Shown: in pieces, positions 1 through 37,666 of the stretch
How positions within the stretch are numbered: position 1 is the first letter of the stretch
Layout of the letters: the number at the start of each line of letters is the position of its first letter
Origin: a virus
Reading direction: 5' to 3' (one strand)
DNA length: 37,666 nucleotides
IMG/VR virus record: IMGVR_UViG_3300011254_000646
Coordinates: 1 to 37,666 of that record
Translations under genes and position numbers: made by a program
The notes under the pieces: model-generated
The model's input: only the letters and a program-made list of their open reading frames with translations
Databases searched by the model: none
Told to the model about the DNA's origin: nothing

Positions 1-21
1 TACAACGTTTCGGTTAAAAAT
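1..21. repeat. Left copy of 21-bp terminal repeat (circular overlap)
   Basis: Bases 1-21 are identical to 37646-37666. An exact overlap of this short length at the two ends of a contig is typical of an assembler cutting a circular or circularly permuted molecule, so 37645 should join to 1. It falls in the gap between two small genes, not at a recognisable packaging site. A true short direct terminal repeat is less likely but cannot be excluded. Confidence 0.85.
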
Positions 22-39
22 TGAAGCGATTAGATAACC
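2..39 (+). repeat. Intercassette repeat R3
   Basis: Third member of a family of 38-39 bp intergenic elements (others at 36884-36921 and 37338-37376). It begins ACAACG, has GCG near its middle-right (26-28) and ends TTAGATAACC. Across the circular junction it starts 3 bases after the stop of the 83-residue gene ending at 37643. The middle diverges more than the ends. Canonical integron attC core sites are not present. Confidence 0.6.
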
Positions 40-62
40 GGAACAGGTTCACCCGATAAAAC

Positions 63-133
63 AAGCAATAAGTAGCTAAACAATAAGGCCAACCTACTTA
101 TTCGCTTATATTTTTTAACCATTGTTGGCCTTA
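63..133 (+). other. Interleaved inverted repeats, pseudoknot-like leader
   Basis: Two inverted repeats interlock in the order a-b-a'-b'. Arm a (63-75, AAGCAATAAGTAG) pairs with 94-107 over 13 bp with one bulged C at 103. Arm b (84-93, TAAGGCCAAC) pairs perfectly with 124-133 over 10 bp. Arm b lies inside the loop of stem a while b' lies outside it, which is H-type pseudoknot geometry in RNA. Alternatively the two stems exclude each other, as in an attenuator switch. The element ends 11 bases before the start of the 90-residue gene at 145. Confidence 0.6.
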
Positions 134-144
134 GTTTTATTCAA

Positions 145-417
145 ATGTTCAAAGTAGAAGAAAAAAGAATTATTAACTACGTTCAATCTGCTGATGGTAA
201 TTCAGAGAGTGTTGTCATAGATTATAAATCAAAAAAAGTTCACGATTATCAAAAAGCATTTCGATTACTAGGAGAATCAAATTTTGATGAATTAAATAAA
301 TTTGGAAGCATCTGTTTAAATGGGTTTATTTATACAATCGTCGAGCCTTTTCAAACTATGCACTTTGCAAATGGTAAAATATTGCTGCCAAATAATTATG
401 AAGGAATAGACGGCTAA
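145..417 (+). CDS. Hypothetical 90-residue protein, orphan cassette gene
   Basis: I do not recognise this family. The product is small, soluble and slightly charged, with no signal peptide, membrane segment or cysteine pair. The ATG at 145 follows the interleaved inverted-repeat leader. The gene sits between copies of TAAGGCCAAC: plus orientation at 84-93, minus at 124-133, plus again at 419-428, two bases after the stop. It contains CpG at a far higher rate than the tail genes that follow and shares this with the two small genes on the other side of the circular junction. I infer it belongs to the same acquired segment between the terminase and the tail module. Function unknown; an accessory or anti-defence role would be a guess. 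Confidence 0.6.
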   Translation: MFKVEEKRIINYVQSADGNSESVVIDYKSKKVHDYQKAFRLLGESNFDELNKFGSICLNGFIYTIVEPFQTMHFANGKILLPNNYEGIDG

Positions 418-418
418 T

Positions 419-428
419 TAAGGCCAAC
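419..428 (+). repeat. Third copy of TAAGGCCAAC
   Basis: This 10-mer is identical to 84-93 and is the reverse complement of 124-133, so the 90-residue gene is bracketed by the motif. The sequence after it (TACTATTA) also resembles the bases after the first copy (CTACTTATT), which suggests that the whole leader element was partly duplicated. Confidence 0.55.
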
Positions 429-459
429 TACTATTAAACGTAATTCAAAAAATTGAACC

Positions 460-705
460 ATGAAAAAATTTGAGCAACTTACTGAATTTGAGCAATTAAG
501 CATCTCAAGACTCCAGTCAGCAGTCAGCTCCGGAAAGATTTCAAATGATGCTCTAGTGCAAATTATTGAACAATGTGGTTCATTTCTTAATCTCAAGACA
601 ATTCCGGCATATGCAAATGAATCAGGTATGAGTTACAATGGAGTCAAAAAATTCAGAGAAATAAAAGAAATATTTGGAGTGAAATTTGTCATTGATAATG
701 AGTAA
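460..705 (+). CDS. Small helix-turn-helix-like protein (81 aa)
   Basis: Mostly helical, with the C-terminal stretch AYANESGMSYNGVKKF followed by FGVKFVIDNE. That pattern resembles the short HTH proteins of Bacteroidota phages and mobile elements, in which a recognition helix (SYNGVKK) is followed by a beta-hairpin ending in a VxDN motif. A DNA-binding role is inferred from this similarity only. Its CpG content is low, with both CpGs inside CCGG, so it belongs compositionally to the phage backbone and marks the right edge of the CpG-rich segment. It lies 10 bases before the methyltransferase gene. A regulator of the late tail operon is possible, but a small structural protein is not excluded. 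Confidence 0.5.
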   Translation: MKKFEQLTEFEQLSISRLQSAVSSGKISNDALVQIIEQCGSFLNLKTIPAYANESGMSYNGVKKFREIKEIFGVKFVIDNE

Positions 706-715
706 AAAAAAATAA

Positions 716-1267
716 ATGGAATTTAAAAAGTATGATCAAAGAGGTGCATATCATTGGGAGCTGTATGAAAACAAAAGAGATATTTATCATCATTATGTGA
801 ACAATGTGCTGTCTTGGGTAATTGAGAGACCAGTGCTGGATGTTGGTGCTGGAGATGGATTAATCACTCATTTGTTTGGAACAAAATCAATTGGCTTTGA
901 TAACAACAAAACAGCTGTGAATCTAGCAAAAGCAAAAAACGCCAATGTGGTTCATGGTGATGTTTATAAGCCATTAATTTTGCCAAAATATCCAGCTGTA
1001 TTCATGGGAGATGTGATTGAGCATCTTGCAGACTGGAAATTGGCTATCAAAAACATAAAGAGCTGTTTGAATGATGATGGTCATCTCTACATCACAACTC
1101 CACCAGCAAGAGCTGACAGAAAGCTCCAAGATAAATTTCATTACTTTGAATGGAATCCTGATGAATTAAAATTGAACATTGAAAGTCAAGGCTTTGAATG
1201 TGTTGATCCAATTATTGTTCAGAATTACAGAATGTTTGCTAAATTTAAAATAAATTTGAAACCATGA
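716..1267 (+). CDS. Class I SAM-dependent methyltransferase (183 aa)
   Basis: A compact Rossmann-fold methyltransferase of the Methyltransf_11/23 type. Motif I is LDVGAGDG (residues 41-48), the acidic end of strand 2 is GFDNN, and motif IV is MGDVIEHL near residue 100, followed by a TTPP motif after strand 5. Substrate unknown. This type usually methylates small molecules, sugars or lipids; no DNA or RNA target domain is visible. The ATG at 716 follows a poly-A stretch and the stop overlaps the next start (ATGA). It is one of three SAM methyltransferases in the structural operon; the other two (12872, 14245) lie among glycosyltransferases. I infer that it helps to modify a sugar or a virion protein. 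Confidence 0.85.
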   Translation: MEFKKYDQRGAYHWELYENKRDIYHHYVNNVLSWVIERPVLDVGAGDGLITHLFGTKSIGFDNNKTAVNLAKAKNANVVHGDVYKPLILPKYPAVFMGDVIEHLADWKLAIKNIKSCLNDDGHLYITTPPARADRKLQDKFHYFEWNPDELKLNIESQGFECVDPIIVQNYRMFAKFKINLKP

Positions 1268-1641
1268 GTTGTGATATTGCCAACTTTCAAAAAATCCAAT
1301 GTAACATCAGTACAATTGCATTGGCTCAAATAGAAACTCCGGAGAGCTTTCTTGTCAGAATAACAAATCCAAACACATTCAAATCATATTGGTTTGTCAC
1401 ATCTCTTGATGGGATGTCTGTTGTTGTTGATGTGTCATCAGAATCATTTGATGTTGGTGTCCCATATCAATTCAGCATTTTCTCTGATGTTGACAGCACT
1501 CAAAAAGGTGCAATTCCATTTCAAGAAATTGGTGGTGATGGAGTTAATTTCAATTATTATGTTGGGATTCTTGAATTCACCAATACAATTGGTGGCACTG
1601 CAACTGATTTCCCAACTGCACAACTAACTCTGAAACCATGA
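1264..1641 (+). CDS. Hypothetical tail-region protein (125 aa)
   Basis: I do not recognise the family. The protein is beta-rich, without membrane helices, with two early cysteines (residues 3 and 13) and a C-terminal strand-rich half (FNYYVGILEFTN). It overlaps the methyltransferase stop by ATGA and the next membrane gene by the same arrangement, so it is translated as part of the operon leading to the tail chaperones. Its size and beta content would suit a small tail or virion accessory protein, but there is no motif to prove it. Confidence 0.6.
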   Translation: MSCDIANFQKIQCNISTIALAQIETPESFLVRITNPNTFKSYWFVTSLDGMSVVVDVSSESFDVGVPYQFSIFSDVDSTQKGAIPFQEIGGDGVNFNYYVGILEFTNTIGGTATDFPTAQLTLKP

Positions 1642-1943
1642 TTGATCTTTTGATTTTTGTTGTTATTGCATCATTCTGGTGTATTGGTGTCTTTCATTCA
1701 ACATTGGATAATTTCATTCTTGAGAAACCTGATAAATGGCTGATGAAAGTATTACCTTCATTTGTTTATAGACCACTTTTTGGCTGCATTTATTGCATGG
1801 CATCTTTGCATTCATTGATTGTTTGGAGTCTCCTCAGCATTGCCGGAGTTGATACAATTCCATTTTATGTATTAATTATTGCAATTCCAATGGTCTCAGC
1901 ATTGAATGGCATGATTTCAAGACTTATTCCAGATTCTCAATGA
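1638..1943 (+). CDS. Small membrane protein with CxxC motif (101 aa, DUF1360-like)
   Basis: Three hydrophobic segments are visible: residues about 2-22, 55-72 and 75-92. Between the first two lies RPLFGCIYCMASLHS, a CxxCM(A/S)S signature seen in short phage and bacterial inner-membrane proteins of the DUF1360-like type. Function in that family is not established. It is translationally coupled on both sides (ATGA at 1638 and 1940). Position just before the tail chaperone is unusual for a membrane protein; it could act at the envelope during infection or exclusion. Confident as a gene, not in its role. Confidence 0.65.
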   Translation: MIDLLIFVVIASFWCIGVFHSTLDNFILEKPDKWLMKVLPSFVYRPLFGCIYCMASLHSLIVWSLLSIAGVDTIPFYVLIIAIPMVSALNGMISRLIPDSQ

Positions 1944-2575
1944 AAAAGCTAATTCAATTAATTTATTCAATTGCACCAACAGCATTCAATGCTCTGGTTT
2001 TTGAAAAAAATCACAGTCATAAAGATTGGAGAGAACATTGTGAAATTGGATTCATTGATTCTGATGGCACAAAATACTGGAGATATAAACCAGATTACAA
2101 GATGCCAATTCAAAGAATGACATATATTGACACATTAAAATTGCAATATATTCAATCATGGTCATTGCAAGAGCAACAATTGTTTGATGATAAGCTCACG
2201 CATTTATTTGAGACTCTTGAGAAAGACAAAGGTCTTGGCAGCTATTACAAACAGCTTGCATCTCTCAAGAGCTTGCTGGATGAAAAACAATTGAGAAAAA
2301 ACCAAGTGATTCAGATTGACATCTTGATTGAAATGGTTGCTTGCTTATTGATCAGAGATGATGAAAATCCATTTGAAGTCAATGAAAAATTGTTGGCTGA
2401 AAAAGTTGAAACTTTCAAAAAAAAAATCAATTTCAACTTTCTCAAACAAAAGTCTATCTTGGAATGGATGAACTTGTCTCATCTTACAGAGCAAGAATTC
2501 ACTCAGCTCTGGCAATTGAGCCAGCAATACATGGACAAGCGGAGCAAAAGATTGAAATCTATCACCAACGCATAA
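1940..2575 (+). CDS. Tail assembly chaperone, G-like (211 aa)
   Basis: Assigned mainly by position: it directly precedes a second ORF that overlaps it in the -1 frame, and that ORF precedes the tape measure gene. This is the arrangement of lambda G/GT and many siphophages. The protein is helical and charged with no membrane segment. Codons for residues 160-162 are AAA AAA AAA within a run of ten A residues (2417-2426). In the -1 frame the last stop before this run is TGA at 2407-2409 and the frame then stays open to 2724. A -1 slip at the A-run would give a fusion of about 261 residues. The zero-frame tail after the slip site (about 50 residues) is longer than usual. Confidence 0.6.
   Translation: MKKLIQLIYSIAPTAFNALVFEKNHSHKDWREHCEIGFIDSDGTKYWRYKPDYKMPIQRMTYIDTLKLQYIQSWSLQEQQLFDDKLTHLFETLEKDKGLGSYYKQLASLKSLLDEKQLRKNQVIQIDILIEMVACLLIRDDENPFEVNEKLLAEKVETFKKKINFNFLKQKSILEWMNLSHLTEQEFTQLWQLSQQYMDKRSKRLKSITNA
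2417..2426 (+). promoter_or_regulatory. Candidate -1 frameshift slippery A-run
   Basis: Ten consecutive A residues start exactly on a codon boundary of the upstream chaperone frame, giving A AAA AAA heptamers. The -1 frame is closed 8 bases upstream (TGA 2407-2409) and open from 2410 through the 87-residue ORF. No strong downstream hairpin is obvious, but long A-runs can slip without one. Polymerase slippage on the same run could also make the product. Confidence 0.55.
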
Positions 2576-2727
2576 TTTTTGACAAGATTCAAGCGGAGAG
2601 AATGAATCTCTGGTTGCTTGCTGAACAAGACATTGCAAAATTTCAAGTAATTTTGAGACAATCAGTTGAGCAAATCACAGAGCTGATTCTTTTCAAACGA
2701 AAACAAAAAGACAATCAAAATGGCTGA
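2464..2727 (+). CDS. T-like frameshift extension of tail chaperone (87 aa from its own ATG)
   Basis: The ORF begins with ATG 2464, 112 bases inside the previous gene and in its -1 frame, and ends 8 bases inside the tape measure gene. A simple internal start with such a long overlap is unlike the 1-20 base overlaps elsewhere in this genome. Translation by -1 frameshift from the A-run at 2417 is the more natural reading, and the frame is open from 2410. The segment is helical and charged, as expected of the T domain, which in lambda links the major tail protein to the tape measure. No recognised motif. If expressed separately it is a small helical protein. Confidence 0.6.
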   Translation: MDELVSSYRARIHSALAIEPAIHGQAEQKIEIYHQRIIFDKIQAERMNLWLLAEQDIAKFQVILRQSVEQITELILFKRKQKDNQNG

Positions 2728-4672
2728 TGACGTAATTCTTGCAAAATATAGACTGGAGCTTGCCGATTTCCGGAAAGATATGGATTCCATCAACAAAAAG
2801 TTTGACTCACAAAGCAAACAAACAAAAAAGCAAACTGATGGGATGAAAAGCTCTTTCAAAGAAATTGGTGGAGCAATAGCTGGAGCATTTGCTGTTGGTC
2901 AACTGATAGAGTTTGGAAAAAAGATAATTGACATAACTGGAGAGTTTCAAAAATTTGAAGCTGTATTGACAAATACACTTGGCAGTCAAGGAGCTGCAAA
3001 GATTGCAATGGGAGAAATTGTGAAATTTGCATCAACGACTCCATTTCAAGTCAAAGAATTAACAGAGGCTTTTGTTAAACTTGCAAATCAAGGATTCAGA
3101 CCAACAATTGATCAAATGAGACAGCTTGGTGATTTAGCTGCATCAACTGGAAAAACATTTGATATGCTTGCAGAAGCTATCATTGATGCTCAAGTTGGTG
3201 AGTTTGAAAGATTGAAAGAATTTGGCATCAGAGCAGAAAAGCAAGGAGATCAAGTGACATTCACATTCAAAGGAGTGAAAACCCAAGTTGATTTTGCAAC
3301 TGAGTCAATTCAAAACTACATTTTAAGTCTTGGAGATTTGAATGGAGTTGCTGGAGCAACAGATGCAATCAGTAAGACATTGACTGGTCAAATATCAATG
3401 CTCACAGATGCTGTTGATCTGTTGATGGTTTCAATTGGGCAAGGTAGCTCAGGAGTTTTGAATGATTTTATCAGCTCTTTAACTGAAATTGTTCAAGATA
3501 TTACAGAAGTGACAAACAGATCAAAAGGATTTGAGAAATCACTAGCTAGATTGGCACTTTTTGGCACTGGAGCAGATTTAGGATCAATTATGGATGAGCC
3601 AATTGAAAAACAAAAAGAGCTGAATGCTGGAATTATAACTGTGGCAAGAAATCTCAAGAATCTTTCAAAGGAAGCACAAAACAATGCCAGTGATTTAAAT
3701 GATTATGCTAATGCATTGTCAGCCATTGCAGATAATTTAAGTGATGGAGATGAACCAGTTGAGCTTTTTACATCACAATTGAAGGAGTTGAAAGATATTC
3801 AATCATTTTTAAATGAAGATAGTCTTGGATATTTAAACCTTCAAAGAGAAATCATCAGCATTGAGGAGCAAAGAGCTAAAGCAATTGAATTGGTCAACAT
3901 ACAACTTGAGAGAGAGAAATTCTTGATGAATGCTGTGAATGTTGAAACTATTAATGCCGGAGAGTCAATGTCTGTTTCCACTGAAAAAATGGAGCAACAA
4001 ACAGAATTAAGAGGTCAATTTGTTGATTCAAGTCAATATCAACTAAAAACATTGAATCAAGAGATGGCAGTGATTGAAAACAAATTTGACAATGTCAATC
4101 TGATTCTTAATTCACTAGGAGCAACAATGAATCAATTGAATCTTAATGAAAAGCAATCAGCATTATTGCAAATTGCATTAAGCCAAGCACAAATCATTGC
4201 AAGTGCAGCACAAGCTGCTGCAAAAGCTGGAGCGCAAGCTGGAGCAGGAGCTCCAATTGTCACTCCAGCAATTTTAGCAACTGTTTTGGCAGCAACATTG
4301 CCAAATGTAATTGCAGCAACACAGATTGTTCGTAATAGCAAAGTGCCAAAATACTATGAAGGAACAGAATATTTGACCGGAGCAAGAGGAAAAGACCAAA
4401 TTCCAATTCTTGCCAATTATGGTGAAAGAATCATTCCAACATTGGACAATGCTAAAATTGGCAGAGACCTGAGCAACAAAGAGCTGGTTGATGCTGCTGT
4501 GATGTATAAAGCATTTAAAAGAATGGGCAATCAGTCAGGAATTGACTATCAAAGAATGGATAAAATTGAAAGAAAAGGAGCATTGACAATTGCCAACAAG
4601 CTGGATGTTGTTATTGCAAACCAAAGGACATCACAAATTGAAAATAAACTGAGCTGGAATGGCGTTTTATAG
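2720..4672 (+). CDS. Tail tape measure protein (650 aa)
   Basis: Determines tail length and is ejected with the DNA. The N-terminal 60 residues are a charged coiled-coil stretch (IxKKFDSQSKQTKKQ). A short glycine/alanine hydrophobic helix follows (GGAIAGAFAVGQLIEF), then the TP901-type tape measure core: FEAVLTNTLGSQGAA, a TTPFQVKELTEAFVKL motif and an LGDLAASTGKTFDMLAEAI motif near residues 135-155. Long helices run to about residue 470. A second Ala/Gly-rich hydrophobic region (about 480-545) precedes a conserved-looking YYEGTEY.TGARGKD and GERIIP segment near the C-terminus, typical of the end of such proteins. At roughly 1.5 angstrom per residue the tail would be near 100 nm. No sheath gene is seen, so a siphovirus is likely. 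Confidence 0.92.
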   Translation: MADDVILAKYRLELADFRKDMDSINKKFDSQSKQTKKQTDGMKSSFKEIGGAIAGAFAVGQLIEFGKKIIDITGEFQKFEAVLTNTLGSQGAAKIAMGEIVKFASTTPFQVKELTEAFVKLANQGFRPTIDQMRQLGDLAASTGKTFDMLAEAIIDAQVGEFERLKEFGIRAEKQGDQVTFTFKGVKTQVDFATESIQNYILSLGDLNGVAGATDAISKTLTGQISMLTDAVDLLMVSIGQGSSGVLNDFISSLTEIVQDITEVTNRSKGFEKSLARLALFGTGADLGSIMDEPIEKQKELNAGIITVARNLKNLSKEAQNNASDLNDYANALSAIADNLSDGDEPVELFTSQLKELKDIQSFLNEDSLGYLNLQREIISIEEQRAKAIELVNIQLEREKFLMNAVNVETINAGESMSVSTEKMEQQTELRGQFVDSSQYQLKTLNQEMAVIENKFDNVNLILNSLGATMNQLNLNEKQSALLQIALSQAQIIASAAQAAAKAGAQAGAGAPIVTPAILATVLAATLPNVIAATQIVRNSKVPKYYEGTEYLTGARGKDQIPILANYGERIIPTLDNAKIGRDLSNKELVDAAVMYKAFKRMGNQSGIDYQRMDKIERKGALTIANKLDVVIANQRTSQIENKLSWNGVL

Positions 4673-6533
4673 ATTCACATTTGATCCAAATGGCACTCCA
4701 ACATTGGTGTCAGATCCAATCAATTGGGTTGAAAGCAACATTCAAATTAAAAGAGATGATGAAATAAAAGGAATATTTGCTGAATATATTGCTGATTTGA
4801 AATGGGTTGGTTCTGCATTTACATACTTAATGAATGTATTGTCTACAAATGGAATTTGCTCTGATGTTGATGTCCTGATTGAATACAAGCAAGATTTTCT
4901 GAATGATGATACTTTTGAAACATTGTTCAATGGGAAAATAAGACTGAGAGACATTAAAATTGACAGACAGAAAGACATTGCAACAGCAACAATTGTTGAT
5001 CAGACTCTTTCCAGTATCATCAAAGAAAGAATTGAATATAAGTGCTATTCTGCTGAGGTGAAATCTGTCAGTGGCACATCCATCACTGCACCAACATCAA
5101 AGCCAACAAAGCTGTTTTCTCCAATGGAGCAAACAAGATCTGTTTATTTAGATGATGTGAGAGCATATGCTGTGAATGATATGTTTGAATTCATCTTGAA
5201 GTTCATCACAGATAATCAAGTTGCTTTTGATTCAGATTTCTTTTCTGTTTCTGGCTCATCATCTGAAGTTTGGAAAATTGAACTTGATGAGGATGTTGTG
5301 TTAAGTAAAACATATACATTAAGCATTACAAATCAATTTGGTACATTAACTTCAAATTATACACTTGGAGCTGGTACAGCAACAAGAAAAGAAGCATTGC
5401 AAGAATTAACTTTTGGAATTGTTCAGCAATTCAGTCTTTCTCCAAATTACTCCAAATTTGATGGTTTGAATCCATATTGTGCTGTTGATGGGAATTTTAG
5501 AGATGGGAATTCTTTTACATCTGGAGCAAACTTTATTTATCTTGCATCATTGTGGGAATTGTCAGCAGTAACATTGACAAGTGGCACAACAACAAAAGTT
5601 GCATCATTAGACAGCAATATGGCTGATTTGCACATCACAACTGGTGAAATGATTTGGGAAATGAAAGATACCAGTGCAGACTCAAGAGATATTGAGTTTT
5701 TTCTTTCATTCAGAGATCTTTTCAATGCTTGCAATTATCATTTTGATTTGACTTTCACATTGACAGATGTTGGTGGCACTCCAACAATGAAATTGGAAAG
5801 AACAGAGTCATTGTTTGATCCAGCAGCAGCAGCATCTGTGACAATTACCGGAGTGACAGACATCCAAGAGTCATTCACTATGAAATACAAGAAATCTGGA
5901 ATTGTTATTGGTGGGAGAGATGTTGAAATTGTGAACAATGACATTGAGCCACTTTTAGATCAATATTGGGATGGGTTTGGGATGGACAAACCAACAGCTA
6001 TGAGAGTGACAACTGATTGTGGTGATGGGAATGAAAATATTGTTCCAACATTCAGAGGAGCAACAAAAGATTTTGCTAGAATTTTATTGGATGAAGTGGA
6101 TGACAATGGCACTCCAAGACCTCCATCAGATTTCAATAAAGACATTTTTTTCCTTGATTTATATGAAGATACATCATTATATTATGCGAAAAAATACAGC
6201 TACTTTTCAGCAGCACTTGGAGTAAATGAATTTCCAACTGGATATAATTTTCATCTTGGATCATTCAAAACAATTAACAACTGGATTTTCAGTCTAGGAG
6301 ATGGAGTAAGATTTGGAGATTTGGAGATGCCAAACAATAATTCTCTTGTTTTCTCAAGGATGTTTGAATTTTCAGTGCCACTTTCAGATGTTGATTGGCA
6401 AGCAATCATCAATAATTTAACAGACAAAATCACATTCTCAGGTCAAGGAGTTGCAGCAACAGATGGCTGGATTGATGAAATTGATGTGGATGTGAAAAAT
6501 GGAATCATTAATTTTAAACTTTTAGCAGAATAA
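4659..6533 (+). CDS. Large tail tip / baseplate protein (624 aa)
   Basis: It follows the tape measure with a 14-base overlap, the position of distal tail and tail-tip proteins. The sequence is beta-rich throughout, with many short aromatic strands and no membrane helices. Its first 150 residues have the feel of a DIT-like N-terminal domain (opening YRFTFDPNG; a middle with repeated acidic hairpins), but I cannot name a family with certainty. It may combine distal tail and tail-associated roles, since no other gene of this size follows the tape measure. The DNA is almost free of CpG: by hand I count two in this gene, one of them in CCGG. Confidence 0.65.
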   Translation: MAFYRFTFDPNGTPTLVSDPINWVESNIQIKRDDEIKGIFAEYIADLKWVGSAFTYLMNVLSTNGICSDVDVLIEYKQDFLNDDTFETLFNGKIRLRDIKIDRQKDIATATIVDQTLSSIIKERIEYKCYSAEVKSVSGTSITAPTSKPTKLFSPMEQTRSVYLDDVRAYAVNDMFEFILKFITDNQVAFDSDFFSVSGSSSEVWKIELDEDVVLSKTYTLSITNQFGTLTSNYTLGAGTATRKEALQELTFGIVQQFSLSPNYSKFDGLNPYCAVDGNFRDGNSFTSGANFIYLASLWELSAVTLTSGTTTKVASLDSNMADLHITTGEMIWEMKDTSADSRDIEFFLSFRDLFNACNYHFDLTFTLTDVGGTPTMKLERTESLFDPAAAASVTITGVTDIQESFTMKYKKSGIVIGGRDVEIVNNDIEPLLDQYWDGFGMDKPTAMRVTTDCGDGNENIVPTFRGATKDFARILLDEVDDNGTPRPPSDFNKDIFFLDLYEDTSLYYAKKYSYFSAALGVNEFPTGYNFHLGSFKTINNWIFSLGDGVRFGDLEMPNNNSLVFSRMFEFSVPLSDVDWQAIINNLTDKITFSGQGVAATDGWIDEIDVDVKNGIINFKLLAE

Positions 6534-6534
6534 A

Positions 6535-7740
6535 ATGTCCAGAACAGATGCAATCATAAGACCTCAGCCAATCAGATTCTTTGATGGCTTTGATACAGAG
6601 CTATTTGAATTTATTGACTTGAGCCAATATAGTGTCTTGTATAAAACAACAGACAACATTGAATTTCAAACCAACAATGTTGATGAGATGTGGTTCAATC
6701 AACTTTTCAGCAATAACCTATTCACATCAGGATTAACAAATTGGAGTCAATACAATGCTGGAACATTACCGGCATGGTCCACTGGCACTTGCTCTGGCAC
6801 AACAGATAGCACAGCAAGCATTACAAAAACTGCTGGTCAAGCGTCACAGACATTATATCAGCAGATTTCTCTTGAGCTTGGCAAATGGTACAGAATCAGT
6901 ATTGATATCTGTGATTTGACTGGTGTTGGAGTTTCACAATTCTCATGGAGTAATGATGGATCTCTTGGTGGGTTTACTGTATTAAGTACATTCAACATCC
7001 AGAGTGAATCAACTCAAATGGAATATTTCCAATGGGCTGAGGCATCCGGAGACTATGATTTGGGTTTTGTTATTACTGGCACTGGATCTGTCACAGCTTT
7101 GGAATTAAGCAGAATAAGACTGCAAACAGTGGACATGAGATACATTGAATGCACAACAGAGACAGCTGTTGATTTAGATGCAGAGACATTGGATGATGAT
7201 ATTATTACATTTTCATTGAGTGCTGTATTATTAACTCCAGATATTACATATTATTTTCAATCAAATAGTGTTGCTGGTCTTGGAAAATCAATCCAATTCA
7301 TGGCAACAGCCAGCACATTCTTTCAAATGCAGTTCAATCATACTGGAGATGGAGTTTTTGGAATCAAATGGTCTGATCTTACTGACTCAACATTGCTGAT
7401 GGGTTTCAAAAGACTGAACATTGGACAAAATACATTTGAAAATGAAAATGCAGAAGTATATCAAAACAGCTCTGAGCAAAACAGAACATTGTATTCTCAA
7501 ATTAATAAAAAGGTAAAAATATCAGTTGATGTTGTTCCATTTTATGTACTTGATGTGCTTGCTTATTTGACCAATGTCAATAACTTTCAAATTGATGTGA
7601 ATGGTGATGCAAGAAGGTATGTGAAAATACCAGATGACTTTGCTCCAAATTGGCAAGGATATGAGCAAGCATCAATCTCTTTTGATTGTTATGAAGCAGA
7701 GCAATCAACTGGAATTGTAAAAAATTCAGCCAACTTATAA
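6535..7740 (+). CDS. Tail protein with carbohydrate-binding-like domain (401 aa)
   Basis: Residues about 55-205 look like a CBM_4_9-type jelly roll: the opening FTSGLTNWSQ, a Q..LYQQISLELGKWYRISID strand pair, and a closing SGDYDLGFVITGTG ... LELSRIRLQT. Such domains bind glycans and are common in adsorption apparatus of Bacteroidota phages. The rest is beta-rich with no motif I can name. The gene follows the 624-residue tail gene by one base and is followed by a gap with a weak terminator-like sequence, so it ends a transcription block. I infer a role in recognising host surface polysaccharide at the tail tip. Confidence 0.65.
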   Translation: MSRTDAIIRPQPIRFFDGFDTELFEFIDLSQYSVLYKTTDNIEFQTNNVDEMWFNQLFSNNLFTSGLTNWSQYNAGTLPAWSTGTCSGTTDSTASITKTAGQASQTLYQQISLELGKWYRISIDICDLTGVGVSQFSWSNDGSLGGFTVLSTFNIQSESTQMEYFQWAEASGDYDLGFVITGTGSVTALELSRIRLQTVDMRYIECTTETAVDLDAETLDDDIITFSLSAVLLTPDITYYFQSNSVAGLGKSIQFMATASTFFQMQFNHTGDGVFGIKWSDLTDSTLLMGFKRLNIGQNTFENENAEVYQNSSEQNRTLYSQINKKVKISVDVVPFYVLDVLAYLTNVNNFQIDVNGDARRYVKIPDDFAPNWQGYEQASISFDCYEAEQSTGIVKNSANL

Positions 7741-7843
7741 CAAAATAAAATTCTGTATTTTTGTGAATGCTGAATGATAGTGGCAATTATCCCATAAGCC
7801 ATCAGAATACTGGGTTTTTTTATCAAATTTTAATTCAATCAAT
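7741..7843 (+). promoter_or_regulatory. 103-bp intergenic gap with weak terminator-like motif
   Basis: The gap contains CCCA (about 7791) and TGGG followed by seven T (about 7812-7822). A four-base stem before a T-tract is only a weak intrinsic terminator. The remaining sequence is AT-rich and leads to an A-rich leader before ATG 7844. No gene fits here. Confidence 0.3.
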
Positions 7844-8392
7844 ATGAGTTTGGAAAAATATTGTTTTGGAGAAATTGGTGACCATGAAGTGATTTGTGGG
7901 AATGAAAGACTCTTTGGTGGAATCAAATCCATTGCACTATTGAAGCCTAATCAAGACACAATCACTGATTTTACATCCAATGCCCAATGGGATGCAGCAA
8001 TTGCTGATGGTTCTGTGAAAATCATCAAAGAAATAAGAGCTGAATATCCTCAGCCATCTGAAACAACATCTGAGTCAGAAGTTGCTGGATTACCTGACAG
8101 AGTTGATTCTTTCAGTCACGTTTTGACTTGGAGAGATAGAGCTGTCACTCAAGCAAATTCAACATTTTATGATGATTTGAATGAATACACTGCTGGTGGA
8201 GTTGTTTGGTATGAGCCAAAGAACAACACAATCAAAGTGGTTGATTCAATTGATGTCAATTTCATGGCAAAATCAGAAGTTCTTGCTGATGACAAAACAG
8301 TTCAAGTTTATGCAGCACAAGCAATGTGGGATTCAATCAAATTGCCAGTGCCATATACAGCTCCGGCAAATGCTGAGAACATTTTTGACTAA
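7844..8392 (+). CDS. Structural protein, major tail tube candidate (182 aa)
   Basis: A beta-rich 182-residue protein with its own leader region after an intergenic gap, compatible with a highly expressed structural gene. Features include GGIKSIALLKP near the N-terminus, a TSNAQWDAAIADGSVK helix, and a central serine/glutamate linker (PSETTSESE). No gene elsewhere in the window is a better major tail protein candidate by length, but the call rests on size, fold impression and context. It overlaps the following glycosyltransferase by one base (TAATG). Alternative: a tail or neck accessory protein. Confidence 0.45.
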   Translation: MSLEKYCFGEIGDHEVICGNERLFGGIKSIALLKPNQDTITDFTSNAQWDAAIADGSVKIIKEIRAEYPQPSETTSESEVAGLPDRVDSFSHVLTWRDRAVTQANSTFYDDLNEYTAGGVVWYEPKNNTIKVVDSIDVNFMAKSEVLADDKTVQVYAAQAMWDSIKLPVPYTAPANAENIFD

Positions 8393-9240
8393 TGGCTGAA
8401 AAAAAACACAACTTGGTTTCTCAAGGTGTCACAATGATGGCATTTGGGAAACCAGTGTTTTTTGATTTTGCATTCAATATGGCTCTGTCATTGAGAATGC
8501 ATTCACCACATCTGAAAATCCAGCTGATACATGATCATTACATCAATGAGCTTGGTGATAAATCAAGAATCTTTGATGTATTGACTCCAATTGAAAATGC
8601 TGATTTCAGTGATGGGAAAAAACTGCAAGCTGGCAAAGGGAAACTCTCAATGTACAAATATTTGGCATTTGATGAGACAATATTTCTTGATGTTGATGGT
8701 GTCCTTTTACAAGATATTACTCCATTATTTGAGCAAGATGTTGATTTCAAAGTTCAGCAAGATGCATTGCATTGGGTGGAGAGCCAAGAGTTTTTGAGAG
8801 AAAAATATCAATTGACATCTGATGTATATGGATCAAATTCAAGCATCATGTTTATCAGGAAATGTGAAAGAGTTGAAAAGCTCTTTTCTGATGCATTGAC
8901 TGCAATGGCTGATCCAGTCAAAGACATGGACAAAAGCTGGTTCAATATGCAGCCAGATGAATTATATCTTGGAATATCACTGGCAAAAAATGATTTCTTT
9001 GATGTTTATTTTAATCCGATTTATCCGGTATATTTCAGAAGGAGAATTGATTATAAAAGACCGGACACTTTGCAAAGTGTAAGAGAAAAACATTTTGTTG
9101 TTGGTGTTTATGGAAACAAGAAATACAATCATGCATTTTCATACCAATTGTACAATCAGGAAAATGAAAAGAATTGGAGAAAATTCATTGGAATCTCTGC
9201 AAGACAGAAAGTTGACAAACTAATGAGGACAAAAAGATGA
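8392..9240 (+). CDS. GT8-like glycosyltransferase (282 aa)
   Basis: A GT-A fold glycosyltransferase resembling the glycogenin/GT8 group. After KYLAFDETIFLDVDGVLL comes the metal-binding DxD at D100-V101-D102, preceded by the LSMYKY segment that GT8 enzymes use around the nucleotide sugar. A later NMQPDELYL motif, with an acidic residue after a helix, fits the catalytic half. No signal peptide or membrane helix, so it acts in the host cytoplasm. Cotranscribed with structural genes (start overlaps the previous stop; the next microORF begins in its stop). The sugar and acceptor are unknown; virion protein glycosylation is the inference, supported by four more glycosyltransferase-like genes at 12237-16158. 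Confidence 0.75.
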   Translation: MAEKKHNLVSQGVTMMAFGKPVFFDFAFNMALSLRMHSPHLKIQLIHDHYINELGDKSRIFDVLTPIENADFSDGKKLQAGKGKLSMYKYLAFDETIFLDVDGVLLQDITPLFEQDVDFKVQQDALHWVESQEFLREKYQLTSDVYGSNSSIMFIRKCERVEKLFSDALTAMADPVKDMDKSWFNMQPDELYLGISLAKNDFFDVYFNPIYPVYFRRRIDYKRPDTLQSVREKHFVVGVYGNKKYNHAFSYQLYNQENEKNWRKFIGISARQKVDKLMRTKR

Positions 9241-9308
9241 AAATTGATTTGAACAAAGGCATCAAGTCATCCAGAAAAAAAGGATGTGGATGTGGTAAAA
9301 AGAAGTAA
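9237..9308 (+). CDS. 23-residue Cys-Gly-Cys-Gly microprotein
   Basis: A tiny ORF, MKIDLNKGIKSS followed by a basic tail with GCGCGKKK, starts in the ATGA overlap of the glycosyltransferase stop and ends 3 bases before the portal ATG, filling the gap exactly. The tight coupling on both sides argues for translation. Two cysteines in CGCG with flanking lysines could bind a metal or nucleic acid. I recall similar short CGCG-lysine peptides near portal genes of Bacteroidota phages, but cannot verify this here. It could be only a translational coupler. Confidence 0.5.
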   Translation: MKIDLNKGIKSSRKKGCGCGKKK

Positions 9309-9311
9309 AAG

Positions 9312-11303
9312 ATGATTTTGTTGGATGAAAATGCAATTGAGCAATTGCTCAACAGCACAATCATTCCATTCACAGAAGCTCTGCACAGAGACAAAGAATG
9401 GCATGATGAGAGATATGAGCATTCTGTTGAGTTATATGAAAGAGTGAAAGTTCACTCTCAGCTTGATTGCTTTCCTGATAGATTGATCAGTGAGTCAGCT
9501 CCAAATGAAACTCAAGAGGAGTTTGATTATAAAAAAGCTACTTTTCAGCCAATTACAAGACCAATCTGGAAAAAAGCAACAACTCAGGTCAATAGAATTT
9601 TCAATCCACAAAACTTTTCAATTAAAGGATGGGGCAATGATTCTGGAATTTATGCTGATGCATCTGCTGAGGTATATTTCACCAAACAATATCCATATTT
9701 TGAGTCTATTCTCAACTATTTTGAGAGCATTGTAAAGCCAGCAAAAGATGAAGATGCCAATGCTGTGATTGCTCTTGATTTTGTTGATTTGGACATTCCA
9801 GATACTGAATTGCTTGAGCCAATATTTGTATTGTATCATTCACCAAAAGTGGTTGATATCAATAATCATTTTGCATTATTGCTGAGTGATGAAAAATCAG
9901 AAGTTAAATTTGGAAATAAGACAGAGCAAACTGGTCTTGTTTTCTATTTGTATGATGAGCAAAATATCTGGAAGGTAAAACAAAGAGGAAAGAAACTTGA
10001 TTTTGAGTTTGAAGCAGATTTGTATTTTGAGCATAATCTTGGAGAATTACCAGTCAAACAGCTTGGTGGAGAGCCAAAGACAATGGACAAAACAGTTTGG
10101 TTTGAATCACTTTTCATGGATGCAATTCCCAATCTCAATGATGCATTGATTGATGCAACAAATTTGAGAGTGAATAAAGTATCAAATCTATTCATGGAAA
10201 GAATTGAATGGGTTGATGAATGTGATTTTGATGGCTGTGTTGATGGATATGTTGTTGCTGATGATGGAGAGTCAAGAGCTTGTCCATCATGTCATGGAAA
10301 TGGCAAGCGGAGCATGATGTCTCCACTTGGAGTGACACAAATTCAAGTGCCAAATAGAATGAATGATTCAGAGCCATTGCCATTTGATCCAGTGACATAT
10401 GTGAAAAAAGATGCAACAATGATTGATGCTTTGAGAAAAGAAATCAATTATAACATTGAAAATGCATTTGCTTTCATGGGTGTTGAAATCTCTTTAGACA
10501 AGAAATCCGGCAAAGAAACAGCAACTCACAAATTGATTGATAGAGAAGAATTATTTGCATTCATCTCAAAATATTCAAATCAGATGTTTGGATTGCTGAA
10601 ATGGGCAATCAACATTCTTGGATCTGTCAGATATGCTGAATTTGAATCACCACAAATCAAACAGCCAGTATCATTTGCATTAAGAAATGAGCAAGACCTC
10701 AGCACAGAGTTGAGAGATTCTGATGAATTACCTGATGCTGTTCGTGGAGAATTGACAAAAGAGCTGATGAATGTAAGATTTGCCAACAATGACAAATTAC
10801 AAGCAACAGTTGATTTGAAACAGAAAATTGATAATTATTATTTGCAAAAGCCAATTGATGTTTTGGCAATCATGTCAACTGGTCTTTTGCCAAAATGGAA
10901 AGCCACATTGCATTGGAGTTTTGACACATACATTGCACAGCTTGATGATTCATTCTGGGATTTGACATTTGAACAGCAAAAGACAATGCTTGAAACAATG
11001 GCTCAAGCTGACACTAATTCTCAGCTAATGACAGCATCCAAAATACTTGGTGAAAATCAAAATCAAAATTCTGGAGATGATATCCCAGAAAATATTGACA
11101 TTGAATCAGAAGCAAAAGCAAGATTGAAAGGTTCTGTTGGTGGTGTTCAAGGTGTTTTGCAGATCCAGCAATCTGTTTCTCAAAGTATTACTCAATATGC
11201 TGCTGGTCTTGCATTATTAATGGAGATTTATGGGTTTGATGATGCAACTGCAAGAGCTATTTTGGGCAATCCAAAGAAAGTGAACAGTGCCATCACTAAT
11301 TGA
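9312..11303 (+). CDS. Portal protein with embedded zinc-finger-like insert (663 aa)
   Basis: Likely the dodecameric portal at the capsid vertex, through which DNA enters and leaves. Length, acidic character, the helical stem region (about 270-300 and 390-440, including ALRKEINYNIENAFAFMGV) and its place directly before a MuF-like minor head gene all fit. Residues 304-331 hold CDFDGC...CPSCHGNG, four cysteines (304, 309, 324, 327) in a DnaJ-type zinc-ribbon spacing, just before the region expected to form the stem. The C-terminus carries a Gln/Ser-rich helix and overlaps the next gene by 17 bases. The terminase is far upstream, with the tail genes in between. Confidence 0.78.
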   Translation: MILLDENAIEQLLNSTIIPFTEALHRDKEWHDERYEHSVELYERVKVHSQLDCFPDRLISESAPNETQEEFDYKKATFQPITRPIWKKATTQVNRIFNPQNFSIKGWGNDSGIYADASAEVYFTKQYPYFESILNYFESIVKPAKDEDANAVIALDFVDLDIPDTELLEPIFVLYHSPKVVDINNHFALLLSDEKSEVKFGNKTEQTGLVFYLYDEQNIWKVKQRGKKLDFEFEADLYFEHNLGELPVKQLGGEPKTMDKTVWFESLFMDAIPNLNDALIDATNLRVNKVSNLFMERIEWVDECDFDGCVDGYVVADDGESRACPSCHGNGKRSMMSPLGVTQIQVPNRMNDSEPLPFDPVTYVKKDATMIDALRKEINYNIENAFAFMGVEISLDKKSGKETATHKLIDREELFAFISKYSNQMFGLLKWAINILGSVRYAEFESPQIKQPVSFALRNEQDLSTELRDSDELPDAVRGELTKELMNVRFANNDKLQATVDLKQKIDNYYLQKPIDVLAIMSTGLLPKWKATLHWSFDTYIAQLDDSFWDLTFEQQKTMLETMAQADTNSQLMTASKILGENQNQNSGDDIPENIDIESEAKARLKGSVGGVQGVLQIQQSVSQSITQYAAGLALLMEIYGFDDATARAILGNPKKVNSAITN

Positions 11304-12195
11304 AATAACAGCTGAAAAATCAGCAAATCTTGATAAGATTCCAGCAGAGCTATTTGGGAAAATAGAGCAAGCACAAAGAGAAGCATTCAAGCAAATCACA
11401 AGACTGATGAATCAGCTAGAGCTTGATGCCAGTGGGAAAATATTGCTGTCAACAAAGAATCTTGCATTGATTGAGCAGATTGGTGGCACAGCCAATGATG
11501 TGCTCTTTGGTGGTACATATGTTGATGCAGTCAGAGACTTTTCAAACAGTCTTGTGAATCAATCAACTCTTGCTGCTGAATACATGACAACTGCATTTGG
11601 ATCATTCACAGACAAGCAAATATTTGAGCAAGTGCTGAGGCAATCACAGCTTGATGTCTTGGCTTTATTAGATGAGCAAGCTGTGAATCAAGCATTGATT
11701 GAGCCATTGAAATCAGCACTCAGAGACTCTGTGACTGGTCAAGCAAAGCTCACTGATGTGATTGCTCAAGTACAGCAAATTGTGGTGGGAAATGAAGCCA
11801 CTGAGAGCAATCTGTTGGGCAACAGAAAGACATTGGTGAAAGATGCATTTTCAGCATCAGACCGGAGATATCAGCAAACTATTGAATCAGAATATTCATT
11901 TGACTTTTACCGGTACAGTGGATCTTTGGTGACAGATTCAAGATGTTTTTGTGAAAAAAGAACTGGCAAATATTTCCACAGATTAGAGATTGAAAGTTGG
12001 GGCAACAAGCAGAATCTTGGAGAGTGCAAATCAGGAAATGGCTGGCAAGGAATGAAAAAAGGCACTAATTCAGCCAACATTTTCACTTATGTTGGAGGCT
12101 ATAATTGTGATCATATTCTTGCAGCTGTTCCAATTGAAAATGTTCCAAAATCAGCAATAACCAGAGCCAAAGGTCTTGGCTATATGCCAGAATAG
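11287..12195 (+). CDS. MuF-like minor head protein (302 aa)
   Basis: The N-terminal two thirds are helical. The C-terminal third has DSRCFCEKRTGKYFH (217-231) and a late YNCDHILAAVPIE motif, matching the C-terminal pattern of Mu gpF-type head morphogenesis proteins (a D-x-RC-x-C segment, then a C-x-H near the end). These proteins sit inside the capsid near the portal and are sometimes ejected. The start is GTG 11287, overlapping the portal stop by 17 bases; no suitable ATG lies nearby. The gene is followed by a -7-like box, so the glycosyltransferase block after it may have its own promoter. Confidence 0.72.
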   Translation: MPSLIEITAEKSANLDKIPAELFGKIEQAQREAFKQITRLMNQLELDASGKILLSTKNLALIEQIGGTANDVLFGGTYVDAVRDFSNSLVNQSTLAAEYMTTAFGSFTDKQIFEQVLRQSQLDVLALLDEQAVNQALIEPLKSALRDSVTGQAKLTDVIAQVQQIVVGNEATESNLLGNRKTLVKDAFSASDRRYQQTIESEYSFDFYRYSGSLVTDSRCFCEKRTGKYFHRLEIESWGNKQNLGECKSGNGWQGMKKGTNSANIFTYVGGYNCDHILAAVPIENVPKSAITRAKGLGYMPE

Positions 12196-12208
12196 TTTTG
12201 ATTTTATA

Positions 12209-12216
12209 TATATTTG
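12209..12216 (+). promoter_or_regulatory. Candidate Bacteroidota -7 box (TATATTTG)
   Basis: TATATTTG matches the Bacteroidota sigma -7 consensus TAnnTTTG and lies 20 bases before ATG 12237, in the only gap of this part of the operon. No TTTG at the usual -33 distance is clear. If used it would drive the glycosyltransferase/methyltransferase block separately. Confidence 0.4.
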
Positions 12217-12236
12217 CTATGTAAAACAAAACATTA

Positions 12237-12875
12237 ATGAGCAAGATTTGCTTTTCTTATCTTTTTGGGAATAAAGACAAATGGATTGAGCCAAATATCA
12301 ACAAGATCAATACTGATTGGCATTATGTTTTATTCACAGACCAGCCAATCAAATCTGACTTGTATCATGTTGTGAAATATCCAATTGATGAAACATCATC
12401 AAGGATTCATTCAAGAAAAATCAAAACATTTGGTGCAGACAATTTCTTTCAAGCAAATTTGACTCAAGTCTTTCACCATGATGCAAATATCATTGTGAAT
12501 TGTGATCTTGATGAATTACCGGAATTCATGGTGATGAAACATCCATTTCATTGGTGTGCATTCAAAGAAATTGAGCTGTGCAAGAAATTGAAAAAAGACA
12601 CTGTTGAAAATCTCAACAAAGCAAAAGCCAAGTTGCTTGATTATGAATGGAGAGAAAATGCTGGTCTTTTCGCAAATGGTTTGATGATGAGACCAAATAC
12701 ATTTGAAGTTAATTCTCTTTCACATGATTGGTGGAATCATGTGAAAAATTTCAGTGTCAGAGATCAGATATTTTTGCCATATCTATTGAATAAACATAAT
12801 TTGAAACCAGCAGTCATTGAATGGGAGAGTCTGATTGGCTCAAAGTTTTTGATGCATAATCACTTGACAAAATGA
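12237..12875 (+). CDS. Glycosyltransferase, DUF616/TOD1-like (212 aa)
   Basis: Resembles the DUF616 (TOD1/MUCI70-like) glycosyltransferase group: an N-terminal YVLFTDQP strand, a metal-binding NCDLDELPEF motif (DLD at 90-92), a WW pair (165-166) and SVRDQIFLPYL (RDQ 175-177), all in the order expected. No membrane segment. The start ATG is 20 bases after a TATATTTG box and the stop overlaps the next methyltransferase by ATGA. It is the first gene of a seven-gene block whose members are nearly all sugar or methyl transferases, so it probably adds a sugar to a virion protein or builds a small glycan. Donor unknown. Confidence 0.7.
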   Translation: MSKICFSYLFGNKDKWIEPNINKINTDWHYVLFTDQPIKSDLYHVVKYPIDETSSRIHSRKIKTFGADNFFQANLTQVFHHDANIIVNCDLDELPEFMVMKHPFHWCAFKEIELCKKLKKDTVENLNKAKAKLLDYEWRENAGLFANGLMMRPNTFEVNSLSHDWWNHVKNFSVRDQIFLPYLLNKHNLKPAVIEWESLIGSKFLMHNHLTK

Positions 12876-13480
12876 AAAGATGGCAAATTATCAACCATTA
12901 TTTGAAAACTAGGTTTTCACATAAAACAGCAAAATATCTTGAAATAGGTATTCATCAAGGGGAAAACTGGTTGAAAATCAATGCTCAAGAAATGACTGGA
13001 GTTGATCCAAAGCCAATATTCAAATCATCCAATATTCTTGAGATGACTAGTGATGATTTCTTTGCTCAAAATAAAGATACTTTTGATTTGATTTTCATTG
13101 ATGGTTTACATCATCAAGATCAAGTTGCAAGAGATTTTTGGAATTCATTTCAATACTTGAATCCTGATGGCATCATCATCTTGCATGATTGCGCTCCAAA
13201 TGTGTATTTTGAAACTATTGTTCCAAGACCAAAGCCACATGGCAGATGGAATGGTGATGGATATAAAGCATGGATCAATATTAGATGGTCATTACCAAAT
13301 AGCACTTTCACAATAATGACAGATGAAGGTCTTGGAATATATGACTCAAGAGAAAGAGTCAAAGAAAACACAAGAATGGTGAAAAGTGATGTCATTGATG
13401 TGACTTGGGATGGTTATAAAAACAACAGATCTAAATGGCTGAATGAAATTTCTCTTGATGCATTCAAAGCACTGACATGA
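12872..13480 (+). CDS. Methyltransf_24-like SAM methyltransferase (202 aa)
   Basis: Motif I is YLEIGIHQG (22-30); motif IV is FDLIFIDGLHHQDQV (71-85), the D-G-x-H-x pattern of the Methyltransf_24 group; HDCAP follows at 105-109. A long loop with HGRWNGDGYKAW (about 124-135) is typical of members found in polysaccharide loci that O-methylate sugars. It sits between two glycosyltransferase-like genes with ATGA overlaps on both sides. I infer sugar O-methylation; protein or small-molecule methylation is possible. Confidence 0.8.
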   Translation: MKRWQIINHYLKTRFSHKTAKYLEIGIHQGENWLKINAQEMTGVDPKPIFKSSNILEMTSDDFFAQNKDTFDLIFIDGLHHQDQVARDFWNSFQYLNPDGIIILHDCAPNVYFETIVPRPKPHGRWNGDGYKAWINIRWSLPNSTFTIMTDEGLGIYDSRERVKENTRMVKSDVIDVTWDGYKNNRSKWLNEISLDAFKALT

Positions 13481-13722
13481 CAAAAGATGAAGTGATTGTG
13501 TATTGTAGAGCCAACAGCATGAGAAGATGCTCTGTGCTTGGTTGGGCGCAAATTAATTGTCCTTTGGCTTATGATGAATGGAGATTGAAAGCTCCAAAAA
13601 TTCAAGGTTTGCAATATTGGATGGCTCATATTTCACTCAACACAGAATTTCACTCAACAAATCCTGATGAATGGAAAAGAATTTTTGCAATCAGAGAAAA
13701 TGACTTGAAAAATGGCTATTAA
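13477..13722 (+). CDS. Hypothetical 81-residue protein in the glycosylation block
   Basis: Not recognised. A small protein with several tryptophans and cysteines (YCRANSMRRCSVLGW at 9-23; YWM near 47). It overlaps the methyltransferase before it (ATGA) and the glycosyltransferase after it by 11 bases, so it is translated with them. It might be an accessory subunit or the displaced N-terminal part of the following glycosyltransferase, which is short (178 residues) and reaches its DAD motif at residue 36. Joining the two would need a frameshift, and I see no slippery site. Confidence 0.55.
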   Translation: MTKDEVIVYCRANSMRRCSVLGWAQINCPLAYDEWRLKAPKIQGLQYWMAHISLNTEFHSTNPDEWKRIFAIRENDLKNGY

Positions 13723-14248
13723 TTTCATAATTCCATTTACTCCGGATAAACAGCTGGCTGCACATTACAATGAGCAAGCAAACAGATTTGATGATGATGA
13801 TTGGATCTGTTTTGTTGATGCTGATGCAATGTTTCTTGATCCATATTTTGGTCAACATCTGGAGAAAATTGTTGAAAATCATGGTGATGAATTTCTTGCT
13901 TTCACTTGCATGACCAACAGAGTTGGCAATCTCAAGCAATGCCATCAAAGAAAGATGTCAAGCAATTTTGATTTGATGCATCATTTGAAAATTGCTGAGG
14001 CTAGAAAGAAAGAATATTTTGGCACTGTGCTGGATTTCAGACCATCACCACCAATGTCCGGAGTGATGATTTTGTCAAAGGTTTCAACCATTAAAAAAAT
14101 TCCTTTTCGTGGTGCTGGGATGCTTGGAGTTGACAACAATTTTCATCAAGACATCTCTGAGAAAGGGAAATTTGGGTTGATTCTTGGTGTTTATTTATTT
14201 CACAAATACAGAGCTGGAAATATTAACAATAAAACACATCTGAAATGA
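13712..14248 (+). CDS. GT-A type glycosyltransferase (178 aa, short)
   Basis: The core is DDDDWICFVDADAMFLDP, with the DAD metal-binding motif at 36-38, as in GT2-like enzymes. Later PPMSGVMILSK (about 110-120) and GVDNNFHQDISEKG (about 144-157) fit the acceptor side and the following acidic helix. It starts directly at the first strand (MAINFIIPFT), with little sequence before DxD, so the nucleotide-binding half is reduced; the upstream 81-residue gene may supply part of it. Cytoplasmic; coupled to the next methyltransferase by ATGA. Sugar and acceptor unknown. Confidence 0.68.
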   Translation: MAINFIIPFTPDKQLAAHYNEQANRFDDDDWICFVDADAMFLDPYFGQHLEKIVENHGDEFLAFTCMTNRVGNLKQCHQRKMSSNFDLMHHLKIAEARKKEYFGTVLDFRPSPPMSGVMILSKVSTIKKIPFRGAGMLGVDNNFHQDISEKGKFGLILGVYLFHKYRAGNINNKTHLK

Positions 14249-14805
14249 CATACAAAGAAATTCAAGGTTGGTTTAATTATGAATTTTTGTTCACTGATAT
14301 GGTCAATAGATTCAATCATTGCAAATTCATTGAAATTGGATGTTGGAAAGGGAAATCAACAGCTTTCCTTGCATCACAAATCAAACAGTATAAAAAGGAC
14401 ATTAAAGTGATTGCTGTTGATACATGGCAAGGTTCACCAACAGAACAGCAGCACAAAGATTTGATTAATCAAATTGATCAGGAGTTGTTTCAGATATTTC
14501 AAGACAATATTGAAAAGATGAAATTGATTGATATTGTTCATCCAATGATTGGTGATTCAAGCAGTATTTTGAGCAATATGAAAGAGAAAGTGCCATTTAT
14601 TTTCATTGATGGTGATCATACTTATGAAGGAGTCAAGAAAGATATTCTTTCTGCATTGCCATTAATTGAAAATGATGGAGTGCTTGCTGGACATGATTAT
14701 GGGAATGCTGAGGGAGTTACTCAAGCAGTGAATGAATTGCTTGGCAAAGACAAAATACAAATCAAAAAAAATACTTGGATATATGACACAGTTAACATTT
14801 CATGA
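14245..14805 (+). CDS. Methyltransf_24-like SAM methyltransferase (186 aa)
   Basis: Motif I is IEIGCWKGKS (29-38), the strand-2 acidic residue is in VIAVDTWQGS, and motif IV is IDGDHTYEGV (121-130), followed by GHDYG. This is a complete small class I methyltransferase of the type common in capsule and O-antigen loci (FkbM/Methyltransf_24 neighbours). Second methyltransferase of the block and distinct in sequence from the one at 12872, so the modification may need two methylation steps or act on two sites. It overlaps the next gene by 23 bases. Confidence 0.83.
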   Translation: MTYKEIQGWFNYEFLFTDMVNRFNHCKFIEIGCWKGKSTAFLASQIKQYKKDIKVIAVDTWQGSPTEQQHKDLINQIDQELFQIFQDNIEKMKLIDIVHPMIGDSSSILSNMKEKVPFIFIDGDHTYEGVKKDILSALPLIENDGVLAGHDYGNAEGVTQAVNELLGKDKIQIKKNTWIYDTVNIS

Positions 14806-15442
14806 TATAACAAAAAAACTCCAAGACCATGAGCCATTCCAATTTGCAAGAGTTGGAGATGGAGAGATGCTCTGCATGGATGGAGTAAAAGGAAAAAACA
14901 CAGATGGACACAAATATTTTTCAGATCTTGGAAAAGCATTGAGAGCAGTATATTCTGAAAAGAAAGAATACTTTGTTGGATTGCAGCCAGTCAAGCATGG
15001 ATTGCATTCAAATACTGACAAATATCCGCAAGATTGGACAAATGCTGATGTGCTGCATGATGCATCAATAAAGGGATGGATGCCGGCACTTTTCAAAGTA
15101 TTGCAAAACAGAAATGTGATTGTTGTTGGAAATTCAAGATTGCAGAAATTGCCATTCATTAATGCTCTGATTGAGATACCAAAAACAAATGCATGGACAA
15201 AGAGAAATGAAGTCTGGTCATCAATAAAAGACTTGATTGAGAATCACCATGATAAAAGATTGGTGATTTTGTTTTGTGCTGGCATGATGTCCGGAGTGAT
15301 GATTGATGAAATTGCAAAGAATGTTGGTGATAAGGTGACAGCCATTGATTGCGGAAGTGTTTTTGATCCATATTTGAACTATTCATCAAGAAAGTATCAT
15401 CAACAAATTATTGATAGAGAATCAAAGTTGAAAATTGTGTGA
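14783..15442 (+). CDS. GT-D fold glycosyltransferase (219 aa)
   Basis: The N-terminal FQFARVGDGEM (RVGDGE at 23-28) is the DxE signature of the GT-D (DUF1792-type) glycosyltransferases, first described in streptococcal serine-rich repeat adhesin glycosylation. Further matches are a central VIVVGNSR strand and an ILFCAGMMSGVMIDEI strand-helix followed by AIDCGSVFDP. I chose ATG 14783 because it sits just before the domain; an upstream in-frame start at 14732 would add 17 residues inside the preceding gene. This fold is known for adding glucose to protein-linked glycans, which supports protein glycosylation here. Confidence 0.75.
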   Translation: MTQLTFHDITKKLQDHEPFQFARVGDGEMLCMDGVKGKNTDGHKYFSDLGKALRAVYSEKKEYFVGLQPVKHGLHSNTDKYPQDWTNADVLHDASIKGWMPALFKVLQNRNVIVVGNSRLQKLPFINALIEIPKTNAWTKRNEVWSSIKDLIENHHDKRLVILFCAGMMSGVMIDEIAKNVGDKVTAIDCGSVFDPYLNYSSRKYHQQIIDRESKLKIV

Positions 15443-16158
15443 TGGACAAAATCATTGTATCACTTGCAACGCATCCAGCAAGAGCTGATTTCTTGCCAAA
15501 GACAATTGAATCAATCAAAAAGTCTGTTGTGCCAGTGGAAATCAATATTTGGTTCAATGATGCATCTGCTGTGCAATATTTTGATGATGTCACTTCTTGG
15601 CAACAAACAGTTGACAATGGAGCAAGATCAAAACTCCTCAGGCAACATTTTGAAAAACAACCACATTATATGTTCACTTGTGATGATGATTTGATTTATC
15701 ATCCACATTATTTTGAAACATTAGTTCAAAAGCTGAAATCAAAGAAAAACAAATGTGTTGCTGGTGTCCATGGTTCATATTATCTCAGGCATCCGGTACA
15801 AGATTATTTCTGGAGTCAAAAAGTAGTTCATTTTCAAGCTGAAATCAAAAATGATCAATTTGTGACAATGCTTGGAACTGGAACAATGGCATATCATTCA
15901 ACATTGTTTGATGATGTTGATCTGTTTAAATATGTTGGAGATGATTTCAAAAATATGGTTGATGTGAAAATTGCTGAATTATGCATCAACAGAAAAATTC
16001 CAAGACTTTGCATTCAAAGACCAGCACATTTTGTCAAGGAGCAAGCTGATTCTCAGCATTCATCAATTTGGCATAAAGTATCTAAATCAGCAGAGAAACA
16101 AACAGCAATTCTGAATGCTATTGACAAGCGGAAATTCTTGTTCAGACCTAAAATATAA
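15442..16158 (+). CDS. GT2-like glycosyltransferase (238 aa)
   Basis: Opens with IIVSLATHPARADFLPKTI, a GT2-type first strand and helix, and has YMFTCDDDLIYHPHYF with the metal-binding DDD at 81-83. GVHGSYY (about 111-117) and a late QADSQHSSIWHK follow; the final His region could complete metal binding. ATG 15442 overlaps the previous TGA; a GTG at 15439 is an alternative. It is the last enzyme of the block, and a gap with a -7-like box follows before the head genes. Likely glycosyltransferase, substrate unknown. Confidence 0.72.
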   Translation: MDKIIVSLATHPARADFLPKTIESIKKSVVPVEINIWFNDASAVQYFDDVTSWQQTVDNGARSKLLRQHFEKQPHYMFTCDDDLIYHPHYFETLVQKLKSKKNKCVAGVHGSYYLRHPVQDYFWSQKVVHFQAEIKNDQFVTMLGTGTMAYHSTLFDDVDLFKYVGDDFKNMVDVKIAELCINRKIPRLCIQRPAHFVKEQADSQHSSIWHKVSKSAEKQTAILNAIDKRKFLFRPKI

Positions 16159-16166
16159 ATATTTGC

Positions 16167-16174
16167 TAAATTTG
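16167..16174 (+). promoter_or_regulatory. Candidate -7 box (TAAATTTG) before the head genes
   Basis: TAAATTTG fits TAnnTTTG and lies 7 bases upstream of ATG 16182 in a 23-bp gap. A start site this close would give a nearly leaderless message. No clear -33 TTTG at normal distance, so support is weak. Confidence 0.3.
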
Positions 16175-16181
16175 AAACATT

Positions 16182-16643
16182 ATGGAAATACGGATTGAAA
16201 AAAATGACAACAAAGTTTTTGTCAGAGTAGTGAAAGGAGCAAAAGTGGTGAATGACATAGCTCTTTCAGCAGCTAAAAGATTGATTCACAAAGGTTGGGA
16301 AATCGAATCACCATTATTTGATAAATTTGGGAGACCATTGGATGAATATCCAGAACCAACAGAGCAATTGTCTGCAACAACTGATGATGCTCCGGAAATG
16401 GAATATCAGCCAAGTGAATTGACTTTGATGAATCAGCAAGCAAATGAGCTGGAGCTTGATGATGCTCCGGAAGTATTCACAACAGATGCTGGAATCAGTA
16501 ATGATGAAATTACAGAATTAAAAGCAAAAGCTGGCAGAGCAAGATCAGCAAAATCAGTGGAGCTTTTGATTGATGAATATGGTGGCATTGATGCTGATCT
16601 TGATGCATACTTTCAAGAAAGAATTGAAAAACTCAATAAATAA
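16182..16643 (+). CDS. Hypothetical head-region protein (153 aa)
   Basis: Not recognised. The N-terminal 50 residues are compact and basic (VRVVKGAKVVND, LSAAKRLIHKGWEIESP). The middle is an acidic, Pro/Gln-rich disordered stretch, and residues about 108-150 form charged helices (KAKAGRARSAKSVELLIDEYG). Small proteins with this layout often precede scaffold genes. It could be a head-assembly helper or a head-tail connector piece. It lies 9 bases before the scaffold-like gene. Confidence 0.55.
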   Translation: MEIRIEKNDNKVFVRVVKGAKVVNDIALSAAKRLIHKGWEIESPLFDKFGRPLDEYPEPTEQLSATTDDAPEMEYQPSELTLMNQQANELELDDAPEVFTTDAGISNDEITELKAKAGRARSAKSVELLIDEYGGIDADLDAYFQERIEKLNK

Positions 16644-16652
16644 AACAAAACA

Positions 16653-17480
16653 ATGGCTGAATTAAGCGAAATTTTGAAAGACCTTGATGCTGAGAAAGCT
16701 GAGGCAATTCAACAAGCAATCTCTGAAAATTATGTTGGGAGAAATGTTGCACATGAGGACAAGCAGATTGTTGGAAAAATAGTTGGAAAGACTCTTGGTT
16801 CTTTTGAAACCAAGTTGAAAAGGTCTTTAAAAGGGATTGATGAGAATTTGATCAAACCAGCTGAGGTTGATGAGCTTGGATTTGAGAAAGCATTTGACAC
16901 AGCTTTTGAAAGATTACAGCACAGCTTTTCAGATTTAAAACAGAAAGCATCAGCATCAGGTGGCTCTGATAAAGAGATCAAAGCACAGCTTGATGAGATT
17001 TCAAGCAAGTACACAAAAGCAGTGAGTGATTTGAATGCAATCAGCAGCCAAAAATCAAACATTGAGAAAGAGAATGAATCAATCAGAAATGAATTCTCAA
17101 GCTACAAAACAAACTTGGCATTGAATCAAAAGAAAAATGAAGCATTGAAAACTGTTGAATTCACTGATTCATTGCAAGGAAAAGCCAGAGAGCTTGCCAT
17201 CAAAGGATTTTTAGATGATGTTCACAGTAAGTACAAAATTGAGCTTGATTCTGATGAGCAAACTGGAATGAGAATCACTGATTCAACTGGTCAAAGAGTT
17301 TCAAAAGACAATAAGTTTTTGACACTTGGAGAGATTTATCTTGATGAAGCAAAAAGCTCCGGATTGTTGAAAGTAAGTGGTGGCAATGTTAACAGCAAAA
17401 AAACCATTATATTTGGAAACAGAAAACCAGAATTAAATTCTGATACCAACGAACAAGGTCTCAAAATCAAATCTAGGTAG
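16653..17480 (+). CDS. Scaffold-like coiled-coil protein (275 aa)
   Basis: Directly upstream of the major capsid gene. Highly charged, helical and coiled-coil: an N-terminal LKDLDAEKAEAIQQAI, a middle KAQLDEISSKYTKAVSDL and SNIEKENESIRNEFSSYK (about 110-155), and a basic tail ending KIKSR. This is the typical look of a phage scaffolding protein, which guides capsid assembly and is then removed. No protease domain is visible. Followed by a short hairpin and leader before the capsid gene. Confidence 0.75.
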   Translation: MAELSEILKDLDAEKAEAIQQAISENYVGRNVAHEDKQIVGKIVGKTLGSFETKLKRSLKGIDENLIKPAEVDELGFEKAFDTAFERLQHSFSDLKQKASASGGSDKEIKAQLDEISSKYTKAVSDLNAISSQKSNIEKENESIRNEFSSYKTNLALNQKKNEALKTVEFTDSLQGKARELAIKGFLDDVHSKYKIELDSDEQTGMRITDSTGQRVSKDNKFLTLGEIYLDEAKSSGLLKVSGGNVNSKKTIIFGNRKPELNSDTNEQGLKIKSR

Positions 17481-17534
17481 ATACATTCAGCAAGTGAGTT
17501 GATTACTCATTAACAAATCAAAGTGCTGGCAAGC

Positions 17535-17557
17535 AAAAAATGCTCAAAACATTTTTT
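17535..17557 (+). terminator. AT-only hairpin before the capsid gene
   Basis: AAAAAATG (17535-17542) pairs with CATTTTTT (17550-17557) around a 7-base loop, giving an intrinsic terminator-like hairpin with a T-run in its 3' arm. It sits 20 bases upstream of the capsid ATG, in a 97-bp gap that also holds GAGT-TGATT-ACTC (about 17496-17508). It may reduce read-through or act as a 5' stabiliser for capsid mRNA. Confidence 0.45.
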
Positions 17558-17577
17558 AACCTTAAAAAAACTTTGAA

Positions 17578-18627
17578 ATGAGTTATACTATTAATTCTCT
17601 TGTAGAATGCGAAAATGTGCAAGCTGCACTTGATGAATCTTTCTTTGGTGCTGCATCAAGGATGTTCAATCAATCAAATCCTTTTCTTGATTATGTTGTA
17701 AGTGATGAAAATTCCAGAGTTGGAATTCAAGAGCCACTTGTTGCCAGAGGTAAATTGAAAGGTGTGACTGTGAAATATTTCAACAGATACCTTGAGAGTG
17801 ACAATGATTTTGTTGGAAGCAACACAAATGATTGTACTGGTGGTGGAGAGCTGACTGAAAACTTTTACACTTATGACTTAAGTGAAAATGATGGCGATTC
17901 ATTAAAAAAATCAATTCCAATCACAGATTTGGTGACTGGCTGTCAAGATGATGCAACATATGTTGGTCAGCAAATTCAGATGATGATCAATGCTCTTGAG
18001 AGAAAAATCAACACAGACATCATCACTGAAGCTGCAACTCTTGTTGGAAATTTCAGGAGCACTGGTACAAGCACAGCCATCTCTGTTGATGCAAAGAACA
18101 CAGATGGAGCATGGGTGACAAACTTGATTGAAGATGTTGAGTTTGAATTTACTGACATGGAGTATATGGATAAAATTGTTGGAATTGGTGGTTCAAAACT
18201 TTGGAATCAATACTGGAGCGCAATTGGAGCTGGATGCTGTATTGACAAAAAAGGTATTGATCAAGGATTGCTTGCTGCTGGTTCTAGAATAATGCCAATT
18301 TATGACAGAAAAATTGATGGTATTCTTGGTGCTGAGAAATTCTTTGCATTTGCTCCAGCTGCTGTGCAGTTGTTGAAATACAACAGATATGGACACAACT
18401 CTCCGGCAAGACAGATTCAACAAGCTGACACTGTGATGGGAACAGTTACATCACCTTATTCTGGCTTAACCTTTGATTACAGAGCCAAATTGGAATGTGA
18501 GACTTGGAATTTCTTTGTTGGTTTGACTTACAAATTGGTTGCTGCGCCAGATGATTTGTTTGATTCAAATGATGACATGAGTGGAGTCAATCTATTCAAT
18601 CAGTTCACTGCTGTTGACAATTCATAA
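17578..18627 (+). CDS. Major capsid protein (349 aa)
   Basis: Called on position (scaffold before, connector genes after), length in the HK97-fold range, and content: mixed alpha/beta, with an N-terminal helix region (VQAALDESFFGAASRMF), a central ERKINTDIITEAATL spine-helix-like segment at about 141-155, and a C-terminal beta domain with FDYRAKLECETWNFFVGLTYKLV. It has its own leader and is bracketed by hairpins at 17535 and 18658, as expected of a strongly expressed gene. Seven cysteines is a fairly high count for a capsid protein. Not confirmed by any signature motif. Confidence 0.72.
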   Translation: MSYTINSLVECENVQAALDESFFGAASRMFNQSNPFLDYVVSDENSRVGIQEPLVARGKLKGVTVKYFNRYLESDNDFVGSNTNDCTGGGELTENFYTYDLSENDGDSLKKSIPITDLVTGCQDDATYVGQQIQMMINALERKINTDIITEAATLVGNFRSTGTSTAISVDAKNTDGAWVTNLIEDVEFEFTDMEYMDKIVGIGGSKLWNQYWSAIGAGCCIDKKGIDQGLLAAGSRIMPIYDRKIDGILGAEKFFAFAPAAVQLLKYNRYGHNSPARQIQQADTVMGTVTSPYSGLTFDYRAKLECETWNFFVGLTYKLVAAPDDLFDSNDDMSGVNLFNQFTAVDNS

Positions 18628-18657
18628 TCCCTACAAATAGCAAGTTTTGTTTTACAC

Positions 18658-18688
18658 AATGGAGAAAGTCAATCTGGCTTTCTCCATT
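18658..18688 (+). terminator. Strong hairpin after the capsid gene
   Basis: AATGGAGAAAG (18658-18668) and CTTTCTCCATT (18678-18688) form a perfect 11-bp stem with a 9-base loop, 31 bases after the capsid stop and 14 bases before the next start. No T-tract follows, so it may be a partial terminator or an RNA-stabilising 3' end. Confidence 0.7.
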
Positions 18689-18702
18689 AACAAAAATCAA
18701 TT

Positions 18703-19743
18703 ATGAGCATCATTTCTTGTCTTGACAATTTAGTTGATATTGTTGGAAACTGTGGATCAACGAGGACATCCGGAGTGATGTATCTTGATGATATTGGTCT
18801 TTCACTGCAAGATGTAACTGATGGGAATGATATTGCTGAAAATGGTGCTGCATTAGTTAACAACAAGATTTCATTTGCTCAACAGATCATCAAAAATCAT
18901 GTGCAAACACATTTCAATGGTCAATTGACCAGACAAACTGTGCTTTCAAATGGTGTTGTTGGTTATTATCAAGAGAATAGAGTTGAAGAAAGTCATACTG
19001 CTGAAAACTATGGTGGTATATTTCTTGAAATCAATAAATATCCATCACTGGAAGTTTATATTTCATCAGTGAATCTCTTGACTGTGGATGCAGAGACTTT
19101 TGATCTGAAAATTTTTGATGTAATGACTGGAGCAGAATTATTCTCTCAATCAGTCACCACAAATGCCGGCACAATAACAGAAGTTGTCATTGACCAGAAT
19201 TTTAAAACAAACGGTCAAAGGACACAGCTCTTTGTTGCATATCCTCAGCAGAATGTGACAAATCTCCGGAGTTTCATCAGTCAGAAAGGTTGTGGCACTT
19301 GTTTATTTGGTGTCAATTATGATGGCTATATGTACAGACATGGAGCAACAATTGGTGTCAATGACAGACTCACAAAAGGCAATCTTAGCTTGACCGGAGC
19401 AACTCAAGGGATGTCAATCAATTATTCATTGAATTGCAGTTTGGACAACTTTGTTTGTTCAATCAGAGAAAGATTGCAATATGCTCTTTTGTATCTTGTT
19501 GGATCAAAACTGATGGAAGAAATTCTTTTCAGTAAGAATCAAAATTCAACAACAATCATTTTTCGCGGTGATGCAAGAGAATTGATGGCAAAATATGAAG
19601 CAGAATACAACATGACCATGTTTGGTGCTTTCAATGATGATGGAAAGAAAATAAAGAGGGGATTGCTTGATCAGATTGCATTGCCAAATGACATCTGTTT
19701 CAAGTGCAAAAAGACTGTGAAAAGAAAAGTGATAATTCCATAA
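18703..19743 (+). CDS. Head-proximal structural protein (346 aa)
   Basis: Not assigned to a named family. It follows the capsid gene after a strong hairpin. It is rich in cysteine: CGTCLFG near residue 200, NCSLDNFVCSIRERL near 245-260, and a terminal CFKCKKTVKRK with CxxC near residues 330-333. The N-terminal half is beta-rich, the C-terminal part helical. Homologous-looking genes next to Bacteroidota phage capsids are usually listed as structural proteins of unknown role. A head-tail connector or capsid-decoration role is possible; the paired cysteines suggest a metal site. Confidence 0.55.
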   Translation: MSIISCLDNLVDIVGNCGSTRTSGVMYLDDIGLSLQDVTDGNDIAENGAALVNNKISFAQQIIKNHVQTHFNGQLTRQTVLSNGVVGYYQENRVEESHTAENYGGIFLEINKYPSLEVYISSVNLLTVDAETFDLKIFDVMTGAELFSQSVTTNAGTITEVVIDQNFKTNGQRTQLFVAYPQQNVTNLRSFISQKGCGTCLFGVNYDGYMYRHGATIGVNDRLTKGNLSLTGATQGMSINYSLNCSLDNFVCSIRERLQYALLYLVGSKLMEEILFSKNQNSTTIIFRGDARELMAKYEAEYNMTMFGAFNDDGKKIKRGLLDQIALPNDICFKCKKTVKRKVIIP

Positions 19744-19744
19744 G

Positions 19745-20263
19745 ATGCCAAAATACAAATCTCTCAAAGACTATCAAAAAGCATTGGATTCCAGAGCAAA
19801 AGAGATTCTTGGTCTGGAAAGGGAGATTTCATTCAAAGCACTTGAAGATGTCCATCAAACAAAAGGAGATCGAATTTTCATCAGAGGATTGACTGCAAAA
19901 GGGAGAGCAATTGGTCAATATTCAACAAAGCCAATCAGAATCAGCCAAAAGAATTCACCAAAATCTCTTGGTGGCAAAACAAAATATTTTGCTGGTGGGT
20001 ATAAAGATTTCAAGCAATTTATTGGTCGTGGATCAAGAGTTAATTTGAGAGTTTTCAGAAATCTTGAAAGAGATTTCAGAACCAGTTTGACATGGAGATC
20101 TGGTGAATGGACAGAAGGAGTTAAAAGAAATGAAAATCTTGTCAAGATTGACTCAATATTGAAAAAATATGGAGATGTGGTTTTTGAATTTTCAAAAAGT
20201 GAAAGAAAAAACTATCTGAATAATATTGACAAAATCATCACCAACAAAATGAAAGGAAAATGA
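19745..20263 (+). CDS. Probable neck / head-tail joining protein (172 aa)
   Basis: A basic protein starting 1 base after the previous stop and overlapping the next start (ATGA). Near the centre it has a Gly/Tyr-rich basic stretch (KTKYFAGGYKDFKQFIGRGSR) and then FRNLERDFRTSLTWRSG. In position and charge it resembles gp10-like or neck proteins that follow connector genes. The evidence is mostly contextual. Confidence 0.5.
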   Translation: MPKYKSLKDYQKALDSRAKEILGLEREISFKALEDVHQTKGDRIFIRGLTAKGRAIGQYSTKPIRISQKNSPKSLGGKTKYFAGGYKDFKQFIGRGSRVNLRVFRNLERDFRTSLTWRSGEWTEGVKRNENLVKIDSILKKYGDVVFEFSKSERKNYLNNIDKIITNKMKGK

Positions 20264-20796
20264 TCAATCAAGTGGTGGCATATATCAACAGCAAACTCAC
20301 AGATATCAATGAAAATTTTGGTTTATGTGAAAAGGTTGAAAATGATGATGGTATTGGACACATCAAACAGCTTGGCGAAAATGGCAGAGTGATAGATTTT
20401 GCAAAATCATCAAGTCTTTCATATATTTTGCCAGTTGGAGCTTTATCTGCTGAGGAGCTTGATTCTGATGTTGGTGGTGTTTACCTTCAAAGAATTACAT
20501 ATCCGGTACATTTAGTGGTTTTCAAAGAAAGATGTGACTTGCCAGAATTAGATGTGATTTATCAATTAAGTCAGCAAGTTGTGACCAATAATGATACGGA
20601 GCTTGTGTCAACATCAGGAGCATTGCAAGGTGCAAAAATTAGAATGACAGAAGCTCAACACAATAAAAAAGAGATTTTTGACAGAGATTTCTCTGATAAT
20701 GATTTCAGATTGAAACTTGGTCAGATTTTGGTGAGCTTAGGTTTGGAGATTGAGCTTGATTTAGATTTAGAATGTGACAATATTTCAAAATGTTAA
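20260..20796 (+). CDS. Probable tail completion protein (178 aa)
   Basis: Second gene of the connector pair, with an N-terminal helix INQVVAYINSKL and a middle of strands separated by acidic loops. This order (basic 170-residue protein, then a mixed alpha/beta protein of 150-180 residues) fits the head-tail joining and tail-completion pair of siphophages, where the second caps the tail. No diagnostic motif. It ends with an Asp/Leu-rich tail (LGLEIELDLDLECDN). A 19-bp AT-rich gap follows. Confidence 0.45.
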   Translation: MINQVVAYINSKLTDINENFGLCEKVENDDGIGHIKQLGENGRVIDFAKSSSLSYILPVGALSAEELDSDVGGVYLQRITYPVHLVVFKERCDLPELDVIYQLSQQVVTNNDTELVSTSGALQGAKIRMTEAQHNKKEIFDRDFSDNDFRLKLGQILVSLGLEIELDLDLECDNISKC

Positions 20797-20815
20797 AAAT
20801 TAAAATTATATAAAA

Positions 20816-21205
20816 ATGGCAAGTTTAACTCAATATTTAGAGGATCAAGTTTTAAATTGGATCAAAGGAACAACATTTGCTGCTGCACCGGTAACAGTAT
20901 ATGTTGATTTACTTGATGGGGGTGGAAGTTCAATTCTTTCAACAATTGCAGGGTCTGCAAATAGGCAAGCAATTACTTTTGGTGCAATCAGCACAGATGG
21001 AACTGGGAGAATCATGGCAAATAGTGCTGATATTACTTTCACAGCAAGTGCTGTTGGATCTGCAACAGCAGTGTCAGCGAGTGTTTATGATGCTCAAACA
21101 TCTGGGAATGAATTGGCACGAGAAACATTAACATCAAGCAAATCAATTTCTGCTGCCGATGAAGTGAAGTTTTCAACTGGTAATCTGACTTTTAAAATGG
21201 ACTAA
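20816..21205 (+). CDS. Gp80-like tail fibre / virion protein (129 aa)
   Basis: The opening MASLTQYLEDQVLNWIKGTTF, then PVTVYVDLLDGG and NRQAITFGA, follows the pattern of the Gp80-type phage tail fibre family (xYLExxLLxHxxxGTxF...xYVAL...RxAVTFG). These are small beta-sandwich virion proteins, often next to receptor-binding genes, as here. The rest is Ala/Ser/Thr-rich strands. It begins the surface module 20816-24050. It has a little more CpG than the connectors upstream but less than the next gene. Confidence 0.65.
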   Translation: MASLTQYLEDQVLNWIKGTTFAAAPVTVYVDLLDGGGSSILSTIAGSANRQAITFGAISTDGTGRIMANSADITFTASAVGSATAVSASVYDAQTSGNELARETLTSSKSISAADEVKFSTGNLTFKMD

Positions 21206-21208
21206 GTG

Positions 21209-22228
21209 ATGAAATGTTGCAAAGGCAAATTCAACAGATTTAAGTTTGGCAATATTGATATTGGCTTTGGCAATATAAGAAAAGCAAACGATACTGGGAA
21301 AGGGCTTAGAGTTAGGTTCATAGGTAATGGGATTATAACTTCTGCTTTAGATGGCATATTAAGAGAATTAAGTGCCGATTTTGTTAGTAATGGAACTATA
21401 ACTTCTGCTTTAGAAACTATTAAATTATTAGATGTAGATTTTAGCGGTTATGGGGTAATATCAGCGGAGCTTGACGATTTAGATCCTGATTACCAAGCAG
21501 TTCTAAACTATGCAACAGCACAAGGATATACACTTCCAAGTGAATCGCAAATTTTATTACAAAACCAATTAGTTTTAGATTTAAAAGGAGACTCAATATG
21601 GAGCTTGTTAGATGTTTTTTATGTGTATGCAACAAATGGAGATAGCGATTTTGCAAAAATTAATTGGAAAAATCCAAATGCCAATTTTGCGAGTGAAGTT
21701 AATAGTCCAACATTTACAATTGACAAAGGCTTTAACGGAAATGGCTCTACAAGTTACTTAGATACTAATTTCAGCCCATCAACACACGGTAGCAACTTCA
21801 CTCAAAATGATGCTTCTTGGTTTGCATGGGCTGAAGGAGCTAATAGCTCAGGTCAATTTTGGGTAGGTCAAGCAGATGGCAGAAATGGTGTGAGATTAGC
21901 AACATCAGATGCTCAGAGAATAAACTCAGCTAGTAATGCTAGTAGTAGTGTTGGCGTTAGTTCAACATTAAGCAAAAGCCATGTTTTATTTTCTAGGAGT
22001 GATAGTTCTAATTTTGAAATAGATATTACAGATACAGTAACAGAGGTTAATACTAATTATGCAAGAACAGCAACAAGCACAACGTTAACAACTGGCAATT
22101 TTTTAGTGGGTTCATGGTTTGGGGCTTATGCTAACGCTCAATGTAGTTTTTTTGGAACGGGTTCAAATTTAAGCAGCAAAAGGGCTTCTCTAGTTAGTAA
22201 TTTAAAGACTTATTTTGACGCATTATGA
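21209..22228 (+). CDS. LamG-like receptor-binding protein, foreign composition (339 aa)
   Basis: The N-terminus is short and basic (KCCKGKFNRFKFG). Residues about 36-97 form three degenerate repeats of (R/D)FxxNGxIxSALD (GNGIITSALD, SNGTITSALE, GYGVISAELD), probably a beta stalk. Residues about 130-330 look like a LamG/concanavalin-like jelly roll (FNGNGSTSYLDTNF, SWFAWAEG) ending in LSSKRASLVSNLKTYFDAL, a tail known from Flavobacteriia prophage fibres. It probably binds a host surface glycan. CpG is about 14 per kb here against about 2 per kb in the tail genes, with none inside CCGG, so the gene looks newly acquired. ATG 21209 preferred over GTG 21206. Confidence 0.7.
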   Translation: MKCCKGKFNRFKFGNIDIGFGNIRKANDTGKGLRVRFIGNGIITSALDGILRELSADFVSNGTITSALETIKLLDVDFSGYGVISAELDDLDPDYQAVLNYATAQGYTLPSESQILLQNQLVLDLKGDSIWSLLDVFYVYATNGDSDFAKINWKNPNANFASEVNSPTFTIDKGFNGNGSTSYLDTNFSPSTHGSNFTQNDASWFAWAEGANSSGQFWVGQADGRNGVRLATSDAQRINSASNASSSVGVSSTLSKSHVLFSRSDSSNFEIDITDTVTEVNTNYARTATSTTLTTGNFLVGSWFGAYANAQCSFFGTGSNLSSKRASLVSNLKTYFDAL

Positions 22229-22428
22229 TGGTATTAAGAGCAACAAAAGAGCAAGCGAAAGCTATTGAATCCCAAACAAAAGCTCCGCATTTAATAAAAT
22301 TTATTTTAGATAATAATAACAATCTAATAGTAGGTAAAGAGATACTTTCAGACCTTAAATTTAAAAACATAAAAGAGTTAAAAAACCTTGAAGAAATAGA
22401 ATACATATCACAAATTAAAAGTGATTAA
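22225..22428 (+). CDS. Small partner of the LamG-like protein (67 aa)
   Basis: Charged and helical (TKEQAKAIESQTKAPHLIKF, LKNIKELKNLEEIEYI), start overlapping the previous stop by ATGA. Composition is the same as the LamG-like gene: CpG present, TTA leucine codons. The pair was probably acquired together; the protein could be a fibre chaperone or attachment factor. No family recognised. The sequence after it (AAGTGATTAAATG at 22419-22431) nearly repeats the entry side of the module. Confidence 0.6.
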   Translation: MMVLRATKEQAKAIESQTKAPHLIKFILDNNNNLIVGKEILSDLKFKNIKELKNLEEIEYISQIKSD

Positions 22429-22821
22429 ATGGATTTCACTAAAACAGCACAACATCTGATTGATGAGCAATATCTTAAACTTGAAAAGAAATTTCAAGCA
22501 ATTCTTATTGAAGCTAGAAAAATTGCTTTCAAAGGTGGTGCTGGTGGTGGAGACAATGGAATGGCAAAGCTGAAATTTATTTCAATCTCTGCTGATTACA
22601 CAATCAGAAATGAGTCTTTGATATTTGCTGATGAATCAATTACAGTGACTTTGCCATCTCCAGAAAGCAGAGTTGCTGGTGATACAACAAGACCATTCAC
22701 AATCAAAAACATTGGGTCCGGAGTGATAACATTGTCTGAGTCTGTTGATGGATGCACAATGATTCAAGCTGGAGAATCTTTCACAATTGCCAGTGATGGC
22801 ACAAATTATTTTGTAATATGA
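22429..22821 (+). CDS. Short tail fibre protein (130 aa)
   Basis: N-terminal helix (TAQHLIDEQYLKLEKKFQAILIEARKI split by a Gly-rich hinge GGAGGGDNGM), then a beta domain with the repeat-like phrases SITVTLPSPESRVAG, RPFTIKNIGSGVITL and IASDGTNYFVI. The VTLP ... G.xF.IKNxG ... DGxxYxVI pattern is common at the C-terminal tips of phage fibres and structural proteins. Native low-CpG composition. It overlaps the next gene by 4 bases. Likely surface or fibre component. Confidence 0.6.
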   Translation: MDFTKTAQHLIDEQYLKLEKKFQAILIEARKIAFKGGAGGGDNGMAKLKFISISADYTIRNESLIFADESITVTLPSPESRVAGDTTRPFTIKNIGSGVITLSESVDGCTMIQAGESFTIASDGTNYFVI

Positions 22822-24050
22822 CATTGATACGACAATGGACAGAACAACCATCTCCACAACTAACTGTTGACCAAAGAAAGAGAGTTGCTCAAATAGTAAC
22901 TCTTGGTGATTATAAAGCATTGCATGATTATGGATCATTGTATTTTGATGAAATTGCAGCTGGTGGAGCATCTGCATCAACATATGATGTTGCAAATGGT
23001 GGTTATACAATGGCAGTGGCTGGAGCTGGTGAATATGTCATCAGACAAACAAAACAATGGCACAGATATATTTCTGGAAATACACAGATTGCTGAAATAA
23101 CATTTGACAACATGGCAAATGTTTCCGGAGTAAGTAAAAGAGTTGGATATTTCAATGGAGAAACAGTTGCTCCATATGATACATATGATGGATTTTACCT
23201 TGAAGCTGATGGTACGACTCACAACTTTTGCATTGCCAAAGGTGGTACAATAACCAAATTTGCACAAGCTGATTGGAATCAAGATACTTTTGATGGAAAT
23301 GGGAAGTCTGGAATCACTATTGATTTCACCAAATTTCAAGTCATGGTGCTTGATTTTCTTTATTTGGGTGGAGCTGGAGTCAGATATGGTTTTGTGTTGA
23401 ATGGTGTTGTTCAGTGGGCGCATATATATATTCATGCAAATACAGAAAATGGAGTTTTTGTTGAGTCTCCTCAGCAGCCAGTAAGATATGAAATCAGATC
23501 AACTGGTGGCACATCAGATTTGATTGCAATATGCTCAAGAATTGGTTCAGAAGGAGAGGCATCGGGAAGATTTGGAGTGACTCATGCCATTGATATGGAA
23601 GATAATGTGGCAACATTGAGTGCAACAGCAACAAAATATGCCATGATAGGAGTTAGATTGAAAGCTGGGAGACAAAATATGGCTATTGAGCCATTGAGTT
23701 TGGATTCTGTTGGAACAGATAACAACAAATATTATTATTGGCAATTGCAAATCAATCCAACATTGTCCGGAGCATGGGGTGTTGATTGGGCTGACCATGA
23801 TGCAGACTCAAACATTCAGCAAGCATTTGGTCTTGGCACAACAAGACCAACAATCACAGCAGATGGTGAAATCATTGCATCAGGAAAGGGTGTTTCAAGA
23901 GCTGATCTAGTAAAAGTTTTGAAATCGGCATTGAAAATTGGATCAACAATTGATGGTACAAGAGATGAATTGATTCTTTGTGTTGGGTTGGTTAATAGTG
24001 CTGCAAGTTTAGACATCAGCATGAATTTGGACATTCAAGATTTTCATTGA
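22818..24050 (+). CDS. Virion structural protein, phage-wide fibre-type family (410 aa)
   Basis: The stretch WNQDTFDGNGKSGITIDFTKFQV...DFLYLGGAGVRYGFVLNG (split here; about 150-200) and SPQQPVRYEI (about 216-225) match a beta-rich structural family seen in diverse phages, in which a conserved W..DKLDG.G.SG..LDW.K pattern is followed by a GVGRVRFGFVI pattern. Function in that family is not established, but its members are virion-associated. Beta-rich, no membrane segments. It closes the surface module; a small membrane-protein cluster follows. Confidence 0.65.
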   Translation: MTLIRQWTEQPSPQLTVDQRKRVAQIVTLGDYKALHDYGSLYFDEIAAGGASASTYDVANGGYTMAVAGAGEYVIRQTKQWHRYISGNTQIAEITFDNMANVSGVSKRVGYFNGETVAPYDTYDGFYLEADGTTHNFCIAKGGTITKFAQADWNQDTFDGNGKSGITIDFTKFQVMVLDFLYLGGAGVRYGFVLNGVVQWAHIYIHANTENGVFVESPQQPVRYEIRSTGGTSDLIAICSRIGSEGEASGRFGVTHAIDMEDNVATLSATATKYAMIGVRLKAGRQNMAIEPLSLDSVGTDNNKYYYWQLQINPTLSGAWGVDWADHDADSNIQQAFGLGTTRPTITADGEIIASGKGVSRADLVKVLKSALKIGSTIDGTRDELILCVGLVNSAASLDISMNLDIQDFH

Positions 24051-24051
24051 T

Positions 24052-24357
24052 ATGGATTGGGAGCAAGTAAAACAATTTGAATTTGCCATTCATGGTGGCA
24101 TTGGTGGATTGATCAGAGTCATGCTCGGTCAAGAGAAATCTTTGAAAAGAGCATTGGTGACAACATTGTCCGGAGCTTGCTGCGCCCAATACTTAACTCC
24201 ATTATTGGAAAATAAAATTGATTTTGCTCTTGGAACAGAATCATCAGGCTATGGATTGAGCTTTGTGATTGGATATTTGGCTTTGATTCTGCTATCTAGA
24301 CTCAGCCATTATGTTGAAAAATCATCTTTTGGGGCATTAATGAAGCAAAAAAAATGA
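24052..24357 (+). CDS. Small membrane protein, possible holin (101 aa)
   Basis: Two or three hydrophobic segments: a glycine-rich FAIHGGIGGLIRVML near 12-26, ALVTTLSGACCAQYLTPLL near 34-52, and YGLSFVIGYLALILLSRL near 66-84, with a basic C-terminus (LMKQKK). This suits a holin of the LydA kind, where a GGxGG N-terminal segment is typical. A second holin candidate lies beside the endolysin at 34715, so this one may be a companion or antiholin. First of four membrane genes in a row. Confidence 0.5.
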   Translation: MDWEQVKQFEFAIHGGIGGLIRVMLGQEKSLKRALVTTLSGACCAQYLTPLLENKIDFALGTESSGYGLSFVIGYLALILLSRLSHYVEKSSFGALMKQKK

Positions 24358-24620
24358 TTGGAATTTTTACCTTATTCACTCATTTTATCAATGGAATATT
24401 GATTGTGTACTTGATGACAATTGATATCGGTGCTTTTCATCAAAAATCATTGGCTGTGCTTGGTAGATTGGCAATCATTAGCTGGTGGTGCTTTGATCTA
24501 GAGCATCTTGCTCATAATCATGAGCCAGACATTAAGAGATTGCTTTCTCAGCTCTGTGTAATGACAGCTCTTGTGGTGATTTCACTTGCATTGCAGCCAA
24601 TTAAAAAACTTATAAAATGA
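24354..24620 (+). CDS. Small membrane protein (88 aa)
   Basis: Three hydrophobic stretches: FTLFTHFINGILIVYLM, SLAVLGRLAIISWWCF and SQLCVMTALVVISLAL, with a histidine-rich loop (LEHLAHNHEP) between the last two. Start and stop both overlap their neighbours (ATGA). No family recognised. Lysis or superinfection exclusion would be in keeping with the context. Confidence 0.6.
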   Translation: MIGIFTLFTHFINGILIVYLMTIDIGAFHQKSLAVLGRLAIISWWCFDLEHLAHNHEPDIKRLLSQLCVMTALVVISLALQPIKKLIK

Positions 24621-24766
24621 AAAACTTTCCATTAATTATAATTGGAATTACTGCTGGAGTCATCATCTCAGCATTCATTGTTGGACAATATAAAGAGGCT
24701 TTGATTGCAAGCAGTGTCTTTATTCTTTGGCTATTTTATTTTGTGTTTCTAAAAAGAAAATCTTGA
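24617..24766 (+). CDS. 49-residue membrane protein
   Basis: Begins in the ATGA overlap with the previous gene and encodes MKNFPLIIIGITAGVIISAF, a short polar hinge (GQYKEA), a second hydrophobic segment (LIASSVFILWLFYFVFL) and a basic end (KRKS). A two-helix hairpin with this topology is consistent with a small holin-like or spanin-like component. Supported by tight coupling and the coherent hydrophobic pattern. Confidence 0.6.
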   Translation: MKNFPLIIIGITAGVIISAFIVGQYKEALIASSVFILWLFYFVFLKRKS

Positions 24767-25167
24767 TTTCTGTTGACATTACCATTGACTTGGCTTTCCT
24801 GATGCTTTATTGGATGGGCAAAGCTGGTCAAGATGCAAGTCTTTCTAATGGTTGGGGTTTCAATCCATCCGGAAAATATAAAAATCCAAAAGAGCTTGCA
24901 TCAGGAATCAAGTCTGATCTGTATAGAATTTATCATTCTGTTTTTGGTCTGAAATACAAAGAAAAGTTTCTTTTTTCAGCAACTCTTTTCGTTTGGATTT
25001 CTGATATGTGGCATTTACTCGGCACATTAAGACATTTCTCTTTGATAGCCATTGCCAGCCATCATGTTGAATTGGTCGATTCAATTCCATTAAACTTTGT
25101 TTTATTGTATTCATCCGGTCTTGTTGTTTTCAATGTTTTTTTCAGATTGCTGAGGTTCTTTGGCTAA
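24763..25167 (+). CDS. Multi-pass membrane protein (134 aa)
   Basis: Four hydrophobic segments alternate with charged loops (IDLAFLMLYWMG, FLFSATLFVWISDMW, SLIAIASHHVEL, NFVLLYSSGLVVFNVFF). The start is uncertain: TTG 24763 overlaps the previous TGA, TTG 24727 would add 12 residues, and ATG 24802 would shorten it. The protein contains a soluble middle (GQDASLSNGWGFNPSGKY) with YKNPKELASG. No family recognised. Last of the membrane cluster; the early promoter region follows. Confidence 0.55.
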   Translation: MISVDITIDLAFLMLYWMGKAGQDASLSNGWGFNPSGKYKNPKELASGIKSDLYRIYHSVFGLKYKEKFLFSATLFVWISDMWHLLGTLRHFSLIAIASHHVELVDSIPLNFVLLYSSGLVVFNVFFRLLRFFG

Positions 25168-25191
25168 TACATATATTTTTTTGCATAACAT

Positions 25192-25233
25192 TGAACATAT
25201 TTGTTCAGTTTATATATATTATCCATATATTTG
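25192..25233 (+). promoter_or_regulatory. Early-operon promoter with overlapping dyad operator
   Basis: TGAACA-TATT-TGTTCA (25192-25207) is a perfect 6-bp dyad. It contains TTTG at 25200-25203, which lies 22 bases before TATATTTG (25226-25233), a good match to the Bacteroidota -7 box. An operator over the -33 element is a simple repression layout, and an Xre-type regulator is encoded just downstream at 25660. The first gene of the early operon starts at 25260. Confidence 0.5.
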
Positions 25234-25259
25234 ATTCATCAAAGAATTAGTAAAACAAT

Positions 25260-25412
25260 ATGAGCAACATCATCACAATGACTTTGATTGGAATAATATT
25301 GTTGCAAGGAGTTAATGGAGTTAATGACAGATCGCTGATTCCTGACATTGAAATCACTGATTCAGTAACTATTTATCAAAGACCAATTTTCACAAAATTC
25401 AAATCAGAATAA
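25260..25412 (+). CDS. 50-residue protein with N-terminal hydrophobic segment
   Basis: Encodes MSNIITMTLIGIILLQGVNG, then a polar C-terminal half with a charged end (FTKFKSE). The N-terminus could be a signal peptide or membrane anchor. First gene after the candidate early promoter, and it overlaps the following start (TAATG). Small membrane-associated early proteins often act in exclusion or host takeover, but no function is shown. Confidence 0.5.
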   Translation: MSNIITMTLIGIILLQGVNGVNDRSLIPDIEITDSVTIYQRPIFTKFKSE

Positions 25413-25663
25413 TGGTAAAAACAAAAAACACAAAAGCCAATCAAGAATGGCTGAAAAGAGCAAAACAACCATTCACCATTGATGGTGAATATCTCATTCT
25501 TGATGAGCCAGAATATTTGCTAAGAATGCAAATTATTGGAATTGCCAAAGCTCAATGGCTGGATATTCATCAAGGTACAAAGCAAAAAGTGCATGAATAC
25601 TATGATTTTCTTAAGCCACATTTTGCTGGTAAAATTCTCAACTATCAATTTGTAAAACTATGA
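25412..25663 (+). CDS. Hypothetical early protein (83 aa)
   Basis: Basic, Lys/Gln-rich N-terminus (KTKNTKANQEWLKRAKQPF), then a mixed strand-helix region with IDGEYLILDEPEYLLRMQIIGIA. No recognised motif. Translationally coupled to genes before and after (TAATG at 25410, ATGA at 25660). Confidence 0.55.
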   Translation: MVKTKNTKANQEWLKRAKQPFTIDGEYLILDEPEYLLRMQIIGIAKAQWLDIHQGTKQKVHEYYDFLKPHFAGKILNYQFVKL

Positions 25664-25866
25664 ATTACACTGAAATAATTGACAGACTTGCTGTTGCTAG
25701 AAATAAACAGCAAAGAACATTGCAAGAAATCGCTGATGAATTGTCAATCAATAAAACAACTCTTTTTTATTGGGAGAGCCACAAATCAAAGCCAAGATTT
25801 GATCAGTTTCTCAATTGGGTGGAAGCTCTAAGATTAGACATCAAACAAGTGATTCATGGGAAATAA
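25660..25866 (+). CDS. Xre/Cro-type transcriptional regulator (68 aa)
   Basis: A classic small HTH_3 fold: five helices with RTLQEIADELSINKTTLFYWE (residues 19-39) as the helix-turn-helix, an SKPRF linker, and a final LNWVEALRLDI helix. It consists of the DNA-binding domain only, so it would act as a dimer on a dyad such as TGAACATATTTGTTCA upstream of the operon. Autoregulation of early genes is the natural inference. It is not proof of lysogeny, since no integrase is seen. Confidence 0.82.
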   Translation: MNYTEIIDRLAVARNKQQRTLQEIADELSINKTTLFYWESHKSKPRFDQFLNWVEALRLDIKQVIHGK

Positions 25867-25999
25867 AATTGCTACACAAGACCGGAAATGGTCAAGAGAT
25901 GAAGTGATTGAATTACTCAAAGCACAAAAGCTTAGATGCTACATCAGCAGTGGCGCAAATCAAAAAGTATTATTAACTGAATTAATAGAATTGAAATGA
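25856..25999 (+). CDS. 47-residue hypothetical protein
   Basis: Starts at ATG 25856, overlapping the regulator by 11 bases, and ends in the ATGA overlap with the ERF gene. The sequence is charged and mostly helical (KWSRDEVIELLKAQKLRCYI). No family recognised. Coupling on both sides supports expression. Confidence 0.5.
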   Translation: MGNKIATQDRKWSRDEVIELLKAQKLRCYISSGANQKVLLTELIELK

Positions 26000-26607
26000 A
26001 AAACTTAATCAAAGCAGTGAATGCTGTTATGAAAGAATGTCCAACAATTGAGAAAAACTCTCAAGTTGGAAAAGGATCTTTTGGATATAAAGGAGTGAAA
26101 GATTCTGAGTTGAAACTGATGCTGAATAGAGCAATGAGAGCAAATGGTCTGGCAATATTTCCTCAGCAAATTGATGAGTCAACTGAGATTCACAGATGGA
26201 AAGCTGATGGCAAAGAGAAAATGCAAGTATTTACAAAAGTGAATTCAAAGTTTTTGCTGATTCACGAATCCGGAGAGCAAATTGAGATCAATGGAGTTGG
26301 GCATTCTGTTGATTCTCAAGACAAAGGTGCTGGCAAAGCAACAACATATGCATTAAAATATGCATTGCTCTATACTTTTATGATTGCAACTGGAGAGATT
26401 GATGATGCTGATGATTACCACAATGATGATATTGATGAGCCAGATGCTGAGGATGAGAAAGAGCTGGTTGATGTTGGCACTCAGAAATTTGATTCTGCTG
26501 TCATCAAAATAATGTCTGATGAGCTGACTGTTGCGAAAATCAAAACGAAATTCAGACTCACTCCGGAAGCTGAAAAGAAATTAAAAGCAATTGAAAATGC
26601 TGATTAA
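25996..26607 (+). CDS. erf: ERF-family single-strand annealing protein (203 aa)
   Basis: Single-strand annealing recombinase of the ERF family, which pairs complementary strands in replication, repair and genome circularisation. The core (residues about 1-135) has VGKGSFGYKGVKDSELKLML, RANGLAIFPQ, and DKGAGKATTYALKYALLYTF, the signature C-terminal core helix with the AxKAxTYxLKYxLLxxF pattern. An acidic linker (DDADDYHNDDIDEPDAEDE) separates it from a basic C-terminal helix, as usual. The SSB gene downstream is its likely partner. It uses ATG 25996 and overlaps the next gene. Confidence 0.9.
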   Translation: MKNLIKAVNAVMKECPTIEKNSQVGKGSFGYKGVKDSELKLMLNRAMRANGLAIFPQQIDESTEIHRWKADGKEKMQVFTKVNSKFLLIHESGEQIEINGVGHSVDSQDKGAGKATTYALKYALLYTFMIATGEIDDADDYHNDDIDEPDAEDEKELVDVGTQKFDSAVIKIMSDELTVAKIKTKFRLTPEAEKKLKAIENAD

Positions 26608-27001
26608 ACAAGAAACCTTATGGTCATTAATTGCTGCAACTGGTCAGCATATTGAAGAAAGCATCAAAGATGATCTGATTCTTGCAGCATATCAGAAAGA
26701 ATCAAAGAAACAAAATATTGATGTTGAGCCAGTTGGAAATTTGGTTGATGTTGAAATTATGACAAGTTTTTTTAATATTCCATTTCAAATTCACATTGAT
26801 TCAATTCAAAAGCATTATATTCATATGTCTGCAACAAAACAGTGGATCTGCATCAATTATCCATCTGCTATTTTAAGATCTGGAAAAAAAAACATCACCA
26901 TTCCAGAGCCAATGCAATCAATTCTCTCAATCAAGGACAAAGAATTCATTTGGTCTGAGTGGGAGAGACTTTTTCCAAACAAATTCAAATCAAAAGCATG
27001 A
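26597..27001 (+). CDS. Hypothetical replication-region protein (134 aa)
   Basis: Lies between the ERF and SSB genes. Mixed alpha/beta: N-terminal LIKQETLWSLIAATGQHIEESI, central NIPFQIHIDSIQKHYIHMSATKQWICIN, and a C-terminal WSEWERLFP. No nuclease motif is visible. ATG 26597 preferred over TTG 26591; both lie inside the ERF stop region. In this position phages often encode a recombination partner or exonuclease, but I cannot support that here. Confidence 0.55.
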   Translation: MLIKQETLWSLIAATGQHIEESIKDDLILAAYQKESKKQNIDVEPVGNLVDVEIMTSFFNIPFQIHIDSIQKHYIHMSATKQWICINYPSAILRSGKKNITIPEPMQSILSIKDKEFIWSEWERLFPNKFKSKA

Positions 27002-27294
27002 GTATTGAACCAAAAAACAGAAAACTGTCAGAAATCATCACTGAATGGTCAGAGATGACAATCACAGACAAGTCATTGCCAAAAGTCATTTCAATCAGAA
27101 AAGAGCTGGCTGTCAAATATTTCCAAGTGGCTCACGATGCTGCAAAAGATGCAATGAATCATTTTGCATCAGATGATGATGGAGAGCTTGCCGGAATATA
27201 CAATGGCAAACTCAGAATACTTGAAGGAGTTGCTCAAGTGCTGGCATCAATGCAACAATCAATCATATTTCTCCAACAAAGACAAGAGTCATGA
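26998..27294 (+). CDS. Hypothetical helical protein (98 aa)
   Basis: Starts in the ATGA overlap with the previous gene; an in-frame upstream codon at 26959 would only add residues inside that gene. Helical, with NRKLSEIITEWSEM, ELAVKYFQVAHDAAKDAMNHF and a Gln-rich C-terminal helix (MQQSIIFLQQRQES). It resembles small phage proteins of unknown function near recombination genes. Confidence 0.55.
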   Translation: MSIEPKNRKLSEIITEWSEMTITDKSLPKVISIRKELAVKYFQVAHDAAKDAMNHFASDDDGELAGIYNGKLRILEGVAQVLASMQQSIIFLQQRQES

Positions 27295-27428
27295 AAGTTT
27301 TAATTTTTATTGCTCTGATATCAGCTGAGGCTCTTTTTGTTTCTTGGCTGTTTGATGTAATACAAAACAAGTTTTTTCAAAAATTCAATAAAAATCAAGA
27401 AGATGAACAAAGTCATTTTAATGGGTAG
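27291..27428 (+). CDS. 45-residue membrane-anchored protein
   Basis: Starts with ATGA coupling; one hydrophobic segment (VLIFIALISAEALFVSWLF) followed by a basic then acidic tail (FFQKFNKNQEDEQ). It overlaps the SSB start by 26 bases. A single-helix protein within a replication operon is unusual; it may target replication to the membrane or be an exclusion peptide. Support comes from coupling only. Confidence 0.45.
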   Translation: MKVLIFIALISAEALFVSWLFDVIQNKFFQKFNKNQEDEQSHFNG

Positions 27429-27789
27429 AGTAGGACAAGACCCAGAATCAATCACCACAAAAGCTGGAACAACAATCACCAAGTTTTCACTTGCTACAAG
27501 AAGGAATGCTGATGATACTGATTGGCACAAAGTATCTGTATTTGGCAAAGCTGCTGAAATTGTTGAGAAATACGTTTCAAAAGGTGATCAGATACTTGTT
27601 GAAGGTTCTGTTCAGTACGGATCATATGAGAACAGTGATGGTGAAACTAAGTACACAACAGACATCATTTCATTCAATATTGATCTGATTGGCTCTGGCT
27701 CTGGAGAAAGCAAGTCAGCTCCAGAAAAGCCAAAAAAGAAAGAGCTGAAAAAAAAGAAAGCCAAAAAAGATGATGATTTTGATTTGTAG
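27403..27789 (+). CDS. ssb: Single-stranded DNA-binding protein (128 aa)
   Basis: A standard SSB OB-fold: MNKVILMGRVGQDPE, KFSLATRR, DWHKVSVFGKAAEIVEKYVSKGD and ILVEGSVQYGSYENSDG, with the last strands ending near residue 100. A Lys-rich linker (KPKKKELKKKKAKK) leads to an acidic tip DDDFDL, the counterpart of the DDDIPF tail by which SSB recruits partner proteins. It coats ssDNA during replication and helps the ERF annealase. Short but complete for a phage SSB. Confidence 0.93.
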   Translation: MNKVILMGRVGQDPESITTKAGTTITKFSLATRRNADDTDWHKVSVFGKAAEIVEKYVSKGDQILVEGSVQYGSYENSDGETKYTTDIISFNIDLIGSGSGESKSAPEKPKKKELKKKKAKKDDDFDL

Positions 27790-27791
27790 GC

Positions 27792-27962
27792 ATGACCATT
27801 TCAAATCAAATCACAACAGCAATTGCCAATCAAGGGAGAAAAATCTCTTGGTTGGCAAAAGAGCTGGCAATCTCAAGAACTACATTATACAGCAGAATAG
27901 AACATGACAATTGGTCTGAGCTGGAGATTTCAAAACTTAAAAAATTGAATTTACTCCAATGA
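27792..27962 (+). CDS. 56-residue HTH protein
   Basis: MTISNQITTAIANQGRKISW followed by LAKELAISRTTLYSRIE is a compact helix-turn-helix (helices at about 4-14, 18-26, 29-38) with a short final helix. It starts 2 bases after the SSB stop and ends in the ATGA overlap with the helicase gene. A small regulator or replication-associated DNA-binding protein; partner site unknown. Confidence 0.65.
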   Translation: MTISNQITTAIANQGRKISWLAKELAISRTTLYSRIEHDNWSELEISKLKKLNLLQ

Positions 27963-29389
27963 TTAAGCTCAGAGACTATCAACAACAAGCAATTTCAAAA
28001 CTCCAAGATTTTATTAGAGATGGCAACAAAAGACCAATTCTGACATTGCCAACTGGTTCTGGAAAAGGGAGAATTATTGCTGCAATTGCTGCATCATCTC
28101 TTGCCAAAAATAGAACAGTTTTAATTACTGCTCACAGAACAGAAATCTTGGAGCAATTGATCACAAATCTCAATGATTTGAATGTTGATTTCTCCAATCT
28201 GCATCTTGAAACTGTGCAAACTCTCCAGAGATCTCCACATAAGATTCCAGACCATGATTTGTGCATCATTGATGAATGTCATATTGGAAATTTTAGAACA
28301 TTCATGCAGATGGATGATCCAGAGTTTGAAAAGTATTACATTGGTGTTACAGCTACTCCAATGGCTGCATCAAGAAAGAATCCACTATGGAAGCAGTTTG
28401 ATGGTGTGGTGGAGATAATAAACATCAACAAGCTCATAAAAATGGGTTTTCTATCAAAGCCAATTTATAAAATTGCTGAGGTGGACACATCATCTCTTGT
28501 CACTGATTGGAAAGGAGAGTTTTCAAATGATTCTCAAAATAACCTTTTTAATCAGACAACTCTTTTGCATGATATTGATGATGCTTTCAAGATGAGAGAT
28601 GGCAAAACAATTATTTTCACTTCAAATGTTGAGACAACAACAACTGTTGCAAAATTGCTGGATATTCCATTTGTTCACTCAAAAATGCCAAAGAAAGAAA
28701 GAGATGCAGCAATTGCTGATTTCAAATCACATCCATCCGGAGCAATTGTCAATTGTGGAATCCTGACAACTGGTTTTGATGATCCGCAAATCAAAACAGT
28801 AATTGTGTACAGAGCAACAACATCTTTGGCATTATGGCTACAAATGTGCGGTCGTGGATCAAGAGTGATTCCAAATCAAAAGGATACTTTCACAATCATT
28901 GATCTTGGTGGAAATGTTGAAAGATTGCAATATTGGCATCAAGAGCATGATTGGACATCAATTATGATGAATCAAGGGAGAAAGATTCAAGAAAGAGTTG
29001 CTCCAGTCAAAGAATGTCCAAAATGTAAATATTTGAATCATGCATCAGCCAGAGTTTGCCAAGCATGGAATTGTGATTATGTATTTCCTCAGCAAGAAAA
29101 ACCAAAAGAATTTGCTCAGAGTTGGAAAACTGTGCAATATGGCGATCCATTGCCGGAGAATTTACGAAAAAAAGCATGGAGAGAAATGAATGTTGATGAG
29201 CTGATTGCAAGAGCAAAAATTGGCAGTAAGGAGAAAGGAAAGTCTTGGAAACTTGGCTGGATAATTAATCAGATCAAAGCAAGAGGAAAAGAGAATTGGA
29301 AACCAATGCTAATAGAATTAGCAAAGAAAAAAGGTTATAAAAGCACTTTTGTTTATTTGACTATTAGAAAATTTGAAGGTCAAACATAA
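27959..29389 (+). CDS. Superfamily 2 DNA helicase with zinc ribbon (476 aa)
   Basis: An ATP-driven duplex DNA helicase/translocase of the phage UvsW/type III-like DEAD group. Q-like LRDYQQQAI (4-12), Walker A PTGSGKG (31-37), motif Ia ITAHR, motif II DECH (105-108), motif III TATP (131-134), and motif VI QMCGRGSR (295-302). A zinc ribbon follows with cysteines 353, 356, 367 and 372, then a basic C-terminal tail. Probably unwinds the origin or forks for the downstream primase. A strong hairpin terminator follows the stop. The upstream HTH gene overlaps it by ATGA. Confidence 0.9.
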   Translation: MIKLRDYQQQAISKLQDFIRDGNKRPILTLPTGSGKGRIIAAIAASSLAKNRTVLITAHRTEILEQLITNLNDLNVDFSNLHLETVQTLQRSPHKIPDHDLCIIDECHIGNFRTFMQMDDPEFEKYYIGVTATPMAASRKNPLWKQFDGVVEIININKLIKMGFLSKPIYKIAEVDTSSLVTDWKGEFSNDSQNNLFNQTTLLHDIDDAFKMRDGKTIIFTSNVETTTTVAKLLDIPFVHSKMPKKERDAAIADFKSHPSGAIVNCGILTTGFDDPQIKTVIVYRATTSLALWLQMCGRGSRVIPNQKDTFTIIDLGGNVERLQYWHQEHDWTSIMMNQGRKIQERVAPVKECPKCKYLNHASARVCQAWNCDYVFPQQEKPKEFAQSWKTVQYGDPLPENLRKKAWREMNVDELIARAKIGSKEKGKSWKLGWIINQIKARGKENWKPMLIELAKKKGYKSTFVYLTIRKFEGQT

Positions 29390-29390
29390 A

Positions 29391-29419
29391 AAAATGGCTG
29401 ATAAAACATCAGCCATTTT
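29391..29419 (+). terminator. Intrinsic terminator after the helicase gene
   Basis: AAAATGGCTGAT (29391-29402) pairs perfectly with ATCAGCCATTTT (29408-29419) around the loop AAAAC. It starts 2 bases after the helicase stop and its 3' arm ends in TTTTC. A 12-bp stem is the best hairpin in the window. Confidence 0.8.
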
Positions 29420-29449
29420 CTAGCACAAAAACTCAGTAATTCAGAATGA

Positions 29450-29479
29450 ACTGCTAAAATAATGCTTTATTTTGGCAGT
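29450..29479 (+). promoter_or_regulatory. Second hairpin just upstream of the primase gene
   Basis: ACTGCTAAAATAA (29450-29462) pairs with TTATTTTGGCAGT (29467-29479), a 13-bp stem with one T-G mismatch/wobble and a 4-base loop. It ends 14 bases before ATG 29494. It may be an operator, an mRNA leader or a backup terminator. Confidence 0.5.
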
Positions 29480-29493
29480 GTAAAACAAAAAAT

Positions 29494-31776
29494 ATGTTGA
29501 AGTATAAAATTAAAGACTGCGAGAGTCTTATCGGGGATGGATTCTCATTGGTAGTGGCGGACAAAAACAAAAAGCCACTTTGGTCAAATTGGCAAAATAC
29601 AAGCAAAACATTCTCATCTTTTCGTAATTATTACAAAAAAGACAATGCTGAAATTACTGGAATTGTCTGTGATGGCAACATTGAATGCATTGATGTTGAT
29701 CTGAAAATATTGCCGGACTCGAAAAGACCAGCAAAAATGAAAGAGCTAATCAAGTTCTTTTCTGATAATATTGATGATTTTGCTCTGAAATTCTTTGTGC
29801 AAAAAACTCCATCAAATGGATTCCATATCATTTACAAGACAGCTGTTGCTGAGGGCAATAAAAAGATTGCTTTTGTTGAAACATCAACAGACAAGTTTGA
29901 ATGTTTGATTGAGACTCGTGGCACTGGTGGATATTTTGGTATTTACAAAGACCTTGAAATCATTGGCTCTGCAAGGAGAATCAAAACAATTTCTGATGAT
30001 GACAGAAACATCTTGCTCCATTGCTGTGAATCACTCAATGAAAAGATTGACATTCCATCAGTGCCAAAGAGCATTGTCAAAGAGCTGAAAACAAAAGAAA
30101 ACCAAATAATGTCTTGGCAAGATTATGATGCAAAGACAGATGTTTTTGATGTTGTGTCAGGTCATTTCAGAATGGCTGGCAAGACTCCAAAAGGACTCCA
30201 GATCAAAAGGATTGGCGGAAACAAAGGAACATCTCATTCTGGCTACATTTACACAGATAGAAATATCATGTATCTGTTTTCAGCAAATTCAATATTCCCA
30301 GCAGAGCAAGGTCTTTCACCATCTGCTTGCTTGGCATATAGAGATTTTAATGGTGATTTTGGCGATTGTGCAAAATGGCTGTATTCTCAAGGATTTGGTG
30401 AAAGAGTAGAAAAGAAAGAAAGCAAGAAAATAAAACTTGAGACATCTCCGGAAACTCCATCATCAGGACAATTTCCAATTCATGTGTTTCCTGATTGGCT
30501 CAAAAATTACATCATAGAAATCCATAACTGCACTGGATTTCCAATTGATTTTCTCTGTGCATCATTTATTTTCACTTTCTCTGTTGTTTGTGGCTGTACA
30601 TATGGTTTGCCAAAGAGAACTGGATCACTTGAGTTTCCAATTATTTGGATGTGTTTGGTGGCAAAAGCTGGTAATTTTAAAAGCCCAGCCATGAGTGAGA
30701 TGATAAAGCCGCTGAGAGTCTTAAATTCTCAAATGCATAGTGACTATAACCAAGAGCTGTTAAACTTCAAGAGAGCGCAAGAAAACGCCAAGAAAGGGCA
30801 ACAAGTGACTGATGCTCCACCAAGAAAACAGATTGCTGTTGTTGATGATGTAACTTTTGAGGCTTTGATCGATATTCACCAAAACAACAGACAAGGCATG
30901 GGCTATGTGAAAGATGAGCTTGCCGGCATGATTTCACAATTCAGCAAATATTCTGGAGCTGGATCTGATGTTTCTCAATGGCTCAGTCTTTTCAATGGTG
31001 ATTCAGTAACTCTTGAGAGAAAGCAAGCAAAATCAGCTTTCCTTGATCAGTCATTTGTTTCTTTGATTGGTGGAGTGCAGCCAGAAGTGATTCATACAAT
31101 CATAACCTCAGCAAACAAAGGAAATGGCTTTGTTGATAGAATGTTATTTGTCAGCAATTCAGATCCAGTGCCTCCATTAACCAAAAAGAAAGTCTTGCCA
31201 CATCATAAAAATGAATACATCAAAAAGATGTCAGCAGCATATGCTCAGACAAGAGCCATCTCTCCAAATCAATCATTGATTCTGACTCAGAAAGCTGATG
31301 ATAAGCTGATTGAAATTATCAATGAGCTGAGGTCTTTTCAGAATGACAACAACAAAGCATCAACAGCTGGAATGAATGCCAAATTGCAAACGTATTTGCA
31401 CAGATTCACTGTGCTGTGTCATTTGATGACAGAGCTGTTGGAAGGGAGTTTGAATTCACTTTCTGTTGATGTCACTGAGCAGTCTGTGATCAATGCTCAC
31501 GAGCTTGTTAAATTCTTTGCATCAACTGGAGAATATGTCAGAGAAAAGCAAGCAATTGATTCCGGTAAAATGAGATTTTATGAATCACTTAATAGTCAAG
31601 GTTTATTCAATAGAGCAGAGCAAGCTGTTGCATTATTCAAGAAATTCAATGGTCAGATAACATTCCAAGAGATTGCTGAAATGGTTGGCTATTCCGGCAA
31701 AGCAGCAGCATATAATGCCATTAAAAATGATGATGAATGCCAAGTGATGATGAATGAACAAAAAAACGCTAAGTGA
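29494..31776 (+). CDS. Primase-polymerase / DUF3987 helicase-like protein (760 aa)
   Basis: The N-terminal 120 residues are a PrimPol (AEP) domain: IECIDVDL (acidic 67 and 69) and SNGFHIIY (H111). A second module runs about 215-305 (FRMAGKTPKGLQIKRI, YTDRNIMYLFS, DFNGDFGDCAKWLYSQGFG), as in phage primases. Residues about 330-590 are a DUF3987 helicase-like domain, with VKDELAGMI (472-480) as motif II. The expected Walker A is degenerate: VAKAGNFKSPAM (389-400) lacks the usual GPPGxGKS. With no polymerase in the genome it probably primes for host Pol III. Its last four codons and stop are part of the 17-bp repeat that brackets the methyltransferase gene. Confidence 0.88.
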   Translation: MLKYKIKDCESLIGDGFSLVVADKNKKPLWSNWQNTSKTFSSFRNYYKKDNAEITGIVCDGNIECIDVDLKILPDSKRPAKMKELIKFFSDNIDDFALKFFVQKTPSNGFHIIYKTAVAEGNKKIAFVETSTDKFECLIETRGTGGYFGIYKDLEIIGSARRIKTISDDDRNILLHCCESLNEKIDIPSVPKSIVKELKTKENQIMSWQDYDAKTDVFDVVSGHFRMAGKTPKGLQIKRIGGNKGTSHSGYIYTDRNIMYLFSANSIFPAEQGLSPSACLAYRDFNGDFGDCAKWLYSQGFGERVEKKESKKIKLETSPETPSSGQFPIHVFPDWLKNYIIEIHNCTGFPIDFLCASFIFTFSVVCGCTYGLPKRTGSLEFPIIWMCLVAKAGNFKSPAMSEMIKPLRVLNSQMHSDYNQELLNFKRAQENAKKGQQVTDAPPRKQIAVVDDVTFEALIDIHQNNRQGMGYVKDELAGMISQFSKYSGAGSDVSQWLSLFNGDSVTLERKQAKSAFLDQSFVSLIGGVQPEVIHTIITSANKGNGFVDRMLFVSNSDPVPPLTKKKVLPHHKNEYIKKMSAAYAQTRAISPNQSLILTQKADDKLIEIINELRSFQNDNNKASTAGMNAKLQTYLHRFTVLCHLMTELLEGSLNSLSVDVTEQSVINAHELVKFFASTGEYVREKQAIDSGKMRFYESLNSQGLFNRAEQAVALFKKFNGQITFQEIAEMVGYSGKAAAYNAIKNDDECQVMMNEQKNAK

Positions 31777-31777
31777 T
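31761..31777 (+). repeat. 17-bp direct repeat, left copy
   Basis: AAAAAACGCTAAGTGAT, identical to 32825-32841. It includes the last codons and stop of the primase gene and runs into the methyltransferase start (ATG 31776). The repeated unit is 1,064 bp and contains the whole methyltransferase gene. Confidence 0.85.
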
Positions 31778-32840
31778 GCAAACGAAAAAAGGAATGAATG
31801 TGCTTTCTCTTTTTAATGGGATGTCCACTGGACAAAAAGCATTGGAAAATGTTGGTGTGAAAATTGGAAATTATTTCAGCAGTGAAATAAAGCCAGCAGC
31901 CATCAAATTGACACAATTTCACAATCCTGAGACAATTCAACTTGGAGACATTATGAATTGGAAAGAATGGGATATTGATTGGCAAAGCATTGATTTAGTA
32001 TTGAGTGGCTCACCATGTCAGGACTTGAGCATTGCTGGAAAAAGAGCTGGAATCAATGGAAAAAGGAGTTCTTTGTTTTGGGTGTTTATTGACATTTATA
32101 ACCATATAAAAGTCAAGAATCCAAATGTTTTGTTTTTTCAAGAAAATGTCGGATCTGCACCAAAGAAAGACATTGGCATTATGAGCAGAGCATTGGGTGT
32201 TTATCCAGTCAGATTCAATTCAAGTCTTGTGACTGCACAGCTGAGGGATCGATATTATTGGACAAACATCAAAGTGAAAGAGTTTGGTATGTTTGGAGAT
32301 TTGGTTGTTGATATTCCACCACCAAAAGACCGGAAGGTAATGTTTAAAGATATTATTGAAAATGGTGTAACGGATAGAGAAAAAAGCACTTGTGTTTTGG
32401 AAGGTTATGGAAGAAATAATTTTAAAAACAATGACAGCAAAAAAGCTCAAAAATATTTAAAAAGTAGGGATGCAAAAGGGATGTGTCCATTGGTTTACAT
32501 AGAAAACGATGAAGTCAGAGTTGCAGCCAATACTGTCAAAGGGTATGATGTAGCAACTGAAGATGATTGCATCAATTTAAGTTTTCCGAAATCAAAAACA
32601 CGACGTGCGCGAGTGACAAAAGGAAAGTCACCATGCTTGTTAGAAGGAGACGAAAAGCTCTATACTTTAAAGGATTTCAAAGTCAGGACATTGACTAAAA
32701 CAGAGCTTTGTAGACTGCAAGGATTTCCAGATGACTATTGTGAAATATTGTCAAGGAATCAAGCTGCATCATTGCTGGGTGATGGATGGACATTGCCAAT
32801 GATAGAACATTTTTTTAAATACCTAAAAAACGCTAAGTGA
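31776..32840 (+). CDS. DNA (cytosine-5) methyltransferase (354 aa)
   Basis: Methylates cytosine at C5 in a specific site. Motif I VLSLFNGMSTGQ (9-20), motif IV GSPCQDLS with the catalytic Cys (78-85), motif VI FQENVG (121-126), motif VIII QLRDRYYWTNI (155-165), target-recognition region about 180-295, then RTLTKTELCRLQGFPDDYCE (304-323) and ASLLGDGWTLP (331-341), motifs IX-X. It resembles stand-alone phage enzymes of the Dnmt3-like/DCM group. No partner restriction enzyme is adjacent; the nearest nuclease is the VRR-NUC at 33215. Likely protects phage DNA from host restriction. The target-recognition region has clustered CpG (for example 32600-32613). ATG 31776 preferred over GTG 31773. Confidence 0.93.
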   Translation: MQTKKGMNVLSLFNGMSTGQKALENVGVKIGNYFSSEIKPAAIKLTQFHNPETIQLGDIMNWKEWDIDWQSIDLVLSGSPCQDLSIAGKRAGINGKRSSLFWVFIDIYNHIKVKNPNVLFFQENVGSAPKKDIGIMSRALGVYPVRFNSSLVTAQLRDRYYWTNIKVKEFGMFGDLVVDIPPPKDRKVMFKDIIENGVTDREKSTCVLEGYGRNNFKNNDSKKAQKYLKSRDAKGMCPLVYIENDEVRVAANTVKGYDVATEDDCINLSFPKSKTRRARVTKGKSPCLLEGDEKLYTLKDFKVRTLTKTELCRLQGFPDDYCEILSRNQAASLLGDGWTLPMIEHFFKYLKNAK

Positions 32841-32841
32841 T
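32825..32841 (+). repeat. 17-bp direct repeat, right copy
   Basis: Second copy of AAAAAACGCTAAGTGAT, at the methyltransferase stop. The encoded ends are the same (KNAK-stop) as the primase end. Matching ends in two unrelated proteins indicate a duplicated junction, not conserved protein sequence. Confidence 0.85.
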
Positions 32842-32868
32842 TGATATTCAGATGAATCAAAAAAAACA

Positions 32869-33160
32869 ATTAAAACTACAACTTAATTAAAACCTTCAAA
32901 AAGTTTTAATGTAAATGACTGTTTATCAATGCGTTAAGTACCAAAATACCATAAATTAAAACCTAAAACCTAGTTTTCCTAAAAGTATATAAAAAGGAGC
33001 ATAAGAAAGCCCATATATATATATATAAGAGAAAGAGTATGTATATATATAAAGGTATTAAAGTTTTAATTATACTATATATATATATAAATAGACCTTT
33101 ACAGAGAGTAGGACACGATTTCAATTAAAACTTTTAAGGTTTTAATTAAAACTTTAAAAC
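32869..33160. other. AT-rich iteron region, candidate replication origin
   Basis: The 374-bp gene-free gap 32841-33214 holds eight exact copies of ATTAAAAC: direct at 32869, 32886, 32955, 33124 and 33145; inverted at 32903, 33063 and 33139; plus a near copy at 33153. Between them are three alternating TA tracts (about 33013-33028, 33041-33050, 33075-33090). Iterons next to an easily melted TA-rich stretch, directly after the primase/methyltransferase and before a nuclease, fit a phage replication origin. A cluster of regulator sites is an alternative. Confidence 0.6.
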
Positions 33161-33214
33161 CCATTTTTTATCTATACTTTTTGCCAAGTAGTTGAAAACC
33201 AATAACATAAGAAA

Positions 33215-33544
33215 ATGAGCAAACATGATAAGCTCCAGAGCCAATGCTTTCTCTGGATTCAGCGCAATCATCCAGAGCTGAGGAAGCTCTGCTGGTGTAA
33301 TGATAACAGCCCAGCATCCAAGAGAGATGGCGCAAGGAGAAAAGCTCTTGGAATGGTGGCTGGTGTTTTTGATCTGCTGCTGTACAAAAACAAAACTCTA
33401 TTTGCTTTTGATGTCAAAGTGGGCAATGATAATTTCTCAGAAGCTCAACTTGATTGGAAAGAGAAAATTGAAAATGAAGGTGGACAATGTTTTGAAGTTC
33501 GGTCTCTTTGCGAATTTCAAGAATTGATTGAAAGTTTGATTTAA
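33215..33544 (+). CDS. VRR-NUC domain nuclease (109 aa)
   Basis: A single-domain PD-(D/E)XK nuclease of the VRR-NUC type: an N-terminal helix QSQCFLWIQRNHPELRKL, then GMVAGVFDLLLYKN (catalytic Asp) and AFDVKVGNDNFSEAQLDW, where D-V-K takes the place of the usual E-x-K, and a final helix region. Stand-alone VRR-NUC proteins are common in phages and are thought to resolve DNA junctions or process recombination intermediates. It lies immediately downstream of the iteron region, with its start 55 bases beyond the last near-repeat. Confidence 0.82.
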   Translation: MSKHDKLQSQCFLWIQRNHPELRKLCWCNDNSPASKRDGARRKALGMVAGVFDLLLYKNKTLFAFDVKVGNDNFSEAQLDWKEKIENEGGQCFEVRSLCEFQELIESLI

Positions 33545-33666
33545 GCTATCAAAGAGCTTGCTCACTGGCTTTTGATGTGTTGAGTGGTGTATTGATATAC
33601 AAGCAGTAATTTAAAGCTCTTAAAACGAAAGTATTGCAATGTTTACAAATGTGAACTGCAATTAAA

Positions 33667-33681
33667 CAGAATTTAATTCTG
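33667..33681. promoter_or_regulatory. Dyad CAGAATT-T-AATTCTG
   Basis: A perfect 7-bp dyad with one central base, in the 179-bp gap 33545-33723 and 43 bases upstream of ATG 33724. No good TAnnTTTG box is next to it. It is different from the TGAACA dyad of the early operon, so it may bind another regulator controlling the late lysis/packaging genes. The remainder of the gap shows nothing else I can name. Confidence 0.4.
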
Positions 33682-33723
33682 AATATAGATAAAATTTAGA
33701 TTGACCTAAAAATAAATTTAACA

Positions 33724-34074
33724 ATGACCAAAAAAGAAAAACTTGAATTTGAAATCAACAAGACTCTTTTAATTTTGAAAGAGCTGACTAATGATTGGAC
33801 AAAGCCATTGATTGCAATCAATGATCACAATCCATCAGCAATCACTGCATCAAAGCCAAAAAGATATGTCTGTCAATTGCTAAGAAAGAAAAACTTGGCT
33901 GTGATGAGACAACATAATTTGGGTGGTAAATGGCAAACAAGACAGCTGTGGACATTCAACTTTGCTGATTATGATCAATGGGATTTCTTTACCGGAAACA
34001 AACCAACAGACCTGATTGATTTTGTCAAAAAGGAAATCACAGCATCTGGAGCAAAGATTGACTTTGAAAAATAA
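33724..34074 (+). CDS. Hypothetical protein (116 aa), possible DNA-binding fold
   Basis: Helical N-terminus (KKEKLEFEINKTLLILKELTND). The KPKRYVCQLLRKKNLAVMRQH helix and the following GGKWQTRQLWTFNF strand pair look like a winged-helix arrangement, but this is only an impression. First gene after the dyad gap, 16 bases before the M15 peptidase gene and its -7-like box. May be a late regulator. Confidence 0.5.
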   Translation: MTKKEKLEFEINKTLLILKELTNDWTKPLIAINDHNPSAITASKPKRYVCQLLRKKNLAVMRQHNLGGKWQTRQLWTFNFADYDQWDFFTGNKPTDLIDFVKKEITASGAKIDFEK

Positions 34075-34075
34075 C

Positions 34076-34083
34076 TATATTTG
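34076..34083 (+). promoter_or_regulatory. Candidate -7 box (TATATTTG) before the endolysin
   Basis: TATATTTG overlaps the end of the previous gene's trailer and lies 7 bases before ATG 34091. A TTTG occurs upstream (about 34064-34067) but only 8 bases away, much closer than the usual spacing. Moderate to weak support. Confidence 0.3.
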
Positions 34084-34090
34084 TGCTATT

Positions 34091-34531
34091 ATGTACAAAT
34101 ACAAATCAGAATATTTCTCAGCAAAAGAATTGATTCATCCACAAGTCATCAATGCCATTGGTGAGCATAATGCATATCTGAGACTTGATTCAGAATGCTT
34201 AGAAGATCTGGATGTCATCAGACTTGAATGGAGCATAAGATTTCCAAATGATGCTGGAATCAATATCAATATTGGTGCTGCTGATTCTCGCGGTCTCAGA
34301 CCACCAAATGATCCAGATGGTGGATTTTATTCAGTTCATAAAATGGGCAAAGCATTTGATCTTGTGCCGGTAAATGGGCAAATTGAAACATTTCAAAAAT
34401 TTGTCAAAGACCTGATGTTGGATGGTAGATTGAGAGCATTCAACACAATTGAAAACTTTCAATTCACCAAGTCTTGGTGTCATATTGCCAAGATGAATCA
34501 CAATGAAAGATGTCTGACAATCAATCCATAA
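34091..34531 (+). CDS. M15-family peptidase endolysin (146 aa)
   Basis: A zinc-dependent murein peptidase of the M15A type, cleaving peptide cross-links at lysis. The conserved zinc motif is SVHKMGKAFDL (SxHxxGxAxD, H at about residue 83), preceded by AADSRGLRPP, and the third ligand is in SWCHIAKM near the C-terminus (H at about 135). Short for the family but complete in motifs, with no signal peptide, so it needs a holin: a three-helix holin is encoded two genes on. ATG 34091 chosen because the in-frame upstream extension (from 34016) overlaps the previous gene and lacks domain content. Confidence 0.85.
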   Translation: MYKYKSEYFSAKELIHPQVINAIGEHNAYLRLDSECLEDLDVIRLEWSIRFPNDAGININIGAADSRGLRPPNDPDGGFYSVHKMGKAFDLVPVNGQIETFQKFVKDLMLDGRLRAFNTIENFQFTKSWCHIAKMNHNERCLTINP

Positions 34532-34731
34532 TGGCAAAACAAATAAATGGCTTTGAAAATTACACCATCAAATCAAATGGTGTTGTCTTGAATAAGCATG
34601 GAAAGGAAATGAAACTCCAACAGATGGGAGTCTCAAACTATGACCATGTGTTTCTTAGAAAGTCAGGAAAATATTATTTAAGATCTGTAAGAAAACTAAT
34701 TAAAACACATTTTGATGAGCAAATTGATTGA
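34531..34731 (+). CDS. NUMOD4-like small protein (66 aa)
   Basis: The sequence GFENYTIKSNGVVLNKHGKEMK, read in two halves, and the later YDHVFLRKSGKYYLRSVRKLIKTHF follow the NUMOD4 pattern (YxxSNxGxVxS...GYxxVxLxxxGKxxxxxVHRLV), a DNA-binding module of HNH homing endonucleases. No HNH catalytic part follows; the gene ends after the HxxLVxxxF-equivalent. It may be a remnant of a homing endonuclease or a domesticated DNA-binding protein. ATG 34531 (TAATG overlap with the endolysin) preferred over 34510. Confidence 0.55.
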   Translation: MAKQINGFENYTIKSNGVVLNKHGKEMKLQQMGVSNYDHVFLRKSGKYYLRSVRKLIKTHFDEQID

Positions 34732-35176
34732 AGTTGCAACAAAACTCCTCGGCAGTGCTGGTGGTGAAATGGTAGAATCTATTTTCTCCGGTATTGATAA
34801 GCTGGATAATTCAACTGAAAAAATGGAAATCCAGCTGAAATTTCAAATGCTGTTGACTCAGCTGTCTGAAAAAATGTTGGAATATGAATCAAAGATTGCA
34901 TCAGCAAGAGCATCAGTGATCAAAGCAGAAATGAAAGGAAACTGGTTGCAAAGATCATGGAGACCTTTATTGATGGTGACATTTGGTGCTTTGTTGGTTA
35001 TGAGATGGATGGGAGTCACAACAGAAATCCCAGAATCAATTGAGTTGAGATTGATGGACATTATTGAACTTGGTCTTGGTGGATATTTGATTGGCAGATC
35101 TGCTGAGAAAATTGTCAGCAGTGTGGATATTGGCTCTGTATTAGCAACAAAAAGAAAAAAATCAATGGATGACTGA
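34715..35176 (+). CDS. Three-helix holin (153 aa)
   Basis: Resembles the Holin_3TMs (GTA-type) family: an N-terminal amphipathic/helical half (MEIQLKFQMLLTQLSEKMLEYE), a QRSWRPLLMVTFGALLVMRWMG membrane segment near 87-108, and a second hydrophobic segment ending in GLGGYLIGRSAEK near 127-140, the RPxLM...YxxGRSxEK signature. It forms membrane lesions that release or activate the M15 endolysin encoded just before. ATG 34715 preferred over TTG 34712. The stop overlaps the small terminase start. Confidence 0.8.
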   Translation: MSKLIEVATKLLGSAGGEMVESIFSGIDKLDNSTEKMEIQLKFQMLLTQLSEKMLEYESKIASARASVIKAEMKGNWLQRSWRPLLMVTFGALLVMRWMGVTTEIPESIELRLMDIIELGLGGYLIGRSAEKIVSSVDIGSVLATKRKKSMDD

Positions 35177-35561
35177 ACTAAAAAAAAGAGTTAGGTCAAA
35201 GAGACCATCAAAAGAAAAGATGATTGAAGCCATTCACAAGAATGGTGGCAATGTCAAAAAGATTTCACAATCATTGAAAATTGCATATCAGTCAGTTTAT
35301 ACTTTCTCCAGAGATTATGACATCAAGCATGAATTTCAAATTGCAAGAGATATGTTGCTGGATGATGCTGAATCTGCATTGCATGAAAGAGCAACAAAAG
35401 GGAAATCAGATGCTTGTCTCATTTTCTTATTGAAAACAAAAGGTCAATCTCGCGGATATATTGAAAGACATCAAGTTGATATGACTGTTGCTCCACCAAC
35501 ATCTGTGAATATCATCTCTGTTGCTGCACAAGATATTGCCGGAGATATTAAGCATGAGTGA
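35169..35561 (+). CDS. terS: Terminase small subunit (130 aa)
   Basis: DNA-recognition subunit of the packaging motor. N-terminal HTH-like region: KRPSKEKMIEAIHKNGGNVKKISQ, then SLKIAYQSVYTFSRDY (AxxGNVxxIAxxLxxxxxTVYxW type). A helical oligomerisation segment with the ALHERATKGKSDACLIFLLKTKG motif follows, typical of TerS of this group, and the C-terminal tail is disordered. It directly precedes and overlaps the large subunit by 8 bases, which fixes the assignment. Confidence 0.85.
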   Translation: MTELKKRVRSKRPSKEKMIEAIHKNGGNVKKISQSLKIAYQSVYTFSRDYDIKHEFQIARDMLLDDAESALHERATKGKSDACLIFLLKTKGQSRGYIERHQVDMTVAPPTSVNIISVAAQDIAGDIKHE

Positions 35562-36852
35562 AAATTCCATTGATTTCAAATTGCCGGAGAAGTTTATCAA
35601 ACTGCTCAATGATGATTCAAAATTCTTATTCGTTCTGGGTGGAGCTGGATCTGGAAAATCTGTCTTTGCATCATTCAAGCTGATTCTTAGATGTATCACT
35701 GAGCAGAATCACAGATTTGTTGCTGTCAGGAAAGTGGCTAAAACAATCAGAGAATCTGTTTTTAAAGAGTTACAAATGCGGATTTCAGAAATGAATCTGA
35801 CACAATTTTGGGAGATTAATAAAACAGAGATGAAATTGGTCTATAAACCAACTGGCTCTGAAATTATCACATATGGTCTTGATGATCCGGAAAAACTCAA
35901 GTCATTGGCAAAAATCACTGGTATTTGGATTGAGGAATTAGTGCCGGAAGTAGAGCAAGATGATTTTGATCAATTGGTTTTGAGATTGCGTGGTGAATCT
36001 CCATCATACAAGCAAATTATTTCAACTTTCAATCCAGTGGATGAAAGACATTGGGTTAAGAAAAGAATTGATTCTGAAAGAGCCAGTGATCAGGTCCATC
36101 ATTCAACAGTTTTGGACAATCCATTCATTGAGCAAGAATATATTGATGAAGTCAAAATGATGGCTGATTCAAATCCAAATTATTTCAGAATTTTTTATCA
36201 GGGAGAATGGGGTAGAGCAGATGCAAAATCTCCATATCTCTACAATTTTGATAGAGCAAAACATACAGCTCCGGTCAAACTTGATGATAGATTTCCAATC
36301 ATCTTTTCTTTTGATTTCAATGTTGATCCATTTGCTTGCATTGTTGCTCAGATATACAGAGATACATCCGGACATCATGTTCATGTCTTTGATGAAATCA
36401 CTCTATTTGATGGAGATGTTCACAAGATGTGTGACAGAATCAAATCAAAATATTCAATAGTGCAATTGTCCAGAGCATTTTACACTGGTGATGCAATGCA
36501 GCGGAAAAAAGAAATCACTCAACAGAATAATATTGATGCATGGCAAATGATAATGACACAGTTGAGAGTGAGTAAGAAAAGAATGGCTGTTCCAAAATCA
36601 AATCCAAGAGTGAGTGAAAACAGACATTTGATGAATTTTGTGTTGAGCCAGCATCCAGATGTGAAAATAAATGTTGAAAGATGTCCTCAGCTGGTGACTG
36701 ATTGTGATTATGTTGAGTCTGATGATGATGGTAATATTCTCAAGAAAAACAGACACAAAGAGAATCAGAGGGCTGATCATCTTGATTGCTTTCGCTATTT
36801 AATCAATGCTTTCATGTCAGATTTTGTTGTGAAACCAAAAAAATATATATAA
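35554..36852 (+). CDS. terL: Terminase large subunit (432 aa)
   Basis: Packaging ATPase and nuclease. Walker A GGAGSGKS (29-36), Walker B-like IWIEEL (124-129) and motif III ISTFNP (156-161). The RNase H-like nuclease has FSFDFNVDPF (D253), a central YTGDAMQRKKE motif and a final acidic HLDCFRYLI near residue 415. The order and the SFDFNVDPF motif match the Terminase_3/PBSX-type group. ATG 35554 overlaps the small subunit; the in-frame extension to 35521 lacks domain content. Nothing here tells headful from site-specific packaging. The small cassette genes begin after its stop. Confidence 0.93.
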   Translation: MSENSIDFKLPEKFIKLLNDDSKFLFVLGGAGSGKSVFASFKLILRCITEQNHRFVAVRKVAKTIRESVFKELQMRISEMNLTQFWEINKTEMKLVYKPTGSEIITYGLDDPEKLKSLAKITGIWIEELVPEVEQDDFDQLVLRLRGESPSYKQIISTFNPVDERHWVKKRIDSERASDQVHHSTVLDNPFIEQEYIDEVKMMADSNPNYFRIFYQGEWGRADAKSPYLYNFDRAKHTAPVKLDDRFPIIFSFDFNVDPFACIVAQIYRDTSGHHVHVFDEITLFDGDVHKMCDRIKSKYSIVQLSRAFYTGDAMQRKKEITQQNNIDAWQMIMTQLRVSKKRMAVPKSNPRVSENRHLMNFVLSQHPDVKINVERCPQLVTDCDYVESDDDGNILKKNRHKENQRADHLDCFRYLINAFMSDFVVKPKKYI

Positions 36853-36883
36853 AACTGAAAATTATATATATTTTTGAAGTAGC

Positions 36884-36921
36884 ACAACGGTGTTGGTATG
36901 CCAAGTTGCGATTAATTAACC
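36884..36921 (+). repeat. Intercassette repeat R1
   Basis: Begins ACAACGG, ends TTAATTAACC, with GCG at 36908-36910. It can fold as CAAC-(GGTG bulge)-TTGG, loop TATG, CCAA-GTTG, an imperfect hairpin with unpaired bases on one strand. 32 bases after the terminase stop and 16 before the 129-residue gene. A 12-base direct repeat (GAAAATTATATA) occurs just before it (36857) and just after it (36924). Confidence 0.65.
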
Positions 36922-36936
36922 TTGAAAATTATATAA

Positions 36937-37326
36937 ATGACATTTATACCACAAGACCCAAATATTGAAAAAAGTTGCTTAAATGCTTGCACAAAAGAAG
37001 CAATAGAAGCAGGAGTATGTAATTGCTTAAATAAAGTAAACATTAAGCAATTTGACATACCTGTTGTTGTAGTGAACCAAAACCCAAAACCTAATATTAT
37101 GAAATGGGCATTTGATAATTTAGCGATAGTAGAAGCGGTAAAGGCACTCTTTGATAACGACAGCGGAAAGATAGTTAGCAAGGAAGGGCAACGCATAATT
37201 GATGAAGATGGAGAAGAACTAAGAAAACTCCTAAAACCCAAATCGGTTTGCCAACACCCATTTGCAATGGTTAAGCAGATAACTAGAGAAGTTCATTGGT
37301 GCGGCAAATGTGATAAGTACATATAG
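36937..37326 (+). CDS. Cysteine-rich hypothetical cassette protein (129 aa)
   Basis: Not recognised. N-terminal cysteines (CLNACTKEAIEAGVCNCLN, residues 14-32) and a C-terminal set CQHPFAM...HWCGKCDKYI (about 103-129), resembling a zinc-ribbon or treble-clef end. The middle is helical with an acidic VSKEGQRIIDEDGEEL stretch. First cassette gene after terL. Codon use differs from the backbone (CGN and NCG codons present). A similar C-terminal C-H...WCGKC pattern occurs in small Bacteroidota phage proteins that I cannot name. Confidence 0.6.
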   Translation: MTFIPQDPNIEKSCLNACTKEAIEAGVCNCLNKVNIKQFDIPVVVVNQNPKPNIMKWAFDNLAIVEAVKALFDNDSGKIVSKEGQRIIDEDGEELRKLLKPKSVCQHPFAMVKQITREVHWCGKCDKYI

Positions 37327-37337
37327 CAAACTGCACT

Positions 37338-37376
37338 ACAACGTTTTGCAGCTATGCTTTGCGCTTTTAATTAACC
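37338..37376 (+). repeat. Intercassette repeat R2
   Basis: Begins ACAACGT, has GCG at 37361-37363 and ends TTAATTAACC, 11 bases after the stop of the 129-residue gene and 15 bases before the next start. Same edges and length as R1 and R3, with a middle sequence (TTTTGCAGCTATGC) not shared. The layout of element-gene-element is what a cassette array looks like. Confidence 0.65.
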
Positions 37377-37391
37377 TAAACACTAAATAGA

Positions 37392-37643
37392 ATGCAGAAA
37401 CTTATAAGAACTGCCGATTTACGAAAGGCACTTGACAAATACAATAGAGAAGAAATAAGTTACGGGAAAATGGTGGAAATGTTGAATGTTGCCGCTAATA
37501 AAGCGTTAAGCATAGGTGATGTTGTACAGCAGCGCGAACTGTTGATTGCTTATGAGATAGCGATGCACTCATGCTTAGAATCTGAACCGTTTAGAACGAA
37601 GTATGCTGAAAAGGTTGTTGATGACTTTATAAGCAAGCAATAG
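37392..37643 (+). CDS. Hypothetical cassette protein (83 aa)
   Basis: Helical throughout (LRKALDKYNREEISYGKMVEML, AANKALSIGDVVQQRELL), acidic near the end, without cysteine pairs or membrane segments. No family recognised. Two bases after its stop the 21-bp overlap begins, so on the circle it is followed by R3 and the interleaved leader of the 90-residue gene at 145. Confidence 0.6.
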   Translation: MQKLIRTADLRKALDKYNREEISYGKMVEMLNVAANKALSIGDVVQQRELLIAYEIAMHSCLESEPFRTKYAEKVVDDFISKQ

Positions 37644-37645
37644 TG

Positions 37646-37666
37646 TACAACGTTTCGGTTAAAAAT
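37646..37666. repeat. Right copy of 21-bp terminal repeat (circular overlap)
   Basis: Exact copy of bases 1-21, the other side of the circular overlap. It contains the start of repeat R3, which is completed at 2-39 after circular joining. Confidence 0.85.

Follow-up and report, generated by a model that had tools for sequence, protein, structure and literature searches.

A probable integron-type cassette array at a variable site beside terL in a phage genome

Phages are known to carry CALINs, and the closest described case is that of the Polaribacter phage P12002L (KR136259; Qi et al. 2023, PMC9892861), a lytic Bacteroidota phage that carries cassettes without an integrase; of its attC sites assayed with IntI1, one recombined. 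A survey reported few integrons in Bacteroidetes (PMC9024848). The other systems to which the locus described here can be compared are sedentary chromosomal integrons, with tandem single-gene cassettes, R''/R' cores carrying AAC/GTT and sites that fold as imperfect hairpins with extrahelical bases; the XerA-like recombinases (NCBIfam NF040815, PDB 5hxy/4a8e); and the arrays of Persicobacter plasmids (NZ_AP025294, CP012867), which hold series of orphan genes.

We analyzed a window consisting of one whole virus contig of 37,666 bp, in which a block of about 1.2 kb is, with good probability, an integron-type cassette array carried by the phage. The block and its counterparts in related phages share with the P12002L CALIN the presence of cassettes in a phage lacking an integrase, the occurrence of methyltransferase cassettes, ORFs that run opposite to the attC polarity, and a site, found in the related contig L039, that is 90% identical between the two. 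The sites in the window differ from those of P12002L in being shorter (38-48 nt) and in missing the greater part of the R'' half, and the locus adjoins terL and shows an allelic series of contents at one site.

A block of foreign composition at a variable site

The two ends of the contig overlap by 21 bp (TACAACGTTTCGGTTAAAAAT; positions 1-21 equal 37646-37666), and the record was therefore read as a circle. The block then lies between the terL stop codon (36852) and an 81-aa phage gene (460) and contains three small orphan genes. Its features and neighbours are as follows.

35521..36852, plus strand: terL, left neighbour (Pfam Terminase_3, 2.6e-49)
36853..37666, no strand: foreign cassette block, part 1 (CpG o/e 0.97, with 0.17 outside it; relatives lack it or have other genes in its place), continuing across the record ends into 1-455
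36937..37326, plus strand: cassette gene 1, 129 aa, orphan, with a C-terminal CxHP...CxxC zinc-ribbon-like motif
37392..37643, plus strand: cassette gene 2, 83 aa, orphan, with a weak PHROG 30067 match (E = 0.002)
1..455, no strand: foreign cassette block, part 2, on the same basis as part 1; homology to relatives resumes at about 425-460
145..417, plus strand: cassette gene 3, 90 aa, orphan according to sequence searches
460..705, plus strand: 81-aa phage gene, right neighbour, conserved in the relatives L036/L037

The 1217-bp block holds 34 CpG (o/e 0.96-0.97), against 190 in the remaining 36.4 kb (o/e 0.17), and this contrast identifies the block as foreign. The shift in composition coincides with gene boundaries at both edges of the block. 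A first-pass annotation of the sequence had already described genes and spacers rich in CpG relative to the backbone, which these values bear out. It had placed the block at 36884-37645, where there is indeed a block, but the true extent reaches about 455 and includes a fourth site at 85-132. Its further statement that no CpG falls in CCGG is incorrect for the whole block, which has one such CpG, and may be right only for the narrower span. The 21-bp overlap falls wholly within R3, one of three intergenic elements (R1-R3) treated below. Such a position would be expected if the assembly had broken at a repeated cassette site, and it is possible that additional cassettes are hidden between the record ends.

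The backbone itself (455-36852) is strongly CpG-depleted, with an o/e of 0.17 and values of 0.08-0.10 in relatives. In the window, 59 of the 190 backbone CpG lie within CCGG, compared with 0 of 55 in the relative L046; a C5 methyltransferase gene is present in the phage backbone at 31773-32840.

The view that the cassette genes are orphans was confirmed, as they had no clear match in phages, Pfam, plasmids (gene 1) or sampled Bacteroidota. Searches with tblastn and with peptides from genes 1-3 and the portal were empty, and no homologues of genes 1 or 2 were present in 80 attC-bearing genomes.

A conserved part of terL, used as query, recovered related phages at 89-91% identity over its length; evenly spaced terL peptides had missed them. 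Nucleotide identity to these relatives is about 77% in terL and about 67-78% along the genomes, which are collinear with the window. We found that gene content differs among them exactly at the junction of terL and the 81-aa gene. In L035-L038, four contigs that are nearly identical and were therefore counted once, the site is filled by a different pair of genes (66 and 77 aa), and in L039 by a gene of 156 aa together with one resembling a C5 methyltransferase (Pfam PF00145). No cassettes are present in L034 and L043/L046; most of the 81-aa gene is also missing from these contigs (L034 1348-1420; L043 960-1030), so they represent deletion alleles and not pristine empty sites. Across the phage group, the site thus occurs in three different filled states and one deletion state.

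L037 and L039 are identical after terL up to ATATATTTG and divergent beyond it, and a block comparable to that of the window is internal to the contig in L037 and extends to the contig end in L039. The inserted parts of these relatives have CpG o/e values of 0.71-0.81 against 0.08-0.10 in their backbones (0.81 vs 0.10 and 0.71 vs 0.08). The variable gene content that the first-pass annotation had asked for in related phages is therefore present, with L035-L038, L039 and L034/L043 differing from one another.

attC-like sites and a tyrosine recombinase in Flavobacteriaceae

The spacer between the two genes of L039, TGCCTACAACGGTTTGGCTAAACGGTCGTTTTAATGCCGTTTTAGCCATTGTTAGGCACA, forms a bulged attC-like hairpin (z = -4.2 (minus strand)/-3.5) and is the site related to P12002L, with its 90% identity extending over 71 nt of a spacer of that phage (E = 2e-16). 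Matches to it were found in 98 of 400 Flavobacteriaceae genomes. Fourteen such sites align as a 54-nt hairpin in which five pairs show double compensatory changes. A covariance model of this 54-nt hairpin, with the L039 site in its training set, detected a further P12002L site from outside that set (48 bits) and one site in the Nonlabens phage P12024S (37 bits).

These sites form arrays between small genes in Flavobacteriaceae chromosomes and on a Persicobacter plasmid, and a description of such arrays was not found in the open-licence literature searched. Native arrays have a CpG o/e of about 0.9-1.3, and their ORFs lie on the same strand as the adjacent attC in 107 cases and on the opposite strand in 7. 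Circular integron cassettes predict complementarity between R' and R'' within a cassette. Among native cassettes, the opening R' was complementary to the cassette's own closing R'' in 21 of 34, compared with 9 of 34 for the R''/R' of one physical site, and this within-cassette complementarity is a likeness to sedentary chromosomal integrons. The Persicobacter plasmid arrays have spacers of the form R'' AACAATG ... AACCGTTG R' in NZ_AP025294, but differ from the phage locus in their long sites (130-200 nt and longer) and in carrying ORFs in the attC sense. In most of the native cassettes shown (e.g. L069, L073, L087), AATT or ACATT lies shortly after the R' box.

A tyrosine recombinase of about 375-391 aa is encoded directly upstream of native arrays (L114 1096-2226, L112 13405-14580, L113 13368-14495); the copy in L111 has 371 aa and lies several kb from the array. 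Its best family is XerA/integron integrase-like (NF040815), and the integron-integrase model TIGR02249 matched it in two pieces and below the cut-off in 24 of 24 genomes. In the patch III region, this recombinase has about 25 residues where IntI4 (PDB 2a3v) has about 68, which indicates that the IntI additional domain is missing. Its catalytic domain aligns end to end with XerA-like recombinases, likewise without the IntI insertion, and it differs from them in an N-terminal extension of about 90 aa and in its place directly upstream of attC arrays. No relative of this enzyme is encoded in the window or in the related phages.

The recombinase gene is present in nearly every Flavobacteriaceae genome tested, so its presence or absence is uninformative about an association with arrays. 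In a further sample, attC sites were only moderately enriched downstream of the recombinase, on its strand: 9 such regions held 12 sites, whereas 10 control regions, counted on both strands, held 3. Many minus-strand copies lie close to the start of their contig, which puts their downstream side at an assembly break, as repeat arrays would cause. This recombinase would be the likely mover of the cassettes.

The phage sites might alternatively be remnants of a classical IntI-type CALIN rather than of a Flavobacteriaceae system with a XerA-like enzyme, an origin that we consider conceivable but rather unlikely. It would fit the existence of phage CALINs, the recombination of a P12002L site with IntI1 (PMC9892861) and the fact that the L039 site is a near copy of the P12002L site, but it is at odds with a recombinase beside the native arrays that lacks the IntI additional domain and with the few integrons reported in Bacteroidetes (PMC9024848). 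This alternative and the reading preferred here differ mainly in the acting enzyme, and the likelihoods that we attach to the alternatives are not exclusive of one another.

Probable degenerate or half attC sites within the block

The elements R1, R2 and R3 exist as first written, with R3 read across the record ends. They are listed here with the other sites of the block, together with their ranks and control frequencies from the weight matrix described below.

36884..36921, minus strand: R1, degenerate or half attC, R' box CGTTGTGC; rank 3/75,364; control frequency 3e-5
36912..36921, plus strand: leader TTAATTAACC, 15 nt before the gene 1 ATG
37338..37376, minus strand: R2, degenerate or half attC, R' box CGTTGTAG; rank 71/75,364; likeness to R1 p = 0.0035
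37367..37376, plus strand: leader TTAATTAACC, 15 nt before the gene 2 ATG
2..39, minus strand: R3, degenerate or half attC, R' box CGTTGTAC; rank 1/75,364; control frequency 5e-6; holds the 21-bp overlap
85..132, minus strand: attC-like site with a perfect 9-bp R''/R' and no clear L stem, AAGGCCAAC AATGG ... GTTGGCCTT; fold z = -3.5
420..428, minus strand: R' box belonging to the gene-3 cassette, GTTGGCCTTAATTA; complement of the R'' at 124-132; directly next to the phage flank

When compared pairwise against dinucleotide shuffles, R1 and R2 were alike (p = 0.0035), and R2/R3 (p = 0.08) and R1/R3 (p = 0.25) were less so. Sequence similarity alone is therefore convincing only for R1/R2, and the three-way similarity is weak. 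The first-pass annotation gave the three elements the common edges ACAACG and TTAnWTAACC. In the window, ACAACG is found only in R1, R2 and R3 and once inside a gene (22079), and TTAATTAACC only in R1 and R2. The imperfect hairpin predicted for R1 does exist, with CAAC/GTTG and TTGG/CCAA pairings and four extrahelical bases, although its stability is like that of shuffles (z = -0.9); the predicted hairpins of R2 and R3 are also no more stable than shuffles. The hairpin at 85-132, which was not listed in the first-pass annotation, has perfect 9-bp arms (AAGGCCAAC/GTTGGCCTT) and is more stable than shuffles (z = -3.5), and its AAC-AATGG equals the native R'' spacer.

When viral contigs, 85k genomes and 396 Bacteroidota genomes were scanned for the edge pattern ACAACG...TTAATTAACC, all matches were attributable to chance and most fell inside genes; in the 396 Bacteroidota genomes a reversed control pattern had as many matches as the R1/R2 edge pattern or more. 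No arrays were found by a search for the pattern GTTRGGC...TTANTTAACC.

Read on the minus strand, the ends of R1-R3 (...CACCGTTGTGC, ...AAACGTTGTAG and ...AAACGTTGTAC) resemble native R' halves (...ACCGTTGTGT, ...ACCGTTGTAA). A weight matrix was built from 46 native R' halves, with phage sites left out of training, and applied to 75,364 window positions. R3 ranked first, R1 third and R2 seventy-first, with scores reached in composition-normal control DNA at frequencies of 5e-6, 3e-5 and 2e-3, respectively. Conditioned on the hexamer CGTTGT, the values were 0.013 for R3 and 0.03 for R1, moderately above chance, and 0.41 for R2, which is at chance level and means that the R2 match adds little beyond the core. 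A homologous element elsewhere, the other point on which the first-pass annotation had made its reading depend, thus exists in that R1-R3 match one half of the Flavobacteriaceae attC-like sites.

The full 54-nt Flavobacteriaceae attC covariance model had no match in the block up to E = 10, at R1-R3 or at 85-132, and an R'' half was not recognizable in R1-R3. For these reasons, R1-R3 are best called degenerate or half attC sites. Complementarity of R' and R'' inside the block is perfect at 85-132 and between the ends of the gene-3 cassette, and no other pair in the window shows it. The minus-strand core boxes (CGTTGTGC, CGTTGTAG, CGTTGTAC and GTTGGCC) have the GTT of GTTRRRY and only partly its RRRY.

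The block had earlier been described as not canonical attC, with core sites missing. The first half of this description stands, as there is no full attC and the covariance model misses R1-R3, but a GTT core does exist, on the minus strand. The orientation in which cores had been sought, on the plus strand, was rejected. In comparison with sedentary chromosomal integrons, the core box here is GTTGTRN as often as GTTRRRY, the phage ORFs are antisense to attC, and the recombinase of the native arrays is without the IntI additional domain. A CALIN is defined by two or more attC within 4 kb and the lack of an integrase. The block has four sites within 1.2 kb, each missed by the full-site model, and no recombinase was found in the phage.

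All three ORFs of the window lie on the plus strand, co-directional with terL and opposite to the attC polarity. In the window, L039 and P12002L alike, the 5' ends of the ORFs adjoin the R'' side and the 3' ends the R' side, and in P12024S the attC found by the model and the small genes beside it are on opposite strands. The cassette-start motif, R' followed by AATT/ACATT, is found antisense, after the stop codon, for most phage cassette ORFs. Because attC polarity is minus and the ORFs are plus, each ORF probably needs its own start signal, such as TTAATTAACC 15 nt before the ATG, or late read-through. The TTAACC-N15-ATG spacing is constant before gene 1, gene 2 and the L039 methyltransferase gene, and this arrangement may be a start signal for the reversed ORFs. 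Next to native attC, the TTAACC leader hardly occurs (GGTTA in 2 of 128). ORFs whose expression fits late phage transcription could have been favoured by selection.

The leader also bears on an improbable explanation, in which the block would consist of ordinary morons acquired by illegitimate recombination and R1-R3 would serve as a common promoter or 5' leader (TTAATTAACC 15 nt ahead of the ATG) and not as recombination sites. Bacteroidota promoters have the form TTTG-N19..21-TAnnTTTG, which GTTG and TAACCTTG in R1 resemble. Together with the constant TTAACC-N15-ATG in R1, R2 and L039 and an R2 attC match that rests on a hexamer, this resemblance speaks for morons. Against them are the ACAACG ends of R1 and R3, which match native attC R' halves, the full attC at the same place in L039, the inverted 9-bp boxes that flank gene 3, and a turnover of gene content exactly at the site.

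That host cassette DNA was joined to the ends of the phage contig as an assembly artefact is very unlikely. The block does sit at both record ends, with the 21-bp overlap inside R3; however, composition shifts at a gene boundary on either side, the phage genes flanking the block are intact, and comparable blocks occupy the same site in other contigs, internally in L037 and up to the contig end in L039. Hairpin-mobilised elements (IS200/IS605-like, REP or MITE) are hardly credible, as there are short imperfect hairpins between the genes but no transposase was recognized in the block, the R1-R3 hairpins are not more stable than shuffles, and there are no copies beyond chance elsewhere in the phage, in viral contigs or in 85k genomes.

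Proposed origin and significance of the array

The reading of the locus as an integron-type cassette array, which the first-pass annotation had put forward, is thus favoured by the foreign composition of the block, by the turnover of content at the site and by elements that match native attC halves. We propose that the block is a small CALIN-like array without an integrase, in a phage probably infecting a Flavobacteriaceae-like host. The cassettes would derive from chromosomal arrays of the host with attC-like hairpin spacers, and they would have been put between terL and the next gene by a tyrosine recombinase of the host or, with lower probability, by illegitimate recombination, with different phage lineages retaining different cassettes at the terL gap. 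Judged from their sequence, R1-R3 and 85-132 would be inter-cassette attC sites, now degenerate or mostly reduced to the R' half. Host identity, the mover of the cassettes, their expression and their benefit are what we infer here; the methyltransferase cassette of L039 suggests an anti-restriction benefit.

More tentatively, Flavobacteriaceae may commonly carry integron-like arrays operated by a XerA-like enzyme that has no IntI domain, and phages could collect cassettes from these arrays at a fixed site, keeping ORFs that run against the attC polarity, with late transcription. If this is true, finders based on IntI would miss the enzyme. Phage CALINs were already known. As far as checked, four features are new or unreported: the degenerate state of the sites, the reversal of the ORFs, a variable site that is fixed beside terL, and a recombinase other than IntI by arrays of the donor type.

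A single phage group here provides a natural allelic series at one site, with donor-type composition still visible, so that cassette acquisition and loss can be followed. Cassette arrays occur in about one quarter of the sampled Flavobacteriaceae genomes, several of them beside a recombinase outside the IntI definition, and this makes the need for the IntI domain in integron-like shuffling directly testable.

Two further observations concern the native arrays. In L113, a gene in cassette position beside the recombinase (12155-13300) encodes a protein with some resemblance to class C beta-lactamase / D-aminopeptidase proteins, at NCBIfam scores far below the cut-offs. In Persicobacter psychrovividus plasmid pPP2 (NZ_AP025294; L063), a 40-kb stretch is largely cassette-like, with repeated spacers of 130 nt to over 300 nt.
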